DNA from: Flavipsychrobacter sp.
GTDB lineage: Bacteria; Bacteroidota; Bacteroidia; Chitinophagales; Chitinophagaceae
Reading direction: 5' to 3'
Assembly (NCBI GenBank): GCA_016786615.1
Contig: JAEUVX010000004.1
Span: 124,001 to 188,000 of the forward strand
Length of the DNA: 64,000 nucleotides
Shown here: in pieces, positions 1-64,000 of the stretch
Layout of the letters: every line of letters begins with the position of its first letter
How positions within the stretch are numbered: position 1 is the first letter of the stretch
The notes under the pieces: model-generated
Told to the model about the DNA's origin: nothing
Databases searched by the model: none
What the model saw: the letters and a program-made list of their open reading frames with translations, nothing else
Program-made: the position numbers and the translations under genes

Positions 1-555
1 CTTATTAATCATGGCCTGTACATCATTGCCATACAACTGCTCGAAAGCAAGTTTCAGTTCCGTATCAAAAGTATTGTAAGCGTAATATTGCAATACCCGC
101 TTGCCTATATAATTGCCGCTGCCTTCATCGCCCGCTATAAAGCCAAGTGATGGTTTCTGTTCGGCTATTTTTTTACCATTGTAGTAGCAGCAATTGCTAC
201 CGGTGCCCAATATGCTCACCATCCCTTTATTATCGCCGCAGAGTGCCCTTGCCGCCGCCATCATATCACTCTCTACATCCACTTTTGCAATACCGAAGTG
301 TTTTTTCAGTATCGTAGCCAGTTCTTTTTGTTTTGCTGCACTGCCTGCCCCTGCGCCGTAATAAGCTACAGCATCTGCATGGTGTTTTTTAGGGTTCCAT
401 TTCAGTTCTGATTGCAGCAGGTGCATTATTTCTTCCTTGCTTTGCAGATGCGGGTTGATGCCGCCGGTGCTGAAGTGCTGGGGCTTCTTGCCCTTTGCCA
501 GCAAGCACCAATCAGTTTTGGTGGAGCCGCTTTCTACTAGGAGTATGGAAGGCAT
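1..555 (-). CDS. BadF/BadG/BcrA/BcrD-type ATPase, N-acetylglucosamine-kinase-like (3' end outside window)
   Basis: A partial gene entering from the left edge; 185 codons are visible, starting at an ATG at 555 and open to base 1. The N-terminus has the actin-like ATPase phosphate-1 loop (VESGSTKTDW, near residues 7-16). A phosphate-2-like segment (SILGTGSNCCYY) and GDEGSGNYIGKRVL follow, as in BadF/BadG/BcrA/BcrD ATPases and eukaryote-like N-acetylglucosamine kinases. In Bacteroidota these proteins usually phosphorylate amino sugars recycled from cell wall or chitin, but the substrate cannot be read here. The gene is divergent from the S41 protease, with 135 bases between them. Family assignment is fairly sure; the sugar is inference. 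Confidence 0.8.
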   Translation of the reverse strand, partial: MPSILLVESGSTKTDWCLLAKGKKPQHFSTGGINPHLQSKEEIMHLLQSELKWNPKKHHADAVAYYGAGAGSAAKQKELATILKKHFGIAKVDVESDMMAAARALCGDNKGMVSILGTGSNCCYYNGKKIAEQKPSLGFIAGDEGSGNYIGKRVLQYYAYNTFDTELKLAFEQLYGNDVQAMINK

Positions 556-664
556 AACGGGATATTTGATACAAAAATGCAGCATCAATCCTCATTTTCC
601 TAATACTGTTTTGTTAATAGTATATGCTCATCGAATAAGTTTATTATTTAATCATTAAATGCGC

Positions 665-672
665 CTAACTTT
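665..672 (+). promoter_or_regulatory. Putative -7 box of the S41 protease gene
   Basis: TAACTTTG matches the Bacteroidota -7 consensus TAnnTTTG and lies 18 bases before the ATG at 691, giving a short leader. No clear -33 element was found. Position and consensus are the only evidence. Confidence 0.45.
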
Positions 673-690
673 GCCCATCTTTTTTGGTAA

Positions 691-2343
691 ATGGACGGTA
701 AGCAATCGGGTGGGTTTAAAGTTTGGACACCCCTGTTTTTTTCGGTAGTAATGGTGGGTGGCATGGCGCTGGGTTTCAACCTGCGCGATACCCTGCGTGG
801 CAAACGCGACCTGCAGACCGTAATACAACGCAACGACAGGCTGGAGCAGATTATAGATCTGGTAAACGAAAAATACGTTGACAGCGTAAACAGCGACGAC
901 TTGTACAAAGACGCTGTTGAGGGCATCCTCAGCCATCTGGACCCGCATACCATTTACATACCCGCAGACGAACTTGAAGATGTGAATCAGGATCTTGAAG
1001 GTAGTTTCTACGGGATAGGTGTAGAGTTTTTTGTATTCGACGATACCATCAATGTAACATCTGTAATACCCGGTGGCCCTGCCGAGAAAGCAGGCATCGT
1101 AACAGGTGATAAAATAGTACGTGTAGGCGACAGCACCGTTGCAGGAAAGCACATACCCAGCGATAATGTTATTAAGATGCTGAAAGGCAGGCTTAACACA
1201 AAAGTAACCGTAACGCTGAAGGAACCCGTTAATAATACACTGAAACAACTGACCATTACCCGTGGCGAAATACCGGTGTACAGCGTGGATGCCAACCTGA
1301 TGCTGGACAGCAAAACAGGCTACATAAAAATCAACCGCTTCAGCGCTACTACTTACGATGAGTTTGCCCGCGCACTGAAAGGGTTGAAAAACAGCGGTAT
1401 GGAACAACTGGTGATAGATGTACGCCAGAACCCAGGCGGCTATCTGGAAGCTGCGCAACATATTGTTGACGAACTGCTTGAAGGGGATAAGCTGATAGTA
1501 TATACACAAGGGTTGCACAACAAACGAACCGACTATAAAACAAATGGCAGGAATACATTTGAAAAAGGTAAAATTGCTGTGTTGGTAGATGAAGGTTCGG
1601 CATCGGCGAGCGAAATACTGGCAGGTGCGGTGCAGGACTGGGACAGGGGCATAGTAGTAGGCCGTCGTAGCTTTGGCAAGGGCCTTGTGCAGGAGCAATA
1701 CGAAATGAATGACGGCGCTGCCATACGCCTGACGGTTGCTAAATACTATACACCATCGGGGCGCAGCATACAACGCTCTTACAAAAACGGGCGCGATGCT
1801 TATGAAGAAGATTTCATCAAGCGTTTTGAACACGATGTACTGAAAGGCAACGACACCACACTGACGGAAGATACTACCCGCTACTATACTGCCAACAAAC
1901 GATTGGTGTATGGTGGTGGCGGCATCAAGCCCGATGTGTTTGTGCCATTTGATACGGCAAGGCTAACGCCGGGGCTCAGCAATATGATGTATAGCGAGGA
2001 TGCACGCCGTGTGGTGTGGAACTACTATATGCGCCACCGCGAAGCATTGCTGCAATACAAAAACGTAGCTGCATACAGCACCGGCTATACTGCCGATGAA
2101 CTGGTGGCAGACTTCCTGAAAATGCAGGACCCTACCTTCCGCCGTGCGGTAGAGCGTGTACTGCGCAATAAGACCAATTATAGTTTCTTCCGTATGCAGC
2201 TGAAAGCGCAGCTGGCACGTATATTATACCGCAGCAATGGTTATTATGCCATCACTACATGGGATGATGATGTGATACGCCGCGCGGTAGAAACGATGAA
2301 CAGCACCCGCTACTCAACCATCATAGGCAGGCAGGGCTTCTAA
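691..2343 (+). CDS. S41 family C-terminal processing peptidase (CtpA/Prc-like)
   Basis: A 550-residue serine protease anchored by one N-terminal membrane segment (about residues 12-30), so the rest should be periplasmic. A PDZ domain occupies roughly residues 85-170 and is expected to bind C-termini of substrates. The catalytic core follows: GSASASE places the nucleophile at Ser305, and GRRSFGKG places the general base at Lys330; the 25-residue spacing equals that of E. coli Tsp. The ~220 residues after the core are longer than in minimal CtpA but usual for Bacteroidota homologues. Family role: processing or degrading envelope proteins. Its last 30 bases overlap the convergent gene at 2314-2757. 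Confidence 0.92.
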   Translation: MDGKQSGGFKVWTPLFFSVVMVGGMALGFNLRDTLRGKRDLQTVIQRNDRLEQIIDLVNEKYVDSVNSDDLYKDAVEGILSHLDPHTIYIPADELEDVNQDLEGSFYGIGVEFFVFDDTINVTSVIPGGPAEKAGIVTGDKIVRVGDSTVAGKHIPSDNVIKMLKGRLNTKVTVTLKEPVNNTLKQLTITRGEIPVYSVDANLMLDSKTGYIKINRFSATTYDEFARALKGLKNSGMEQLVIDVRQNPGGYLEAAQHIVDELLEGDKLIVYTQGLHNKRTDYKTNGRNTFEKGKIAVLVDEGSASASEILAGAVQDWDRGIVVGRRSFGKGLVQEQYEMNDGAAIRLTVAKYYTPSGRSIQRSYKNGRDAYEEDFIKRFEHDVLKGNDTTLTEDTTRYYTANKRLVYGGGGIKPDVFVPFDTARLTPGLSNMMYSEDARRVVWNYYMRHREALLQYKNVAAYSTGYTADELVADFLKMQDPTFRRAVERVLRNKTNYSFFRMQLKAQLARILYRSNGYYAITTWDDDVIRRAVETMNSTRYSTIIGRQGF

Positions 2344-2757
2344 CCATTTTATATTTGTGATATCTCCCGCATCGGCACAAAAGAGCTGATGCCCGTTGCA
2401 TAGTAGCCAATACCGGCACTGTAGTGTATTGTGGTATTGCAGCAACTGGTTCAGCGTGGCTTCGGTTATCATTACCTCCGGTGCTTTGCACTCTGCCAGC
2501 AGCCAGGGTTTATGTTCGCGGTTATATACTACAATATCAAAACGCTTGGTGAGTGTGCCCAGTGTCAGTTGTTTTTCTACGGCTATCAGTGCGGGCGGGT
2601 AGTGCAGCGTTTGAATAAGGTATTGCAGCAGGTATTGGCGCACATGCTCTTCGGGTGTCAGTATAATCCACTTTCGGCGTATAGGGTCGTACACCTGTGT
2701 TTTACCATCCTCTTTGCGAAGCTGTAATTGTATGCCTGAAAAATCTGCGGTAATCAT
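2314..2757 (-). CDS. Type I restriction HsdR N-terminal-like (HSDR_N_2) nuclease-fold protein
   Basis: A 147-residue stand-alone protein resembling the N-terminal domain of type I restriction R subunits. The PD-(D/E)xK-like signature is visible: RFDIVVYNREHKPWLLAECK, with the Asp, Glu and Lys in the expected order, followed by a Gln-Tyr helix (NQLLQYHNTL). No helicase or methylase genes are nearby, so this is not a restriction system. Small orphan versions are widespread in Bacteroidota and their function is unknown. It converges on the S41 protease gene and overlaps its 3' end by 30 bases. Starts at an ATG at 2757. Confidence 0.8.
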   Translation of the reverse strand: MITADFSGIQLQLRKEDGKTQVYDPIRRKWIILTPEEHVRQYLLQYLIQTLHYPPALIAVEKQLTLGTLTKRFDIVVYNREHKPWLLAECKAPEVMITEATLNQLLQYHNTLQCRYWLLCNGHQLFCADAGDITNIKWLEALPAYDG

Positions 2758-2848
2758 TTGTAGGGGTCAAAAGTAAATATTCGGCAGCAAAACAATGGCA
2801 TCATTAATTGGCACAGGCTTTGCAGCGATAAGCATAAATTTTACACAC

Positions 2849-3361
2849 TTGAAACACACTATATACCTGTTTGTAGTTATTGCCTTATTAGCTGCCTGTA
2901 AAAAAGATAATGATAAAGGCATTAACGATAATACACCCCCTGCTGCCAATGGAGGCAGTGGCAATGGTGGTGGCTCAGGCACTGCAATGAACGGGACTGC
3001 GAAAACCTACGGTGTGTATGATGGATATATGACCTACCATAGTTATAAGACAGTGAATGGCGCTACAACAACCAAAGACTCTGCTTTTGCAACCAATATC
3101 ATCGTTACACAACATACAGACGATTCTATAGCTGTGGCGCTCAACTGCTGCTTTAGTAACCCATTCCGTTTGTATTACGCGGGGCATTATATATCAAACG
3201 GGTGGAGTTTTATGAGCCATCCAGGTGGTACGGAATACCGGTTTAAATACAACCCCGATACCGACAGTGCCACATTCTACTTCAATACATACAGTACGAA
3301 TTATACAACGCCCGTTAATGCCAGCGGGTACACTTATTCTTTTGCGGGTAAGAAGCAGTAA
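2849..3361 (+). CDS. Predicted lipoprotein of unknown function
   Basis: About 170 residues. Starting at the TTG at 2849 gives a typical lipoprotein signal: MKHTIYLFVVIALLAACKK, with the lipobox Cys after LLAA. An in-frame ATG at 2795 would add 18 residues not typical of a signal peptide, so the TTG start is preferred but unproven. A Gly/Asn/Ser-rich linker follows, then a domain with repeated aromatic strands (MTYHSYK, YRFKYNPDTDSATFYFNTYS) suggesting a small beta-sandwich. No family recognised. The 3' end abuts the convergent secreted protein gene at 3362. Confidence 0.65.
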   Translation: MKHTIYLFVVIALLAACKKDNDKGINDNTPPAANGGSGNGGGSGTAMNGTAKTYGVYDGYMTYHSYKTVNGATTTKDSAFATNIIVTQHTDDSIAVALNCCFSNPFRLYYAGHYISNGWSFMSHPGGTEYRFKYNPDTDSATFYFNTYSTNYTTPVNASGYTYSFAGKKQ

Positions 3362-4918
3362 TTAATTACTGCAAAGGATGATTTTTTGGATTAGCTCTTT
3401 GCCCGAGGTGTTTATTTTCAGGATATATATACCACTGTGCCGATTGGAAATGTCTATAGTATGATGTGACTGAAAAGTACCTGACGATAATAAACGCCCG
3501 CTGATATCGGTCAATGAAAATGTACCCTGAATATTGTCGGAAGATGTGATGTAAACAATCCCGGTTGTAATTGCAGGATAAGCTTTGATATTTGCAACAG
3601 TATTGACCGAAGTAGGATTGATATGGAGTGTACTGTCTGTAAGGGTTACAAGCCAATAGTCATTCAAACCGATGTAGGATGTTGCATCACCACCAGTTCC
3701 GTTTGACTGGCCGGCAAGTGTTATGGTTCCATTGCTGTTTATTACTGCAGCACAGGCATTTTCAACCATATTTGTACCGAGTACTTTTTGCCAGTTCTTT
3801 ACGCCCGATTCAGAGATATTTATCACCCAGCAATCATCTGTATATCCCGAACCATGCAGCCCGCTTACATCGTTGTCATTAGAGCGTGTGCCACCGGAGA
3901 TAACGTACCCGTCAGTTGTTGCAGTTATGGTATTCCCTTCATCGTCTTTTGTACCACCGTAGGTCTTTTGCCATAATATATTTCCTGTTTTGTTGGTCTT
4001 TACAACCCACAGGTCATACCCGCCGATGTTGTTTGTTACATCTGCATCGGCAGATTTGGTGCTGCCTGTAAATATATAGCCGTTATCATCGGTTCGTATA
4101 ATAGATTTTCCTTCGTCGCTGCTACTGCCTCCGTAGTTTTTCTGCCAGTTGAGGTTGCCGTTTTGCGATAGGTTGATAACCCAAACATCGGTAAAGCCTT
4201 TGTTGTTGGTTACATCGCCATTTGTAGAGCTTGAATACCCTATTACAGTATAGCTGTTGTCTGCTCCGGCAATGATTTGTTTTGCAATATCAACATAATT
4301 GCCACCATAAGATTTCTGCCATTGTATGCTACCATTGCCATCTGTTTTAAGAACCCAGAAGTTCATGATGTCTGTATTGCCTGTTGCATCGCCGTCAGTA
4401 GAATTGGTATATCCTGCAACCAGGTAGCCGCCATCATTTGTTTGAATGCAGGAATATGCTTTGTCATCATCGCTGCCACCGTATGTTTGTTGCCATAGCA
4501 TATTGCCGGTGCTATCCGTTTTTATACACCATATATCTGTAATGCCTTTGTTTGTGGTTATATCTTTATCGTTGGATGTAGTGTAGCCTGCAATGAAGTA
4601 ACCGCCGTCTGCTGTCTGAATGATGCAGCTGCCAACATCGCTTTTACTGCCGCCATAGTTTTTTTGCCATAGCATATTACCAATGCTGTCAGTTTTTACA
4701 AGCCATACATCATCTATACCATTATTGCCGGTAAGGCTGCCATCTGCCGAAGCCGATGAGCCACATATTACATATCCGTTGTCTTGAGTCTTTATCAGCG
4801 ATTTAGGGTAGTCGTCTTTTAAGCCACCATACTTTGCCTGCCATTTTATTTTTTTGTGTTGTGCCTGCGTAAGGGTTGCAGCGAAGAGGAATAAAAAGAT
4901 TATAGCAGACCGGTACAT
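3362..4918 (-). CDS. T9SS-sorted secreted repeat protein (WQKxYGG beta-propeller-like)
   Basis: A 518-residue secreted protein. The N-terminus is a cleavable signal peptide (MYRSAIIFLFLFAATLTQAQ). The body is about eight imperfect repeats of ~50 residues, each built on WQKxYGGSxxDxG, DGGYxxxGYTxSxDGD and DxWVxKTDxxGNxxW, a pattern expected to form beta-propeller blades. The last ~75 residues are a type A T9SS sorting domain (SLTDISGRLLSSG ... GIYILKINTSGKELIQKIIL). It should cross the outer membrane by T9SS and stay on the surface or be released. The gene at 56576 has related repeats but is a lipoprotein. Substrate unknown. Confidence 0.85.
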   Translation of the reverse strand: MYRSAIIFLFLFAATLTQAQHKKIKWQAKYGGLKDDYPKSLIKTQDNGYVICGSSASADGSLTGNNGIDDVWLVKTDSIGNMLWQKNYGGSKSDVGSCIIQTADGGYFIAGYTTSNDKDITTNKGITDIWCIKTDSTGNMLWQQTYGGSDDDKAYSCIQTNDGGYLVAGYTNSTDGDATGNTDIMNFWVLKTDGNGSIQWQKSYGGNYVDIAKQIIAGADNSYTVIGYSSSTNGDVTNNKGFTDVWVINLSQNGNLNWQKNYGGSSSDEGKSIIRTDDNGYIFTGSTKSADADVTNNIGGYDLWVVKTNKTGNILWQKTYGGTKDDEGNTITATTDGYVISGGTRSNDNDVSGLHGSGYTDDCWVINISESGVKNWQKVLGTNMVENACAAVINSNGTITLAGQSNGTGGDATSYIGLNDYWLVTLTDSTLHINPTSVNTVANIKAYPAITTGIVYITSSDNIQGTFSLTDISGRLLSSGTFQSHHTIDISNRHSGIYILKINTSGKELIQKIILCSN

Positions 4919-5046
4919 ATTCTTGCTTTACATAGTGTATATGTAATATAGTGTATTTAAATAATGAATAACATAGTTTAATGATACATTGAAGCGTACT
5001 CATGCAGGTTTTTACTTTTTCATGAGATAGCACCACCTGAAAAAGC

Positions 5047-5070
5047 TCCCCTCCTGTTTTTAGGAGGGGA
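5047..5070. other. GC-rich hairpin in the leader of the 4918 gene
   Basis: TCCCCTCC and GGAGGGGA form an 8-bp perfect stem around an 8-base loop. On the minus strand it is followed by a short T-rich stretch (GCTTTTTC) and lies about 130 bases upstream of the ATG at 4918. It could be an attenuator-like element or the end of an unseen small RNA. It sits between divergent genes, so it is not the terminator of a recognised gene. Confidence 0.35.
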
Positions 5071-5189
5071 TATTGGCGAAGATATGCGAAGCTTATCGTT
5101 GCCAATCGGGGTGGTTATACTCGCGCAGTGCATATACACTAATAAATAACACCTATCCCCCCACCCAACATTACCACCCTCAAAATTGT

Positions 5190-5197
5190 TAGATTTG
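5190..5197 (+). promoter_or_regulatory. Putative -7 box of uvrA
   Basis: TAGATTTG matches TAnnTTTG and ends 11 bases before the uvrA ATG at 5209, implying a very short leader. No LexA-like operator was recognised beside it. Confidence 0.45.
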
Positions 5198-5208
5198 CTA
5201 TCTCCTTT

Positions 5209-8025
5209 ATGGCAAAGAAAGCAACGGCAATCAGCAACGATTTATATACAATTGAAAACCTGCACCGCGATGATGACAGCATCTTCATCAAAGGGGCGCG
5301 TACGCACAACCTGAAGAATGTAGATGTGGCCATCCCGCGCAATAAGCTGGTGGTGGTAACGGGTGTGAGTGGTAGCGGCAAGAGCAGCCTCACGATGGAT
5401 ACGCTCTTTGCCGAAGGGCAACGTCGCTATGCGGAAAGCCTGAGCGCATACGCACGCCAGTTTCTGATGCGTATGGATAAACCCGATGTGGATTATATAC
5501 GCGGTATTTGCCCTGCAATAGCAATAGAACAGAAAGTAACCACACGCACGCCACGCAGTACCGTCGGTAGTATGACGGAGATATACGATTACCTGCGTTT
5601 ACTCTTTGCACGTATCGGTAAAACATATTCGCCCGTTAGTGGCAATGAGGTGAAGAAAGACAGCGTGAGCGATGTGGTAGATGCCGTACAGAAACTACCG
5701 CACGGTACTAAGGTGCAAATCATCGTGCCGCTTGTGACCCGCTACGGACGTAGTGTGAACGAGGAGCTGAACATACTGCTGCAAAAAGGCTTCAGCCGTG
5801 TACATGCCAAAGGAGAAGACAAACCGATACGTATAGAAGAAGTACTAAGCGACGATGTGCAACTACCAAAGAAAGACATCTTCCTGCTGATAGACCGTAT
5901 CGTTACCAAAGATTTTGACGAGGACGATATGCATCGCCTTGCCGATAGTATCCAGACAGCTTTTTACGAAAGTGAAGGTGAATGTACACTGGAGATAGAC
6001 GGTAAAAAGATACTGCACTTCAACAATCGTTTTGAAGCTGATGGTATAGTGTTTGAAGAGCCATCGCCCAATTTGTTTTCGTTCAACAATCCGTATGGTG
6101 CATGCCCGCAATGCGAAGGCTTCGGGCAGGTGCTGGGGCTGGATGAAGACCTTGTGATACCTGATAAAAGACTGAGTGTATATGAAGGTGCTGTAGCACC
6201 GTGGAAGGGTGAGAAGATGAGCGAATGGCAGGCATCGTTTATACGCGGTGCTGTGAAGTACGACTTCCCCATCCACAAACCCATCATGGACCTGAACGAG
6301 AGCGAACTGGAATTGCTTTGGGAAGGCAACAGCAAAGTAAACGGCATCCGCGATTTCTTTGCGATGGTAGAGCAGAACCTGTACAAAGTGCAGTATCGTG
6401 TTATGCAGGCACGTTATCGCGGGCGTACTACATGCCCCAGTTGCCGCAGTATGCGCCTGCGTAAAGAAGCGTTTTATGTAAAGATAGCCGACCATCATAT
6501 AGGCAACCTGATGATGATGCCCGCAAGCGACCTTGCGCAGTGGTTCGATAAACTGAAACTGAACGAACACGATATGCAGATAGCCAAGCGCATATTGCTG
6601 GAAATAAATCAACGCATGAAAACCCTGCTGGATGTAGGCCTCGGCTACCTGACACTGAACCGCCTTGCCAATACACTGAGTGGCGGTGAGAGCCAGCGCA
6701 TACAGCTTACAAAATTTCTTGGCAGCAATCTTACAGACTCGTTATATATTCTCGATGAGCCGAGCATTGGTTTGCACAGTCGTGATACAGAGCGATTGAT
6801 AAACGTACTGAAAAACCTGCGCGACCTTGGCAATACCGTAGTAGTGGTAGAGCACGATGAGATGATGATGCGCGAGGCTGATTATATTATAGATATGGGG
6901 CCGCTTGCCAGCCACCTTGGTGGTGAGGTAGTAGCGGCAGGGCCGTACAAAGAGCTGATAAAAAACAAGATGAGCCTTACGGGGCAATACCTGAGTGGTG
7001 CTATGGAGATAGAAGTGCCTGCCACCAAACGACAACCAAAGGGTAGCATACGCCTGGAGGGTTGCCGTCAGCACAACCTGAAAGATGTGAATGCAGACTT
7101 TCCGCTGAATGTGATGTGTGTGGTAACGGGGGTGAGTGGTAGCGGTAAAACTACACTTGTGAAATCGACACTGTACCCAGCGCTGATGAAACATTTTGGT
7201 GAAGGTGTAGAACGCCCCGGTGTACATAAATATCTTGGTGGCGATATCAACCGCATAGCGCATGTAGAAATGATAGACCAGAACCCGATTGGTAAATCAT
7301 CGCGCAGCAACCCCGTTACTTATATCAAAGCATGGGACGAAGTGCGCAAGCTGTTTGCAAAACAACAGCTATCAAAAATGCGCGGCTTTGCAGAGAAACA
7401 TTTTTCCTTCAATACAGATGGTGGCAGGTGCGATACCTGCAAGGGTGATGGTGAGGTGATTGTAGAAATGCAATTCCTTGCAGATGTACACTTGCTCTGC
7501 GAAAGCTGCAAGGGCAAACGCTTTAAAGACGAAGTGCTGGAAGTAACCTACCGTACCAAGAGTGTGTTTGATGTACTGGAGATGAGTGTTGATGAAGCCA
7601 TCGAATTCTTCAAAGACGAAAAGAAAATAGCAACTGCATTGCAACCGCTTAGCGATGTGGGCCTCGGTTATGTGAAGTTGGGACAAAGCAGCGATACCCT
7701 GAGTGGTGGTGAGGCACAGCGTGTAAAACTGGCATCATTCCTGGGCAAGGGTGCAGCAAAAGAAAAAGTGCTCTTTATATTCGATGAGCCTACAACGGGT
7801 TTGCATTTTCACGATATCAAAAAACTACTGGCATCGTTTGATGCACTGATAACGCAGGGGCATAGTATATTGGTAATAGAACATAACACAGATGTAATAA
7901 AGTGTGCTGATTGGGTGATAGACATGGGCTCCGAAGGTGGTGCCGGTGGCGGCAATCTGCTATACGCAGGCCCACCCGAAGGCTTGAAGAAAGTAAAGGA
8001 GAGTTATACGGGGAAGTATATGTAA
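5209..8025 (+). CDS. uvrA: UvrABC excinuclease subunit A
   Basis: A 938-residue full-length UvrA, the damage-recognition ATPase of nucleotide excision repair, which loads UvrB on DNA. Two ABC ATPase modules are present: Walker A GVSGSGKSS at residues 52-60 and GVSGSGKTT at about 641-649, each with its ABC signature (LSGGESQRI and LSGGEAQRV) and Walker B (LYILDEPSIGLH and LFIFDEPTTGLH). Zinc-binding cysteine pairs are seen at CPQC and CPSC in the first half and at CDTC...CESC in the second. It is monocistronic in appearance, with no other uvr gene in view. Length and motifs are those of a canonical UvrA. Confidence 0.98.
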   Translation: MAKKATAISNDLYTIENLHRDDDSIFIKGARTHNLKNVDVAIPRNKLVVVTGVSGSGKSSLTMDTLFAEGQRRYAESLSAYARQFLMRMDKPDVDYIRGICPAIAIEQKVTTRTPRSTVGSMTEIYDYLRLLFARIGKTYSPVSGNEVKKDSVSDVVDAVQKLPHGTKVQIIVPLVTRYGRSVNEELNILLQKGFSRVHAKGEDKPIRIEEVLSDDVQLPKKDIFLLIDRIVTKDFDEDDMHRLADSIQTAFYESEGECTLEIDGKKILHFNNRFEADGIVFEEPSPNLFSFNNPYGACPQCEGFGQVLGLDEDLVIPDKRLSVYEGAVAPWKGEKMSEWQASFIRGAVKYDFPIHKPIMDLNESELELLWEGNSKVNGIRDFFAMVEQNLYKVQYRVMQARYRGRTTCPSCRSMRLRKEAFYVKIADHHIGNLMMMPASDLAQWFDKLKLNEHDMQIAKRILLEINQRMKTLLDVGLGYLTLNRLANTLSGGESQRIQLTKFLGSNLTDSLYILDEPSIGLHSRDTERLINVLKNLRDLGNTVVVVEHDEMMMREADYIIDMGPLASHLGGEVVAAGPYKELIKNKMSLTGQYLSGAMEIEVPATKRQPKGSIRLEGCRQHNLKDVNADFPLNVMCVVTGVSGSGKTTLVKSTLYPALMKHFGEGVERPGVHKYLGGDINRIAHVEMIDQNPIGKSSRSNPVTYIKAWDEVRKLFAKQQLSKMRGFAEKHFSFNTDGGRCDTCKGDGEVIVEMQFLADVHLLCESCKGKRFKDEVLEVTYRTKSVFDVLEMSVDEAIEFFKDEKKIATALQPLSDVGLGYVKLGQSSDTLSGGEAQRVKLASFLGKGAAKEKVLFIFDEPTTGLHFHDIKKLLASFDALITQGHSILVIEHNTDVIKCADWVIDMGSEGGAGGGNLLYAGPPEGLKKVKESYTGKYM

Positions 8026-8072
8026 GTTTAGGAAGTAGTACCTTCCATACATTACCCTTATTTGAAAATATT

Positions 8073-8624
8073 ATGATTCAAAAAGACAGACTGTATAACT
8101 TTTTCATTATTGCTACACGTTTATGGCTGGCATATATACTTATTGATTATGGTTGGGCAAAATTGACTGGTACTCAATTTGGAGTTACTACACATGAATT
8201 AAATACGCCGTTAAAAGATTTAAGTTTGTTCAGACTATCATGGTATTTAGCAGACCATGAGCCATTTAAATCCTTTATTGGCATCTCTCAATTAGTTGCC
8301 GGTGGGCTACTAATCTTTCGACGAACATGCATTATTGGTGCATTAGTTTCAATACCTATCTGGTTAAATATTCTTATGTGGGATATTACATTTATGGGTT
8401 TGGCTAGCCCTTTTACATTCAGGATTATTTATTATTTGATATTAACTGGTCTTATTCTACTTCATTATAAGCATTACACAACAGCGGCAATTAAAAGTAG
8501 TTTACCTGGCAAAAACAGAACGTACCAGTATCCATTTTGGTCGTATTTATTATTACCGGTTATTGGCATTGCAATTGAGTTATTGCCTGGTTTAATCAGG
8601 TTTTTCACGCAACCTCTTAAATAG
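8073..8624 (+). CDS. DoxX-like multi-pass membrane protein
   Basis: 183 residues from an ATG at 8073; a longer frame exists upstream but would overlap the end of uvrA. At least four hydrophobic segments are visible (for example FIIATRLWLAYILIDYGWAK, GISQLVAGGLLIF and IIYYLILTGLILLHY). The first helix with its Tyr/Trp-Ala-Lys pattern resembles DoxX/SURF4-type proteins. Function unknown; membership is inferred from hydropathy pattern and the first-helix motif. It ends two bases before the cupin gene, so the two may be co-transcribed. Confidence 0.6.
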   Translation: MIQKDRLYNFFIIATRLWLAYILIDYGWAKLTGTQFGVTTHELNTPLKDLSLFRLSWYLADHEPFKSFIGISQLVAGGLLIFRRTCIIGALVSIPIWLNILMWDITFMGLASPFTFRIIYYLILTGLILLHYKHYTTAAIKSSLPGKNRTYQYPFWSYLLLPVIGIAIELLPGLIRFFTQPLK

Positions 8625-8626
8625 TT

Positions 8627-8986
8627 ATGCACAAAATAAACATCACCGAAAAACTGGCATTGTTTGCCGAACACTGGAGCCCCAAAATTGTGGGCGAGCT
8701 GAATGGTCAGCACGTAAAGCTTGCAAAACTCAAAGGGGAATTTGTGTGGCACAAGCACGATGCAGAGGATGAAATGTTCCTTGTCATAAAAGGCAGCTTT
8801 CGTATGGAATACAGAGATAAAACCATTGTGCTGAATGAAGGTGAATTTCTGATAGTACCCAAAGGGGTAGAGCACCGCCCTGTGGCAGACGAGGAAGTAA
8901 GCATCATGCTGTTTGAACCTGCATCAACACTCAACACAGGCGATGCCGAGAGTGAGTTGACTAAGCACAAGCTTGATTGGATATAG
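8627..8986 (+). CDS. Single-domain cupin protein
   Basis: 119 residues forming one cupin barrel. Motif 1 appears as FVWHKHDAEDEMFLVIKGSFRME, with the His-x-His and Glu metal ligands, and motif 2 as GEFLIVPKGVEHRPVA, with the final His. Small cupins of this type are usually cytoplasmic metal-binding proteins whose reaction cannot be predicted from sequence. It starts two bases after the DoxX-like gene, which suggests a two-gene operon. Confidence 0.85.
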   Translation: MHKINITEKLALFAEHWSPKIVGELNGQHVKLAKLKGEFVWHKHDAEDEMFLVIKGSFRMEYRDKTIVLNEGEFLIVPKGVEHRPVADEEVSIMLFEPASTLNTGDAESELTKHKLDWI

Positions 8987-9160
8987 TTTTCGCCCTAAAT
9001 AGTACACGTAAATTTAATATATGGCTATTTTACAGGTTGATATATAAATAGTATATTGCGCAGTAATTGCCCCTGTTAGATACCCATCCATGTTGCATGT
9101 TTTGGTTGAGAGAGATAAATGATACCGAGTGTCATTTACAAAACGAACAACATCCTTTGT

Positions 9161-9460
9161 ATGACAGCTATTATGAACGACACACCTCTTGTACACAACG
9201 AGGCGGGACACAGATTTGAAATGCATATTGATGGCTACACGCCATTTATGGAATACAGCCGTACCGGCAATATGCTTATCATTGCACACACAGAAGTACC
9301 TACACAGCTTGAAGGGCGCGGCATTGGTAAGATGCTGGCCGAAAAAGTATTTGCTTATGTAGAAGAACAGGGCTGGAAGATTATTCCGCTTTGTCCGTTT
9401 GCAAGCTCTTACATCAAGCGCCACCCAGAGTGGGACAGGATAGTACACCACGTGCTGTAG
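9161..9460 (+). CDS. Small GNAT-family N-acetyltransferase (YjdJ/Gtn-like)
   Basis: About 95-99 residues depending on the start (ATG at 9161 or 9173; the frame is open upstream to 9119). It carries the compact acetyl-CoA-binding motif QLEGRGIGKMLAEKVFAYVEEQGW and the family-typical C-terminal signature PLCPFASSYIKRHPEW. These short GNAT proteins are fold-complete but lack the N-terminal extension of larger members; substrates are unknown. Stand-alone gene on the plus strand. Confidence 0.85.
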   Translation: MTAIMNDTPLVHNEAGHRFEMHIDGYTPFMEYSRTGNMLIIAHTEVPTQLEGRGIGKMLAEKVFAYVEEQGWKIIPLCPFASSYIKRHPEWDRIVHHVL

Positions 9461-9516
9461 AACACACCACTGTTTTTGCGGATTGATTGTATCTTTAGTA
9501 AGCTGATATATGGCTT

Positions 9517-9987
9517 ATGAAACGTTTATTGCCCGTAACCTTCCTGTTGTTTGCAGCCTGTACCGATACAGGTAATACTAAATCTGCCGATGGTGATACG
9601 CCTGTTGTTACTGCTGCCGATAATTTCTGTTTTATACATACTGATGGCACAAAAGCACAGGACACTACCGCATTGAAGCTGTTTATAAAAGGTGATAGTG
9701 TAACGGGGCAGCTTGCCTACATGCCGTACGAAAAAGACCGTGCAACGGGTAACATCACAGGTACGAAGAAAGGCGAAATCATTACTGCGTTGTGGCGCTA
9801 TACAATGGAGGGCATGGACGATTCCATCATGGTGTCTTTTAAGCTGACGCCAACTGGTGCATTACAAAAACAACCGGCCTACAATGCACAAACAGGCACT
9901 ATGTACCTGCCCGACAGTGCAGCATACAGCATTAAGTATGTATTGATAGATTGCGCAAAGTTTCCGAAAGTGTATTATACAGAATAA
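9517..9987 (+). CDS. Predicted lipoprotein of unknown function
   Basis: 156 residues with a clear lipoprotein signal (MKRLLPVTFLLFAACTD; lipobox Cys at residue 15). The mature part has DNFCFIHTDGTKAQDTTALKLFIKGDSVTGQLAYMPYEKDRATGNITG, a pattern seen in small Bacteroidota lipoproteins whose role is unknown. It ends two bases before the convergent ABC transporter gene. Confidence 0.7.
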   Translation: MKRLLPVTFLLFAACTDTGNTKSADGDTPVVTAADNFCFIHTDGTKAQDTTALKLFIKGDSVTGQLAYMPYEKDRATGNITGTKKGEIITALWRYTMEGMDDSIMVSFKLTPTGALQKQPAYNAQTGTMYLPDSAAYSIKYVLIDCAKFPKVYYTE

Positions 9988-9988
9988 C

Positions 9989-11641
9989 TTACGGCATAGC
10001 CGCTATCAGTCGTTTGGTATAATCGTTATGCGGTTGTTGCAATACCTTTGTGGCATCACCTGCTTCTACAATATGGCCTGCCTGCATTACCATTACACGG
10101 TCGCTCATATAGTGTACCACATTCAGGTCGTGAGAGATAAAAAGATAAGTAAGCGAAAACTCTTTTTGCAAATCTTTCAGCAGGTTCAGTATCTGCGCTT
10201 GTACGCTCACATCCAGTGCCGATACACTTTCATCGCATATCATCAACTGCGGGCGTAGTGCCAATGCACGTGCTATACCTATACGCTGCCGCTGCCCACC
10301 ACTGAACTGGTGCGCATATCGCTTCATGCTATCGGCAGGTAGCTGCACCAGATCCAGCAATCGTTGTGCTTCTTTCTGCAATTCGCTACGCGGTACTATG
10401 TTGTGTGTACGCATAGGTTCTGTGAGCATATCGCCCACCGTCATGCGTGGGTTCAGCGATGCGTATGGGTCCTGAAACACCATTTGTATCTGCCTGCGGA
10501 TACGTGTCCATTCTTTAGTATGCAGTCTGGCTATGTCTTCACCATTAAATAGTATCTGCCCTTCGTGTACAGGTAGCAAACCCATCAGGCTGCGGCTGAT
10601 GGTACTCTTACCGCAACCACTCTCGCCTACCAGCCCCAGTACTTCGCCGCGCTTCAGTTCAAAACTCACATCATCTACCGCTTTGAAATAATCTACGGGC
10701 CTGCCCAGCAGGTCTTTGTTTTCGGTAAACCACACACGCAGCTTATTCACCTGCAATATTGTATCGCCGATTGGCGCATCTGTTTGTTGTGTTGCCGCAG
10801 GCATTTCTCCGTTCAGGAAATCTGCTACTATCGGCAGGCGCTTGCCTTTGTTGGCAGCATTGGGTTTGCATGCCAGCAATGCTTTTGTATATGCATGTTG
10901 CGGGTTGCGCAATACATCTGCAGCCTTGCCATATTCCATCACCTGGCCTTGATACATCACCAGCACCTCATCTGCTATCTGCGATGCCAGTGCAAGGTCG
11001 TGCGTAATGAATATCATAGCCGTTTGGTGCTCCTGTTGCAAGTTGCGCATCAGTGCTATTACATCCTGCTGCACGGTAACATCCAGCGCTGTAGTAGGCT
11101 CATCGGCTATCAGCAGTACAGGCTTGTTGCACATAGCCATGGCAATCATCACCCTTTGCTTTTGCCCGCCCGATAACTGGTGCGGATAACGTTCGTAGAG
11201 CTTCTCAGGGTTGGGTAACTGCACTTTGCGCAGCCATTCTATAGCTTGTTGTTTTGCAGTTTGTTTATCTGCCTGCTGATGCGTAAGTATTACCTCTGCC
11301 AGTTGTCTGCCTATTTTCATCACAGGGTTCAGCGAGCTCATCGGCTCTTGGAAAACCATACCCATTTCCTTGCCACGCAACTGCTGCCATTGTGTATTAT
11401 CAACAGCATGCAGATTGTATGCCTGATTGTTGGTGTTCAATTGCAGGCTACCACTTATAGCAGCACCCTTGGGCAGCAAGCCCATCAGCGATAGTGCCGT
11501 CAGCGATTTACCACTGCCGCTCTCCCCCACAATAGCCAGCGTCTTGCCCTCTGCCACTACAAACGATATACCCTTTACAGCAACAAAATCGCCGAAAGAG
11601 ATGTTGAGGTTGGTGGCTTGTATGATGTGTTGTGTATTCAA
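9989..11641 (-). CDS. Fused two-domain oligopeptide/dipeptide ABC transporter ATP-binding protein
   Basis: 550 residues containing two complete ABC ATPases in tandem, a fusion of the DppD and DppF type. The first has Walker A GESGSGKS (residues 39-46) and signature LSGGQKQRV. The second has Walker A GESGCGKS and signature FSGGQRQRIGIARAL. Each also has its Walker B. It should energise import of peptides or similar solutes across the inner membrane, but permease and binding-protein genes are not in view. The start is a TTG at 11641, five bases after the AMP nucleosidase stop; no closer in-frame ATG exists. Translation is probably coupled to that upstream gene. Confidence 0.92.
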   Translation of the reverse strand: MNTQHIIQATNLNISFGDFVAVKGISFVVAEGKTLAIVGESGSGKSLTALSLMGLLPKGAAISGSLQLNTNNQAYNLHAVDNTQWQQLRGKEMGMVFQEPMSSLNPVMKIGRQLAEVILTHQQADKQTAKQQAIEWLRKVQLPNPEKLYERYPHQLSGGQKQRVMIAMAMCNKPVLLIADEPTTALDVTVQQDVIALMRNLQQEHQTAMIFITHDLALASQIADEVLVMYQGQVMEYGKAADVLRNPQHAYTKALLACKPNAANKGKRLPIVADFLNGEMPAATQQTDAPIGDTILQVNKLRVWFTENKDLLGRPVDYFKAVDDVSFELKRGEVLGLVGESGCGKSTISRSLMGLLPVHEGQILFNGEDIARLHTKEWTRIRRQIQMVFQDPYASLNPRMTVGDMLTEPMRTHNIVPRSELQKEAQRLLDLVQLPADSMKRYAHQFSGGQRQRIGIARALALRPQLMICDESVSALDVSVQAQILNLLKDLQKEFSLTYLFISHDLNVVHYMSDRVMVMQAGHIVEAGDATKVLQQPHNDYTKRLIAAMP

Positions 11642-11646
11642 TCTTT

Positions 11647-12417
11647 TTAAAACTTCAAATGTTTAACTGTATGCCCGTTATTAATAAGTTGTTTCAGCGA
11701 GCTGATGCCGATGGTGAGGTGGGTATCTACAAACTGTTTGGTAACGCTCATGTCACTGTCAGCGGTTTTTACACCTTCGGGTATCATGGGCTGGTCTGAT
11801 ACCAGCAGCAATGCGCCCGTAGGTATCTGGTTATAAAACCCGACGGTGAATATCGTAGCCGTTTCCATATCAATAGCCATCACACGTATTTTGCGCAGGT
11901 ATTCTTTAAAGTCTTCATCATGCTCCCACACGCGGCGGTTGGTGCTGTACACCGTACCCGTCCAGTAGTCGAGCGAGTGGTCGCGGATGGTAGTAGATAT
12001 GGCCTTCTGCAAAGCGAAGGATGGCAGGGCAGGTACTTCGGGCGGAAAATAATCGTTGCTTGTACCCTCGCCACGAATGGCAGCTATCGGCAGTATCAAA
12101 TCGCCTACATTGTTTTTCTTTTTCAGCCCGCCGCACTTACCGAGGAACAATACCGCATTGGGTTCAATGGCACTCAGCAGGTCCATCATGGTAGCAGCGG
12201 TGGCACTACCCATACCAAAATTGATGATGGTAATACCATCAGCGGTAGCGCAGGACATCGGCTTATCAAGCCCCACTACTTTTACGCCATGCATTTCAGC
12301 AAAGCGCAGTACATAATGGCTGAAGTTGCAAATCAATATATACTTTCCGAAATCTTCGAGTGCCATGCCGGTATAGCGCGGCAGCCAGTTCTTTACAATC
12401 TCTTCTTTCGTCTTCAT
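11647..12417 (-). CDS. amn: AMP nucleosidase
   Basis: 256 residues of the nucleoside phosphorylase fold, of the short Bacteroidota AMP nucleosidase type that hydrolyses AMP to adenine and ribose 5-phosphate. Visible motifs are INFGMGSATAATMMDLL (phosphate/ribose loop), FLGKCGGLK, and the purine-site segment VMAIDMETATIF with its Met-Glu. It is shorter than the ~480-residue proteobacterial enzyme because the N-terminal regulatory domain is absent. It is upstream of and nearly contiguous with the ABC ATPase gene; a functional link is not obvious. Confidence 0.88.
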   Translation of the reverse strand: MKTKEEIVKNWLPRYTGMALEDFGKYILICNFSHYVLRFAEMHGVKVVGLDKPMSCATADGITIINFGMGSATAATMMDLLSAIEPNAVLFLGKCGGLKKKNNVGDLILPIAAIRGEGTSNDYFPPEVPALPSFALQKAISTTIRDHSLDYWTGTVYSTNRRVWEHDEDFKEYLRKIRVMAIDMETATIFTVGFYNQIPTGALLLVSDQPMIPEGVKTADSDMSVTKQFVDTHLTIGISSLKQLINNGHTVKHLKF

Positions 12418-12465
12418 CTTACTTAAAGTTACGAAATGTCGTAAATCGTTAGAACAGCAGGGATA

Positions 12466-12639
12466 TTATTTCTTCATCCTGTATAGAAGTTGTGCAACGA
12501 TGGATGTCATAGCTACAATATAAAAGATGCTGAATTGTTGCGTATGCACATAGTCGCAGATGGCATAACCCATAATAAACGCATTAATCAAAGACCATAT
12601 CATTACAGGTCTGCTGATGGGAGATGTTTCGTTTGCCAT
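12466..12639 (-). CDS. Small membrane protein of unknown function
   Basis: 57 residues from an ATG at 12639 (MANETSPISRP). Two hydrophobic segments are visible (MIWSLINAFIMGYAICDYV and FSIFYIVAMTSIVAQLLY), ending in a basic tail. A longer upstream frame is possible but would run into the leader of the divergent 12716 gene. No family recognised. Confidence 0.55.
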   Translation of the reverse strand: MANETSPISRPVMIWSLINAFIMGYAICDYVHTQQFSIFYIVAMTSIVAQLLYRMKK

Positions 12640-12715
12640 AACCGAATAGTTTTGTGCCTTACGAAAGATAATATAAATGTAGTGATTATCGTAATTTGTA
12701 CTTACAATCCACACT

Positions 12716-13828
12716 ATGCTACGATTATTGAGCACGTTGTTATTAATAGGTTATATAAACCTGTCTGCCGCGCAGGATTATACAAAGTATCATCAGGCCA
12801 TCATCAAAGCCGAAGAGCAGATTTTTGTAAAGCAGCAATTTGACGATGGGTTGAAAACCTATTCCGTATTATTTAAAGAATACGATTTTGTTTTCGTACA
12901 CGATTGTGTGATGGCTATGCAGATAGCCCTGCATACTAATAATGAAAAGCGTCTCCTTGAGTTTACTACTAAAGCTATGCTGAACGGGTTGGCTCCCAAG
13001 CACCTCGAAAGCCCCCTCATGAAATATTTTCAGCAGCATGCATTGTACATCAAACACAAAGACAGTATTGCACGGATATTCAAAGCAAACAGGCAACATT
13101 ACCTGCAGCGTATAGATACGGGAGCGCTTATAGCAATGATGCAGTTGTTTTGTAATGACCAGTTGGAGAAAAACCCTGCCCGCGGAGAATCTATCATGAC
13201 CCATAATAAAAGGTACAGGCCGCAGATAATGGTTACGACAGACGCACTGCGAAAACTGATTGCAGAAAAAGGATACCCGTCTGATAAACTGATAGGTATA
13301 GACCAGCAGGATTTATTGCACGAGTTGAAAACAGGTAGGATGGATCCGTTTGATTATTATAAGAAGTATAAAGATGAACCACAGCATAATATAGGCGAAG
13401 GCCAGTTTGACTTGGATGAATACCATCTGGCCTCATCCATAGTTCTTCCGGTTATCGTGCACTATGCTTATATGATAAAGGGAAATGCAGACAGGAAGCG
13501 TTGCCTGCTGTACGCGGATGATTTTTACCTGCAACAAATAAAACTGGGTAACCTGCATCCCAAAGATTTTGCCTTAATGTACGATTGGGGTATGAAGGGC
13601 GATGGTACACAAAAATTAGTACCCGATTTTAATAAGGATGAAAAGTTTTTTGATGTAGGCATAAAGCCCGGAGATGCACAACGGCAGGTGGCAATCAGCG
13701 ATGCGGACGTGAACAGGTTTCGCAGAATGTTTTATATAGCACCCATAGAAAACGACCGTGCCAAGATAGCATTTATAAGGGCTAATAAAATGTACATAGG
13801 CTGGGGATGGTGGGCAGGCAGGTCTTGA
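12716..13828 (+). CDS. Secreted or periplasmic protein of unknown function
   Basis: 370 residues with a signal peptide (MLRLLSTLLLIGYINLSAAQ). The mature protein is rich in Lys, Tyr, Asp and Gln with helical character and no obvious repeat. A central segment (DKLIGIDQQDLLHELKTGRMDPFDYYKKY) and a tail ending GWGWWAGRS are the most distinctive parts. I do not recognise the family. Divergent from the small membrane protein gene; no operon partner. Confidence 0.75.
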   Translation: MLRLLSTLLLIGYINLSAAQDYTKYHQAIIKAEEQIFVKQQFDDGLKTYSVLFKEYDFVFVHDCVMAMQIALHTNNEKRLLEFTTKAMLNGLAPKHLESPLMKYFQQHALYIKHKDSIARIFKANRQHYLQRIDTGALIAMMQLFCNDQLEKNPARGESIMTHNKRYRPQIMVTTDALRKLIAEKGYPSDKLIGIDQQDLLHELKTGRMDPFDYYKKYKDEPQHNIGEGQFDLDEYHLASSIVLPVIVHYAYMIKGNADRKRCLLYADDFYLQQIKLGNLHPKDFALMYDWGMKGDGTQKLVPDFNKDEKFFDVGIKPGDAQRQVAISDADVNRFRRMFYIAPIENDRAKIAFIRANKMYIGWGWWAGRS

Positions 13829-13860
13829 TGCTTTATTGGTGGTGATGCTACAAGCAGGTA

Positions 13861-14142
13861 TTAACTGATATTGCTGAAGCCCGAGGGTATATACTGCCAT
13901 CGGGTGCATATATCTACTTCGTCCCATATCAGGCAGTCATAATTATCGTTCCAGACGGTGCATACCTTACGGGCAGATACAGACCTGCATATTTTCTCGT
14001 ATGCTTCCGATTCTATGGATATGGCTGCATAATAGACTATGCCATCGTGCGTTACCCTGTTACATATAATGTTTCCGTCGCAGTCTGTAAGCGAAAGTTT
14101 GTCTTTGCTCATATACAATACGCCCGTATGTACTTGTTCCAT
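13861..14142 (-). CDS. Small protein of unknown function
   Basis: 93 residues from an ATG at 14142; a TTG nine codons upstream would overlap the neighbour by 13 bases and is less likely. The sequence (MEQVHTGVLYMSKDKLSLTDCDGNIICN ...) has six cysteines and no signal peptide, so it is probably cytoplasmic. It is the last of three minus-strand genes (14727 to 13861) that look co-transcribed behind the RRM protein. Confidence 0.6.
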   Translation of the reverse strand: MEQVHTGVLYMSKDKLSLTDCDGNIICNRVTHDGIVYYAAISIESEAYEKICRSVSARKVCTVWNDNYDCLIWDEVDICTRWQYIPSGFSNIS

Positions 14143-14156
14143 TTTCCCCACAGTTG

Positions 14157-14453
14157 TTAAATCCACCAAAGCCCTTGCTTCAGCATCAGTTCTTTATGTA
14201 TGAAAAGCCTCCCGAGGTTGCCCGGTTTTTCTGACAGCACACCCGGTGGCTGTGTAGTTATCAGGTACACCATGTCGTTATCTTTATTGACGGCAGATAT
14301 GGTGTACAATTGCGCACGTTCGGTTTGCGTTTCATCATAGTGGGGTTCTGTTTCGCCGTTCACAGGGTATTTGATGACGGTATCTCCCTCATGCAGCTGT
14401 TGCAGCTGTGCGGTGGTTGTTATTTTATTACGCATACATTTATGGTTTAGCAT
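14157..14453 (-). CDS. Small protein of unknown function, coupled to the RRM gene
   Basis: 98 residues. The ATG at 14453 lies one base after the stop of the RRM gene (TTAATATG arrangement), suggesting translational coupling; a second ATG at 14435 is possible. The core EGDTVIKYPVNGETEPHYDETQTERAQLYTISAV looks like a small beta-barrel. No family recognised. Confidence 0.6.
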   Translation of the reverse strand: MLNHKCMRNKITTTAQLQQLHEGDTVIKYPVNGETEPHYDETQTERAQLYTISAVNKDNDMVYLITTQPPGVLSEKPGNLGRLFIHKELMLKQGLWWI

Positions 14454-14454
14454 A

Positions 14455-14727
14455 TTAATAAATACGGTCGGCGGTTGGGTTGTTATTGCGTAAGGCTGCT
14501 TCAGTTACAAGCAGGTTTTTCTGCATGTATGGCTGGTTGTTCAGCTGTTTTACGGCAAGGTTGCCTTCTGTCACATCATCCATTATCACTATCCCGAATC
14601 CTTGCGGGTTGCCCGTTATAGGGTCCATTGCCAGGCGCGATGCCGTTACATTTCCATAAGCTGCAAACAATTCGTGCAGGCTGTTTTCAGTAATATCATC
14701 GGCAAGGTTGCTAACAATAATCGTCAT
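14455..14727 (-). CDS. RNA-recognition-motif (RRM) RNA-binding protein
   Basis: 90 residues forming one RRM domain: RNP2 is TIIVSNL at the N-terminus and RNP1 is approximated by GFGIVIM in the third strand, with the linking pattern ENSLHELFAAYGNVTASRL. Single-RRM proteins are common in Bacteroidota and cyanobacteria and bind single-stranded RNA; cold or stress roles are known for some. RNP1 aromatic positions are only partly kept (one Phe), so affinity may be weak. First gene of a probable three-gene unit. Confidence 0.88.
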   Translation of the reverse strand: MTIIVSNLADDITENSLHELFAAYGNVTASRLAMDPITGNPQGFGIVIMDDVTEGNLAVKQLNNQPYMQKNLLVTEAALRNNNPTADRIY

Positions 14728-14911
14728 AACATAAATATTTTAAAACAAGTAAAAATAATAGTGGCGATTGTTGCTAAGGCTGAAAGCTGTGCAGAAAAAT
14801 GTCAGAGAAAGCGGAAGGCCATTGTATCAGGTGTAAGGTAGACCTAATAAACCGCACCACCTAAATTAATATGCCGGGCAACAAGCTGTTCGGCTTCGTT
14901 TTATTCTTAAT

Positions 14912-14919
14912 TATATTTG
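14912..14919 (+). promoter_or_regulatory. Putative -7 box of the Crp/Fnr gene
   Basis: TATATTTG matches TAnnTTTG exactly and is seven bases before the ATG at 14927, so the transcript would be nearly leaderless. Confidence 0.45.
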
Positions 14920-14926
14920 CAACTGC

Positions 14927-15517
14927 ATGGAAGACAACGCCCGAGTAATACTGCAAACATTTATTGCACAGTTTGATGCACTGACAGATGAGGAGAAAGA
15001 AATGATAGCCGACAATCTTGTGGTAGAAGCATACCCTAAAGGCAAGGTGCTTGTGAAGGCAGGAGAGGTGTGCAGCAAATGCTATTTTGTATTGAAGGGC
15101 TGCCTGCGCCAATACATGATGGTTGATGATGTGGAAAAGACAACGCAGTTCTTTACAGAAAATGAAGCCGCTGTATTATTTACCAGTTATACCAATCAGA
15201 CACGTTCAGAAAGTTTCCTGTCTTGTGTGGAAGATACGGTAGTGATATTGGGAGATATGAATGAAGAAGCGGCGATGTATGAAAAATTCCCCAAGCTGCA
15301 ACAGATAACGCGTGCCATGATGGAACAGGACTTTGGCAAAACACAAGACCACCTGTCTCGCTTTATAGCCAGCACAGCCGAAGAACGCTATCTGAACCTG
15401 ATGGAAACACGCCCCGATTTGCTGCAACGCGTACCGTTGAACCAATTGGCAAGTTATATAGGCATCACCCCCGAATCGCTGAGCCGCATCCGCAAGCGCA
15501 TACAGAAGTCATCATAG
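14927..15517 (+). CDS. Crp/Fnr family transcriptional regulator
   Basis: 196 residues: an N-terminal cyclic-nucleotide-binding-like beta-barrel (about 10-120; KGKVLVKAGEVCSKCYFVLKG) and a C-terminal helix-turn-helix (LNQLASYIGITPESLSRIRKRI). The residues that hold cAMP in Crp are not evident, as is usual for this Bacteroidota subgroup, and there is no Fe-S cysteine set. It is convergent with a DUF4386 membrane protein gene with only two bases between them; that pairing is common in the phylum and suggests it controls the neighbour. Inference for the target. Confidence 0.88.
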   Translation: MEDNARVILQTFIAQFDALTDEEKEMIADNLVVEAYPKGKVLVKAGEVCSKCYFVLKGCLRQYMMVDDVEKTTQFFTENEAAVLFTSYTNQTRSESFLSCVEDTVVILGDMNEEAAMYEKFPKLQQITRAMMEQDFGKTQDHLSRFIASTAEERYLNLMETRPDLLQRVPLNQLASYIGITPESLSRIRKRIQKSS

Positions 15518-15519
15518 CA

Positions 15520-16194
15520 TCAGGGCAGTTTGCCGCCTTTTACCAGCAGCCATACAGCCAGTACCAGTTCGCCCAGTGCCATCGGCAGGCCAAGTACGGC
15601 TTCTACCGTGCCTTTGTATTGCTCGTAATGCAATACTACCAGGTTGGCAAGATTATTAAATAAATAACTGAGTGCGGCAAAGAGTGTGAGCCAGCCGATA
15701 AACTTTGGTATATAGCCCGAACGCAACACGATATACCCTAACACCAGCAGGTGTAGCCCGAACAATATCAGCCCCCACGACCATATATCCAGAAACAGTT
15801 GCAGGCTATCCATAATAGCAGCACCATCGGGTATGGCACTATCTGCCAGTGTCATGGCACTAAACAATTTAAGTACTGCAACACCCAGCCAGCCCGTATA
15901 TATCACCCGCAGCCAAGCCGATAACAATGACAGCTTCGGGTTGCCTTGTTTGAAGAAATGAAACAATGCCCATGCCACTACCACATCCAGCACCAGTATC
16001 AGTACAAAGGAGAAGATAACCAACTGCAGCATCTGCGGTGCGTTATTCAGGTTTTGCAAAGTAGCAGTAGTGTTGCCTGCCACATATATATTCATAAACC
16101 CGTACCCGTAGCCTATGCCTGCCAGTACAGCCATAGCAATGAGCGATGCACCGCCTGTAAGCGCCATTTTCCGCAGGTTGGTTTTATTGTCCAT
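15520..16194 (-). CDS. DUF4386 family integral membrane protein
   Basis: 224 residues with six to seven hydrophobic helices, including TGGASLIAMAVLAGIGYGYG, LVIFSFVLILVLDVVVAWAL and the family-like LRVIYTGWLGVAVLKLF and HLLVLGYIVLRSGYIPKFIGWL. DUF4386 proteins are inner-membrane proteins of unknown role. It converges on the Crp/Fnr regulator, the usual partner of this family. Confidence 0.8.
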   Translation of the reverse strand: MDNKTNLRKMALTGGASLIAMAVLAGIGYGYGFMNIYVAGNTTATLQNLNNAPQMLQLVIFSFVLILVLDVVVAWALFHFFKQGNPKLSLLSAWLRVIYTGWLGVAVLKLFSAMTLADSAIPDGAAIMDSLQLFLDIWSWGLILFGLHLLVLGYIVLRSGYIPKFIGWLTLFAALSYLFNNLANLVVLHYEQYKGTVEAVLGLPMALGELVLAVWLLVKGGKLP

Positions 16195-16288
16195 AATTCT
16201 GTGAATTAATTATGGCGCAAAACTACTACAGGTCAATAGAGGTATTTCTTGACTTTTGGTAAGAAATGATTGAATTGAAAAACAAAGC

Positions 16289-16555
16289 CTATACAGCCAT
16301 CAGCCTGTTTGCTACTTCCGTCATATCGTCGGTGCTGTTAATAATAATAGCATCGCCGGTGGCGAAAATAAACATCAGCTTCATGGGCAGCCACCGTACA
16401 GATTGAATAAAGTCGTCAATCGCACGTTTATCGCTGCGTGGTGTGTATTCTATTTTTCGATGGATGATAACGTTGTTGGCTTTTTCTGCCTGCAGCAGGT
16501 CTCTGCCGCTCAATGGCCTGCATAATACAGCCATTACTAACTCTCTTGCACCCAT
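16289..16555 (-). CDS. Small protein of unknown function
   Basis: 88 residues starting MGARELVMAVLCRPLSGRD. No signal peptide; a polar middle (VIIHRKIEYTPRSDKRAIDDFIQSV) precedes a short hydrophobic strand (KLMFIFATGDAIIINS). No family recognised. Single gene upstream of a long AT-rich intergenic stretch. Confidence 0.45.
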   Translation of the reverse strand: MGARELVMAVLCRPLSGRDLLQAEKANNVIIHRKIEYTPRSDKRAIDDFIQSVRWLPMKLMFIFATGDAIIINSTDDMTEVANRLMAV

Positions 16556-16940
16556 AGTAACTCAATTTTTATTGTGTTGAGAAAAGGACGTTACAATAGT
16601 GGATATATAAATATATAATTAACTATTGGTAAAACATGGTTTTCCCCAATTTTTTAACATTTGAAGGAATTTACCTCAACTTTTTTGTTTTTATGGGGAT
16701 AATATGTTATATCTAAATGGCTGATACAAGTAAAAGCAATCTTCCGAAAGTTGTTTTGAATTAACAGATGAGGGTTTTATTGCATCTTTTTCAAGCTGCT
16801 GTAAATCAATGCCGTATGTCTGAAATGAGCCACAGTAGCGGTTTTTGGTGTGTTAAGCGGCTGTTAAGCAGCTTGTTTTTTTAGGTTAACGGCATTGGTG
16901 TAATGCATATTTGCTATACAAACACGAACAAACAAACAAC
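16556..16940 (+). promoter_or_regulatory. AT-rich upstream region of the secreted protein pair, with putative promoter
   Basis: No gene was found in this stretch. Close to the downstream gene, CATATTTG at 16906-16913 resembles the -7 box (one mismatch to TAnnTTTG), with a T-run at 16876-16882 upstream. TTAAGCGGCTGTTAAGCAG at 16856-16874 contains a repeated GTTAAGC word and can form an imperfect hairpin. The leader to the ATG at 16941 is A/C-rich (AACAAACAAACAAC). The same architecture recurs upstream of the paralogue at 17719. Confidence 0.5.
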
Positions 16941-17465
16941 ATGAAAAAGATATTATTAACCATAGCAATGATGCCTGTTTTTGCAGGAATGTATGCCCAA
17001 AGCGCCAACTCAGGGGCAACACAATCATTGAACCTTGCCATGAATGATATAATAGAGATAGCTATTGTAAATGGCAATACATTGAATATGGGCTTCAGTT
17101 CAGTAAATGATTATGCGAATGGTGTAGTATCTGCAGAGCAGGAATTGGTTGTGAAGTCTAATAATCGCTTCAATGTAAGGGTAAAAGCCAGAACATCAAG
17201 GTTCAGCTACAGCGGTGCATCATCAGACCCTAAGATGTCTTCATCAAAACTAAGTGTAAAAGTAACGGCTAATAATACAGGTGGTGTAATATCATCGGGG
17301 CATACTAATTACAAATCATTAAGCACCGGCGGCCAAAGCATGATAAGCAATGCTGCAGCAGGTGGTAATAAAACCTTCAAAGTACAATACAAAGCTACCC
17401 CGGGCTATACCTATCCTGCGGGTGTATATACAGTAGATGTGGTTTATACAGCTACACAATCGTAA
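16941..17465 (+). CDS. Small secreted protein, paralogue of the 17719 product
   Basis: 174 residues with a signal peptide (MKKILLTIAMMPVFAGMYAQ). The mature domain has NLAMNDIIEIAI, FSSVNDYANGVVSAEQELVVKSNNRFNV and a C-terminal ATPGYTYPAGVYTVDVVYTATQ, shared almost motif by motif with the next gene. The all-beta pattern ending in VYTxTQ recalls secreted fibre- or coat-like small proteins, but I cannot name the family. Codon use here is ordinary for the window, unlike its neighbour. Probably exported to the periplasm or surface. Confidence 0.75.
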   Translation: MKKILLTIAMMPVFAGMYAQSANSGATQSLNLAMNDIIEIAIVNGNTLNMGFSSVNDYANGVVSAEQELVVKSNNRFNVRVKARTSRFSYSGASSDPKMSSSKLSVKVTANNTGGVISSGHTNYKSLSTGGQSMISNAAAGGNKTFKVQYKATPGYTYPAGVYTVDVVYTATQS

Positions 17466-17585
17466 TATACAGTACTGTACAAGAGGTAGATTATAGTACT
17501 ATCGTTGATAGCCATGTATTGCGCCACAGACGCGGGTTGTACATGATTTTTGTTTGCAAATGATTGATTTTCAGTTGTTAATCAG

Positions 17586-17617
17586 TTGTTAACCGCTTGC
17601 TAAACAGCGGTTAACAA
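17586..17617. promoter_or_regulatory. Perfect 12-bp inverted repeat upstream of the 17719 gene
   Basis: TTGTTAACCGCT and AGCGGTTAACAA are exact reverse complements around an 8-base spacer (TGCTAAAC). The palindrome lies just upstream of the T-rich -33 region, where a dimeric regulator could bind. CAGTTGTTAA is also repeated directly at 17572-17593. It lacks a following T-run directly attached, so an operator is a little more likely than a terminator of the upstream gene. Confidence 0.5.
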
Positions 17618-17624
17618 GGTCTGT

Positions 17625-17660
17625 TTTTTTGGCGAAGGGGTGTTTCGCGATGCATCTTTG
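17625..17660 (+). promoter_or_regulatory. Putative strong promoter of the 17719 gene
   Basis: A -33-like TTTTTTTGG at 17624-17632 and a -7-like CATCTTTG at 17653-17660 are separated by about 21 bases, near Bacteroidota spacing. The ~58-base leader is rich in AACAAAC words, a feature of highly translated genes in this phylum. Confidence 0.5.
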
Positions 17661-17718
17661 TATCACAATAACGGACAAACAACAAACAAACATTTTAAAC
17701 AAACAAAAACAAACAACA

Positions 17719-18264
17719 ATGAAAAAAATCATCGCAATCGCAGCTTTCTCAATCACAGCTATCGCAGCTAAAGCTCAAAACGCTTCTTCTACTGCTCAGC
17801 AGCAAGTTAACCTGAACCTGAGCAACGCAATCGAGTTGACTTTCACAGGCAACAACAGTGCAACAGGTGCAGCAGTTAACCTGGCTTTCAACACAGTTAA
17901 CGATTATGCAAACGGTGTTCAGTCAGCAGCACAAGGTTTGAAAGTACGTTCAAATAAAAAATTCGATGTTACTGTAAAAACAAATGCAACTAACTTCTCT
18001 TATACAGGTTCTACTACTCCTGCTCCTGTAATGCCAGTTTCAGGTGTTCTTGCTCTTAAAGTAAGTGCAAACAGCACAGGTGGTTCTATCGCAGGTTCAT
18101 TCAGTGATTTTGCTGGTCTGTCATCAACAGCAGCTAACCTGTTGACAAACTGTAACAATGGTGGTAACCAGACATTCAGCGTAATGTATGAAGCTACACC
18201 GGGTTTTGCTTACCCTGCAGGTACTTATACTGTAGATGTAGTTTACACTGCTACTCAACTGTAA
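17719..18264 (+). CDS. Probably abundant small secreted protein, paralogue of the 16941 product
   Basis: 181 residues from the ATG at 17719, with signal peptide MKKIIAIAAFSITAIAAKAQ. The mature domain matches the preceding gene (LNLSNAIELTF, NTVNDYANGVQSAAQGLKVRSNKKFDV, ATPGFAYPAGTYTVDVVYTATQ). Codon use differs sharply from the surroundings: GCT/GCA for Ala, AAC for Asn, CTG for Leu and GTT/GTA for Val dominate, as expected for a very highly expressed gene. The promoter, A-rich leader and intrinsic terminator support that. Family not recognised; likely a surface or periplasmic structural protein. Confidence 0.78.
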   Translation: MKKIIAIAAFSITAIAAKAQNASSTAQQQVNLNLSNAIELTFTGNNSATGAAVNLAFNTVNDYANGVQSAAQGLKVRSNKKFDVTVKTNATNFSYTGSTTPAPVMPVSGVLALKVSANSTGGSIAGSFSDFAGLSSTAANLLTNCNNGGNQTFSVMYEATPGFAYPAGTYTVDVVYTATQL

Positions 18265-18290
18265 TCATTAAACAGTCTTTATAAAACTAA

Positions 18291-18324
18291 AGAGCGTCCC
18301 CGTAAGGACGCTCTTATTTTATTT
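18291..18324 (+). terminator. Intrinsic terminator of the 17719 gene
   Basis: AGAGCGTCC and GGACGCTCT make a perfect 9-bp stem with a 6-base loop, followed by TATTTTATTT. It starts 26 bases after the stop codon. Confidence 0.85.
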
Positions 18325-19174
18325 AAGGTTTTTTCACCAGTACGGTATATTCCTGGTCGGTATGCCGCAGCATCATCGTGTCTTTGTTGTAGGTAGCTGC
18401 GGGTTGCGAAAAATTGCTCTGCAAATGGCAGTATTTGAATGCACCTTCACCTTTTTTATCGAATAACAGGAATGTGATAATCTTGCTGTACGATTGCGGC
18501 ATCAACAAAAATTCTGTATGTGAAACAATCATATTGCCATTAGCATCTTTGGTGTATTTATTAACGAGCATGTCGTGATGCAGTTCCAGTTCCAGATAGC
18601 GTATGTTGGGGTCATAATTGTTCCATACCGATACGTCCTTATTAGTACGGATATCGATGGCTGCCCATCTTGTCATGGTGTCGTTGCCATTCATCAATGC
18701 GCCACGTGCTCTGGTATTCAGGTAATACACATCTGCATGCAGCGGTACCAGAAAACTGTCTGGGTTGCTTGTTTTATACAGCAGCCCATCGTAGAAAGCA
18801 TTTCTCATCCATAATGTACCGTTTGATTTTCGCATCACCTGGCTGACGCTGTAAGCTATGCCCCAGTTGCACTGTTTGAAGCTATCGGTGTACCAGTGAT
18901 AATACATCAGGTCGCTGGTAGTTATAAACTTGCGGACGGTGGTGGCATTTGCAGCAATGGTAGTATCCATCACCGGATTGCGCATACGGTTATAGTCGGC
19001 CTCGTTCTCATAAACCTTCAGATATACGGGCGTGTTGTTGTAATTGATGAAACTATACTGAACGGTATGTGGGGCTTTGGGTGGTGGTGGCGGAGGCAGT
19101 GTGTATGTAACTTCGTTGCAAGCGACAAGAGAACTGCATAGCAGCATAAGGGTGCATGAAAGGTTGAAACGCAT
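18323..19174 (-). CDS. Predicted lipoprotein with proline-rich linker
   Basis: 283 residues from the ATG at 19174; ten extra upstream codons are possible but not needed. The signal MRFNLSCTLMLLCSSLVACNE has its lipobox Cys followed by a short spacer and a run of six prolines (TYTLPPPPPPKAPHT). The globular part (QYSFINYNNTPVYLKVYENEADYNRM ... TMTRWAAIDIRTNKDVSVWNNYDPN) is unfamiliar. Ends against the terminator of the convergent upstream gene. Confidence 0.7.
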   Translation of the reverse strand: MRFNLSCTLMLLCSSLVACNEVTYTLPPPPPPKAPHTVQYSFINYNNTPVYLKVYENEADYNRMRNPVMDTTIAANATTVRKFITTSDLMYYHWYTDSFKQCNWGIAYSVSQVMRKSNGTLWMRNAFYDGLLYKTSNPDSFLVPLHADVYYLNTRARGALMNGNDTMTRWAAIDIRTNKDVSVWNNYDPNIRYLELELHHDMLVNKYTKDANGNMIVSHTEFLLMPQSYSKIITFLLFDKKGEGAFKYCHLQSNFSQPAATYNKDTMMLRHTDQEYTVLVKKP

Positions 19175-19250
19175 AGTAGCTGATTTGGTACAATAAAAAT
19201 ACAATAATGTTTAATGTAACGTGCAGGTGATGCGTTCTATTGTGCGGGCA

Positions 19251-19475
19251 TTAATCGCGGAGGCGGCCTGCATAGCTATACAGTTTGCCCTGTGTGTAGT
19301 TGAACACAATTACATCGCCCGCATCGTCCGTAATATTTATCATCTTATCACCATCGGCATTGATATAAAAATCGGTTTCATCGATTTGCCCTTCCGTCAT
19401 CAGCGATTGTATATGCGATTTGATGCTGATATCTATCAGTTGTTTATGAATTTCAGTTTCCTGCTGTTTGTCCAT
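19251..19475 (-). CDS. Small acidic protein of unknown function
   Basis: 74 residues from the ATG at 19475 (MDKQQETEIHKQLIDIS). A TATCTTTG -7 box lies just upstream on the minus strand (about 19481-19488), supporting this start over a longer frame. The C-terminal half (DFYINADGDKMINITDDAGDVIVFNY) looks like a beta-hairpin domain. No family recognised. Confidence 0.55.
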   Translation of the reverse strand: MDKQQETEIHKQLIDISIKSHIQSLMTEGQIDETDFYINADGDKMINITDDAGDVIVFNYTQGKLYSYAGRLRD

Positions 19476-19502
19476 GCTGCAAAGATAAAAGATGCGGTAA
19501 AC

Positions 19503-19535
19503 AAAAAATCCCGCTGCAGACCATTGCAAGCGGGA
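19503..19535 (-). terminator. Intrinsic terminator downstream of the 19574 gene
   Basis: On the minus strand TCCCGC(T)...(A)GCGGGA pairs with an extra inner GCA/TGC stem and is followed by a run of six T (19503-19508). It lies between the lipoprotein gene and the small 19475 gene and fits the former. Confidence 0.7.
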
Positions 19536-19573
19536 AAGTTTGTCGTTTGTAAGGGGTAAATAAAAAAATATGG

Positions 19574-20704
19574 TTACCTGTTTTGTGGCTGTGATAAATA
19601 GTTGAACAAAGCATTATCGGCAACAAGGTCCATGTTAAACCTGATAGCATCTATATCTACAACAATGGAAGATTGTACATCTGTACCACGCGGAAAGATT
19701 GCCTGTGCACCTTTTATTTCTCCGGATACAGTAGGTGCTGATGATTGAAAATCATTAACCTGCACGCTGGTAACACCTGTATTGCCGCTGCCGAATAAAG
19801 AAACACTATTGTACAAAGCTGAAGCTGTAATAAGGCCCTGTAATGTATTGCCAAGCTGTATGTCCGTTATATTTATCTGGCTGATAATCGGGAAATACAT
19901 ACAAGGTATCGCAATGAACACCGGCTGAGGTTCGTCAGTATTATTATAGAAAATCGTTTCACCGTCATCTGATTTATAGTTTTTTGTTTCGGTATAGCCA
20001 TATACGATGGCACCACCATATATGATGAGGTTGGATGCCCCGCCATCAATATTGCCGGCTACATTAAGCGGAAACATAGGGCCCTGCAATAATGTGAATG
20101 TACCATTGTTCTGTTCACGGGTGATGCCCCTGAATATATTACTGTTGCCGGGTTCGAAGGCACTGACAATATCATCGATAGCTATCTCGCGTGGGTTTTG
20201 CGGGTTGGCTATGCCGCTGTTGTTATAAAAGGCAATGTAGTTTGTAAAGTCTATATTGACGGTTTCTTCCAATGCCCCGCTTTGATTTTTTTTGTATCCC
20301 ATGTATGGTAGTGCTGGCGAAGATGAGCGTAGGGTAGCATTCATAAACTGTGGGCGTTCAGACTTTACCTCCAGAATGGCGCTGTATCGCGTATCGTTCT
20401 CTTCTTCAAATGCTACTAACTGTACGCTGACTGCTCCGGCATAATTAAAATTGGCAGTACGGGTCGAACGCTCAAGTATGATTGAATCTTTTTGAATACC
20501 ATAGAATGAAAACCTGTGCAGGTATAGTATTTGCCGTGTTATAGTGCTGCCTTCTTCATAAGTCCATGTGAGGTCTATTCTTTCGTTTGGTGCAGCGCGC
20601 ATTTGCGATGCACTGAAGCTTTTGATGCCTTTGGGTAACGGCGGACAGGCTGTAAGGAATATCAGCAAATGGAATGCTGCCAAGTACGATAATATTTTCT
20701 TCAT
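19574..20704 (-). CDS. Predicted lipoprotein of unknown function
   Basis: 376 residues from the ATG at 20704, with signal MKKILSYLAAFHLLIFLTACPP (lipobox Cys after LTA). The first ~110 mature residues (NERIDLTWTYEEGSTITRQILYLHRFSFYGIQKDS) look like an immunoglobulin/fibronectin-like fold; the rest is beta-rich with many Asn and Thr and no repeat that I can define. Exposed on the periplasmic or outer face of the outer membrane by inference. Family not recognised. Confidence 0.72.
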   Translation of the reverse strand: MKKILSYLAAFHLLIFLTACPPLPKGIKSFSASQMRAAPNERIDLTWTYEEGSTITRQILYLHRFSFYGIQKDSIILERSTRTANFNYAGAVSVQLVAFEEENDTRYSAILEVKSERPQFMNATLRSSSPALPYMGYKKNQSGALEETVNIDFTNYIAFYNNSGIANPQNPREIAIDDIVSAFEPGNSNIFRGITREQNNGTFTLLQGPMFPLNVAGNIDGGASNLIIYGGAIVYGYTETKNYKSDDGETIFYNNTDEPQPVFIAIPCMYFPIISQINITDIQLGNTLQGLITASALYNSVSLFGSGNTGVTSVQVNDFQSSAPTVSGEIKGAQAIFPRGTDVQSSIVVDIDAIRFNMDLVADNALFNYLSQPQNR

Positions 20705-20762
20705 TGTATCAACTTTTTTTGTGATCAAATAATAATTACAGCGTTACATACGAAGAATAATA

Positions 20763-20783
20763 AAGGGCGGGGAACCGCCCCTT
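20763..20783 (-). other. GC-rich hairpin with short T-run on the minus strand
   Basis: AGGGCGG and CCGCCCT(C) pair around GGAA. On the minus strand TTTATTATTC follows, so this may terminate readthrough from the 21001 gene, although it is ~220 bases past its stop; it also lies ~60 bases upstream of the 20704 gene start. Confidence 0.45.
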
Positions 20784-21000
20784 CCAAACAAAACAAACAA
20801 AAATATGGTGACTGTCTTTCTGCCGTTTAATACGATACAAAATTACGACAGCCACCTTGTGTGTATTTTTTATTTAATGCCTGTTTTTGGGTGAATGAAT
20901 GATGCGGTATCATGTATTTTGTTTTGAAATGCTTTGTGGAAAGGGGTTTACCGTGTTTTTCTGGGTTGTTGTTTTGGGTGGATGGGAGATGCTTATTTAC

Positions 21001-22290
21001 TCACTTTTCTTCACTGCCAAGCTTAATGCCCAATAGTTTGAATGCTTCTTCTACAGAAATATTCACACCTGCATAGGCTGCATAAGCAGGGTCGAAAGTT
21101 GGAAGCAGTCCGCGTATATCTGTGCCTAATATGAGCGATGCGCTGTTTGATAGTTTTTGTGAGTAGTATGCACGTACTAAATAGAAACCGCTCCATATCC
21201 TTTTTGTGGGCCTTGGCCTGCCCGACAGCAGTGTTAAAGGGACATCGTAAGGATGGTCTGTAGTAATGCCGAATGTTGGCTGAAAGAAGAATGTACCATC
21301 TTTCCACGGCACAAGGTTGAATGTGAAACCTGCACCGAAATAACCATTGAGGTAAGTTCTGTTGTGGGTTGTTTCTGCCGGCAGATAATCGCGTAATGCA
21401 ATATCCCTTCCATTGTCGCTACCTGCATATATTGCAGTGTCAGTGAGTTGGTTGGCAACAGTAGTAGTAGCCTCATATCTGCTAACCAGCAACTCTGCAT
21501 GAAGGTGTGCATATATTTGTGCATTCGGACTGTTTTTTTCCATCACATCTATCAGTGGCTGCACATAGAAGCTGTACACTGTATTTTTGATGCGGGTTGA
21601 ATACAGGTTTGACTGTTTCAGGTATTTACCGCCGCTATCAAGAGTTTTCAGCGGGTTGAGTGATATATTTTCATACCGCCTTTGTTGTTGCAGTGTGTCT
21701 GTAGGTGCATTGTTCATCCAGTAGTTCAGTTTCATGATACCTGTGTTGAAACCAAAGCGGGTGTCTTCCCCATAGGTAGTATTCGGTGAAAAGAGATTGA
21801 CATGCCCTACATAGTTTATTTTAGATTCCAGAAAATCGAATGTGCCTGCATTGAGGTATAACAACCTGTTTTCATTATTCTTTCGGGCAGATGCTTTATC
21901 ATCTTCTTTTTTTTGCAGGTATAGATACATCAGTTTTGTTTTGTCTTTTTTGGTGGTGCTGTTTTTCAGTTTTATCTCAGCTACTTTTCCGTAGAGGCTT
22001 TCTTTGCCCCTTATCAACAAAACCAATTCGAATGGCTTATCTGCCAGCGTTTCCATATCATCTTTATCATTAGTAATCTGTATCAGTTCTTCAGGGTAGT
22101 CTATTGCTTTCAGTTGTGCAGAAAAATCCTGAGATGCGTAGCACCCTTCGCATTTTATTTTGATGATATGCTCTTTGATTTCGCCGGAGGCAATCTTGAT
22201 TGTATCAACAGGTTTTTCGAATGCCAGCGATTGTGCGCCTGCCTGTGTGCTACATAGCAGCCCGAAAATGAATAGTGCGTAATGTTTCAT
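21001..22290 (-). CDS. Exported protein, probable outer-membrane beta-barrel C-terminal half
   Basis: 429 residues with signal peptide MKHYALFIFGLLCSTQAGAQ. The first ~130 residues resemble an accessory domain (IASGEIKEHIIKIKCEGCYASQDF). From about residue 145 onward alternating strands appear (YLNAGTFDFLESKINYVGHVNLFS, GYFGAGFTFNLVPWKDGTFFFQPTFGI, SGFYLVRAYYSQKLSNSASLILGTDI), typical of outer-membrane barrels. It ends FKLLGIKLGSEEK, with no classical terminal aromatic. Function unknown. Confidence 0.65.
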   Translation of the reverse strand: MKHYALFIFGLLCSTQAGAQSLAFEKPVDTIKIASGEIKEHIIKIKCEGCYASQDFSAQLKAIDYPEELIQITNDKDDMETLADKPFELVLLIRGKESLYGKVAEIKLKNSTTKKDKTKLMYLYLQKKEDDKASARKNNENRLLYLNAGTFDFLESKINYVGHVNLFSPNTTYGEDTRFGFNTGIMKLNYWMNNAPTDTLQQQRRYENISLNPLKTLDSGGKYLKQSNLYSTRIKNTVYSFYVQPLIDVMEKNSPNAQIYAHLHAELLVSRYEATTTVANQLTDTAIYAGSDNGRDIALRDYLPAETTHNRTYLNGYFGAGFTFNLVPWKDGTFFFQPTFGITTDHPYDVPLTLLSGRPRPTKRIWSGFYLVRAYYSQKLSNSASLILGTDIRGLLPTFDPAYAAYAGVNISVEEAFKLLGIKLGSEEK

Positions 22291-22688
22291 ATCATATAGT
22301 TTTAGTGGTGATTTAAAGTATTGTATTATAAAAAATACAAACCCCGCCTTTCGGGCGGGGCCATACCTATGGTATGTAGGGGTGTATTATCCTGCGGAAT
22401 GAAAAACAAAGTATGGTGAGTGAGCCTTGTGTTCATAAATGAATTGTTTAAGGGGCCGCATCTGTATTGCAAAAATGCTAACTACCATGCGTCGGTACAA
22501 GAGAGCAAATACGCATTTTGCCCATGCGTAGAAATACGCATTTTTATTGTGTAAGTACCGTTATTTACAGTGCATATATTACTGAAATTCTTTACTGTAA
22601 AGGGTTTTGAGGTTTCCTTCCGTTCGGGCTTATGTTTTGCACTTGCAAATCTGTATTTTAGAAGTTTATCTTTAAAAAAAACAAACTT
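22291..22688. promoter_or_regulatory. Divergent intergenic region rich in hairpins
   Basis: No gene found. CCCCGCC-TTTC-GGGCGGGG at about 22344-22362 is followed on the minus strand by a T-rich tract (TTTGTATTTTTTAT), an attenuator-like arrangement in the leader of the 22290 gene. At 22487-22541 two successive ATGCGT...ACGCAT hairpins occur; the second (22524-22541) is followed by TTTTATTG on the plus strand and looks like an intrinsic terminator, although no plus-strand gene ends there. A short unannotated transcript is possible. Confidence 0.45.
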
Positions 22689-23312
22689 ATGAGAAAGTTC
22701 ATCTACCTGCCGCTATTGCTGGCCCCTTTCCTGATAGCTTCCTGCAACAATAATGATGGTGCCGGTACTACAACGGATACTGCAACAGCTGCAGCAGCAC
22801 AGGCTGCAATTGCCCCGCTGACACAACCTGCCTGCACTACTTGCGACCCAACTTGTTATAATGAGCATTTGGTTTATCATTCTATCACAGGCCAAACTTT
22901 TTCAGGAACTGTATATACCAACGGGCAAGGTGTAATAAATGCTCCGAAAACCGTAACGCTGCAATGCATTAAAGATGCTGTGGATACTATTGCCAATTGC
23001 GATAACTACCAATTTGTGTGTTATGATAGCAGCGGGCTGTATGCTACGCAGAATGGCAATATCAAAATAGGGATACAACAAATAGAAGACAAAGTAGTAA
23101 CAGAGGTACAATCAGTATTCCCGATACAGATACTGAAGGCTATTGCAGAATTGGGTGAAGATACAAGCCCTGTAAAGTTTTACAATTGCGGCAAGAATGG
23201 CGGTGTAGCACATATCGTTATCAGTTTTGTAGATAAGACGGCTGTAACACACTACCTGAACCTGAGTAGTGATGTGCCGCCTAACAGCACTTTTACGGAA
23301 ATTTGTCAATAA
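22689..23312 (+). CDS. Predicted cysteine-rich lipoprotein
   Basis: 207 residues with lipoprotein signal MRKFIYLPLLLAPFLIASCNN. After an Ala/Thr-rich linker come PACTTCDPTCYNEHLVYHS and further cysteines (ALQCIKD, NCDNYQFVCYDSS, FYNCGKN), suggesting several disulfides in the envelope. No family recognised. It lies four bases upstream of the membrane-protein gene that opens the two-component operon and may be co-transcribed with it. Confidence 0.68.
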   Translation: MRKFIYLPLLLAPFLIASCNNNDGAGTTTDTATAAAAQAAIAPLTQPACTTCDPTCYNEHLVYHSITGQTFSGTVYTNGQGVINAPKTVTLQCIKDAVDTIANCDNYQFVCYDSSGLYATQNGNIKIGIQQIEDKVVTEVQSVFPIQILKAIAELGEDTSPVKFYNCGKNGGVAHIVISFVDKTAVTHYLNLSSDVPPNSTFTEICQ

Positions 23313-23316
23313 CAGG

Positions 23317-23958
23317 ATGCTATACAAGCTCATATACTATTTATCAATTCTGTCGCCACTTCCTGCAATTATTATTGCGGGAAGGCGGCGTTCTGTATTG
23401 TGGTATTATGTGCTGATGTCTTTCCTGGCAGATATTACCTCGTATATATTACGGGAGTATCAATTGCCACATGCCGTTGTCAGCAATACATTCATGCTGG
23501 CAGAGTTTGTATTGCTGACGGCCTATTTCAAGCACGCATTGCTGGGCGATAAGTACCGCAACCAATATATAGCAATCGTTGGCCTGCTATCGCTCTGGTT
23601 TATCATTAATAGCTTTTCCAGAATCAATGGTTCTGCTTCGGATGCTGATGGGATGAATTATTTTTTCACATCATTTTTCTATATACTATATTTATTATTG
23701 TCCTTATTCAGCTTTTATAAAATTATGAAGAGCGAGCGGCTGGTAAATCTCGCGCACTCTTCCTTGTTTATTATCAGCGTTGCAATACTGTTATATGCAT
23801 CGGGGTCGTACATGCTTTTCTTATTTAAGCCGTATCTTGAACGGATAAATCTGGAGATGATGAGACGGTTCTGGTTTTATTTATTCCTTCCGTTAAATAT
23901 CCTGAAAAACATACTTATCGCTATAGCGTTATATAATGATAGAAGATTTGAACAGTGA
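23317..23958 (+). CDS. Multi-pass membrane protein, possible sensor partner of the histidine kinase
   Basis: 213 residues from the ATG at 23317, preceded by AACAGG. Six to seven hydrophobic helices are visible, for example YYLSILSPLPAIIIAGRR, YVLMSFLADITSYIL, FILYLLLSLFSFYK and IISVAILLYASGSYMLFLF. Its 3' end overlaps the histidine kinase start by 23 bases, so the two are translated together. The kinase has almost no extracytoplasmic part, which makes this neighbour a candidate for signal input. That role is inference; the family was not recognised. Confidence 0.7.
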   Translation: MLYKLIYYLSILSPLPAIIIAGRRRSVLWYYVLMSFLADITSYILREYQLPHAVVSNTFMLAEFVLLTAYFKHALLGDKYRNQYIAIVGLLSLWFIINSFSRINGSASDADGMNYFFTSFFYILYLLLSLFSFYKIMKSERLVNLAHSSLFIISVAILLYASGSYMLFLFKPYLERINLEMMRRFWFYLFLPLNILKNILIAIALYNDRRFEQ

Positions 23959-24730
23959 GATATCGCCCGTATGGTTTATTGTAATAGGCATTAGTGTCAT
24001 GTTGCTGCTGGCAATGGCTATCATATTGTTTGTAGTCTTTTATCAGCGCAGGGTAATAGCCCATCAGCAGCAGCTCAACAGTTTCAACCAACAGAAAGAA
24101 AAAGAACTGACCGAAGCAGCTATACATGCCGAGGAAGAGGAGCGCAACCGCATAGCCGCAGAGCTGCACGATGATGTAGGTGCTACACTGGCATCGGTAC
24201 GCCTGTACCTGCGCATGGCCGATAAGGAGGGTGCGGGCAGCGAGGCATTTACCCAAAGCCAGCACCTGATAGATGAAACAATCAATAAAGTACGTAGCCT
24301 GAGCCACCGCTTGCAGCCCGCTATGCTGCAAAAGCTGGGACTGCAGATGGCACTGCATTCTTTCTTCGAGGTGTTTAATAAAAGCGGTGTGCTGCGTATC
24401 GATTATGACGGTGATGCACTGCCTGTGCTGGACGAAAACAAATCGCTGGCAATATACCGCATCATGCAGGAACTGGTAAATAATACCCTGAAACACGCCG
24501 GTGCAGATATGGTAGAAGTACACGCCGAAAAAAACGATGGCGTATTGCACATATGCTTCAGCCACAACGGGCAGCAGGGTATTACGCAAGAGCGCTTTCA
24601 GGAGTATATTTATAAAAAGAATGCCACCGGCCTGAAAAATATTGTGAACCGTTTGAAAGTTTTGAACGGCAGCATTAGCTTTGAAAAGGAAAATAATTGG
24701 TACCACACCATCATCAGCACACCTTTATAA
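23936..24730 (+). CDS. NarL-type sensor histidine kinase (HisKA_3)
   Basis: 264 residues. One membrane helix (about 13-36) is followed by a short coiled linker, then the HisKA_3 dimerisation box EEERNRIAAELHDDVGATLAS with phospho-acceptor His78, and a compact HATPase_c domain (MQELVNNTLKHAGA as the N box, ATGLKNIVNRL near the G box). There is no periplasmic or cytoplasmic sensor domain. The response regulator gene follows four bases after the stop (ATG at 24735). The pair belongs to the NarX/NarL class of two-component systems; the signal is unknown. Confidence 0.93.
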   Translation: MIEDLNSEISPVWFIVIGISVMLLLAMAIILFVVFYQRRVIAHQQQLNSFNQQKEKELTEAAIHAEEEERNRIAAELHDDVGATLASVRLYLRMADKEGAGSEAFTQSQHLIDETINKVRSLSHRLQPAMLQKLGLQMALHSFFEVFNKSGVLRIDYDGDALPVLDENKSLAIYRIMQELVNNTLKHAGADMVEVHAEKNDGVLHICFSHNGQQGITQERFQEYIYKKNATGLKNIVNRLKVLNGSISFEKENNWYHTIISTPL

Positions 24731-24734
24731 GCAC

Positions 24735-25385
24735 ATGTCCATTATCACATACATCATTGCAGACGACCATAAGGTTTTTCGACAGGGGCTGCGCTATACG
24801 CTGAACAGTGATAGTATGCTGAAGTGTGTGGGTGAGGCAGAGAACGGCATACAGCTACTGCAATTGCTAGGCAGCATACAACCCGATGTAGTGCTGCTGG
24901 ATATGAAGATGCCCGAGATGGATGGCATGGAAGCTACCAAAGCCATCAAGGAAAAATACCCCGATACCAAAATCATTATACTCACCATGTATGATGATGA
25001 GAACTTTGTGCTGCACATGCTGGATATGGGCGTGAACGGCTACCTGATAAAAAACGCCGAGCCCGAAGAAATCATTAAAGCCATATATACCGTACACGAA
25101 AACGATTACTACTTCAACGATATGGTGAGCAAGCTGATGCTGAAAACTATTGTGAAGAAAAAGCAATTGCAGCAGCGCAATAAAGAAAATGTGCAGCTGA
25201 ACGATAAGGAAAAAGAAATACTAAGGCTGATATGCAGTGAGCATACCAATGCCGAAATAGCTGAAAAAGTATTCCTCAGCCAGCGCACCGTAGAGGGCAT
25301 ACGCAGTACATTGCTGGAGAAGATAGGCGTACGCAATACTGCCGGGCTGGTAGTATATGCGGTGAAGAATGGTATAGCCGAGTAA
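24735..25385 (+). CDS. LuxR/NarL-family response regulator
   Basis: 216 residues from the ATG at 24735. The receiver domain has the acidic pair DDH at residues 10-12, phospho-acceptor Asp56 in VVLLDMKMPEMDG, Thr in IILTMYDD and Lys in GYLIKNAEP. The C-terminal LuxR-type HTH reads LNDKEKEILRLICSEHTNAEIAEKVFLSQRTVEGIR. It is the last gene of the 23317-25385 operon and is expected to be phosphorylated by the kinase just upstream. Targets are not visible. Confidence 0.95.
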   Translation: MSIITYIIADDHKVFRQGLRYTLNSDSMLKCVGEAENGIQLLQLLGSIQPDVVLLDMKMPEMDGMEATKAIKEKYPDTKIIILTMYDDENFVLHMLDMGVNGYLIKNAEPEEIIKAIYTVHENDYYFNDMVSKLMLKTIVKKKQLQQRNKENVQLNDKEKEILRLICSEHTNAEIAEKVFLSQRTVEGIRSTLLEKIGVRNTAGLVVYAVKNGIAE

Positions 25386-25393
25386 GGAGCCGC

Positions 25394-25699
25394 TTATTTT
25401 ATGTGCCGCAGTATCTTACTATCTACATAAAATGTACCGAAGGGTATTACACATGCCAGCAATACCTTCCATGTAGTAGTCATGAATTTCCATTTCTGGT
25501 CGCCCGCCACACTCATGGTATTCAGTATAAATAGTATGAAGAGTGCGCCATGCGCGGTGCCTATTATCTGCGACCATTGCGGATAACCCCATATATACTT
25601 CAGTGGCACGGCAACAAAGAATAATAATATCAGCGATACACCCTCTAAGAAACCTACAATACGCAGCCTGCCTATGTTTGTTTTTAATAAATCTGTCAT
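25394..25699 (-). CDS. DUF3817 membrane protein
   Basis: 101 residues from the ATG at 25699. Features of DUF3817 are visible: an N-terminal RLRIVGFLEGVSLILLFFVAVPLKY helix, the central GTAHGALFILFILNTMSVA helix and a final helix ending in FYVDSKILRH. Members are small inner-membrane proteins of unknown function, sometimes fused to transporters. It converges on the response regulator gene with an eight-base gap. Confidence 0.85.
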   Translation of the reverse strand: MTDLLKTNIGRLRIVGFLEGVSLILLFFVAVPLKYIWGYPQWSQIIGTAHGALFILFILNTMSVAGDQKWKFMTTTWKVLLACVIPFGTFYVDSKILRHIK

Positions 25700-25731
25700 C
25701 GGGATGCAAAGTAACGGCAAATGAACGCAAT

Positions 25732-25757
25732 AAAAAAAGCCCCGCAATCTGCGGGGC
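25732..25757 (-). terminator. Intrinsic terminator of the 25781 gene
   Basis: GCCCCGC and GCGGGGC form a 7-bp stem around AATCT; on the minus strand it is followed by a run of seven T. It begins 24 bases after the stop of the Omp28-like gene. Confidence 0.8.
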
Positions 25758-25780
25758 CTTTATACTGTAGAATTATAATG

Positions 25781-26803
25781 TTATTGAACAACTATGCGTT
25801 GTGTGTTGCGCTTTTCGTCCAGTTGAACTGTTACGATATATACACCCGGTGCTACACCATTCAGGCTTACATGCTGTCCCTGGCTGTGTACTGTTTCCGA
25901 TTTAATTACTTTGCCCGTAACATCAGTAAGCGTTACAGAACCCTGAGCGAATTTTTCTGTTGTGTTGATGCTGAAATAACCGCTTGCAGGATTAGGGTAT
26001 ATAATTAATTCTGAAATTTCGTTTGATGTATTTGCTATTGAAGTCGCAAAGCTCTTCTGGCTGTTTACGTTTACTACATCGTATTTAGTACCGTTTTTCT
26101 TCCAGATAACTGCAAAAACAGTCATTTTATTTTTATTCCAGGTAGTTGGTACTGTGTATTTAAAAGTGATGTCTTGCTGGCTGGTAACTGTGAAAGAAGT
26201 ACCGTTAAGTTTTGTACCCCAGTTTGTAGCGCCTGTAGGCATACGGAAAATGTGGTGGTGGCTTGGGTTAGCCGGTTGTCCGTTCTGGTAAGCAACTACA
26301 TCATTTTCGTAAGCATATACTGCCACATAGTAATCGCCAGTAGCTGCACTGAAGAATTTAGTGCGTGTATTTACGATTAATGAATCGCCTTTCCATGTTA
26401 CAAGGAAACCTGTATTGGCAACTGCTGTACCCGATGTAGCAGATGCAACTTCTGCACGGCACTGAGAAGTACTTGCCTGTTCCATATTTTTACGGCCAAC
26501 AACAAATGATGGGATACCCGTAATAGCCAGGTCAAGATTGCCTTCCATTGCAGCTGCTGCTGAAGAAGATACATTCAACGATGTAGTTGTAGTGCTTTGA
26601 GAGTGGTATGCAACTGTTATTGCATTAGGTTCTGTATTAATCAGGTCTAATGTTTGTGTCCATCCGAACCCGCCGCAAGGGCCGCACCAATCGGCAGTAG
26701 CCTTGTAGATAAGGGTTTTCTTAGATGTTGGAATAATCCATGTTTGCGCGTATGCAGATGCAGACATCAGCATTGCAGCTAAGAGTGTAGTAGTTAACTT
26801 CAT
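25781..26803 (-). CDS. Secreted thioredoxin-like (Omp28-related) protein with T9SS sorting domain
   Basis: 340 residues with signal peptide MKLTTTLLAAMLMSASAYAQ. A thioredoxin-like fold follows with redox motif ADWCGPCGGFG (Cys40-Gly-Pro-Cys43) and the cis-Pro loop ITGIPSFVVG. A beta-rich Omp28-like middle region comes next. The C-terminal ~75 residues are a type A T9SS domain (IIYPNPASGYFSINTTEKF, VTLTDVTGKVIKSE, PGVYIVTVQLDEKRNTQRIVVQ). The CTD closely matches those of the five paralogues upstream on the chromosome. Likely an exported thiol-disulfide protein; its substrate is unknown. Confidence 0.87.
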   Translation of the reverse strand: MKLTTTLLAAMLMSASAYAQTWIIPTSKKTLIYKATADWCGPCGGFGWTQTLDLINTEPNAITVAYHSQSTTTTSLNVSSSAAAAMEGNLDLAITGIPSFVVGRKNMEQASTSQCRAEVASATSGTAVANTGFLVTWKGDSLIVNTRTKFFSAATGDYYVAVYAYENDVVAYQNGQPANPSHHHIFRMPTGATNWGTKLNGTSFTVTSQQDITFKYTVPTTWNKNKMTVFAVIWKKNGTKYDVVNVNSQKSFATSIANTSNEISELIIYPNPASGYFSINTTEKFAQGSVTLTDVTGKVIKSETVHSQGQHVSLNGVAPGVYIVTVQLDEKRNTQRIVVQ

Positions 26804-26910
26804 ATTTTTTGATTTTTATTTGAATGATAAGAATCGAATATACGGAAATATAAATAAATAAAAAATATTTTAATGACGTTTCCGTGTAGCTGCAATTGTA
26901 TGTAGGTAGG

Positions 26911-28548
26911 CTATTCCACCACCAATCGCTGCGTACTCCGTCTGTCATCCAGCCATACATCTGTTATGTATATGCCGGGTGCTATGCTGTTCAATGAAAT
27001 GGTTTGTGTGTTTGATAAGAGTTTTTCAGTTTTCACTACACGTCCTGTAATATCTGTAAGTGTTATGTTGCCCTGCTTAAATGGTTCTGTTGTTTTTATT
27101 GTAAAATTGTTATGTGCGGGGTTGGGGTAGAGGGTAATGTTCGCATCATTGCCCTTTATGCCTTTTACATTAATGGGGTTGGGGTAGGTTGTGGTATCTT
27201 CCATGCTCCACAGCTCGTAGCCTGTGCTGGTATAGTTGGCTTTGAAGTACATGGTAGAATCGAACATGAAAAATTCTGTACCATTCAGGAATGGCCCGAG
27301 GTTAGGGGCAATAGGCGGCGCTACCAGTTTTGTACCGGCAGATGTGCCATCCGTCACCCACAATTGTGCATCATTGAATATCTGCTCTGCCAGAAAGTAG
27401 AGGAATTTTTTATACACGAAGAAGCCATAAGGGTAAGCACCCGAAGCACCGGCAGTCATGTCTTTTACCATAACAGTACCTGCTGCTGTACCGTCTGATA
27501 CCCATAGCTCACCACCATTTGTGCCATCGTTGGCAGTGAAGTATATTTTTCCGTTATAAACATGCAGGCTGGTAGGGTTCGAGCTATTGACACCCGTATA
27601 AATATCTTTCAGCATTACTGTACCGGCAGTAGTGCCATCTGATTCCCAAAGCTCTGTGCCCTCGGTGCTGTTTGTAGCCCTTAAGTATAATTTGCCGTTA
27701 AGGATAGTAAAGTATTGAGGGTCTGAGCCATTTACACCCGGGCGAATATCTTTTGCCAATGTAGTGCCGGCATTGGTGCCATCTGTCACCCACAGTTCAT
27801 TGCCATTTACACCATCGTTGGCATCGAAATATATTTTACCGCCCAGCTCAATATAATTATACGGTCCGCTGGATGATAAACCGGCACGAATATCTTTCAC
27901 CAATTGGGTACCTGCACTGGTTCCGTCTGTTATCCAGAGTTCGCTGCCGGCAACACCATCGGTTGCATAAAACAATACTTTGCTGCCGAATATATGGAAG
28001 TAACTTGGAGATGAGCTGTTTGCGCCGGGCCTGATGTCTTTCAGCATTTGTGTGCCTGCATTAGTACCGTCACTCACCCATAGTTCTGTACCGTTTACAC
28101 CATCGCTGGCGCCAAACAGCAACTTGCCGTTGAATACGATTATAGATGTAATGGATGAATTGCCAGCGCCCGGGTTGATATCTTTCAGCATTTGTGTACC
28201 TGCGCTTGTGCCATCACTTTCCCACAGCTCATAGCCATTGGTATTATTATTGGCATTGAAGTACACTTTATTGCCCAGGGTAGTCATACCATAAATACCG
28301 CTGCCCGGTACACCGGGGTTTATGTCTTTGAGCAGTTGTGTGCCCGTTACGGTACCATCGCTTACCCATAGCTCGCTTTGCAGGGTGCTGTTGTCGGCAG
28401 AGAAAAACATTTTACCATTTGCCGCTTTAAATGCCTGCGGGTTTGAATTGCCTGTAGTATTAAGGTTGAAATCTGTAAAAACTAATGGTGGTTGCGCCTG
28501 TACTGTAATAGCCAGATTACATAGAATAATGAGTATCAGTTTTTTCAT
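26911..28548 (-). CDS. T9SS-sorted ELWxSDGT repeat protein, copy 1
   Basis: 545 residues with a short signal peptide (MKKLILIILCNLAITVQAQ). Eight units of ~48 residues follow, each with the pattern ELWxSDGTxxGTxxLKDIxPG ... LNGKxYFxANDGxNG. This is the most regular member of the five-gene array. The repeat should form propeller-like blades. It ends in a T9SS domain (TLYPNPAHNNFTIKTTEPF, GIYITDVWLDDRRSTQRLVVE). Surface-exposed or released; the ligand is unknown. The downstream 107 bases to 26804 show no clear terminator. Confidence 0.87.
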   Translation of the reverse strand: MKKLILIILCNLAITVQAQPPLVFTDFNLNTTGNSNPQAFKAANGKMFFSADNSTLQSELWVSDGTVTGTQLLKDINPGVPGSGIYGMTTLGNKVYFNANNNTNGYELWESDGTSAGTQMLKDINPGAGNSSITSIIVFNGKLLFGASDGVNGTELWVSDGTNAGTQMLKDIRPGANSSSPSYFHIFGSKVLFYATDGVAGSELWITDGTSAGTQLVKDIRAGLSSSGPYNYIELGGKIYFDANDGVNGNELWVTDGTNAGTTLAKDIRPGVNGSDPQYFTILNGKLYLRATNSTEGTELWESDGTTAGTVMLKDIYTGVNSSNPTSLHVYNGKIYFTANDGTNGGELWVSDGTAAGTVMVKDMTAGASGAYPYGFFVYKKFLYFLAEQIFNDAQLWVTDGTSAGTKLVAPPIAPNLGPFLNGTEFFMFDSTMYFKANYTSTGYELWSMEDTTTYPNPINVKGIKGNDANITLYPNPAHNNFTIKTTEPFKQGNITLTDITGRVVKTEKLLSNTQTISLNSIAPGIYITDVWLDDRRSTQRLVVE

Positions 28549-28652
28549 AACAATAGTTTTTTTGTTTTATGAAATTACATAATATATCATACCTCGTATA
28601 ATTATCTGTAATAATATTTTCCTGTTCGGGCAGAATTCACCCTTATCGGTAT

Positions 28653-28677
28653 AAAAAAGCCCCGCATTTTGCAGGGC
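28653..28677 (-). terminator. Intrinsic terminator of the 28685 gene
   Basis: On the minus strand GCCCTGCA AAA TGCGGGGC pairs (one mismatch) and is followed by six T. It begins eight bases after the stop codon. Confidence 0.75.
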
Positions 28678-28684
28678 TTGTAAG

Positions 28685-30358
28685 TTATTGTATCACTAAT
28701 CGCTGGGTGCTTCGTTTATCATCCAATTGCATGTTTACAATGTATATGCCCGGTGGTATGCCGTTCAGTTCTACAAGAAAAGTATTGGATGGTTTTTGTG
28801 ATTGTATCTTGTTTGTTTTCACAAGGCGGCCTGTTATGTCTGTTATGTTTACAATAGCATTGTAGTGCATAGCAGTTGTTTTGATGGTGCAATAACCGCT
28901 TGCAGGGTTGGGGTATAGTGTGATGCCGTTGGCTGCCGGTGTGGCTGCTATATGGGTAGGTGGTGTGCTGGTATCTTCCAGCGACCATAGCTCTATCCCC
29001 GTAGTATCGTAGCGGGCAAAGAAATGCATCGCATCGTTGAAGAGGACAGCCATTGGTGTAATGTAATAATTGGTGTCGCTTTGCGGGTGCGGCGATACGA
29101 ATTGCGTGCCTGCAGTAGTGCCATCGGTTGCAAACCACTGCCATTTGTTGGTAGATGGAGCAGGCGCTGCTGCAAAATACAGTTTGTCTTTATAGGTAAT
29201 CAAGCCTTCGAACTTGCTACCTTCATTGCCCGCAACGAGTTCAAAGAACTTTCGTGTACCGGTGTCTGTTCCGTCCGATACCCACAGCTCGCTGTTGTTG
29301 GCAGTATCAGTTGCCCTGAAGTATAGTTTGTTATTGAAAACCAAGCTACCTGCTATGCCGGGGAAACTACCCGCTGTACCGGGGTATATGTCTTTTACCA
29401 GTTTGGTGCCTGCTGCAGTGCCATCCGTCACCCACAATTCCGAACCATTCACGCTGTCGTTGGCGGTAAAGTACAGCTTGCTGTTCATGGCTATATAGTT
29501 GGTATTGAATCCTGTATTGCTTCTGGGGTCTATGTCTTTTACCAAAGCATTGTTGCCGGTTGCTATTTCATACATCCATAACTCTCCTCCTTGTTTGGTG
29601 TAGTATATACCACCGTTAAAAATATGGAAGCTGCTCATGGGTATATTAGCTGCTGTGCCTGTGCTTATGCGTGCTGTGCCTGCGGTTGTACCGTCTGTTT
29701 CGTACAGCACAATAGCCCATGATAATGTATCGAGTGCTGTGAAATACATTTTATTGCCTTGTACGGCAAAGTTTGCGGGGTTGGAATCGAATGTAAACGG
29801 TACGGGGTGCGAGTGATAATCTACAAGGTCTTTTGTAAGCCTGGTACCGGAATAAGTACCATCTGTTTCCCACAGTTCGATGCCTGTGTAGGGGTCGCCG
29901 ATGCCTGCAAAATACATTTTCCCTTTAAAGGGTGTAAAGCCCGGTGAGCGTATGCCGTTATATAAGGTAGGGAAAACATCGCGTACCATAAAGGTGCCGC
30001 TTTCTGTGCCGTCTGTACGCCACAGCTCTGTACCACAGGCACTGTCTCTTGCTTTGAAGAATAGTAAACCATCGAAATTGGTATAGCTGCTTGCGATGGA
30101 TGGCAGCCCGCCTTTGTAAATGTCTTTGAGTATAGCAGTGCCGGGTTCGGTGCCGTCTGTATAAAACGGCTCGGCACCTTTGCCTTGTAGAAATGCAGTG
30201 AAAAACAGTTTATCGTTATAAACAACCAGTTCGGCTCCATCAGGATAATGAGAGTCGGGGCTGCCGGGGTTAACGTCTGCAATCCTTGTGAATTTGTATT
30301 GTGCCTGCGTGCCTGCACAGGCAAGGCAAAGCATTAGGGTTGTAATGAGGGGTTTCAT
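28685..30358 (-). CDS. T9SS-sorted ELWxTDGT repeat protein, copy 2
   Basis: 557 residues: signal peptide MKPLITTLMLCLACAGTQAQ, then about eight degenerate repeats (ELWRTDGTESGTFMVRDVF, ELWETDGTYSGTRLTKDLV, ELWVTDGTAAGTKLVKDIYPG and others), less regular than in copy 1. It ends in a T9SS domain (ITLYPNPASGYCTIKTTAMHYNAIVNITDITGR ... PGIYIVNMQLDDKRSTQRLVIQ), written here as two separate short segments of a ~75-residue domain. Paralogue of its four neighbours. Its own terminator follows, so it is probably a separate transcript. Confidence 0.86.
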   Translation of the reverse strand: MKPLITTLMLCLACAGTQAQYKFTRIADVNPGSPDSHYPDGAELVVYNDKLFFTAFLQGKGAEPFYTDGTEPGTAILKDIYKGGLPSIASSYTNFDGLLFFKARDSACGTELWRTDGTESGTFMVRDVFPTLYNGIRSPGFTPFKGKMYFAGIGDPYTGIELWETDGTYSGTRLTKDLVDYHSHPVPFTFDSNPANFAVQGNKMYFTALDTLSWAIVLYETDGTTAGTARISTGTAANIPMSSFHIFNGGIYYTKQGGELWMYEIATGNNALVKDIDPRSNTGFNTNYIAMNSKLYFTANDSVNGSELWVTDGTAAGTKLVKDIYPGTAGSFPGIAGSLVFNNKLYFRATDTANNSELWVSDGTDTGTRKFFELVAGNEGSKFEGLITYKDKLYFAAAPAPSTNKWQWFATDGTTAGTQFVSPHPQSDTNYYITPMAVLFNDAMHFFARYDTTGIELWSLEDTSTPPTHIAATPAANGITLYPNPASGYCTIKTTAMHYNAIVNITDITGRLVKTNKIQSQKPSNTFLVELNGIPPGIYIVNMQLDDKRSTQRLVIQ

Positions 30359-30405
30359 ACAAAAACAGGTTTGTATGAAGATAAGAATTATTGTAATGTA
30401 TATCC

Positions 30406-32034
30406 TTAGTTTATAACTAATTTTTCAACGCTTCGCATGTCATCCAGCAGCACCTCTGCCCGATACACACCTGTTGCTATGCCGTTCAGTGAAATGGTTT
30501 GTGTGTTTGATGTCAGCCTCTCGGTTTTCACCACATGCCCTGCAATGTCTGTAATCGTTATGCTGCCCTGTTTAAATGCCTCTGTTGTTTTTATTGTAAA
30601 ATTGTGATGTGCGGGATTGGGGTAGATTGTGCTAACATGATTGTTGCGGGAGATGGTTGGGGTGATTGTATAACTACCCGATGTGCTCGAAAGAAAATGC
30701 AGTTCAATGTTTTTTGTATTAAACCCTGTAGCTATTGCCAGTACGGTATCAAAAGGGAATATATTGGTGCAGGGAATGTCTTTGCCTAGTGATGGGGGTG
30801 GTACTGCTTTTTTTGTGCCTGCCTGTGTGCCATCCGAAAAGTAGAGGCAGCGTATGTCGTTTTCATCAGCAGCTATAAAATAGAGGCTGTTGTTGTATAT
30901 GCAGAAAAATGAAGGTGCGGCGTTTGTATTGATGCTGCCCAGGTCTATAGCTTTGTAAGTGCCTGCCGTAGTGCCGTCGGTAGCCCATATTGTGCTGTTG
31001 TTGCCGGTGTAGCTTGTTTTGAAATATAGTTTGTTTTTGAAAACAACCGGTGATGATATATTGGTGTGCGAAATGCCGGGGTTGATGTCGTATAACACAT
31101 GTGTGCCGGTATCTGTGCCATCGCTTACCCATAGCTCGGTGCCATAGGTGCTGTCAAAAGCCGTGAAGAATGTATAGTTATTGAAATTGTAGTTGAAAAT
31201 ATAGCTGGTAGGAAATGCATATTTGTGTTGCTGTATTTCTTTCAGTATAGTGCTGCCTGCTTCGGTGCCGTCGCTCTTCCATAGTTTGGTGCTGATGCTG
31301 TCGGCTGTTATAAAGCACAGGCTGTTGTTATATACCCATGGTGTGCTGACGTAGCCAAGCCCGTTTAGCGGTATGCCTGCAAGGCTTTTCATCGTATCGC
31401 CCGGTATGCCTGTTGATGAATATATCCGGCTGCCGCTTGCTGTTGTTTGTTTGGTGTAGTATAGCTTGTTATTAAAAGGCACCAGTGTGCTGCTTATTCT
31501 GTAAACATCGTTATTTGTAATACGCCGCGTACCCGTATCAGTGCCATCTGTCACGTATATATTGTTGTATGGCGAAATGGAGTCTTCTGCAACGAAGTAC
31601 AGCAAGCCGTTCATTGCGGCGAAAGCGCTTGCGGATGAGTTGCCGTTTTTCTGAATGTCTTTCAGCAGTTTTGTGCTGCTGTAAGTACCATCTGTTACGC
31701 GGGGTTCATCACCATACACACCATCTGTAGCAGCAAAAAAGAGTTTGCCGTTCAGTTCATAATAGTTGCGGCAGTTGGAGGCTGCAGTACCGGGGTTTAT
31801 ATCTGCCAGCATCTGCATGGTATTGCCGCTTATGTCTGTCAGCCATGGCTCATTACCATTAACATTATCGAATGCGGAAAAGAATAGTTTGCCATTGTAT
31901 ATATAATATCCGCCGGGGTTTGAATTGCCAAAAGGGTTCAGGTCGAATGATTTGATATTGTATTGTGCACCTGCATCTGCCGTACAGCATACCAGCAGCC
32001 ATAGTAAGCAATATATGAGGTGGCCTCTAATCAT
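30406..32034 (-). CDS. T9SS-sorted ELWxSDGT repeat protein, copy 3
   Basis: 542 residues from the ATG at 32034 (MIRGHLIYCLLWLLVCC). Upstream in-frame codons exist, but the ATG overlaps the stop of copy 4 in the string ATGATTAG, supporting coupled translation. Repeats are degenerate (ELWVSDGTDTGTHVLYDINPG, TIWATDGTTAGTYKAID). The CTD (TIYPNPAHHNFTIKTTEAF, GVYRAEVLLDDMRSVEKLVIN) is nearly the same as those of copies 1 and 5. Surface or released protein of unknown ligand. Confidence 0.85.
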   Translation of the reverse strand: MIRGHLIYCLLWLLVCCTADAGAQYNIKSFDLNPFGNSNPGGYYIYNGKLFFSAFDNVNGNEPWLTDISGNTMQMLADINPGTAASNCRNYYELNGKLFFAATDGVYGDEPRVTDGTYSSTKLLKDIQKNGNSSASAFAAMNGLLYFVAEDSISPYNNIYVTDGTDTGTRRITNNDVYRISSTLVPFNNKLYYTKQTTASGSRIYSSTGIPGDTMKSLAGIPLNGLGYVSTPWVYNNSLCFITADSISTKLWKSDGTEAGSTILKEIQQHKYAFPTSYIFNYNFNNYTFFTAFDSTYGTELWVSDGTDTGTHVLYDINPGISHTNISSPVVFKNKLYFKTSYTGNNSTIWATDGTTAGTYKAIDLGSINTNAAPSFFCIYNNSLYFIAADENDIRCLYFSDGTQAGTKKAVPPPSLGKDIPCTNIFPFDTVLAIATGFNTKNIELHFLSSTSGSYTITPTISRNNHVSTIYPNPAHHNFTIKTTEAFKQGSITITDIAGHVVKTERLTSNTQTISLNGIATGVYRAEVLLDDMRSVEKLVIN

Positions 32035-33727
32035 GTATCTGCAGTTTCTCCGATTGTATTTTATCGTCAAGCTTCACTGTTATTATATACATACCCGGTG
32101 GTATATCCTGTACGGGCAGGCTGTGTTTATTGTTGCCATGCTGCAGTGTATATTGCCTGATAACAGCACCTGTACTGCTGCGCAGGATAGCCATGCCTTC
32201 TTTGAAACTGATGTTTGTTTGCAGGTGCACGTATGCCGATGCAGGATTGGGGTAGAGCGATAGTGCGTTGCTGCCTTTTATTTCGGTAGTGCTTAGTTTG
32301 AAGTAGTCGGGGCTGTCTGTCAGTACCCAAAGCTCTGCACCATACAACGAATCGTAGAAAGCGCAGAAGTAGAGCGCGTCATTAAATATGGTAAACCCTT
32401 TGAAGTAGAATGTATCTAACGGGTGTGCTTTGGTTATGTTGGGTGGCTCGTGTGTAGTGTATTGCTGCCCGTCTGTAGAAAATATTGCGCGCCTTTCTGT
32501 GCTATCGAGTGCAGTGTAGAACAATCTGTTTTTATACACCGTGAGGTGGCGGGGCATACTGCTGAGTGCTGCATAGTACATATTGTGCAGCATGTAGGTG
32601 CCTGTGTCTGTACCATCGCTTTGCCATAGCTCAAACCCATGTGTAATATTACTGAAGGGGTAATACATTTTATTGTTCATAATCACAATATCCTCGTACG
32701 TGCCTAATGCTGTGGTGGTAGCATTTTTTATCAGTGCAGTACCTGCATCGGTACCATCGGTGTGCCATAGCTCGGGCCCGTTGATGCCGTCGTGTGCAAA
32801 GAAATACAGCAGGTTGTTATACGGTGTGAATACTGTTTTGCGGCTGGCAGGCAGCGGTGTAATGTTTATAGCTTTTACGATGCGTGTACCTGCTGCTGTT
32901 CCGTCTGTTTCCCATAGGGCGCGTTGCGAACTGTTGCCGGGGTTGGCGGCAGAAAAAAGCAACTTGCCGTTATGTACTATCAGCCCTTCGGGGTTCGAGC
33001 TGGCATTGGCTGTATTTGTCAGGTCTTTTACCATTACCGTGCCTGCTTCAGTACCATCCGTTACCCATAGCTCTCTGCCATTGGTATGTGTGGTGGCGGC
33101 AAAATATACTTTGCCATTGTATATGGTAAAGAAGTCGGGGTTTGAATTGTTGGCAAACTGCGGGCCTGTGTTGATGTTCTTAATTAAAACCGTGCCTGCT
33201 TCGGTGCCGTCTGTGGCCCATAGCTCGCGGCCGATGGCACTATAGAGGCTACGGGCACTATGGGCACTGAATAGCAGCCTGTTGTTGTATTCTATAAATC
33301 CGCGTGGGTCTGATGAGCCGATGCCCGTATCTATATCGCTTATCATATAGGTATTGCCGACAGAGCCTTGTGTGCACCATAGCTCCCGCCCTTCGTCGCG
33401 GGTTTCGGCAGTGAAGATGATTTTATCGCCAAACACCCTGAAGGCAGCGGGTATAGAGCCCAGGTTGCCGGGGTTGATGTCTTTGATATAAGAAACATAC
33501 ATGGGTGTGCCTTTGGTACGTATTATCTCTGCATCATCCCTGTCTGATTCGGCACTCATATACAGCCATTCGCCGATGGGGGTGAGTGATGTAACTCTGC
33601 TGCCGGTAAATGGAGCGGGGTTCAGGTTGATAGTGTAGAAGTGCAATTTCTTTTGGGCGGATGCATGGTAGCAAGCCAATAATAGCAACCATGCAGCGAT
33701 AAAAAGGGATGTAGGTTTTATAAGCAT
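32027..33727 (-). CDS. T9SS-sorted ELWxTDGT repeat protein, copy 4
   Basis: 566 residues from the ATG at 33727 (MLIKPTSLFIAAWLLLLACYHASAQ signal peptide split here as MLIKPTSLFIAAW and LLLLACYHASAQ); fourteen further upstream codons are not needed. Repeats include ELWCTQGSVGNTYMISDI, ELWATDGTEAGTVLIKNI and ELWVTDGTEAGTVMVKDL. The CTD is the most diverged of the set (SLYPNPASAYVHLQTN, PGMYIITVKLDDKIQSEKLQI). It overlaps the next gene (copy 3) by eight bases, so these two form a transcription and translation unit. Confidence 0.85.
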   Translation of the reverse strand: MLIKPTSLFIAAWLLLLACYHASAQKKLHFYTINLNPAPFTGSRVTSLTPIGEWLYMSAESDRDDAEIIRTKGTPMYVSYIKDINPGNLGSIPAAFRVFGDKIIFTAETRDEGRELWCTQGSVGNTYMISDIDTGIGSSDPRGFIEYNNRLLFSAHSARSLYSAIGRELWATDGTEAGTVLIKNINTGPQFANNSNPDFFTIYNGKVYFAATTHTNGRELWVTDGTEAGTVMVKDLTNTANASSNPEGLIVHNGKLLFSAANPGNSSQRALWETDGTAAGTRIVKAINITPLPASRKTVFTPYNNLLYFFAHDGINGPELWHTDGTDAGTALIKNATTTALGTYEDIVIMNNKMYYPFSNITHGFELWQSDGTDTGTYMLHNMYYAALSSMPRHLTVYKNRLFYTALDSTERRAIFSTDGQQYTTHEPPNITKAHPLDTFYFKGFTIFNDALYFCAFYDSLYGAELWVLTDSPDYFKLSTTEIKGSNALSLYPNPASAYVHLQTNISFKEGMAILRSSTGAVIRQYTLQHGNNKHSLPVQDIPPGMYIITVKLDDKIQSEKLQIHD

Positions 33728-33802
33728 ATATCTAAAATACGAAAAACCACGCGCAGAAATCGTTTGCACATGGTTTTTAATGAGATTTTTAGGAGCAGTT
33801 AC

Positions 33803-35500
33803 CTATTCCACCACCAGCTTTTGTGTGCTTCGTTTGTCATCCAGCAATACTTCAGCCATATACACACCTGCGGCTATGCCATCTATTGAAATGGTTTGGG
33901 TATTTGATTGCAGCCTTTCCGTTTTCACCACACGACCTGCGAGGTCTGTAATCGTTACGCTTCCCTGCCTGAATGCTTCTGTTGTTTTTATTGTAAAATT
34001 GTGGTGTGCAGGATTGGGGTATATGGTAAATATGTTTGCATGGTTGTTTTGTGCAATGTTGGTGCCACCACCACCGCCGCCACCACCACCACCACCACCA
34101 CCACCACCACCGGTGCCGATGCCTGTTGTGTCTGTAATACTCCACAACTCTCCGCCAATGCCATTATAGTCTGCCCCGAAGTAAAGAGAGCCCTGGTATT
34201 CAAGAAAGCCTTTGAAGGGGTAGCTGTAGGTAGCATTAACTTTTACCAGGGGCGATGGTTGCAGCATCCTGGTACCTGCCGTTGTGCCATCTGTTTGCCA
34301 TACCTGATACCTGCTGTTGCCATCCTGCGCCGAAAAAAACAGCATCCCTTTATATACGCAAAATCCATTCGGAGAGCCGCCGACATTGGCTATTCCTATG
34401 TTTTTTACCATATACGTGCCCGGTGTTGTACCATCACTCACCCATAGCTCAAAGCCATGTACGCTATCGCTTGCAGAGAAGTATAGTTTGTTTTTATAAA
34501 TACCGAATGGTTGTTTTACAATAGAATGCCAGTTGCTGTTGGGATGAATATCCTTGACCATATGTGTGCCTGCGGGTGTGCCGTCTGTTACCCACAACTC
34601 TCCGCCATGCGGCAAGCCATCACCCCCATAAAAATATAGTTTACCGTTCAGCACCGCCCATATATCGTGGCTGGTAAATAATGAACCCGCCGAGCCTGCT
34701 ATGATTTCAAAACAGAGATTGGTACCTGCGGTAGTGCCGTCGGTTACCCACATTTCGTTGCCCGTTGCCAGGGTGTTGGCACCGAAGTACACTTTATTGC
34801 CCATGCCTATAAAACCAAATGGGTCTGAATTATACGGTGTCTGTATGTTTTTGAGCATGCGTGTACCTGCTGTTGTGCCATCTGTTATCCATGGTTCTCG
34901 CCCGTTGGTATCCTGTGCCGAAAAATAGATATTGCCATTGTAGGCATATAGCTTTTGCGGTACAGAGCTGCTTGCGCCCGGAAAAATATCCTTTACCAGT
35001 TTGGTACCTGCGGCAGTGCCGTCGGTTTCCCAAAGTTCGTATCCGGTAGTGGGGCTTTGCGCCATGAAGTAAACTTTGTTATTCAGCTTCGTTAGCTCGT
35101 TGGGCGAAGAGCCGATTGAGCCGGGGTACAAATCTGTTACCATATATGTACCGGCAGTTGTGCCATCAGTGTACCACAGTTCGCCACCATGGGTTTGGTC
35201 GTATGCAGTGAATATTACACCATCAGATATTTCTACAAATTCATCGGGTGTAGATGCCTGCACACCGGTATATATGTCCTTCAGCAGCGATGTGCCTGCA
35301 GTTGTGCCATTGCTCTTCCATGGCTCTCTGTTGGATGTAGAACCTTCGGCACCGAAATACATACTGCTTTTTGCAAGGTATAGTTTGCCGGGGTAGCCAT
35401 TGCCGGTAGGATTGATGTCGATATGATTAAAAACATAAGGAGCCTGTGCTGTGGCGAATAAAGTAGTACAGCAAAGCAGGAAAGTAAACAGGTGTTTCAT
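33803..35500 (-). CDS. T9SS-sorted ELWxTDGT repeat protein with polyglycine hinge, copy 5
   Basis: 565 residues: signal peptide MKHLFTFLLCCTTLFATAQ, then about eight repeats (for example ELWYTDGTTAGTYMVTDLYPG written with its usual spacing, ELWETDGTAAGTKLVKDIFPG). Between repeats and CTD lies a run of about 16 glycines flanked by Thr, encoded by a GGT/GGC microsatellite at 34064-34111. The CTD (TIYPNPAHHNFTIKTTEAF, GVYMAEVLLDDKRSTQKLVVE) matches copies 1 and 3. The glycine run would be a flexible hinge whose length could vary by replication slippage without frameshift. Confidence 0.86.
   Translation of the reverse strand: MKHLFTFLLCCTTLFATAQAPYVFNHIDINPTGNGYPGKLYLAKSSMYFGAEGSTSNREPWKSNGTTAGTSLLKDIYTGVQASTPDEFVEISDGVIFTAYDQTHGGELWYTDGTTAGTYMVTDLYPGSIGSSPNELTKLNNKVYFMAQSPTTGYELWETDGTAAGTKLVKDIFPGASSSVPQKLYAYNGNIYFSAQDTNGREPWITDGTTAGTRMLKNIQTPYNSDPFGFIGMGNKVYFGANTLATGNEMWVTDGTTAGTNLCFEIIAGSAGSLFTSHDIWAVLNGKLYFYGGDGLPHGGELWVTDGTPAGTHMVKDIHPNSNWHSIVKQPFGIYKNKLYFSASDSVHGFELWVSDGTTPGTYMVKNIGIANVGGSPNGFCVYKGMLFFSAQDGNSRYQVWQTDGTTAGTRMLQPSPLVKVNATYSYPFKGFLEYQGSLYFGADYNGIGGELWSITDTTGIGTGGGGGGGGGGGGGGGGTNIAQNNHANIFTIYPNPAHHNFTIKTTEAFRQGSVTITDLAGRVVKTERLQSNTQTISIDGIAAGVYMAEVLLDDKRSTQKLVVE
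34064..34111. repeat. CCA/GCC trinucleotide microsatellite encoding polyglycine
   Basis: Sixteen consecutive glycine codons on the minus strand, the last ten all GGT. Being a multiple of three, changes in number keep the reading frame. Confidence 0.9.
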
Positions 35501-35612
35501 AGCCGAAATGTTTACTTCAATTTACGACACTTGTGGCGCAAACGTATATTAATCTTTATATTTTAATCTGTTTTAAATGCTTCTTTTACTGATAGTTAAT
35601 AATTTATCTCAA

Positions 35613-35639
35613 AAAAATACCCCGCACGAAGCGGGGCAT
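35613..35639 (-). terminator. Intrinsic terminator of the thioredoxin gene
   Basis: CCCCGC and GCGGGG pair around ACGAA; on the minus strand the stem is followed by TATTTTTTT. It starts about 25 bases after the stop at 35665. Confidence 0.8.
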
Positions 35640-35664
35640 TTTAGCAGAGACCTTTTTTAAGTAA

Positions 35665-36102
35665 TCATTTCTTTTTTGTTTTGACGCTTTTGCCAAATTC
35701 CAGCAATTGTTCGGCAGGCATATAACCCATCGTACGGCTTACTTCTTTGCCATCTTTGTCCATAATAAGCAGGGTAGGATAGCCTTGTATGCGTTGTTGC
35801 TGCGCAAATTCTATCCACTCGCCTTGTTCGGCATCAATGGCAATATTGACAAAATTCTTGTTGAAGTATTCGCCCAGCGCCTTGTCAGGAAAAGTGTTTT
35901 TCTTCAGCAGTTTGCAGGGGCCGCACCATGTGGTGTATACGTCTATAAAAATGAGCTTATTTTCTTTTTTGGCTTTTGTCATGGCATCTTTCCAGCTCAT
36001 CTCGCGGAATGAGATGCCCGCTTTGGTGTCTTCCTTCTTATCACCTGCCATCATCGTAAGCGATGCCAGCAGTATCGGTAATATCAGCAGTAGTTTTTTC
36101 AT
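35665..36102 (-). CDS. Exported thioredoxin-family protein
   Basis: 145 residues with a signal peptide (MKKLLLILPILLASLTMMAG). One thioredoxin domain follows with YTTWCGPCKLLKKNTF (Cys60-Gly-Pro-Cys63) and the cis-Pro loop QGYPTLLIMDKDGKEV. The N-terminal lead-in SFREMSWKDAMTKAKKENKLIFIDVY is typical of periplasmic thioredoxin-like proteins of Bacteroidota. Likely reduces or oxidises envelope disulfides. Stand-alone gene with its own terminator. Confidence 0.9.
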   Translation of the reverse strand: MKKLLLILPILLASLTMMAGDKKEDTKAGISFREMSWKDAMTKAKKENKLIFIDVYTTWCGPCKLLKKNTFPDKALGEYFNKNFVNIAIDAEQGEWIEFAQQQRIQGYPTLLIMDKDGKEVSRTMGYMPAEQLLEFGKSVKTKKK

Positions 36103-36263
36103 GTATAATATAAATCCCTTTCTTTTATCAGACTATAAAATTAGCTATCCGGTTTGGAACTTGCTTGTTAAAATAAATATAATATAATATTCAGGCGATT
36201 ACTAGTACCTGATGCACAAATAGTTATCCCCACGCAATGCAGGTAATGGCATTTTTCGCAAAT

Positions 36264-36291
36264 AAAAACCCCGCCGGATCCATCGGCGGGG
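36264..36291 (-). terminator. Intrinsic terminator of the 36367 gene
   Basis: CCCCGCCG and CGGCGGGG make a perfect 8-bp stem with a 7-base loop; on the minus strand TTTTTATTTG follows. About 75 bases downstream of the stop at 36367. Confidence 0.75.
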
Positions 36292-36366
36292 GGTACTCTG
36301 AAAATATTGTTTGCTATGCCTGTGCGGCAGTTTGTTGTTGTTTAATAGTCCGTTTCCGGGTGCAAC

Positions 36367-36570
36367 TTAATGTTTTTCGCGTTGCAGGCGAACCATTTTT
36401 GTGGCAATGTCAATGGCTTCTTTGTCATTGGCTGCCTTTACAAGGGCAAAAGTGAGTTGTGCTATTTCATTTTCGTACACCACATTTTCTTCGTTTACAT
36501 ACATCTGTTGTGTGGTGGGAAAGCATGATAGCACCTCGTCTTGCCTGAAAACTACTCTATAGTAACTCAT
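36367..36570 (-). CDS. Small protein of unknown function
   Basis: 67 residues from the ATG at 36570 (MSYYRVVFRQDEVLSCFP). A predicted beta-strand start is followed by a helix rich in Ala and Glu (AQLTFALVKAANDKEAIDIATKMVRLQ). No signal peptide. Ends with its own terminator. No family recognised. Confidence 0.55.
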   Translation of the reverse strand: MSYYRVVFRQDEVLSCFPTTQQMYVNEENVVYENEIAQLTFALVKAANDKEAIDIATKMVRLQREKH

Positions 36571-36810
36571 GTCTTGACGCTATTATGCTGTTTACACGAA
36601 AATAACCCCGTGTATATACCCGTTCCAAAATAGGAAAAACCATTAACGACCGATTAACGCGCCGTTAACCACTGATTAACAAAGCCCCGGTGCTGTTTTT
36701 CATGGTTTATCCTTATAAAAGGTGTCTGATTCCACTGCGTGTAAAGCCCTTATAAATAGGCTTTTACAGCGGCTTTTGGGCTATAATGCAAAAAGCACAG
36801 AAAAATATTG

Positions 36811-36818
36811 TAAATTTG
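36811..36818 (+). promoter_or_regulatory. Putative -7 box of the 36823 gene
   Basis: TAAATTTG matches TAnnTTTG and ends four bases before the ATG at 36823, so the message would be essentially leaderless. Confidence 0.4.
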
Positions 36819-36822
36819 CATC

Positions 36823-37017
36823 ATGGATGACATCAGGCAGATACGAATCGAATTGTGCAAGATGAATTGCCGCGTACACATGAAAACCGCAGAAATACTA
36901 CGCGTTGGCGATAGTCTTGAATACCACACTTGCTGCGAAGACTTCAAAAAACGACTGGAAGTACGCCATGCAGAACTGCTGGCAGAACCTACGAAGAAGC
37001 TGCGCCTGGCACGCTGA
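36823..37017 (+). CDS. Small protein of unknown function
   Basis: 64 residues, mostly helical and charged (MDDIRQIRIELCKMNC ... CCEDFKKRLEVRHAELL), with four cysteines. A good -7 box directly upstream supports the reading. Convergent with the 37029 gene. No family recognised. Confidence 0.5.
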   Translation: MDDIRQIRIELCKMNCRVHMKTAEILRVGDSLEYHTCCEDFKKRLEVRHAELLAEPTKKLRLAR

Positions 37018-37028
37018 TTGCCTTTTAG

Positions 37029-37409
37029 CTACAGTTTTTGCACCACACCACCTGCCTCAAACAGATGCGGGCGGCGGATGCGTAGTGCATAATAATCTTT
37101 ACAGAAGCGTTTGATAACCGAAGGCACATCCTGCATGGTAGCCTCGTAGCCGATGGTGTACCAATCGTCCCTGCAAAACAGGTTTTCGGTATCGGTACGG
37201 CTGTGGGGCTTGCTATCGTTATGCAGCTTATAAAACCCGGCAGTATTATCGGCAGGGTAGCCTATCAGATCCAGAATGATATCATCGAGGTTAATGTCCT
37301 CTAGTTCACTTGGCACATCGGTATAATTATTAATAAACTGCAGGCGATAACTGTTGATATTGATGTGATACTGCAACAGCTTGCAAAGGATGGTGTATAA
37401 GGGTGTCAT
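37029..37409 (-). CDS. Cytoplasmic protein of unknown function
   Basis: 126 residues with no signal peptide. Acidic central part (SELEDINLDDIILDLIGYPADNT) and a basic end (YYALRIRRPHLFEAGGV). No family recognised. Single gene, convergent with the 36823 gene. Confidence 0.55.
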   Translation of the reverse strand: MTPLYTILCKLLQYHININSYRLQFINNYTDVPSELEDINLDDIILDLIGYPADNTAGFYKLHNDSKPHSRTDTENLFCRDDWYTIGYEATMQDVPSVIKRFCKDYYALRIRRPHLFEAGGVVQKL

Positions 37410-37516
37410 GGTGATGATTTAATTACAACAAAAATACGTGTTTTGTTATAAATAAAAAAGAAATAATTAAAAAAGTACCGCAGCAAAATACTCGCGAAGC
37501 AAAAAGAAAAACAACA

Positions 37517-38359
37517 CTACACATCCTGCGGGCGCGCATCGTTGCTGATGCTGCGGATAACGGTATCTAACCGGGCAGAAGCCTCGTGCAGTTGCGCAAG
37601 GATTTGTTTATACTCATCGCTATTCAGCGGCGTATCCTGCAGCACATGTACCAAACCCATGATGCTGGCAAGCGGAGAGCGCACTGTATGGCTCTGTGCG
37701 AAGGAGATACGGTTCAGCTTATCGTTCTGCGCCTCTATAGCCTCTATGTATTGTATCTGCCGGGTGATGTCGTTGGCTATCAGTATGCGGGCGTGTACAT
37801 CGTCATAGTCCATCGGGCAATCCTGTGTGAAGGCATAGAGCTGTTCGCCATTCTTTTTGATATGCCTGCGTATGCCGCGCAGGTGCATAGCATCGCCGTC
37901 GGCAATGTTCAGTTTGCTGTCAAGCTCGTGCATACCATCGGGGCCTACAATATCCCATACGGGCATGCCTGTCAGTTCGGCACCGGTATATCCGTACATC
38001 TGTATAGCGGCGGCATTGGCATTGAGGATGTGCCCTGTTGCCTGATTGTATATAAACACGGGCATGGGGCTGGCCTCAAAGAGTGTGCGGTATTTATCCT
38101 CGCTGCGGGTATGTGCAGCCTCGCTGGCCTGTAGTTTGCGGATGCGTGCATTGAGCTCGGTACTATAACGGCGTACCAGTATGTATAGCAGCAGTGTGGT
38201 AAATGCTACGTAGAAGATACCCTTCATCGTTTGCACGCGCGATAGCGATATGGCATCGTTTTTATACATCGCATCCAGCAGGGCATCGCTGAATAATATC
38301 CACATCAGCCCGAAGACGAGATAGATAAGCGTTACACGGAATACATTGCCAAGCCTCAT
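37517..38359 (-). CDS. Membrane PAS-domain protein with histidine-kinase H-box but no ATPase domain
   Basis: 280 residues. Two membrane helices (about 8-28 and 46-65) bracket a short loop; a PAS domain (about 90-205; YRTLFEASPMPVFIYNQATG, NANAAAIQMYGYTGAEL) follows. The C-terminal ~65 residues resemble the dimerisation and phospho-acceptor region of histidine kinases (SHTVRSPLASIMGLVHVL, His224), but the protein ends before any HATPase domain. Such short forms occur in Bacteroidota. It may act as a phosphotransfer or dimerising adaptor rather than a kinase. No response regulator is adjacent. Confidence 0.82.
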   Translation of the reverse strand: MRLGNVFRVTLIYLVFGLMWILFSDALLDAMYKNDAISLSRVQTMKGIFYVAFTTLLLYILVRRYSTELNARIRKLQASEAAHTRSEDKYRTLFEASPMPVFIYNQATGHILNANAAAIQMYGYTGAELTGMPVWDIVGPDGMHELDSKLNIADGDAMHLRGIRRHIKKNGEQLYAFTQDCPMDYDDVHARILIANDITRQIQYIEAIEAQNDKLNRISFAQSHTVRSPLASIMGLVHVLQDTPLNSDEYKQILAQLHEASARLDTVIRSISNDARPQDV

Positions 38360-38490
38360 TCGATTAAAAAGGGGTATTTATGCGTTTTTGCCTAATGGGT
38401 ACTGCGGGTGATAGTATTGGCTTGTTTTGTTTGACGTTGCGGTAAAGGTATGTTGATAATATCAGAAATTATATAGCAGGATGGGGGCAT

Positions 38491-38518
38491 AAAAAAGCCC
38501 CTTTATTCAAGAGGCTTT
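38491..38518 (-). terminator. Intrinsic terminator of the 38530 gene
   Basis: AAGCCTCT and AGGGGCTT pair on the minus strand (with one wobble) and six T follow. About 12 bases after the stop at 38530. Confidence 0.7.
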
Positions 38519-38529
38519 GCTGCGTGTTG

Positions 38530-39204
38530 TTATTTAAAGCTATTAAAATTGTACCCGATATTCAGTTGCAGGTTCATTGTGGTGAACCGCTGCCCGTAGT
38601 GCCTGCCCGATACGGATAGCCCTGTATGGATGCGTTTGGCAACATACAAGTTATAACCAAGCTCGGCCACGCCACCAAAATAGTGTGCTTCCTGGTACTG
38701 GTCGCCAAAATATATAGACTCCATGCTGATGCCGCTCAGCAACACATTCGTTCTGTAATAAGAATCTTCCCCCCAAGCAAATGAAAGCCCTGCACCGCCA
38801 TACGCCTCATGACAGCCAAAGCGCCTGCTGTACACAGGTATCAGCTCCAGCATATTATAATTGCGGCGGCCGCTTATTTGTTCATTTTCGGCTACGGCAT
38901 AGCTTGACGTGGGATGATAACCTATGCTGCCACCCCATGGCCCTTCGCCCGAAGGATGAAAACTATGGTCGGTAAACGGAGCCGCCCAGCGATGATAGCT
39001 GAGCTTCAGTGCAAAATTTTTATACACACTGCGCTGCATGGCAGCACCTATAAAGTTTATTCCCTCAGCCCTTTCGAAAGTGGGGTAAGAATTGGGTGCT
39101 ATGCTTGCAAAAACACCCATCTGCAATTGTACACGGCTATTGTATTGCGCAGATGCACCGATGGTAGTGGCTGCCAGCAAAAGGGTGGTTAGGATATGCC
39201 TCAT
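38530..39204 (-). CDS. Probable outer-membrane beta-barrel protein
   Basis: 224 residues with a signal peptide (MRHILTTLLLAATTIGASAQ). The mature protein shows amphipathic strands (NFALKLSYHRWAAPF, AYGGAGLSFAWGEDSYYRT, GVAELGYNLYVAKRIHTGLSVSGRHYG) and ends MNLQLNIGYNFNSFK, which fits an eight-strand barrel with a near-terminal Phe. Function unknown. Own terminator; single gene. Confidence 0.68.
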   Translation of the reverse strand: MRHILTTLLLAATTIGASAQYNSRVQLQMGVFASIAPNSYPTFERAEGINFIGAAMQRSVYKNFALKLSYHRWAAPFTDHSFHPSGEGPWGGSIGYHPTSSYAVAENEQISGRRNYNMLELIPVYSRRFGCHEAYGGAGLSFAWGEDSYYRTNVLLSGISMESIYFGDQYQEAHYFGGVAELGYNLYVAKRIHTGLSVSGRHYGQRFTTMNLQLNIGYNFNSFK

Positions 39205-39301
39205 AGCAGGAAAATTTATAACAATTTAACGCATTTGCTGTGTATAGCAAAATGATTGCTTTTGGTTAATAAGGTTGTTGTGTAATATATTTACCTGTCC
39301 T

Positions 39302-40234
39302 ATGTCCTACATGCGAGATAAAGTAAAACTCATATTCCTGCCATACCTGCTGGTTTTTGCATTGTTATTGGTGCTGATGGTGGCAACGAAATGGTATTTT
39401 GAAATAGCGAACGGATTGATGCTGTTCGATGTTTTAAAGTTTGGTGTTATCGGTGGTTCTTTACTGGCGCTGCTATTGTCTGTTATTGTGTTGGATAGAC
39501 GCCTGAGAATACTGCGCATCAGGGGCAGGTTCGGGAAGCGAAATCATTACTTCTACTATTTTTTTATTATACTGACTATAATAGTGCCTGTAAATTTTGC
39601 GCTGAATTATGTAGGTGCTGCATGGTATAGTATGGTACATGTAAAAACAGCCGATGAAATAGGGCGACATAAACGCTTATACAGGTATTATGCTATAGAT
39701 GAGCTGCAGCCGGATGTTGCTGCGCCGTTGATAGGTTACAGTTATCACATTGACCATGGACGCAGAAGCTCTCCGAGAGATGCACTTGAATTTCGATGCC
39801 ATGCATTATTACCACTAACGCCGCCCTATAGTTTATACACCAGCAAAGTATGGCTGGGTTTGTACTTTACAGAGCGCATAGGTAATAACAACAGTAGTGC
39901 GGTAAAAGAGCAGGTGTTCAATGCATTTGCCGGCAATTGTGAGCGGTATATAGCCAATGCGATAGAAGATATAGGCAAGCCTGCGTATTATGAAAATCCA
40001 CCTGATAATGGCACACGGAGGGCATTTATGCGCTTGCTACCCGAAGAATATACAGTTCCTCATCAACAGGTAGCCATACTACTCCCTTGCTACAATCGCT
40101 TTGATGAGCGGGCAGATTTCTATGCAGGTGGGTTTGTAATAACCACAACAGTTGCATTATTCTTTTTCTTCCTGATGCTCGCAGCTACGCCCGTTAGTAA
40201 CAAAAAACTGACTGAATATTTGAATGATAAATAA
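39302..40234 (+). CDS. Membrane protein of unknown function, resembling the non-catalytic N-terminal part of some rhomboid-family proteins
   Basis: 310 residues from the ATG at 39302 (MSYMRDKVKLIFLPYLLVFA); a TTG start nine codons earlier is less likely. Three N-terminal helices, a ~170-residue soluble domain (KTADEIGRHKRLYRYYAIDEL, YTSKVWLGLYFTERIGN) and one C-terminal helix (ITTTVALFFFFLMLAATP). The layout and motifs recall, from memory, the region that precedes the protease in Bacteroidota rhomboid-like proteins, but no rhomboid GxSx or His motif is present here. Weak inference. Confidence 0.6.
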   Translation: MSYMRDKVKLIFLPYLLVFALLLVLMVATKWYFEIANGLMLFDVLKFGVIGGSLLALLLSVIVLDRRLRILRIRGRFGKRNHYFYYFFIILTIIVPVNFALNYVGAAWYSMVHVKTADEIGRHKRLYRYYAIDELQPDVAAPLIGYSYHIDHGRRSSPRDALEFRCHALLPLTPPYSLYTSKVWLGLYFTERIGNNNSSAVKEQVFNAFAGNCERYIANAIEDIGKPAYYENPPDNGTRRAFMRLLPEEYTVPHQQVAILLPCYNRFDERADFYAGGFVITTTVALFFFFLMLAATPVSNKKLTEYLNDK

Positions 40235-40323
40235 TGTGTCGGCGATGCTATCGGGTGCATGCATCCTCGTTACAAACGAGGACGAGAGAGGGAATAATAA
40301 ACAAGCAAAACATCCAAGAAACA

Positions 40324-40351
40324 AAACAGGATTGTAAAAACAATCCTGTTT
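40324..40351. terminator. Bidirectional hairpin terminator between 39302 and 40387 genes
   Basis: AAACAGGATTG and CAATCCTGTTT form a perfect 11-bp stem around TAAAAA. It lies between convergent genes; T-rich sequence follows on both strands but is interrupted. Confidence 0.6.
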
Positions 40352-40386
40352 ATAAATAATAACCTAATAAAACCTGAAACTTGCCA

Positions 40387-41229
40387 CTATGGTTGTGTCT
40401 GGAAAAGCCCAAAGAACCATATATCGGTTTGTGTGCCAAAATCTACATGTTCAAAGTCTTTCAGCAGATTTACAAAACCGTAATCTACGCCGAATTGCAA
40501 ATTGCTCGGTGCAGAACCGCTAAGCATAGTATCGTTATCGCAATCGTAGAACGAAACAACAAGCGAATTTGATGTAAAGTTGGGGTTTACAATTGGTATC
40601 AGGTTTGGTGTTGACCCGCCACCATCGGTAAACGGAAATACTACCGGAATGCCATTGAACTTAAGTGTAGGCGTAGATACGGTAATTTTGCCTGAAGAAT
40701 AAGTAGGGCTGATAGAACTGAATGTATTGCTCGGAAACGGTGGTTGTGCATTCATGGCATATCCACCACCAGAAGCTACTACTTGTGCTGTAAGCCTTGC
40801 AGGGGTAGATACTGCAATGTCAACACGGGTGTCATCTGCATCTGCAGCAAATACATAAGGTGAATTGGCCACACCGCTTGCAGCACTGTTAATCAGGTTG
40901 GCGGTAGGTAAAACCTGTATGCTTATCGGCGTAACAAATTTTGTGCCTCCTCCTGTCATACTACTTGGGTAGGTGATGCGCAGTTTTTTATTATCTGCAC
41001 TACCTACAAATGATAGTGTTCCCTGATTGATAGTGGTTGCAGAACCGGTTCTCCATTCAGGCACATTTGCTCCTGATGTGTAAGTGAATTTGATTCTGCC
41101 TGCCATTATCCACAGGTTGTGTTTGCCCTCGGTGTTAATCTGTTCACAGGCAAGGGCTGTGTTCGTGATAAGGTCACTGAATGCATCGTTGATGCTTGTC
41201 TCAATTTGGCTTCTTGTTAAGCAGCTCAT
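40387..41229 (-). CDS. Protein of unknown function, no export signal
   Basis: 280 residues beginning MSCLTRSQIETSINDAFSD; no signal peptide or membrane segment. A helical start is followed by long beta-rich sequence with many Thr, Ser and Asn (GTKFVTPISIQVLPTANL, RVDIAVSTPARLTAQVVASGG) and a polar C-terminus with FYDCDNDTMLSG. It is not obviously phage-related, although it is the last gene before the mobile region. No family recognised. Confidence 0.6.
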   Translation of the reverse strand: MSCLTRSQIETSINDAFSDLITNTALACEQINTEGKHNLWIMAGRIKFTYTSGANVPEWRTGSATTINQGTLSFVGSADNKKLRITYPSSMTGGGTKFVTPISIQVLPTANLINSAASGVANSPYVFAADADDTRVDIAVSTPARLTAQVVASGGGYAMNAQPPFPSNTFSSISPTYSSGKITVSTPTLKFNGIPVVFPFTDGGGSTPNLIPIVNPNFTSNSLVVSFYDCDNDTMLSGSAPSNLQFGVDYGFVNLLKDFEHVDFGTQTDIWFFGLFQTQP

Positions 41230-41731
41230 GATTGTATGGTTTTAAAGTGAAAAAAATCTAGGTAAGGTAAAGCCATGTATGCTGTATATCTACAGCAGGT
41301 AATGCACTATCGGAAGGATGTGGAAACTAAAAAGAAAGTAGTAATAACTACTGTAGTTAAATAGATTGTTCATGGTTGTGGTATTTATAAGTTGTAAATT
41401 AAAATTGCTTGATTTTATTTAAAAAACAAAATAGTTTTTGTTAAAACAGCATTATTTTTTTCAAGAGATGTGGCGTTGAAATTGCCGGAGAGAGGACGTT
41501 TATAGGGTACACAATTTTATGTTATATAGTAAAGCAAAAATACAATAATTATTTGTTTTTATAAAATAAAAAAATTACAGTCATCACGATGTTGCTTCGT
41601 ACATATTTGACTTCGCAAATATTCCCTCGCCCCGAGGTATCGGGATGATAACACAATGACGGTGTGGGGTAACACAATAGCAGGCAGCGGTGTGTCCATT
41701 CGTGCAGGGTTATTACACACCCCTAACCCCT
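41230..41731. other. AT-rich intergenic region with small palindromes
   Basis: About 500 bases with no supportable gene. It contains ATATTTG-ACTTCG-CAAATAT (41607-41626, 7-bp stem) and a CCTCG...CGAGG hairpin nearby at about 41628-41640, of the kind seen in dispersed intergenic repeats. Just before the transposon is a CACCCCTAACCCCT string (41718-41731) that originally continued directly into 44752. Confidence 0.5.
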
Positions 41732-41739
41732 CTCAATAG
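41732..41739. repeat. Left 8-bp target site duplication of the transposon
   Basis: CTCAATAG, identical to 44744-44751. Eight-base duplications are characteristic of IS1595-family insertions. Confidence 0.9.
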
Positions 41740-41765
41740 GGTAACTATACCCATTTACACGTAGG
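41740..41765 (+). repeat. Left terminal inverted repeat
   Basis: Starts GGTAACTATACCCATTTACA and ends CGTAGG; exact reverse complement of 44718-44743. The two ends diverge immediately inside. Confidence 0.92.
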
Positions 41766-41850
41766 GATATTGGATATGACTATCTGTTAATAACTTATAT
41801 GAATATTGCCGTTGCCTACGCTTTCGGTAATTTTATACAAATGAATATTT

Positions 41851-42042
41851 ATGAATGATAATACAGAATTAAAAGAGGCGCAAATGGAATTAGGTAGGCT
41901 TATGTTACAATTGGAAAATTGTTATGAGGTAAGCAATGGCAACAGGATATTAAAAGATGGGGCTGGTGCGAAAAGGATTAATGGAGAAATAGAAGCGTTG
42001 AAAGAAAAGCACCGACAATTAAGGTTTGCCGACAAGTTATAG
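41851..42042 (+). CDS. Small passenger protein of unknown function
   Basis: 63 residues, charged and helical with probable coiled coil (MNDNTELKEAQMELGRLMLQ and EIEALKEKHRQLRFADKL). First ORF inside the left end of the transposon, plus strand. No family recognised. Reading supported by normal amino-acid composition and position only. Confidence 0.5.
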   Translation: MNDNTELKEAQMELGRLMLQLENCYEVSNGNRILKDGAGAKRINGEIEALKEKHRQLRFADKL

Positions 42043-42056
42043 AACATGGGGTAGCA

Positions 42057-42203
42057 TTAGCTACCCTTTTTCTTTTTAGCACTTTTATCGTTAGCGTTCT
42101 TAGCCGCAGCCTGCATTATGTCAAGGAATGAACCTTTAACAACTACCTTTTCTTCGTATTTGCCACGTTCTTTTGGCTTTTTAACCTTTGATGCTTTAGC
42201 CAT
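42057..42203 (-). CDS. 48-residue lysine-rich passenger protein
   Basis: A short ORF from an ATG at 42203 to a TAA at 42057-42059: MAKASKVKKPKERGKYEEK followed by VVVKGSFLDIMQAAAKNAN and a Lys-rich tail. It has a matching -7 box upstream (TAAATTTG on the minus strand, 42210-42217), only six bases before the ATG. Similar tiny proteins with a GSFxDIMxAA core are, from memory, common in Bacteroidota. Role unknown; could be a small nucleic-acid-binding protein. Confidence 0.65.
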   Translation of the reverse strand: MAKASKVKKPKERGKYEEKVVVKGSFLDIMQAAAKNANDKSAKKKKGS

Positions 42204-42209
42204 AAATAG

Positions 42210-42217
42210 CAAATTTA
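42210..42217 (-). promoter_or_regulatory. Putative -7 box of the 48-residue passenger gene
   Basis: TAAATTTG on the minus strand (CAAATTTA on plus) matches TAnnTTTG and faces away from the candidate RNA promoter at 42230-42237. Confidence 0.5.
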
Positions 42218-42229
42218 AGGATTTTAATG

Positions 42230-42237
42230 TACCTTTG
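42230..42237 (+). promoter_or_regulatory. Putative -7 box of the candidate RNA
   Basis: TACCTTTG matches TAnnTTTG. A transcript would begin near 42243-42245, just before the first stem of the predicted RNA. Confidence 0.5.
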
Positions 42238-42243
42238 TATTAC

Positions 42244-42476
42244 ACAAAACAAGAAAGCCCAGTAGAAACTGGGCGACCATTTGCGAGATGGTTTCTTGAT
42301 TTGGGTTGTAAAAGGCTCTTATCACACCTGCCGTGTTTCGTTATCGCTTATGAGGCGGAACTACTTAGCAGAACCAGAGGATGTCACCGATATATATTGG
42401 TCGGTGTATCTATGATAAGGTCACTTTCCTTGACTCCAGTATTTTTATAGCCGCTATCATGCGGCTTTATTTTTAT
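42244..42476 (+). ncRNA. Candidate structured non-coding RNA inside the transposon
   Basis: Between a -7 box (42230-42237) and an intrinsic terminator (42449-42476) lies ~230 nt with no good ORF. The 5' part folds as a three-way junction: P1 CAAGAA/TTCTTG (42250-42255 with 42293-42298), P2 GCCCAGT/ACTGGGC (42257-42263 with 42268-42274) and P3 ACCAT/ATGGT (42276-42280 with 42288-42292). Further on, CTTATCA (42318-42324) pairs with TGATAAG (42413-42419), enclosing hairpin CACCGA/TCGGTG (42385-42390 with 42401-42406). No known RNA family recognised. Structure is from inspection, not computed energy. Confidence 0.5.
42449..42476 (+). terminator. Intrinsic terminator of the candidate RNA
   Basis: AGCCGC and GCGGCT pair around TATCAT and are followed by TTATTTTTAT on the plus strand. 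The minus strand lacks an equal T-run, so it serves plus-strand transcription. Confidence 0.65.
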
Positions 42477-43234
42477 CATTTACTAAAGGCTTTAATATTT
42501 TGGAGTTGTTTAATTATTGCATCCCAGTCGCTCAGAGTCATGCTTTCTAATACTGGAAAATGCAATTCCTGACCTCTTACAAAAATTGATATTTTCTTAA
42601 TTACTGAAGTGCCTACTTCGTAGTTTGATACACCAGGTTTTGTAGTATTCTCAGGCTTTATCTGGCTTTTCCCTGTTGCCCCCCTCTTATCGTTTAGCTT
42701 AGTAGGTGTTTTTGGCTTACTACCCTTAATTGGCAACGGTTCAATTTTTATTTCGGCATCTACATTTAGAACACCATCTTCGTTAATTAGACCTAAAAAT
42801 CTGGCATTCTCTATAAATACCCTACTTGCCAATTCTGCTCCATTATCAGTAAATTCATGGTCTCTTACCAAATCTATAATTAAACCTTGTTCAGTTATTT
42901 TTTTGCCGTTAAATAACGAAATAAGCGTCTTATATATAGGCGGAGACGTAAAAGCGGATAAATATAAGGCGCTTTCTTCCCCATCCTTAGGGAGTCTTAA
43001 TGCACTGCAAACTTTCCCGATAGCGCCATATCCTTTACCTCTTTCTATTTTCATGAACCCATACTGCGAACTTGAAATAGCAAAGTTATCGGCTTCCCTT
43101 AACGCCACGCTACCTTTTTTAGCCAAATCAGCATAAGACAAAACCGTTTCGCCAACACTTTCAAATATAGTGACGCTAAACCCTTTGGCTATGGGGATTG
43201 TTTTTGAAGGAAATGAAGGAGACCTTTTTTTCAT
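42476..43234 (-). CDS. 252-residue passenger protein of unknown function
   Basis: No signal peptide. The N-terminal ~160 residues (LSYADLAKKGSVALREADNFAIS, YGAIGKVCSALRLP, LISLFNGKKITEQGLIIDLVR) look like tandem winged-helix units, then a Lys/Pro/Thr-rich linker (about 165-205), then a small C-terminal domain (KKISIFVRGQELHFPVLE, SDWDAIIKQLQNIK). The pattern suggests a DNA-binding or adaptor protein, by inference only. AT-rich, lying divergent from the transposase, which makes it the main cargo gene of the element. Confidence 0.65.
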   Translation of the reverse strand: MKKRSPSFPSKTIPIAKGFSVTIFESVGETVLSYADLAKKGSVALREADNFAISSSQYGFMKIERGKGYGAIGKVCSALRLPKDGEESALYLSAFTSPPIYKTLISLFNGKKITEQGLIIDLVRDHEFTDNGAELASRVFIENARFLGLINEDGVLNVDAEIKIEPLPIKGSKPKTPTKLNDKRGATGKSQIKPENTTKPGVSNYEVGTSVIKKISIFVRGQELHFPVLESMTLSDWDAIIKQLQNIKAFSK

Positions 43235-43425
43235 ACTGCGTTATTCTAATACGAAGTTAGGACGTTTTATCAAAAAAATATCATTTTAGACGAAAAAAAT
43301 TATTATCATTGATAATCAATTGGTTATAATAGTTTTATTTCAATTTTTATCTTATATAAATATTTTATTCGTCCTAAAAGCGTCTAAATAGTTGAAATAA
43401 ATTAGTAGATATTGCACGCAATGCT

Positions 43426-43433
43426 TATCTTTG
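43426..43433 (+). promoter_or_regulatory. Putative -7 box of the transposase gene
   Basis: TATCTTTG matches TAnnTTTG, 19 bases before the ATG at 43453. Confidence 0.5.
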
Positions 43434-43452
43434 TATCCTAATAGCAATCGAA

Positions 43453-44409
43453 ATGGATTTCACTTTCAAGACAATACATGAGTTTCATAATTACTTCAAT
43501 AGTGAGAAAATTTGTTATGAATTTTTAGAGATACAACGTTGGGGGAATACACCTGTATGCCCACACTGCGGCTCAATTAAGACACCTTATAAAGTAAAAG
43601 CACGTGGTAAATTTCAAGATATACCATCGTATCGTTGTAGCGAACGTGGATGTGATTTACCATTTACAGTGCGTACTGGTAGCATATTTGAAGGCTCTAA
43701 AGTTGAATTGAAGAAATGGTTTCATGCTGCATACGAGCTATCTATAAGCAAAAAGAGTATTAGTTCTATTGAGCTTGGTATACGCATAGGAGTAAGTCAA
43801 AAAACCGCATGGTTTATCAACCATCGTTTACGTGCTATGTTAGCTGAAACAAATCCTGCATTGCTTACAGGTGATGTTGAGATTGACGAAACCTATGTTG
43901 GTGGTAAAGAAGCTAACAAACACAAGTCTAAGCGTCAGCCTAAAGGCACTACAGGCGCAAAGGGTAAAGCTCCTATGGTAGGTTTATTACAACGTAATGG
44001 TAATATGGTATTACGTGCTATTGATGCTGATAAAGCAAACGGTGAAAACATCAAACCAATTGTTAGGCAGTTCGTTAGTCCTGATGCTGTATTGCACACG
44101 GATGGCTTTGGCGCTTATAAGGATTTACATAAAGAGTTTGCAGGTCATAACATCGTTTACCATGATAAGGGCGAATATGTACGTGGCAAAGCACACACTA
44201 ATACAATCGAGGGCTTTTGGTCTATTATGAAGCGTGGTATTATTGGTACGTTCCACACAGTAAGCCCACAGCACTTACAACGCTATTGTGATGAGTTTGC
44301 ACACCGTTATAATACACGTGAATTGAAGCCTGTACAAAGATTTGCAGAAGGGATTAAGAATAGCGGGAATAAACGATTGACATATAAAGAACTTACCAGT
44401 AAAAAGTAA
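43453..44409 (+). CDS. IS1595-family (ISXO2-like) DDNK transposase
   Basis: 318 residues. An N-terminal zinc ribbon (CPHC at residues 36-39 paired with Cys62 and Cys67) is followed by a helical DNA-binding stretch and the ISXO2-like catalytic domain: Asp145 in EIDETYVGG, Asp217 in VLHTDGFGAYKDL, and HTNTIEGFWSIMKR with Asn250 and Lys260, giving the DDNK set typical of this family. Full length with no frameshift. Lies between perfect inverted repeats and should be able to mobilise the whole 3-kb element. Confidence 0.95.
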   Translation: MDFTFKTIHEFHNYFNSEKICYEFLEIQRWGNTPVCPHCGSIKTPYKVKARGKFQDIPSYRCSERGCDLPFTVRTGSIFEGSKVELKKWFHAAYELSISKKSISSIELGIRIGVSQKTAWFINHRLRAMLAETNPALLTGDVEIDETYVGGKEANKHKSKRQPKGTTGAKGKAPMVGLLQRNGNMVLRAIDADKANGENIKPIVRQFVSPDAVLHTDGFGAYKDLHKEFAGHNIVYHDKGEYVRGKAHTNTIEGFWSIMKRGIIGTFHTVSPQHLQRYCDEFAHRYNTRELKPVQRFAEGIKNSGNKRLTYKELTSKK

Positions 44410-44410
44410 A

Positions 44411-44442
44411 AAAAGAAACCAGCTAAATGCGGGTTTCTTTAT
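44411..44442 (+). terminator. Intrinsic terminator of the transposase gene
   Basis: AAAGAAACC and GGTTTCTTT pair around a ~10-base loop, then a short AT-rich tail. It begins just after the transposase stop. Confidence 0.6.
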
Positions 44443-44458
44443 GTGCGTTATCTCATTT

Positions 44459-44674
44459 TTAACCAATTACCACAACTCTAAACATTCCAGCCTTTGGTGG
44501 AGAACTGAAACTTACCTTAATGTTGTTTTGGCTTTCATAACGAATATCTGCAATAGCCTGATTGCCAGTTAATACACTATAGACAGAAACGACAACGTCA
44601 CGAGTGCCTAAATTGTGAGCTATATCAAAATCTGTTGTTTCTGTATCCCCTATGTCCTGTGTGTATTTTTGCAT
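44459..44674 (-). CDS. 71-residue phage tail-fibre-like passenger protein
   Basis: The protein reads DFDIAHNLGTRDVVVSVYSV ... NNIKVSFSSPPKAGMFRVVVIG, a pattern I know from short beta-domains in phage tail fibre and structural proteins (F-x-I-x-HNLGT-x-DVVV ... YRVVV-x-G). No signal peptide. It is the last ORF before the right inverted repeat, on the minus strand. It may be a captured fragment of a phage structural gene. Function within the element is unknown. Confidence 0.55.
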   Translation of the reverse strand: MQKYTQDIGDTETTDFDIAHNLGTRDVVVSVYSVLTGNQAIADIRYESQNNIKVSFSSPPKAGMFRVVVIG

Positions 44675-44717
44675 TGTATTTTTTTTTAAAGATACAACTT
44701 TCCATAAAAGCTTATCA

Positions 44718-44743
44718 CCTACGTGTAAATGGGTATAGTTACC
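44718..44743 (-). repeat. Right terminal inverted repeat
   Basis: Exact reverse complement of 41740-41765; ends ...GTATAGTTACC at 44743. Confidence 0.92.
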
Positions 44744-44751
44744 CTCAATAG
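44744..44751. repeat. Right 8-bp target site duplication of the transposon
   Basis: CTCAATAG, identical to 41732-41739. Confidence 0.9.
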
Positions 44752-44770
44752 AGGAAGTGTTTTTTCTTCC

Positions 44771-46057
44771 CTACCAAAACCGCATCGTCGGCCCGTCAAA
44801 GTGCAGCTTCAGGTCGGTGGTGCGTCCATTGCGCCATTTGCATACCAGCAGGTCGGCATGGTGCAGGGTGCTTTCGCCGCTATCGGTGGTGCGTATGCCT
44901 GCCTGCCAGTCGCGGTGGAGGAGCATTACGGCATCGGCATCCTGCTCTATGGCGCCGCTTTCGCGCAGGTCGGCAAGGGTAGGGCGTTTGTTATGCCTGT
45001 GTTCACTTTCGCGGTTCAGCTGGCTCAGTGCCAGTACGGGTATGTTCAGGCTCATGGCTATCATCTTCAGCCCGCGGCTGATGGCGCTTATCTGCTGCTC
45101 TCTGGGGCGTTTGCTGTCGGCGTGTTCCTGTATCAGTTGCAGGTAGTCCACAATCAGCAGGTGTATGCCGCTGTTTTGCTGCAGTTGCTCGGCACGTGCG
45201 CGTATGTCGTGTACGGTCAGCTGCGGGTCGTCGGTAAAGAACAGTGGCAGGTGTGCCAGTTTATCGGCTACTTCGGGGTTTTCGCCGCCTCTGCCGCGTG
45301 TTATGTCGCCATAAGATATATTCATCTCCTGCGCTATCATGCGTGCATACAGCTCGTGTGCGGTCATCTCCATAGATACAAATGCGGTGCTGTGCCCTGC
45401 TTTGGCGGCAGCCAGTGCTATGCCGCATGCCAGTGCGCTTTTGCCCACCGATGGCCTTGCCCCGATGATTACCAGCTGCCCGGGCAGAAAGCCTCCGTTT
45501 ATATCATCAAGGTCTTGTATTGTTGTAGAAATGCCATGAACGGTTTCGGGGTTCATACGCAGGTTATCGGCCAGGCGTGTGGCGGCATCGCGTGCATTCA
45601 CCCATTTGCTGATGCTGCGTATGCTGAGGGCTTCGCGTATCTGCTCCTGCAATTGCTGTGCGGTAAGGGCTACACCGTCGGTACCATTGTATGCGCTGGT
45701 GGTTAGTTGCAGCATCAGTCGGCGTGCTGCCAGTTCGCGCAGTTGTATGCACCAGTGCTGCAGGTGTACGGGCAGGTGTTTTTCTTCTGCCAGTTCGGCT
45801 ACGTAGAAGGCTGCGGGTACGCCATCTATCTGCTCATGCCCATCGGTATATAGCCTTGCTATGATGCTGAGTGTGTCGAGTGGTGCGCCTTCCTGCCACA
45901 GGCTGCGCATGGCACGAAACACAACAAGGTTGCTGCGTTCGTGAAAACAGATATCATCGAGCAGGTGGTAAACGGTGCTGTATGCTTCGTGGTGGAGGCT
46001 GCAGATGCCGAGTACGCCGCGTTCTATATCGGGGTTGTAGTGTATGTATGGTTTCAT
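44771..46057 (-). CDS. dnaB: Phage-type replicative DNA helicase DnaB
   Basis: 428 residues, a DnaB family hexameric 5'-3' helicase. The N-terminal helical domain (about 8-120) binds primase or loader; the RecA-like core has Walker A GARPSVGKS (199-207), Walker B LLIVDYLQL (Asp304) and the DnaB H4-like LADLRESGAIEQDADAVMLLHR. It is shorter and more diverged at the N-terminus than chromosomal DnaB. With a DUF4373 replisome organiser just upstream it looks like a phage or element replication gene. The transposon sits 20 bases beyond its stop. Confidence 0.93.
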   Translation of the reverse strand: MKPYIHYNPDIERGVLGICSLHHEAYSTVYHLLDDICFHERSNLVVFRAMRSLWQEGAPLDTLSIIARLYTDGHEQIDGVPAAFYVAELAEEKHLPVHLQHWCIQLRELAARRLMLQLTTSAYNGTDGVALTAQQLQEQIREALSIRSISKWVNARDAATRLADNLRMNPETVHGISTTIQDLDDINGGFLPGQLVIIGARPSVGKSALACGIALAAAKAGHSTAFVSMEMTAHELYARMIAQEMNISYGDITRGRGGENPEVADKLAHLPLFFTDDPQLTVHDIRARAEQLQQNSGIHLLIVDYLQLIQEHADSKRPREQQISAISRGLKMIAMSLNIPVLALSQLNRESEHRHNKRPTLADLRESGAIEQDADAVMLLHRDWQAGIRTTDSGESTLHHADLLVCKWRNGRTTDLKLHFDGPTMRFW

Positions 46058-46320
46058 GTTGTTTGGTGTTTTGCTGCGATTCCTTTCTTTCTATTTTGCT
46101 TTAGTGCTGTTCTCAGCTTTCTCTTTCTTTTTGCTTTTTCTGCGTGAGTGTTTTGCTACGCTCTTGCCTGCGCTTCTTTTCTTTCTTTTGGCAGCAAAAG
46201 AAAGAAACAAAGACCGCGAAGCAGCATGAATGCCATTGAAAAGACAAACATGCGAAGAATAAAAGCTGCCAGAGACCGATGACAGAGAGGTCTCTGGTGT
46301 CTCTTCGATGCGGCTGCTTT

Positions 46321-46383
46321 GCTACTGTGCTGCCAGACTAAGTGCCTTGATGCTTTTTAGTTTTTCTTTTGCTTTATTCTTTT
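46321..46383. repeat. Direct repeat, left copy
   Basis: Begins GCTACTGTGCTGCCAGACTA and ends in a T-rich stretch; nearly identical to 46467-46530 (one substitution near base 19 and one extra T). Confidence 0.8.
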
Positions 46384-46466
46384 CTTGCTTTCGCACATGA
46401 CGGTGCTATTTAGCTTTGTTGATTTGTCTATTTATTGCTTTTACAGATTAACTAATCAAGAAACAG

Positions 46467-46530
46467 GCTACTGTGCTGCCAGATTAAGTGCCTTGATGCT
46501 TTTTAGTTTTTCTTTTTGCTTTATTCTTTC
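46467..46530. repeat. Direct repeat, right copy
   Basis: Begins GCTACTGTGCTGCCAGATTA. Ends 16 bases from the stop of the replisome organiser gene. Confidence 0.8.
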
Positions 46531-46545
46531 TACTCACTACTTTAT

Positions 46546-47511
46546 TCACGTCCCTTCTTTCAGCTTGCGGATGCGTTCTTCGGCTAATATGCGGGAGGCT
46601 TGCTGCTCCTTCCGTATTTCGGCTGCACCGGGGTTGGGCGGCGGCGATGGCATTACCCGTTGCCCGCGACGATAGGGTATGGGCTTATTGTCGGTAAGCG
46701 GATTGTAATGCTCGGGGTTTTTATTGAGGTCTTGCCGCTGTATCCAGTTGTTGAAGTGGAAACGGTAGTCACGCTCACTCTTTACATGTTCTCCGCCATA
46801 GTGCAGCCATTTGTTGAATGCATCGAGCCACATGGGTAGCTGTTCCTGTGTTTTGATACGTCCGGGGCGCAGGTGTATGGGTACAAAGTGTACGGTATCT
46901 GCCAGGGCGCGCTGTTTCAGGTCGTCGAGGTTGGCAAAGGGTAGTGGTGTTTGCAAATTTATATCTGTTAATACCTCTGCAGGAGTAGGAGTAGTATTAC
47001 TTAATTCTTCTTCTTTACTTACTTCTACTTTAGTTTCATTTGTTTTCTTTTCTTTTAGTTTCTTTTCTTTTGCTTCAATTTCTTCAACCTGTGCTTGAGC
47101 CTTGTTGACAGAATCCTTTACAGCAGCACGTTTCGCAGCACTGGCTAAACCACCTTTTCTGCCCCTTTTTTTCAATTCTTCTTTTTGTTGGTTCATGTGT
47201 TCCATTCTGTGTATCAAACTGGTGTTCCAGATATATTTGCCGTTCGATTTCAGCAACTGAAACTGCTCTATACAATCCTGTACAAACAGTTGTACATCCC
47301 CTACACTGCACATCAGTTCTTTTGCGAGGAAGTGGTAGCCTATGGCGTCTGATACACAGTATTTATAGTTTTCTTCGTTTCGCAATATCTCCAGCAGCCG
47401 CCACCAGTAGCCATAGCCTGTATATCCGTACTTTGCTATCAGCATTACTATCTTTTTATCGTTGGTGGCATTGCTATCGTGGCTGAACCAGTTGCTTGTT
47501 TTCTTACTCAT
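46546..47511 (-). CDS. DUF4373 (Lin1244/Lin1753-like) phage replisome organiser
   Basis: 321 residues. The N-terminus has the family signature WFSHDSNATNDKKIVMLIAK and YGYTGYGYWWRLLEILRNE, a winged-helix-like domain found in phage and element replication initiators. A basic, Lys/Glu-rich low-complexity linker (about 110-170) leads to a C-terminal part with MWLDAFNKWLHYGGEHVKSERDYRFHFNNW, resembling the DnaD-type helicase-recruiting region. Upstream of dnaB on the same strand, which fits a loader role. Replication function is inferred from family and context. Confidence 0.82.
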   Translation of the reverse strand: MSKKTSNWFSHDSNATNDKKIVMLIAKYGYTGYGYWWRLLEILRNEENYKYCVSDAIGYHFLAKELMCSVGDVQLFVQDCIEQFQLLKSNGKYIWNTSLIHRMEHMNQQKEELKKRGRKGGLASAAKRAAVKDSVNKAQAQVEEIEAKEKKLKEKKTNETKVEVSKEEELSNTTPTPAEVLTDINLQTPLPFANLDDLKQRALADTVHFVPIHLRPGRIKTQEQLPMWLDAFNKWLHYGGEHVKSERDYRFHFNNWIQRQDLNKNPEHYNPLTDNKPIPYRRGQRVMPSPPPNPGAAEIRKEQQASRILAEERIRKLKEGT

Positions 47512-47649
47512 TGTATGCGGTGTTTTCGGGAGGTGGTGTGTTTTTTGCAGATTTTGTTATTGGCTCGTTACAACCGGGCAATTTGTTTTGATTTATATCA
47601 TTTTTGGGTTTATATTGTAATTGTCAAACAAACACACATACCCCTGATT

Positions 47650-47901
47650 TTGAAAAATCTTACAAAGTATCTTACGGTATATCGTGCATTGCTGCTGGTG
47701 ATGGCTTTACCGGCATTGCTGCTGGTACTGTTCAAAAGTCCGTACCGTGCTTCTTTTATGGCGATGTATATCGGTTTGCTTCTTTTCACGTTTGTGGTAG
47801 AGGTGTTGTTATTCGCTATGCAGTTTACCCGCAGAGAGTCTGTGTTTGTTGAGGTATTGCTGCTGATATTGCTGATTCCTTTTGTCATGATGTTGGTGTA
47901 G
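47650..47901 (+). CDS. Possible small membrane protein (TTG start)
   Basis: An 83-residue reading from a TTG at 47650: MKNLTKYLTVYRALLLVMAL then SPYRASFMAMYIGLLLFTF and a final helix ending in IPFVMMLV. Three hydrophobic segments with sensible loops look more real than the polar minus-strand reading over the same bases. Opposite in direction to the early genes. No family recognised. Uncertain. Confidence 0.4.
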   Translation: MKNLTKYLTVYRALLLVMALPALLLVLFKSPYRASFMAMYIGLLLFTFVVEVLLFAMQFTRRESVFVEVLLLILLIPFVMMLV

Positions 47902-47938
47902 TTTTTTTGGGTTGTTTGTGCCTGCGCTTCCTTCTATT

Positions 47939-48120
47939 TTGCTTTAGTGCTTCATTCAGCTTTCTCTTTCTTTTTGCTTGTCCAAAAAGAAAGAAAGAAA
48001 AAGGACACCATAAAACTGAATGCTCCGCATGTTTTATGGATAGCTCTGCGCTGCTGTTGCGTGGAATACGCATCGGGCGTGGTCAGTGCTGCGCACATGA
48101 CGGTGCTGTTTGGCGGCATT
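47939..48120. repeat. Intergenic repeat module, copy B
   Basis: Contains GCTTTAGTGCTTCATTCAGC, the hairpin TTTCTTTTTG-CTTGTC-CAAAAAGAAA, a second hairpin CCATAAAAC/GTTTTATGG around a 13-base loop (48008-48038), GCGTGGAATACGC and CGCACATGACGGTGCT. Closely similar to 48979-49160; the third base pair of the second hairpin is A-T here and C-G there. Confidence 0.75.
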
Positions 48121-48193
48121 ACATTTTTCATCAATAACAGTCATTCACTCTTCATTATCGCATTGCCACATTATCACATCACCGCATTATAAG

Positions 48194-48940
48194 TCACGCC
48201 GCAGTTTTTCTCAATTCATTCTTTCTTGTAGTAAACAGTTGTTTCAGTTGCGGAGCGCCATCTATACGGTCTTTATTATCGTTGTAAAGTTGCAGTAGTT
48301 CTTCTTCGGTAGTGCAGGTAGCCACGGCTTTTGTCAATCCTTTCATTCCCATAAATAACGATGTGGGTATGCCGTTGTCATCCTTGCGCTCATCACTGAT
48401 AATCCCGTCATTATCCAATGCTGGCAGCTTTACTATTTCGCCATAGAGTTGTTCTGTTTCCGTTTCATCCAGTATGCCCAATCCCAGCAAATCGAGCGTA
48501 GCACGCCGTTTGGCTTTTGTCTCTGCCTTCATCATAGCATTGCACAGGGTTTCGCCCTTCAGGTTTGTGATGGGCACTGCACCCAGGCTTTCTGTCTTTC
48601 GCCCATCGGGTGTAGATGCCTGTGCGGTTACTACATAACATCCGTTTACGGTTTCGCGGCTACGTATCTCGTGGCTTACCCGATGCAGCTTGTTCAGTTG
48701 TTGCGCGCCACCACGGTCGCAATACATGATTTCCCTGCCATGCAGCCTTAATATTCTGAATGGTTGAGAGAGCGGGTCGAGCCCCAGCTTATCGCATACC
48801 TGCCTGTAGTAGTTTACTTTTTGCGATGGAGTGAGGCGGCTGATATCGCCGTTTATAAAGAGGGATGATATGATGTCGTTACACACCCCTGCGCCCCTTT
48901 CAAGTGGGGAATGTGTATTTGTGTTTTGTTCCTGTTTCAT
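48194..48940 (-). CDS. Phage-associated DNA metabolism protein (possible annealing protein)
   Basis: 248 residues from the ATG at 48940 (MKQEQNTNTHSPLERG). A longer frame to 49024 reads through the repeat module and is rejected. The core (VNYYRQVCDKLGLDPLSQPF, ILRLHGREIMYCDRGGAQQL, VTAQASTPDGRKTESLGAVP, NAMMKAETKAKRRATLDLLG) is a conserved phage protein pattern found near recombination and replication genes. I recall it without a firm function; a single-strand annealing or ssDNA-handling role is inference from pattern and context. Confidence 0.65.
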   Translation of the reverse strand: MKQEQNTNTHSPLERGAGVCNDIISSLFINGDISRLTPSQKVNYYRQVCDKLGLDPLSQPFRILRLHGREIMYCDRGGAQQLNKLHRVSHEIRSRETVNGCYVVTAQASTPDGRKTESLGAVPITNLKGETLCNAMMKAETKAKRRATLDLLGLGILDETETEQLYGEIVKLPALDNDGIISDERKDDNGIPTSLFMGMKGLTKAVATCTTEEELLQLYNDNKDRIDGAPQLKQLFTTRKNELRKTAA

Positions 48941-48978
48941 GAGTGTGTCTTTTCGTCTATGGTTCTTCAATTCTCTTC

Positions 48979-49160
48979 GGGCTTTAGTGCTGTTCTCAAC
49001 TTTCTCTTTCTTTTGCTTGTCCAAAAAGAAAGAGAGAAAGAAAAGGACCCCCTAAAACCAATGCTCCGCATGTTTTAGGGATAACTCTGCGCTGCAGTTG
49101 CGTGGAATACGCATGGAGCGTGGTCAGTGCTATCGCACATGACGGTGCTATTGAGCTTGC
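48979..49160. repeat. Intergenic repeat module, copy C
   Basis: Contains GGGCTTTAGTGCTGTTCTCA, TTTCTTTTGCTTGTCCAAAA, the hairpin CCCTAAAAC/GTTTTAGGG (about 49050-49080), GCGTGGAATACGC and CGCACATGACGGTGCTATT. It lies directly upstream of the 48940 start in the minus direction. Confidence 0.75.
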
Positions 49161-49165
49161 TGATT

Positions 49166-49250
49166 TGTTAGCCGGTTGATTTGTTGATTAGTTTGTTCGT
49201 TTGTTTTAGCCGATTAAGCTAGTCAACAAATCAACCATTTAACTAACAAA
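49166..49250. repeat. AT-rich imperfect palindrome
   Basis: GGTTGATTTGTTGATTAG (about 49182-49199) and CTAGTCAACAAATCAACC (about 49221-49238) are near-exact reverse complements. It sits between module copy C and the 3' end of the 49251 gene and could act as that gene's terminator. Confidence 0.6.
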
Positions 49251-49520
49251 TTATTCCCCCAGTAGCTTGTATAGCAGTTGGTGTTTGGTGCGCTGGCTTT
49301 CGGCAAATGCGCCGAGGTGAAAGCAGGCATAGGCCAGTTCGTTGGCATTGGTAAGTTCTTCCGATATAGCCGCAATGGCATCGGGGTAGGTGGTGGTTTC
49401 TGCATGGCAGCGGTCCATCAGCTGGTCTATTTCTCCTTCTCTTTGCCCGGTGATGCTGAGTGCGCGTGCAAAGCTTTCATCATTCGTTTCTATGGCTTCT
49501 ACTTTTATCTGGTTGTTCAT
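49251..49520 (-). CDS. Small phage-region protein of unknown function
   Basis: 89 residues, acidic and helical (MNNQIKVEAIETNDESFARA ... NANELAYACFHLGAFAESQRT). No signal peptide. Member of the minus-strand early cluster. No family recognised. Confidence 0.6.
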   Translation of the reverse strand: MNNQIKVEAIETNDESFARALSITGQREGEIDQLMDRCHAETTTYPDAIAAISEELTNANELAYACFHLGAFAESQRTKHQLLYKLLGE

Positions 49521-49834
49521 GTGATTGTTGTTTTTATAGTTGATCGGTTGATTTGTTGACTGGTTGAATAGTTGATTAGTTGCCCCGTTGATTTGTCAAT
49601 CGGGTTAGATTAACAAGCGAGTAAACCAATCAACTATTCAACTAATCAACAAACTATATAGGACGGGGCGCAACGGGTATGTTGTAGCGGGTGGTTTGTT
49701 TAGCAGTTAAATCACAGTAGCTACAGTGTACATACCATTGGTGTTGCACCCCGCTCTATATGGTTGATGCAGTTAGTGTTTTGTTTGCAGTTTTTCATAT
49801 TGCAGGGCGTGGTACGTTACGGATAGCCGGCGTA
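49521..49834. repeat. Intergenic region with GTTGATT-type palindrome
   Basis: 314 bases with no gene. GGTTGAATAGTTGATTAG (about 49561-49578) and CAATCAACTATTCAACTAAT (about 49628-49647) are largely complementary, forming a long imperfect hairpin of the same word type as at 49166 and 51172. The right part (49665-49834) shows nothing definable. Confidence 0.5.
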
Positions 49835-50212
49835 TTATGCGGCTGCTTCCATACCGTTTACAGGGGCCGGCTGCGTGAGTGTGATGCGGTAGGTGGTGCC
49901 TTCCTGCTCCAGCTCTACATCATAGCCCTTCAGTGCCAGCTCTGCCAGTTTGCATACCGCACCAAATCGGGTAGCATATACACGCGGCTGTCCTTTATCA
50001 TCGGCCAGGTAGGTATTGCCGCTGCATACGGTAAAGCCGGGCATCTGCCGCAGGCGGGTTTCTTTGTAGTCTATCTCGCGATAGAGCTGTGCTTTGATAT
50101 TGACAGGCTCGTTGCTGTTGTCAACAAAACGGCGCAGCCAGTCCAGTGCTTCAGGATTGCGATAGCTGCGTATCCAGCTGCTTACACGGTTGTAAAAAAT
50201 GTTCTCTTGCAT
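49835..50212 (-). CDS. Small phage-region protein of unknown function
   Basis: 125 residues. The start (MQENIFYNRVSSWIRSYRNP) is basic and helical; the C-terminal half (LELEQEGTTYRITL-like strands after KLAELALKGYDV) looks like a small alpha/beta domain. No signal peptide. In the early gene cluster; no family recognised. Confidence 0.6.
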   Translation of the reverse strand: MQENIFYNRVSSWIRSYRNPEALDWLRRFVDNSNEPVNIKAQLYREIDYKETRLRQMPGFTVCSGNTYLADDKGQPRVYATRFGAVCKLAELALKGYDVELEQEGTTYRITLTQPAPVNGMEAAA

Positions 50213-50251
50213 ATATATCTGTTTTTGTTTTTTTCTTCTTTTTAGTTGTAA

Positions 50252-50331
50252 GGGGTAAGTCGTAAGGCATAAGTCATTTGTAAATTGTTCTGCTTACTGC
50301 TTATGCCTTACGCCTGATGACTTATGCCTAC
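50252..50331. repeat. Inverted repeat around the end of the 50308 gene
   Basis: GTAAGGCATAAGTCAT (about 50261-50276) is complementary in parts to CTTATGCCTTAC (about 50300-50311) and ATGACTTATGCC (about 50317-50328). It overlaps the 3' end of the 50308 reading frame and may terminate its transcript. Confidence 0.5.
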
Positions 50332-50781
50332 TTGTTCTACCATATACGTTTTCAGTTCGGTAGTGCTGATGCCGTATGGGGCATATATCCATTCGTAAGT
50401 GGGGTGAGTTTGATGTTCTCCGTTTATCAGTTCTGTAAGGCACCAATCGAGCCGGCAGGTTTTGTACAACCATTGTTCAAAGGCCATACGGCTGATGCGC
50501 AGGCTTTGGTTTTGGTCCATATCCGGTAATGCCCACTCTATAAAAATGTCATTGTTTGTTATACATATCGTTTCAAATTCTAAATAGTTTCCTATCTTCG
50601 CATCGTGTTTTTTATTTTTTGTTTTGAAAGGCCCGTAGTTTCTACTCCGGGCATTTTTCTTTTCAGGGATATCTGCTCTTAAAACCCCATACTGCCAGGA
50701 CATTGCACAATACATAGCCTGCGCCTGCATAGCCGCGTGGATGATGTTATCTGCCGTTTGTGTATATATGGTGGTACGCAT
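50308..50781 (-). CDS. Phage-region protein of unknown function
   Basis: 157 residues starting MRTTIYTQTADNIIHAAMQAQ. Middle segment basic (EKKNARSRNYGPFKTKNKKH), followed by FETICITNNDIFIEWALPDM and an end with several Trp and Tyr. No signal peptide or known motif. Second gene behind the Cro-like gene in the presumed early transcript. Confidence 0.6.
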   Translation of the reverse strand: MRTTIYTQTADNIIHAAMQAQAMYCAMSWQYGVLRADIPEKKNARSRNYGPFKTKNKKHDAKIGNYLEFETICITNNDIFIEWALPDMDQNQSLRISRMAFEQWLYKTCRLDWCLTELINGEHQTHPTYEWIYAPYGISTTELKTYMVEQVGISHQA

Positions 50782-50836
50782 GGTTTTCTTTTTTAGTCTT
50801 TAGTGTGTTTACTTCAATCCCTGCCGCCTTTTCCTG

Positions 50837-51055
50837 CTATGCTGCTGTTTCTACAAATACCCGCGATGCGGATGCTTTTATAAAAATGCGCAGCTTGCTG
50901 ATGATGGGGGTTGTAGCTTCGCCGGTTTTCAGAATGCGGCTGATAGTGCAGCGGTGGATGCCTGTTTTATTGGCACAATCCTTTTTTGCCCCATAGCTCT
51001 TCAGCTTTTCTTCCAGCAATTGTTTTTCGGCGATAGAAAATTTTTCGGTCATCAT
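50837..51055 (-). CDS. Small Cro-like helix-turn-helix protein
   Basis: 72 residues. The segment SYGAKKDCANKTGIHRCTISRILKTGEAT fits a helix-turn-helix, written in the XRE/Cro style (short helix, TGIHRCTISRIL recognition helix). First gene of the minus-strand early cluster and divergent from the CI-like repressor at 51291, the usual phage switch layout. Two start codons in a row (MM). Cro role is inference. Confidence 0.7.
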   Translation of the reverse strand: MMTEKFSIAEKQLLEEKLKSYGAKKDCANKTGIHRCTISRILKTGEATTPIISKLRIFIKASASRVFVETAA

Positions 51056-51290
51056 GGTTATTTGTTTTAAAAGTTTTTATACATTTGTGCAACAGTGTAG
51101 CAACAATGTAGTTTTATTTGTACAAATGTACAGATATTGAACAATTGTCCAAATATTTTTGAAGAATTTTTTTTGATGATTGGCTGATTAGCTAATACGC
51201 CAATTAACAGATGAAGTAAATGACAGAATGCAGCAATCAGTTAATATGCTAATCATCAAATCAGCTAATTAAAAAAACAACCCACATTCT
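51056..51290. promoter_or_regulatory. Divergent switch region between Cro-like and CI-like genes
   Basis: Candidate operator words include TTTGTACAAA (51117-51126), AATGTACA and ACAATTGT (51141-51148), plus TACATTTGTGC (51080-51090). On the minus strand TACATTTG (complement of 51123-51130) matches TAnnTTTG and could drive the Cro-like gene. A long imperfect palindrome follows: TTTGATGATTGGC (51172-51184) with GCTAATCATCAAA (51248-51260), 12 of 13 pairs. Confidence 0.55.
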
Positions 51291-52007
51291 ATGACACATA
51301 TACATGAAGGCGAAGCGTTGCAGAACGCCGCACGTATGAGCAAGCTGGGTGTACACGGCCTGGCTGATGCAATGGAGGTGCCGCGCAGCACACTCTACTA
51401 CAACTTTAAAAAAGACAGGCTGGATGACGAGCTGAAAGAAAAAGCCGCCAACGTACTGGGTATAGATGCAGACAGGCTTTTCGGCGGGGTGTACAACCCC
51501 GGCAGCAACCGTATATCCGGCGATGCACTGCGGCGAATGAAGGCCTTTGGCGACGGTAGCATACCCGAAGGCATACCCGTAGTACCTATTATGGCACAGG
51601 CAGGCTACAGCAAACATTATCTGGACCCAACATTTGCAAGCGAACTGCAGCAGATGCACCTGCCCAACCTGCCTTATCGCGGCGACAGGTACCGTGCATT
51701 TGAAGTAAGCGGCGATAGCATGGAACCTACACTGAAGGAAGGATTCCTGATGGTGTGCGAAAGGGTAGACCAGGACTTCTGGACCAGCACAGCACAGTTT
51801 TATATTTATGTAGTGGTAACGGAAGATCGCATAATGGTAAAGCGCCTCTTCCGCAAAGACGACCGCACCTATGTGTGCATCAGCGATAACGAAGAATTCT
51901 ACCCGCAGTTTACCCTGCCAATGAGCGAGATAAAAGAGCTATGGCTCGTAAAACGCAAAATAGACTGGGACATGCCACCACCTAAGAAGTTTGAGATAAC
52001 GGTATGA
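51291..52007 (+). CDS. CI/LexA-like repressor with S24 autocleavage domain
   Basis: 238 residues. N-terminal HTH (about 15-45; LGVHGLADAMEVPRSTLYYNF). The C-terminal S24 domain has a scissile-type Ala104-Gly105 (MAQAGYS), nucleophile Ser143 in GDSMEPT and Lys184 in IMVKRLF; spacing (39 and 41) is close to that of lambda CI. It should repress the divergent early genes and be inactivated by RecA-dependent self-cleavage after DNA damage. Ends at a strong terminator. Role by family and layout. Confidence 0.9.
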   Translation: MTHIHEGEALQNAARMSKLGVHGLADAMEVPRSTLYYNFKKDRLDDELKEKAANVLGIDADRLFGGVYNPGSNRISGDALRRMKAFGDGSIPEGIPVVPIMAQAGYSKHYLDPTFASELQQMHLPNLPYRGDRYRAFEVSGDSMEPTLKEGFLMVCERVDQDFWTSTAQFYIYVVVTEDRIMVKRLFRKDDRTYVCISDNEEFYPQFTLPMSEIKELWLVKRKIDWDMPPPKKFEITV

Positions 52008-52014
52008 TATATGA

Positions 52015-52046
52015 AACTCCTCCGCAGCGCGGGGGAGTTTTATTTA
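52015..52046. terminator. Intrinsic terminator between repressor and DUF262 gene
   Basis: AACTCCTCCGC and GCGGGGGAGTT form an 11-bp stem (one G-T pair) around AGC, followed by TTATTTAT on plus. It serves the repressor gene and may also stop the convergent DUF262 transcript. Confidence 0.8.
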
Positions 52047-52051
52047 TCATA

Positions 52052-53800
52052 CTAATAATCAAGTAGTCGATTAATCTGCTCTCTTAAATTATTGTCACGA
52101 GTAGTAAAAAACTCGTTGATGTCTTCAATGTCTGATTCTTGTATTTCCGGTAAATATCCTTTTGAAAACAAATACTTAAGCCTATTTAAACCTCTTTTTT
52201 TCAAAATAGTATCTAGATCATTTCTTCTTACTAAACAATGTCCCGCCACTGAATCAATTCTAACTTGCCACTCAATATCCAACCCAATAAAAGGGTTATC
52301 TTCTATTTCGAAAATTTTGAATAATACTAAAGAACTTTGTTTTCTACTTCTCAACAAAGATGAAAAATCATCGTTATTATTTTTTAGATACAATAACCTA
52401 GCAAATAAGTAGTGATAAAAGCCCCAATTGTCCATTTTGTGAAATGTCATGAAAGGATCTTTTTGTCCAACCCTATCAAGTTCATATTTCAATGCTTCTT
52501 CCAGCTCTGAAGAATTTAAGTTTCTGATAGATTTCACTAATTCATACATGGGATATCGTATAGTGCTTTGGGTGATTGCCTTACTCATGATAGATCTATT
52601 TAGGGTATAGATATCAATAAATCTTGCCGTAATATTTATTTTCTCATTAGCAGTAATAACATCATCTATTTTGGTAATTGGAGCTATTACTAACGGATAA
52701 TATAAGGAGTCAGCGATAGGGTAAAAATTTGATGTATATAAATCCTCAAACTCATCTGTACACCAGTTTTTAAACTTGAAGATTTTTATAAACAAATTTG
52801 AGAAAAAGTCAAAATCCGATCTGATGAAGAAATAATAATCATCGGTATGTTTAAGGTATGTTTTATTAGGATTGTTTTTTACCCAAGAATGGAATTGTGT
52901 GCCAATTAACTCAAAATCCTCGTTTTCAGATCCACTTTGTTTCGTCCTTATTGTCTCCGCATATTTTGCCCGAAGCCATGCTCTGAAAAAGTCCAAATCA
53001 CCATCCCCCCCTGTTGCCGATTTAATATCTCCAATCCTATTCTTCCAAAATAGATTCATTTCCTCACTCTTGTTTTCATCATCAATTTTAGATAACAAAT
53101 AACCTTTGAGGATTTCTGTAGGGTTTAAGCTAAGTCCCCTGTCATTCATTGTCTCGAATATGGTATAAGCATTATCCATTGAATATGCCTTCACCTCAAC
53201 TAAAGTAATTTTATCTAAAAGCCATTCAATGAAAATTGGTAGCTTTTCTTGAGTGACAAACTCTAGTGGGAATAGTTTTGTTATATCTTCATAACGTGCT
53301 ATTATATTGTGAATAGACTCGTCAATAGTATTATCATCATTCGCAAAGACTTCTTGTGGACTGTTAACTAAATGTTCAATTACTTGGTTTCGTGTTTCAA
53401 CATTTAGAGCTAATGTAGTTTTGCCACCTTTCGTGACATATAGGAATTGCTTTAAGTCTTTTAGTTGCCCATCTCGTAATTCTAGTTGGCTCTGTGAGTG
53501 GTGAAGAAATATTAACAATAGTGTGAATGACGTCAAGCGTTGCTGACCATCTACAATGGATAGACTTTTTTTGTCATCGCAAAGCACTATCGGTCCCATG
53601 TAATAACCACCATAATCTTCATAGTTTTCAATTGTATCCCCGTGATTATAAAATTTATCAAAACAAATACACAAGTCGCTTATTAGAGCTTCAATATGTT
53701 TTCTTTGCCACCGATATTCACGTTGGAATGAATCAATTTTGTATCGATTATTGCTGAGTACTTCAGCCAAATTTTTATCTTTTGCTTCTATGAATTGCAT
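52052..53800 (-). CDS. DUF262 (GmrSD/ParB-like) protein of a putative defence operon
   Basis: 582 residues. The N-terminal DUF262 domain has FQREYRWQRKHIEALISDL and the signature SIVDGQQRLTSFTLL (Asp84-Gln-Arg). Middle features of the family include NDRGLSLNPTEILKGYLLSK. The C-terminus lacks a recognisable DUF1524 HNH motif (no H-x-x-P pattern seen), unlike GmrSD-type enzymes. AT-rich with codon use unlike its neighbours. It begins one base after the stop of the HEPN-motif gene, so the two form an operon. Antiphage or toxin-type role is inference. Confidence 0.85.
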   Translation of the reverse strand: MQFIEAKDKNLAEVLSNNRYKIDSFQREYRWQRKHIEALISDLCICFDKFYNHGDTIENYEDYGGYYMGPIVLCDDKKSLSIVDGQQRLTSFTLLLIFLHHSQSQLELRDGQLKDLKQFLYVTKGGKTTLALNVETRNQVIEHLVNSPQEVFANDDNTIDESIHNIIARYEDITKLFPLEFVTQEKLPIFIEWLLDKITLVEVKAYSMDNAYTIFETMNDRGLSLNPTEILKGYLLSKIDDENKSEEMNLFWKNRIGDIKSATGGDGDLDFFRAWLRAKYAETIRTKQSGSENEDFELIGTQFHSWVKNNPNKTYLKHTDDYYFFIRSDFDFFSNLFIKIFKFKNWCTDEFEDLYTSNFYPIADSLYYPLVIAPITKIDDVITANEKINITARFIDIYTLNRSIMSKAITQSTIRYPMYELVKSIRNLNSSELEEALKYELDRVGQKDPFMTFHKMDNWGFYHYLFARLLYLKNNNDDFSSLLRSRKQSSLVLFKIFEIEDNPFIGLDIEWQVRIDSVAGHCLVRRNDLDTILKKRGLNRLKYLFSKGYLPEIQESDIEDINEFFTTRDNNLREQINRLLDY

Positions 53801-53801
53801 A

Positions 53802-54656
53802 TTAATTAAGTTCTTTTATTAGTGTCTTTTGGATTTCATATGCGAACTCATATATATGAGAGTTAGCGTCATTAGGGTTTAGTTCTCCATGAAATAGTTT
53901 GCATCTAAGTTCATATATCATTTGAACAATCACTTTGCTAACTAAATCATGATCATTTGTGAAGTACAGGTTGATAGTTGGGTCTATTACGATGCTATTA
54001 CTAGGTTGTGTTGGATTGCTTCTTTTGATTTTGGGCGGTATAATAATGGTAATAGGTTTTTTGGGGTTGATTTTCTGGAATGCATCGCGTAATTGATCCC
54101 TTTTCTCTTGTTCTGGGATTGCATTGAAATCATCATTTCCTTGTAATTCAGTTAAGGACCAATTAAATAATTCAACACGATGGATTGTTTGGTTGTTACT
54201 TCTTTTCTGTACCTCTAAAAACCATCTTTTCGTCAGTTTGGGGTATTGATCTTTGAATTCAACAAAATATGTAAATGTTTTCAACGATTGAGAATGCGTT
54301 TTAAAACTGTTTTTTGACAAACAAATCGTTGAAAAAGATATTCTATTCTCATAGTCAGGAATTGAGTTTGCTTCAAGAGCAGAGTGTAATTTTCCTAAAA
54401 GTAACTTGAACCTAACAGAAGATTCATTAGATCCTCGAAGCAGGCTTTTTATTTTATCTCGATATATATTCGTAGTAGAGTTAATGTGGTTAATGATAGC
54501 TGCGTCAGTATCTCTTTTCGGATTGCTTGTGTCATCATAATAGTTGTGCATGTACCATGCGTTAAATGGTATCCATGTTTTTATGAATAGTGAATAATAG
54601 TCTATGGCAGATTCTGCTCTGTCAATCCAATTACTAATATTTGTGTTTACTGCCAT
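53802..54656 (-). CDS. HEPN-motif protein, partner of the DUF262 protein
   Basis: 284 residues, first gene of the pair. An R-x4-H motif (Arg251-Cys-Lys-Leu-Phe-His256, in ELRCKLFHGELNP) near the C-terminus fits a HEPN domain like those of MAE_28990/MAE_18760 proteins; that class is known to occur beside DUF262 genes in defence islands. The N-terminus (IDRAESAIDYYSLFIKTWIPFNAW) is typical of this helical group. HEPN domains with this motif are often RNases. AT-rich. Activity and trigger are inferred. Confidence 0.72.
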   Translation of the reverse strand: MAVNTNISNWIDRAESAIDYYSLFIKTWIPFNAWYMHNYYDDTSNPKRDTDAAIINHINSTTNIYRDKIKSLLRGSNESSVRFKLLLGKLHSALEANSIPDYENRISFSTICLSKNSFKTHSQSLKTFTYFVEFKDQYPKLTKRWFLEVQKRSNNQTIHRVELFNWSLTELQGNDDFNAIPEQEKRDQLRDAFQKINPKKPITIIIPPKIKRSNPTQPSNSIVIDPTINLYFTNDHDLVSKVIVQMIYELRCKLFHGELNPNDANSHIYEFAYEIQKTLIKELN

Positions 54657-54803
54657 TAAATCATTAATGTTTTATGTACTTAGTATAAGGGGTAATAAGT
54701 TTCTATGTTATATTTAGAAACTTCGAATCTACAACACCAGCCCCACAAAAAAACCGGTATATACACCAGAATTTTGGCATTTTACCTGCCATACTAACCA
54801 AGC

Positions 54804-54992
54804 CTACCCCTCCTTCACCACCTCCACACTCTTGGCAAGTGTCTTAAAGCGCACACCGTTCTTTTGCAGTATGGTAATGGTGATGGCGCCTGTTTTGCTG
54901 GTGTTAATATCTTGCACATAGCCTGCCTTTCCTTTGTGTGTGCCGGCTAACACTTTGCAATAGTCGCCGTCTTTTAGTTTTGTTGTTTCCAT
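54804..54992 (-). CDS. Small KOW-domain protein
   Basis: 62 residues: LKDGDYCKVLAGTHKGKAGYVQDINTSK shows the KOW pattern (G-D-x-V-x-V-x-G-x-x-K-G-x-x-G). Stand-alone KOW proteins may bind RNA or ribosomal components; the role here is unknown. Single gene on the minus strand, just downstream of the 55012 gene. Confidence 0.75.
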   Translation of the reverse strand: METTKLKDGDYCKVLAGTHKGKAGYVQDINTSKTGAITITILQKNGVRFKTLAKSVEVVKEG

Positions 54993-55011
54993 ATATCAGT
55001 GCAATAATTTA

Positions 55012-55566
55012 TTACTTTTTTTTGTGCCGTGTGTATTTGCCAAATACGTTTGCATATCGGTCATCAAACTTAACGATACTGATGTCTGCATATTCAACTG
55101 CTATCGGGTCTTCGTCAATGTATCCATGCGCATCAAAATAAGATATGTAAACCTTGTTCTTTGTTATCCGTACAATAGGCCCTATAGTGAATGTCTCAAT
55201 CTCCGGGTCTTCGCATTCTACAATTACGGTCAGCTTATAGCTTCTGATAGATTTGAAAATAGTATTCCAGTCGGTCAGGTCTATGTCGTAGGGCAGCGAA
55301 ACCTTATCAGCTTCCTTTTCCCAAACCATTATCTTGTCGTAATACTTATCGGCCTTATTGTATCGTACTTCTGTAAGCTGTGTAACTGGCAGAACAAGAT
55401 AGCCGAGGATGCTAAAATCATTTACCTCTTGCAGTATGATGAAGTCTGTTGAAAAAGCTACAATGTAGCCTGAACTTCTTTCTGTATGTCCTTCCGCTAC
55501 TTGTCGGGTTAGTTGGGTGTACTTTCTCTTGTCGTAGTGGTATTTTATACTGTCGGGGATTTTCAT
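55012..55566 (-). CDS. Cytoplasmic protein of unknown function
   Basis: 184 residues from the ATG at 55566 (MKIPDSIKYHYDKRKYTQLT). A -7 box (TATATTTG on the minus strand, 55584-55591) 17 bases upstream supports this over the TTG at 55605. Beta-rich with a Lys-rich end (YANVFGKYTRHKKK). No family recognised. Separated from the next gene by about 50 bases. Confidence 0.65.
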   Translation of the reverse strand: MKIPDSIKYHYDKRKYTQLTRQVAEGHTERSSGYIVAFSTDFIILQEVNDFSILGYLVLPVTQLTEVRYNKADKYYDKIMVWEKEADKVSLPYDIDLTDWNTIFKSIRSYKLTVIVECEDPEIETFTIGPIVRITKNKVYISYFDAHGYIDEDPIAVEYADISIVKFDDRYANVFGKYTRHKKK

Positions 55567-55583
55567 AAACAGGGTTATATACC

Positions 55584-55591
55584 CAAATATA
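55584..55591 (-). promoter_or_regulatory. Putative -7 box of the 55566 gene
   Basis: TATATTTG on the minus strand matches TAnnTTTG; it decides the ATG at 55566 as start. Confidence 0.5.
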
Positions 55592-55618
55592 CAAATCGCC
55601 AACAAATGTATTCAGCCA

Positions 55619-56434
55619 CTACCACAACACTCCCTGCTTCGCTTTCTGCGGGGCAGGTGCAGCAGCATCGGTGGTGATATGAAATATATCGCTGTGGGCG
55701 TAGCGGGATGCAACATGTACCTGCACATCGCCTGCATGTTGGCGGAAGAGGTTGAGCGCCAGTTCGGGGTCATTATTATCACGGCTCAGGTGAGAGAGAA
55801 ACAGGTGCGTCATGTACTGTGGCTTGTGTGCCAGAAAGAAGTCGAGCGCCTGCTTGTTAGATAAGTGACCGTGTCCGCTGCGTATGCGGTCTTTCAGGTG
55901 TTGCGGGTAGCGTCCGTTCTCCAGCATCTCCTCGTCGTAGTTCGATTCCAGATATGCCGCATGGCACACACGCATGTGTTGCGTCAGGTTATCGCACACC
56001 GCACCTATATCGGTAAACACACCAACGGTTATGTCATTGTATGTGGCTATAAAGCTAAACGGATCTACCGCATCGTGCAGCTTGCTGAAGCCTGTAACGC
56101 TGATGCCGTTTACATCTACTACCTCGCCATGCTCTATGCGGCGGTATAGCTCGGGCTTAAACTTCAGGTGGCTGCTATAGTGTGTCTTGTGGTTCAGGTA
56201 CACGGGTATCTTGTATCTGCTCGAAAGCAGTTGCGCACCTTTGATGTGGTCTGTATGCTCGTGCGTTATAAATATAGCCCGCACTTTGCTGATGTTCAGC
56301 CCCATCTTGTTCATCCGTATTTCCGTTTCGCGGCAAGAAAGGCCCGCATCTACCAACAAGGCGTCCTGCCCGTTGCTGATGTAGTAACAGTTGCCGTTGC
56401 TGCCGGAGTTGATGGATGCTGTATAGAGTGCCAT
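55619..56434 (-). CDS. MBL-fold metallo-hydrolase (YycJ/WalJ-like)
   Basis: 271 residues from the ATG at 56434; the frame is open for another 121 codons, but that would cover the divergent promoter of the 56576 gene. Metallo-beta-lactamase motifs are clear: THEHTDH (His58, His60, Asp62, His63), VDAGLSCRETE and a later SGHGHLSN with further metal ligands. The start MALYTASINSGSNGNCYYI is like the YycJ/WalJ group, which includes 5'-3' exonuclease-like enzymes. Hydrolytic role likely; substrate inferred only from group. Confidence 0.88.
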   Translation of the reverse strand: MALYTASINSGSNGNCYYISNGQDALLVDAGLSCRETEIRMNKMGLNISKVRAIFITHEHTDHIKGAQLLSSRYKIPVYLNHKTHYSSHLKFKPELYRRIEHGEVVDVNGISVTGFSKLHDAVDPFSFIATYNDITVGVFTDIGAVCDNLTQHMRVCHAAYLESNYDEEMLENGRYPQHLKDRIRSGHGHLSNKQALDFFLAHKPQYMTHLFLSHLSRDNNDPELALNLFRQHAGDVQVHVASRYAHSDIFHITTDAAAPAPQKAKQGVLW

Positions 56435-56575
56435 ATATACGGGGCTGCAAAGAAACGATATAAAAAAGATATAGCCATCAGCCAATACAGGGAGTTTTTT
56501 TACATACACATTGCATATCCTCATTTTCTGGCACCTTATTTGTAATTTTATAGACTGCTGACAAATACCAACCTT

Positions 56576-57766
56576 ATGACACGTGCCCTGCTGTTTTGCT
56601 GCCTGATATTTGCGTTTGGCTGCAAGAAAAACAAAGACAATAATACTACAACCCCAAACGGCCTCGCTTACGATTCTGTTTACAATTTGTATCTCAAAGT
56701 ATCTACCAATGCCTTCAGCACCATAAGGTGCAGCAATGGCGATATAGCTATGCTTACTGTGGGGAAGTATAACTGGATGCCCACCATATACAGGCATACA
56801 CAGGATGGAGCCTTAATATCGTACACATCGGTCAATATCTCCGACTCTGTATTCGGCTATCGTCCATATTTTGTTTCTATTACCGAGGCTAATGACGGCA
56901 ACTTTCTGCTCTGCGGCAGGTGCTCCAAAAAAGTACCTTACAATGGTTCTTATATATTGATGTCGGACATTGTTGTGGCAAAAGTGAACCGCAGCGGCGA
57001 TATGATATGGCACAAAAGTTTTGGCGGCGACAGAGAAGAATACGGATATCTGATAATGAAAACCCTCGATGGCAATTACCTGATAGGCGGCAAGGCCGAA
57101 AGCTATTCGAAAGACTATTACAACGATATATACTTGGTGAAAATTGATGATAACGGCGATATGCTCTGGTCAAAAAACTATGACGCTCCCGAACAACAAG
57201 ACATCGGCGATATACTGGAAACTCCGGAAGGTAATCTGTTCCTCAGCCTTACAGATAATTACGGCACAGGACACTCAAACCTGATGTGGATGATGACGGA
57301 TAATAATGGCAACATCCTATGGCAAAAACGTTTTGCTATGGGCACCAATTCCGATGCATCGCGTGCTGCAATGGCAAGCAACGGAGATTTTATTCTGACC
57401 TATACAATAGATAAGCTGCACATAACACGTATAGATGCGAGCGGCAATCAACTGTGGGATATTGACAATTATCAAGATACAGGTAATATGAATTTTCTGT
57501 TTTCTGCAGTTGATATAAAAGCCAATTCAGATAATACATTTACAGTTGCAGGTAATGCACATAGTACCAATCCATATTCTCAGCTTTTTATGATGAAGAT
57601 AGATGGCAATGGTAAACAACTGTTTATAAAAACCATCCCCGGCGATTACAATAACGTTCCGCTAAACCTGCTGAAAGCTGATAATGGCAACAACTTCATT
57701 ACAGGCAACCAAAGTAGGGATACCTCTGTAAGCAATGTCTTTTTCATAAAGACCAACAACTATTAA
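56576..57766 (+). CDS. Lipoprotein with beta-propeller-like repeats
   Basis: 396 residues with a short lipoprotein signal (MTRALLFCCLIFAFGCKK; lipobox Cys after AFG). Repeats of ~50 residues match those of the 3362 product (IWHKSFGGDREEYGYLIMKT, DGNYLIGGKAESYSKD, DIYLVKIDDNGDMLWSKNY), predicting a propeller. No T9SS domain, so it is a lipid-anchored outer-membrane protein. Own hairpin terminator. Function unknown. Confidence 0.82.
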   Translation: MTRALLFCCLIFAFGCKKNKDNNTTTPNGLAYDSVYNLYLKVSTNAFSTIRCSNGDIAMLTVGKYNWMPTIYRHTQDGALISYTSVNISDSVFGYRPYFVSITEANDGNFLLCGRCSKKVPYNGSYILMSDIVVAKVNRSGDMIWHKSFGGDREEYGYLIMKTLDGNYLIGGKAESYSKDYYNDIYLVKIDDNGDMLWSKNYDAPEQQDIGDILETPEGNLFLSLTDNYGTGHSNLMWMMTDNNGNILWQKRFAMGTNSDASRAAMASNGDFILTYTIDKLHITRIDASGNQLWDIDNYQDTGNMNFLFSAVDIKANSDNTFTVAGNAHSTNPYSQLFMMKIDGNGKQLFIKTIPGDYNNVPLNLLKADNGNNFITGNQSRDTSVSNVFFIKTNNY

Positions 57767-57786
57767 TAACGATACTTTATTCAAAG

Positions 57787-57814
57787 CACCCTGCAATAGC
57801 TGGGTGTTATTGTT
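57787..57814 (+). terminator. Intrinsic terminator of the 56576 gene
   Basis: CACCC and GGGTG pair around a 10-base loop and are followed by TTATTGTTG; 21 bases after the stop. Confidence 0.55.
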
Positions 57815-57827
57815 GTATGCCACAGCC

Positions 57828-58072
57828 GGTGGATTAAAAACGGATTATAATTGACTTGTAGCTTGCAAGCCTGCTATATACGCATAGTAATTGTCGTATA
57901 TTTATAATGTCGTTAACTCCCTGAACGAACAATCTATGAAGAGAGCTCTCATGATACTGCTATTGTGCTGCAGTATATTCAACGCTGAAGCTACCGTATT
58001 TGTAAGTGGCTCCATATCTGCAAATACTACATGGACAAAAGCTAACAGCCCGTATATTGTAAACGGTAATCT
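57828..58072. repeat. Tandem duplication, left 5' copy
   Basis: About 245 bases of promoter region, leader, signal peptide and first residues of the 57936 gene, nearly identical to 59673-59917. Contains GGATTAAAAACGGATTATAA and GTCGTATATTTATAATGTCG. Confidence 0.85.
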
Positions 58073-59603
58073 GACGGTTGATTCAGGTGTTATACTTACT
58101 ATACAGCCGGGGGTAACAGTGCAAATAGATACTTCTATGCAGTTCAGTATAGATGGCAGGCTGATAGCAGAAGGGCTGGTTACAGATAGCATCATATTTA
58201 CTTCCAACCCAGCAATTCCTTCCAGGTTTAAATGGCCGGGCCTCTCATTCAGGATAAAAGCGCGTAATGATACCAGCCGTTTCAAGTATTGCATAATAGA
58301 GCATGCAAATATCGGAATATACAATGCCGGTAGTAGTATGTTCGTTTCCAATTCTGTAATCAGATACAATTCTGAAGCTGTTTTTCTAGCACCGCCATCA
58401 TTGCCTACCAACTGTTACAATGCGATAAATAAATGCCTGATAACACAGAATGGCAGGGGTGTGAGAGATGCACAGAATACACCGGTGCCCGGCTTGCTGT
58501 CAGAAAATGATATCACCTACAACGACGGTACAGGTTATTTTACGCAAAGCAGTAGTAAGGGTATGGTGATGAATAATAATAATTTCTTTTACAATCATAT
58601 TGGTGTATGGTTGGAGGGTGACAATGTCAGAGGGCTTCACTTCAATACCTTTAAGGGTAGTGCTAGCACAGGATTGCACATAGAAGCAGATACAATCTAC
58701 ACACCTGTTTCCAACAATCTGTTTATATACAACGATTCTGCTATTTCGTTAATCGATGTTATGGCAGCATCTGTTACTAATAATACATTTGCGTATAATA
58801 ATGTTGGCATATCCCACAATCAGAATAGTGTCAATTTACCGAACCCGTCAGGCATGGTAATTAGTAATAATTGTATTACTAAGAATGTGAATTACGATTT
58901 TACAGAAAATGGCACTGTTGATTTTCAGGCACCCAACAATTGGTGGGGCGATACTGCCATTACTCATATCGACTCTTTTATTTACGATTATTACGACAAC
59001 ATATCACTTGCGGAAGTATCTTATCTGCCAATACTCACCAATGCATCGGGCTGCCAGGCGGTAACACCACCGCCACCATGTGTGGCTCCTGCGGGTATCA
59101 GTTGGTTGTTTGCCGGATCCGATGTTGTTTTTTCATGGAATAGCGTGCCCGGTGCAAGATTGTACGAATATTTCCTTCGTTTTTTACATACACCAACACC
59201 TCCTTCGGGAATAGATACAAAGAATACCAGTGTGATTTACAATAACGTGCTGCCGGGTAAGTATCTGCTATGTGTTCGTACACATTGCTGGCAGTTGCCT
59301 TTCTTTTCCGAATGGAGTTGTGATACACTGGAAGTGCCTACAAGTATTACAACACTACAACAAGTACCGCAACCACGCATCTATCCCAACCCAAGCAACG
59401 GCATCTTTATGGCAGATATACCTGCCACTATGCAGGCTGGCGAAGCTACGGTACTGGATGTGAACGGGCGTGTAATCGCAAGGCAAACATATACACCGGG
59501 TACTACACTGAAATTTGAACTCGGCAATATTGCCAAAGGAATCTATGTCGTGCAATTCACCAATGCATCAGCAACATTCCATACAAAACTGACGGTGCAA
59601 TAA
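57936..59603 (+). CDS. T9SS-sorted parallel beta-helix protein, paralogue A
   Basis: 555 residues from the ATG at 57936 (signal MKRALMILLLCCSIFNAEA). The body has right-handed beta-helix-like repeats (NNNFFYNHIGVWLEGDNVRG, NNLFIYNDSAISLIDVMAAS, NNTFAYNNVGISHNQNSV). A fibronectin-III-like domain (about 400-470; VVFSWNSVPGARLYEYFLRF) precedes a T9SS domain (IYPNPSNGIFMADIPA, ATVLDVNGRVIARQTY, KGIYVVQFTNASATFHTKLT). Exported to the surface or outside. Paralogue of the next gene with diverged middle. Confidence 0.86.
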   Translation: MKRALMILLLCCSIFNAEATVFVSGSISANTTWTKANSPYIVNGNLTVDSGVILTIQPGVTVQIDTSMQFSIDGRLIAEGLVTDSIIFTSNPAIPSRFKWPGLSFRIKARNDTSRFKYCIIEHANIGIYNAGSSMFVSNSVIRYNSEAVFLAPPSLPTNCYNAINKCLITQNGRGVRDAQNTPVPGLLSENDITYNDGTGYFTQSSSKGMVMNNNNFFYNHIGVWLEGDNVRGLHFNTFKGSASTGLHIEADTIYTPVSNNLFIYNDSAISLIDVMAASVTNNTFAYNNVGISHNQNSVNLPNPSGMVISNNCITKNVNYDFTENGTVDFQAPNNWWGDTAITHIDSFIYDYYDNISLAEVSYLPILTNASGCQAVTPPPPCVAPAGISWLFAGSDVVFSWNSVPGARLYEYFLRFLHTPTPPSGIDTKNTSVIYNNVLPGKYLLCVRTHCWQLPFFSEWSCDTLEVPTSITTLQQVPQPRIYPNPSNGIFMADIPATMQAGEATVLDVNGRVIARQTYTPGTTLKFELGNIAKGIYVVQFTNASATFHTKLTVQ

Positions 59604-59627
59604 GAACAACAATATTACATAAATACT

Positions 59628-59660
59628 AATCCCCTGCCTTCCGGCGGGGGATTATTGTTA
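59628..59660 (+). terminator. Intrinsic terminator of paralogue A
   Basis: AATCCCC(TG)CC and GG(CG)GGGGATT pair around TTCC, followed by ATTGTTAT. Nearly the same element follows paralogue B. Confidence 0.7.
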
Positions 59661-59672
59661 TATGCCAAAGGT

Positions 59673-59917
59673 GGCGGATTAAAAACGGATTATAATTGCC
59701 TTGTAGCTTGCAAGCCTGTTAAATACGCATAATAATTGTCGTATATTTATAATATCGTTAACTCCCTGAACGAACAATCTATGAAAAGAGCTCTCATGAT
59801 ACTGCTATTGTGCTGCAGTATATTCAACGCTGAAGCCACCGTATTTGTAAGTGGCTTCATATCTGCAAATACTACATGGACAAAAGCTAACAGCCCGTAT
59901 ATTGTAAACGGCAATCT
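59673..59917. repeat. Tandem duplication, right 5' copy
   Basis: Copy of 57828-58072 with scattered substitutions; a ~260-bp stretch at the 3' ends of both genes (from about 59370 and 61203 to past the terminators) is likewise near-identical. Confidence 0.85.
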
Positions 59918-61436
59918 TTCTGTAGACTCTGCAGTAACACTTGCCATAGAGCCCGGTGTGGTTGTGAAAGTTGATAGTGGTTGCTACTTTCGTGTAGATG
60001 GCAAACTGGTAGCCATCGGTACTATTGCAGATACTATCAAATTCACTTCCAACAAATCCTTACCTGCAATAAAATCCTGGCCGGGTATTGCTTTTAGTGC
60101 TAAAGGCAAGAATGACACAAGCACTTTCAACTATTGCTTGTTTGAATATGGTGATACTACTGTACTGAACATGGGAAGTTATGTGAAGGCAAATTATTCA
60201 GTCTTCAGAAACAGCAATATTGGCATCATGGTAAATGGTGCGCTGAACTTCACAAACGTGTACCGTTGCCTGTTGACTAAGAACAACAAAGGGATGCATT
60301 ATAGAGGTAAATACGCATCGCTTTCAGAAACCATACTGTCCTTCAATGATATCGGTTTGTTTGAAGAGAGTAAGGGCCTGCAATCAAGCTACGATAGTTT
60401 CAACTACAATAGAATTGGTTATTGGGCAGTAGCAGTAGGGCAGGCGGGGTTCGATTTCAACAGATTCAAAGGCAATAGCATATACGGTATGTACCTTACA
60501 TCGCCTACAGGTACAGGTGGTAGTATAGATCGTATTTGCAATAGTGTTTTTATTTACAATGCCAAGGCTATAGGACTTGATAGTGCACTGGCCGGGGATC
60601 TGTATAAAAACAAATTCGGCTACAACGATATTGGCCTCGAGATCAATTACCCCTTAAGCTACACAATCACTATAGCTGCGGGTGGTGGATATTTTGGTCA
60701 GTGCTTTAATAAAAACATGTCCTATAATGTTGTAAATAATAGCGCAATATCACTTGGTATGTATGGCTGCTGGTGGGGCACTACCAGTTCACCAGGGATA
60801 GATTCTACTATCTATGATAAAAACGATAATCCTTCGTTGGGTACAGTAGATTACAATTCTCCGTTAACGACATCAGAATGCTATAATATACCGCCACCGC
60901 CACCATGCCTGCAGCTCGACTCCGTCAACGCAATCGTACTGTCTTCTACTACTGCCAACGTAAAATGGCACAAGGTGGCCAATGCAATGGGCTATGAGTA
61001 TTTTATAGTGCCTGTAACAGCACCTGCACCAACCACTGGTATTACGGTCTATGATACTACCATCAATTTAACAGGCCTTACTACGGGGCAAACATACAGG
61101 GTTTGTGTACGCACCAAATGCGGTGCGCCACCATTTGCATCGCCCTGGGTATGCGATACGCTGCGCACTACCATTGGCATAGGTGCAGACCCTCGTGTAC
61201 CGCAACCTCGCATCTACCCCAACCCCAACAACGGCATCTTTATGTCAGATATACCTGCCAATACGCAGGCTGGCGAGGCTACGGTACTGGATGTGAACGG
61301 GCGTGTAATAGCAAGGCAAACATATACACCGGGCAGTACACTGAAATTTGAGCTCGGCAATATTGCCAAAGGAATCTATGTGGTGCAATTCACCAATGCG
61401 TCGGCAACATTCCATACAAAACTGACGGTGCAATAA
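59781..61436 (+). CDS. T9SS-sorted parallel beta-helix protein, paralogue B
   Basis: 551 residues from the ATG at 59781, with a signal peptide identical to that of paralogue A. Beta-helix region with repeats (YSVFRNSNIGIMVNGALNFT, NSVFIYNAKAIGLDSALAGD, NKFGYNDIGLEINYPLSYT), then a Pro-rich linker and fibronectin-III-like domain (SSTTANVKWHKVANAMGYEY), then a T9SS domain (IYPNPNNGIFMSDIPA, GIYVVQFTNASATFHTKLT) nearly identical to that of A. The middle is clearly diverged. Surface or released protein. Confidence 0.86.
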   Translation: MKRALMILLLCCSIFNAEATVFVSGFISANTTWTKANSPYIVNGNLSVDSAVTLAIEPGVVVKVDSGCYFRVDGKLVAIGTIADTIKFTSNKSLPAIKSWPGIAFSAKGKNDTSTFNYCLFEYGDTTVLNMGSYVKANYSVFRNSNIGIMVNGALNFTNVYRCLLTKNNKGMHYRGKYASLSETILSFNDIGLFEESKGLQSSYDSFNYNRIGYWAVAVGQAGFDFNRFKGNSIYGMYLTSPTGTGGSIDRICNSVFIYNAKAIGLDSALAGDLYKNKFGYNDIGLEINYPLSYTITIAAGGGYFGQCFNKNMSYNVVNNSAISLGMYGCWWGTTSSPGIDSTIYDKNDNPSLGTVDYNSPLTTSECYNIPPPPPCLQLDSVNAIVLSSTTANVKWHKVANAMGYEYFIVPVTAPAPTTGITVYDTTINLTGLTTGQTYRVCVRTKCGAPPFASPWVCDTLRTTIGIGADPRVPQPRIYPNPNNGIFMSDIPANTQAGEATVLDVNGRVIARQTYTPGSTLKFELGNIAKGIYVVQFTNASATFHTKLTVQ

Positions 61437-61460
61437 GAACAACAATATTACATAAGTACT

Positions 61461-61492
61461 AATCCCCTGCTTTCCGGCGGGGGATTATTGTA
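61461..61492 (+). terminator. Intrinsic terminator of paralogue B
   Basis: AATCCCC and GGGGATT pair with an inner GC/GG region around TTTCC, then ATTGTATT. Homologous to the terminator at 59628. Confidence 0.7.
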
Positions 61493-61530
61493 TTATATTT
61501 ACAACACAATAAGATCATTTTTCAGAAAGC

Positions 61531-62103
61531 ATGAAGCACCTGTACAGACAGTTCCTTACCGCAGTATTTTTTCTTACGTCATTTACATTGTCCGCACAAA
61601 AACACCATGCTTATGCCGATTTCGGTTTAGTATTCAATGGTCCTAACCCCGGTATATCTGCTACTTATAATTACAAACTTGCCAAACATCTTGGTGCCGG
61701 AATAGGCATACAGGGATACAGTTTTTCTCCTACTGAAATCGATGCGCAGCGTTTTATACCTGCAGTATATGCAGATGTTCGCCTGAACATACGCCCCGGG
61801 AAGAAAAATCAGTTCGCTTCGTTCTTGGATATAGGTATGAATTTTTTTCAAAGCAATCAGCAATACTACCGTACAAGCCCCTACGATGTTTTCAGAAACA
61901 AGCACAATAACGGCATGTATCTTGGTTTGGGTATCGCGTACCTGCGCCGCATATCGCCACGTGGCAGCGGTCCATACCTGTCGCTGAAGATGATATCCAA
62001 TTCTTACACCACCAACCGGTACGACCCCATCACACTGCAGCAGATGGCTGTATGGTATAATTTGTCTGCTAATTTTGCAGCGTCATTGGGTTTCAGGTTT
62101 TAG
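61531..62103 (+). CDS. Probable outer-membrane beta-barrel protein
   Basis: 190 residues with a signal peptide (MKHLYRQFLTAVFFLTSFTLSAQ written as MKHLYRQFLTAVFF and LTSFTLSAQ). Amphipathic strands (ADFGLVFNGPNPGISATYNY, GAGIGIQGYSFSPTE, MYLGLGIAYLRRISP, LSANFAASLGFRF) and a terminal Phe fit a small outer-membrane barrel. Function unknown; single gene. Confidence 0.72.
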   Translation: MKHLYRQFLTAVFFLTSFTLSAQKHHAYADFGLVFNGPNPGISATYNYKLAKHLGAGIGIQGYSFSPTEIDAQRFIPAVYADVRLNIRPGKKNQFASFLDIGMNFFQSNQQYYRTSPYDVFRNKHNNGMYLGLGIAYLRRISPRGSGPYLSLKMISNSYTTNRYDPITLQQMAVWYNLSANFAASLGFRF

Positions 62104-62218
62104 GTAGTCTCCTCTCTTTTTCTGTTCAATCATTTCACAAACTATTAATAATAAGTTTGAACAAAATTGTATCGGCATCCTGTATCTTTAGCATCCACTC
62201 ACAAAAAACTTTCATACT

Positions 62219-62668
62219 ATGGCAATCGTAAACATTTATCTCACATTCGACGGCAATTGCGAAGACGCTTTTGACTTTTATAAATCAGTATTCGGCGGAG
62301 AGTTTCCGTACAAAGGGCGCTTCAGCGATATGCCACCTTCTGAAGATGGCAAGCAAATGCCTGCAGAACATGCCAACCGCATCATGCACGTATCATTGCC
62401 TATAAGCAAAGAAACCATGCTGATGGGTAGCGATACCGGCGGCGAATGGGCTTCGAGCTTCACACCGGGCAACAACTTCTCTGTATCTATAACAGCAGCC
62501 AGCAAAGACGAAGCTGATAAACTCTTCGGCGCACTGTCTGATGGTGGTACGGTTACCATGCCACTTGCCAACACCTTCTGGGGCGACTATTTTGGTATGC
62601 TGACAGATAAATTCGGTATAGCGTGGATGATGAGCTATAACGAGCAACAGGCACAACAGCAGAATTAA
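62219..62668 (+). CDS. VOC-superfamily (PhnB/glyoxalase-like) protein
   Basis: 149 residues. Family features are IYLTFDGNCEDAFDFYKSVFGGEF at the start and MPLANTFWGDYFGMLTDKFGIAWMMSY at the end, with MHVSLPISKETMLMGSDT in the middle. PhnB-like members are small homodimeric enzymes or binding proteins with a metal site; the substrate here is unknown. Followed by a strong terminator. Confidence 0.9.
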   Translation: MAIVNIYLTFDGNCEDAFDFYKSVFGGEFPYKGRFSDMPPSEDGKQMPAEHANRIMHVSLPISKETMLMGSDTGGEWASSFTPGNNFSVSITAASKDEADKLFGALSDGGTVTMPLANTFWGDYFGMLTDKFGIAWMMSYNEQQAQQQN

Positions 62669-62688
62669 TAATAACTTAAGTTTATAAT

Positions 62689-62724
62689 AATAATCCCCCT
62701 CGCATGAGGGGGATTATTATTTTT
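62689..62724 (+). terminator. Intrinsic terminator of the VOC gene
   Basis: AATAATCCCCCTC and GAGGGGGATTATT form a perfect 13-bp stem around GCAT, followed by ATTTTTAT; 21 bases after the stop. Confidence 0.9.
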
Positions 62725-62847
62725 ATGTATTCTTGCTGTTAATAAATTGCTATGTAATTTGCAGGCGAAAAGTGCGGATTAAAACGAGATTAAAACTTTA
62801 GTTTTTCAATGACAAAAGATTAAAGCAGGATTAAATTTTGGGGCTGT

Positions 62848-63237
62848 TCACACCAGTCTTTCCAGCCTTCCTTTGCGCTTCACAATGTTCTTATAATCCC
62901 ACTGAATAGCCTTCGATTTCTCCAGCCAGCGCTTTAAATCTTTGGTGTTTATTTGGTTCTTATCGGTGTACCGAACCTCTGCTGCTTTAAAGCTTCCTTC
63001 GGGTTGCAGCCCTTCTTCTTCAAACGATTGTCCGCTCCAGAAAAGCAGGCGTACAGCGGTTTTCAGCTTGTGGTAGCCCGCTACGGGGTTGCCGTCAAGA
63101 AACCACACCGGGTGGCGGTGCCATACTTTATTTTCGGCATCGGGCAGGCATTTATTTATTACACTGTACAGGGCATCGCATATCTCTCTGTCTGCAGGTT
63201 CCAGTGCATCGTGGTAGGCTTTTACATCGTCGTTCAT
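62848..63237 (-). CDS. DUF1801 (YdhG-like) protein
   Basis: 129 residues from the ATG at 63237 (MNDDVKAYHDALEPADREIC). DUF1801 features: ALYSVINKCLPDAENKVWHRHPVWFLDGNPVAGY and VRLLFWSGQSFEEEGLQPEG. Small cytoplasmic proteins of unknown function with a frataxin-like fold reported for relatives. Divergent from the 63285 gene. Confidence 0.85.
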   Translation of the reverse strand: MNDDVKAYHDALEPADREICDALYSVINKCLPDAENKVWHRHPVWFLDGNPVAGYHKLKTAVRLLFWSGQSFEEEGLQPEGSFKAAEVRYTDKNQINTKDLKRWLEKSKAIQWDYKNIVKRKGRLERLV

Positions 63238-63284
63238 GCACATAAAGTTAAGTGTTGCGGGCAAATCGGCCACTATTGACTTCT

Positions 63285-63908
63285 ATGTTATTTTGCTACC
63301 TTCATTATGTGCACCGTTTATTACTCATATTGTTATTGTTTACTTGTACAAGTTTCACGCAACGAGAGCTGTGCGACACAATGCTGGGTGCGGCACAGGT
63401 TATTCCGCAGGATTCACTCGTTTACTATACAGGATTGGCAAACGGACAAAAAGAAATCTCCTATAAATACGACAAGACCAAAACACTGCTTGTAGATTTT
63501 GCAAAACAAAAGCTGAGCCTGTATAGTGCCGATAAGCGCCCTGTAGCAGTGGGCGGGTATAAAACAGCAAACACTTTTCCGGTAAAATTACATGCAGATG
63601 GTAAATGGACGGAGTATTACGATAACGGAATACCGCGCAAAGAATATCATTACACATCAGGCCCCGATAAAAAAAGCTACCTCTCCGGCGAGTATATAGA
63701 ATACCATCCTAACGGCGAGCATGCAGTAAAGGGTAGTTATACCATAGCGGCTTATGCATGGGTAGATAGCACTATAGTAATAGACCCGAAAACAGGCGAA
63801 GCGCTTGTTACACCGAAGCTGACCCTCAGGTATCATTCCATCCCCAATGGTAATTGGACGTATTACAATACCGACGGAAACCCCGCAAGCAAAAAAGAGT
63901 TTGATTAA
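63285..63908 (+). CDS. Exported MORN-like repeat protein
   Basis: 207 residues from the ATG at 63285, with an N-terminal hydrophobic segment (MLFCYLHYVHRLLLILLLFTC) that may be a signal peptide or lipoprotein signal. Repeats of the MORN_2 type follow (DGKWTEYYDNGIPRKEYHY, LSGEYIEYHPNGEHAVKGSY, PNGNWTYYNTDGNPASKKEF). In Bacteroidota such proteins are often envelope-located and of unknown function. Divergent from the DUF1801 gene. Confidence 0.75.
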   Translation: MLFCYLHYVHRLLLILLLFTCTSFTQRELCDTMLGAAQVIPQDSLVYYTGLANGQKEISYKYDKTKTLLVDFAKQKLSLYSADKRPVAVGGYKTANTFPVKLHADGKWTEYYDNGIPRKEYHYTSGPDKKSYLSGEYIEYHPNGEHAVKGSYTIAAYAWVDSTIVIDPKTGEALVTPKLTLRYHSIPNGNWTYYNTDGNPASKKEFD

Positions 63909-64000
63909 ACAAACTGCTCCACCTCTCATCTTCAATACCCGCCATAAGACCGGTTATGCTTTTTTTAAATGTGTTATGCACATGAATAAAAATCAGTTTG

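Follow-up and report, generated by a model that had tools for sequence, protein, structure and literature searches.

What does a small transposon carry beside its transposase gene, and could part of what it carries work as a unit? The question is raised by a 64-kb window (the whole stretch of Flavipsychrobacter sp. DNA that we analyzed), which contains an intact IS1595-family transposon of 3,004 bp. According to the available text of one study (PMC8101967), a typical IS1595 member has just one transposase gene, makes 8-bp duplications, and has a DDE domain, with an N-terminal zinc ribbon in groups other than IS1016. The element in the window has a single transposase gene, yet it also has passenger genes. 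We consider it fairly probable that this is an intact transposon of an IS1595 lineage with exchangeable cargo, and that its cargo includes an RNA and a convergent winged-helix protein that form an addiction or phage-defense unit. The features of the element are as follows.

41732 to 41739, no strand: target-site duplication, left copy, CTCAATAG
41740 to 41765, plus strand: left terminal inverted repeat, 26 bp
41851 to 42042, plus strand: 63-aa ORF, an open frame of a kind not recognized
42057 to 42203, minus strand: 48-aa lysine-rich accessory protein with a KGSFLDIMxAAVKNA-like motif, the partner common to this IS1595 lineage
42230 to 42237, plus strand: TACCTTTG box preceding the RNA (TAnnTTTG pattern)
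42243 to 42475, plus strand: structured noncoding RNA, its 5′ end placed from the box
42249 to 42375, plus strand: conserved core of the RNA
42449 to 42475, plus strand: terminator-like hairpin of the RNA
42476 to 43234, minus strand: 252-aa cargo protein (family X), with two predicted winged-helix domains
43426 to 43433, plus strand: TATCTTTG box 5′ of the transposase gene
43453 to 44409, plus strand: IS1595-family transposase, 318 aa, with D145, D217, E253, and K260
44459 to 44674, minus strand: 71-aa ORF, full length, like the C-terminal domain of phage virion proteins
44718 to 44743, minus strand: right terminal inverted repeat, 26 bp
44744 to 44751, no strand: target-site duplication, right copy, CTCAATAG

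The window contains a complete IS1595-family transposon

A first-pass annotation of this DNA had proposed a complete IS1595-family transposon with cargo, and we found all of its parts: ends, duplication, intact transposase, and passengers. The inverted repeat, GGTAACTATACCCATTTACACGTAGG, is identical at 26 of 26 positions at the two ends, and the 8-bp duplication is likewise perfect, as had been claimed of both. There are nine perfect inverted pairs of at least 14 bp, 0.3 to 8 kb apart, in the 64-kb window. That of the element is the longest (28 bp, by a chance 2-bp extension into the duplication); the runner-up has 16 bp. The 26-bp definition of the end was taken from relatives, whose ends start at GG. 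An automated test for duplications was negative for all nine pairs, that of the element included, because it was measured from the 28-bp ends. We conclude that the transposon itself is secure. Judging from this anatomy, the transposase would act on the GGTAACTATACC ends and generate the 8-bp duplication.

The element is inserted ~20 bp past a dnaB-like helicase gene, which ends at 44771. The other neighbor is a 280-aa ORF (40387 to 41229), and neither flanking gene is broken by the element. Both the whole element and the transposase gave one full match in the 2.96-Mb assembly, whose 15 contigs may hide further copies. We searched for an empty site in congeners; they keep the helicase gene, and the sequence past it differs among them. 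L193 yielded one 33-bp match (85%) across the joined site, located at the far side of the helicase gene there, and it resembles a hairpin-type repeat.

The transposase frame is free of stops and matches DDE_Tnp_IS1595 (Pfam; 9.4e-42), Zn_ribbon_IS1595 at its N terminus (Pfam; 1.8e-11), and the NCBIfam IS1595 family (2.3e-58). It had been described as unshifted in frame, which is correct, and as having all residues of a DDNK set, which needs amending: in an alignment of 33 transposases, the residues conserved at ≥97% are D145, D217, E253, and K260, and N250, although present in this protein, lies outside those positions. The zinc-ribbon cysteines C21, C36, C39, C62, and C67 are conserved in the same alignment.

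At least three passenger ORFs had been predicted, and the frames of 63, 48, 252, and 71 aa are all open. Neither the 63-aa ORF (at the cutoff) nor the 48-aa lysine-rich protein has a named family in Pfam, NCBIfam, or PHROG. The 71-aa ORF matches phrog_38707 (1.3e-16) and the head decoration family phrog_2647 (3.5e-11), and its relatives are found in 56 phage records.

Related elements have like ends and a small protein in common, and their cargo differs

A search of genomes for the end and the transposase, suggested with the original annotation, found relatives with like ends and 8-bp duplications elsewhere. Of 294 genomes in the same family, 104 have transposase relatives, and a second collection yielded 38 loci; the relatives in phage (4) and plasmid (424) records are all below 60% identity, and there are 4 in viral contigs, where a search for the end motif of the element gave no match. 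In the collected loci, we delimited elements by ends with at most 5 mismatches to the consensus and at most 9 kb apart. This gave 14 distinct complete elements, that of the window included, of 1,638 to 4,289 bp. All 13 with both flanks readable (again counting the window) have identical 8-bp flanking duplications, so that an occupied site lacking the duplication, which had been named as refuting evidence, was seen in none of them. The fourteenth, L034, occupies a whole contig; on each of two other contigs of its genome, the end is flanked by AATTTATT. Genome G089 has four junctions with the end and three different flanks, two of them being AATTTATT, and therefore probably has several copies. 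Three members of differing content are present in G266 (L112, L113, and L124). In G171, member L114 has a transposase, and member L134 lacks one and contains a methylase and a HindIII-type endonuclease.

A lysine-rich protein of ~45 to 65 aa was found by profile search in 13 of the 14 complete elements, the exception being L134; the profile was built from nine loci, seven of which are among those 13 elements. In the second collection, 33 loci had at least 240 transposase residues, some of these loci being cut at contig ends, and in 20 of the 33 the profile matched no more than 4 kb from the transposase.

Whether the cargo is constant among related elements had also been raised, and it is not: the ~50-aa accessory gene alone is held in common. 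Among the 13 complete elements other than that of the window, 6 have defense, toxin-antitoxin, or restriction cargo by similarity, a raw count rather than an enrichment. These are PD-Lambda-2_B in L031 (PADLOC; 4.3e-19), PDC-S33 with RelA_SpoT in L034 (PADLOC; 1.2e-119 for PDC-S33), SocA_Panacea in L037, PIN in L041, DUF433 with PIN_10 in L113, and the DNA methylase with the HindIII-type endonuclease in L134. SocA_Panacea cargo is also found in the partial members L032 and L115. Further transposase loci hold an RmrA-like protein (L183; 8.3e-49), a second PD-Lambda-2_B-like protein (L042; 2.1e-16), P63C (L186), and DUF3800 (L141). The elements contain 58 ORFs of at least 70 aa, of which 22 were checked against Pfam and 19 against PADLOC, and the cargo counts are therefore lower bounds.

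We placed four cargo labels on 23 rows of a tree of the 33 transposases. They need 11 changes, with a minimum of 3; shuffled labels need 12.2 on average, and 47 of 200 shuffles were as low as 11. Taken singly, the mixed label “other” was clustered (4 changes; 7.4 when shuffled; 2 of 500 shuffles as low), X hardly so (50 of 500 as low), and “coil” and “XREpep” were unclustered (500 of 500 as low for each). Since the labels overall do not cluster clearly, cargo apparently moves from one transposase lineage to another, though not with full freedom. As far as sequence comparison goes, the constant parts of the lineage are the transposase, the ends, and the ~50-aa lysine-rich protein, while the cargo differs. 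This Bacteroidota lineage combines those parts with interchangeable cargo.

A covarying RNA preceded by a promoter-like box

The candidate RNA proposed for the window is real: it has a covarying structure, a fold z score of −4.11, and a TAnnTTTG box upstream. That z score, relative to shuffled sequences, is for the plus strand; the minus strand scores −2.86. Copies elsewhere score −4.10 (L037), −3.86 (L031), −2.13 (L036, from the cultured Flavipsychrobacter stenotrophus RB1R16), and −1.86 (L035, unremarkable). Rfam 15 gave no match at the gathering score in the window and eight related loci, and a tRNA and tmRNA search found none. The best Rfam match at a relaxed threshold, RyhB (25 bits versus 55), was taken as chance.

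A plain DNA search of 147 genomes gave four short matches besides the window, and we built two covariance models. R1 was made from the window RNA and its homologs in L035 and L037. It found a clear further copy in G214 (57 bits), adjoining an X gene. At an E value of 0.01 it matched in 13 of 394 genomes, all but the clear ones weakly; matches below the 57 bits of G214, including 12 loci at 8e-6 to 0.0077, were not counted. R2 represents a second, related RNA type (L036, L168, L016/L141, L108, L047, and L110) and matched in 11 of 294 genomes of the family and in 1 of 198 of the class, the latter in another family. In the six R2 sequences, with the structure set by hand, 12 of 19 pairs changed on both sides, which 0 of 500 shuffles reached. 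In 15 sequences fitted by the model, 15 of 19 pairs did so, which 6 of 500 shuffles equaled; none of the 500 reached the covariation score of 0.599. For the window's own RNA type, with four sequences, two-sided changes affect 9 of 28 pairs, a count that none of 500 shuffles reached, while further pair types are ordinary in number (95 of 500). Most copies of both types have a hairpin loop of UNAUGAG or close to it.

For counts of context we used 20 copies, among them those on which R1 and R2 were trained. L187 (G265; E value, 1.2e-5; between host-like genes) and L049 (0.015) were left out, and the RNAs of L109 and L167, seen by eye alone, are uncounted. Of the 20 copies, 17 have the TAnnTTTG box no more than 30 bases upstream, compared with 2.35% of 2,000 random places; we take it to be a Bacteroidota −7 type box. 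By a loose test, a terminator-like hairpin follows all 20, compared with 37% of 300 random places.

The RNA is convergent with its neighbor, often a family X gene

In all 20 copies found by the models, the next 3′ ORF of at least 100 aa is convergent with the RNA, and in 18 it lies within 260 bases. This partner is X in the window, L035, L036, L047, L110, L155, and L168; an XRE-peptidase operon in L031, L042, and L183; the P63C protein in L186; and in L037, L141, L017, L184, L188, and L202, a protein that we classed by eye as “coil” (coiled coil plus winged helix). By BLAST, L037-L188 is the only strong pair within “coil” (6.7e-20), others being weak or absent. The pairing of “coil” and “XREpep” with the RNA is partly circular, because these classes were named after the RNA neighbors had been viewed. 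No clear partner protein was seen for the copies of L108, L182, and L185.

The 252-aa X protein of the window has a predicted structure with a tandem winged-helix core, a low-confidence linker, and a short C-terminal part. At the limits used, Pfam, PADLOC, NCBIfam, and PHROG assign it to none of their families, and it has no match in viral contigs, plasmids, or (by sequence) the PDB. A FokI-type restriction enzyme was considered and rejected, since the recognition-like core is there alone, with no nuclease domain by Pfam; PD-Lambda-2 was rejected as the identity of the window cargo for want of a PADLOC match to this protein. Beyond its three founders, the family X profile was significant for L166, L110, L155, L167, L168, L047, L169, and L170 (1.8e-72 to 2e-10). 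Protein searches gave five other X homologs. An RNA adjoins those of G050 (by model) and G123 (by eye) and was not found beside those of G111, G033, and G077, although the G111 homolog is a close relative of X (1.8e-72). The case that RNA and protein work together is weakened by these three X homologs, which lack an RNA by model, and by the RNA copies beside quite different proteins.

The original annotation had named the same cargo outside such ends as grounds for rejecting the transposon. This was seen in part: the 252-aa homologs of L155 and L168 have no IS1595 transposase in the stretch read. The rejection does not follow, however; such homologs tell us that the cargo can live elsewhere and are no argument against a transposon here.

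Cargo or transposon: what the RNA may serve

The module in the window would pair the structured RNA, preceded by a promoter box of its own, with the convergent protein of tandem winged-helix type, and the two probably work jointly as an RNA-protein addiction or phage-defense unit. Their cooperation is the most economical account, because the orientation is kept beside X genes both with and without a transposase. The joint function itself is a guess. A bolder version is that this is a new RNA-protein toxin-antitoxin or defense system, spread in Bacteroidota by an IS1595 cargo slot that takes successive defense modules, with the ~50-aa lysine-rich protein as a general partner in transposition or cargo handling. 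We hold that version to be possible but doubtful.

The main rival to cooperation is that the RNA acts in transposition. The RNA would then serve the transposon, regulating the transposase or the small protein gene, and the architecture of the element would put the cargo 3′ of it. An IS1595 transposase does lie within 2.1 kb of 15 of the 20 copies, most of these loci having been obtained through the transposase, and near five (G058, G136, G173, G188, and G509) of nine R2 genome matches outside training, the others being G088, G097, G183, and G265. In loci such as L036 and L031, the RNA begins in the same gap as the small protein gene and points away from it, and several unrelated cargo proteins accompany the RNA, as this rival would have it. 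However, six complete elements with the transposase and the small protein (L034, L041, L112, L113, L114, and L116) show no RNA by R2 at E ≤0.1 or by R1 above chance level, and around the remaining 5 of the 20 RNAs the stretch read contains no transposase. We regard a service to the transposon as unlikely, though worth keeping in mind.

It is more improbable still that this is an ordinary IS1595 element with passengers acquired at random, in which the folded stretch is just a strong terminator region. Larger IS1595 members carrying passenger genes exist in the ISfinder literature. The minus strand folds too, and the first hairpin could end minus-strand transcripts; over a third of random places pass the same loose test for a terminator. 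Against a terminator, covariation exceeds both shuffles and slid controls, and the box stands upstream at a near-fixed distance; against random passengers, defense-type cargo recurs. A single-stranded DNA recombination site (attC-like) for cargo exchange would fit the difference in cargo next to the fold between related elements, but the promoter box and terminator-like hairpin suit an RNA and no integrase was recognized among the element ORFs examined, and we consider it very improbable.

Returning to the favored reading, of exchangeable cargo that includes an RNA-protein unit, small transposons with like ends, a helper gene, and partly defensive cargo would let genes move independently of phages, plasmids, and large elements; in such a lineage, new systems could be found by reading the content between the ends. 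The RNA has no Rfam family, covaries strongly, has its own promoter box, and keeps a fixed orientation to its neighbor, and its role is therefore directly testable.

Comparison with known systems

The element resembles the IS1595 family in its transposase (Zn-ribbon plus DDE_Tnp_IS1595), its ends starting with GG, and its 8-bp duplication. At 3.0 kb it is unlike the IS1595 elements of a Ralstonia survey, for which the available text gives 700 to 1,287 bp (PMC7371123). It also differs from IS1595 insertion sequences in that its lineage has a common small protein, exchangeable cargo, and an RNA. No paper on this combination stood out in the IS1595 literature that we consulted, mostly outside subscription journals.

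Homologs of parts of PD-Lambda-2, PDC-S33, SocA/Panacea, PIN, HindIII-type restriction-modification, and RmrA are found in the cargo of relatives. PD-Lambda-2 of E. coli consists of three proteins, a HigB-like protein, an XRE-peptidase, and a third component, in the available text of its description (PMC9519451). The 252-aa protein of the window matches none of these known defense or toxin-antitoxin systems by PADLOC; the DNA-recognition domains of FokI and Nt.BspD6I, and SspB, are among the closest known systems.

In type III toxin-antitoxin systems, a tandem-repeat RNA antitoxin lies upstream of a ToxN-like toxin gene. The window module is similar in that a small RNA is tied to one protein gene. 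However, its RNA is convergent with the gene rather than an upstream tandem repeat, and the 252-aa protein has no Pfam match, and we rejected a type III identity. RNA motifs also occur near DUF3800 genes, and these too are orphan structured RNAs beside a gene of unassigned role; L141 offers a parallel, with a DUF3800 gene beside a copy of our RNA, which has no Rfam family at threshold in the loci tested. Set against these systems, the transposon is a variant of the known IS1595 kind, and the RNA and its protein could together form a new system.

Insertion site and flanks

The transposon is inserted in a small palindrome, CCTCT-CAAT-AGAGG (window 41722-41739 with 44744-44770). Insertion sites at two other loci, L031 and L035, likewise look like inverted repeats; with the window, this makes 3 of 13 sites as judged by eye, as if hairpins or terminators were the insertion targets. 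The left flank of the transposon (window 41520-41630) contains short stretches matching DNA near the dnaB-like helicase gene in congeners, and these are likely dispersed repeats.

Genes and sequences in the window and at other loci

L141:4500-5297 (-), DUF3800 gene
L108:3056-6960, IS1595 transposase, phage-like ORFs and RNA region (IMG/VR contig)
window 44459-44674 (-), 71-aa ORF inside the transposon
L168:4700-4820 (-), small cysteine-containing ORF near a gene of X, the cargo protein family
L139:228-398, small cysteine-containing ORF inside an IS1595 element
L134:139-2127, element lacking a transposase, with the same kind of ends as the transposon and an 8-bp duplication
L035:4682-4704, CTATGGGTTGTAAAC..CTTTTA within an RNA copy

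In L141, the DUF3800 gene is flanked by the IS1595 transposase on one side and the RNA on the other. In L108, two large ORFs, which by eye look like phage structural genes, directly precede the IS1595 transposase, and an IS200-like gene lies on the far side of the RNA. The 71-aa ORF consists entirely of a phage virion-protein C-terminal domain; we would guess that its product could be a decoy or capsid interferer.

Both small cysteine-containing ORFs share the motif YITRKG..VYPKN. The transposase-less element encodes a methylase and a HindIII-type endonuclease, and its genome (G171) has another member with a transposase.

The stretch listed from the L035 RNA copy may resemble helix 16 of Bacteroidota 16S rRNA.
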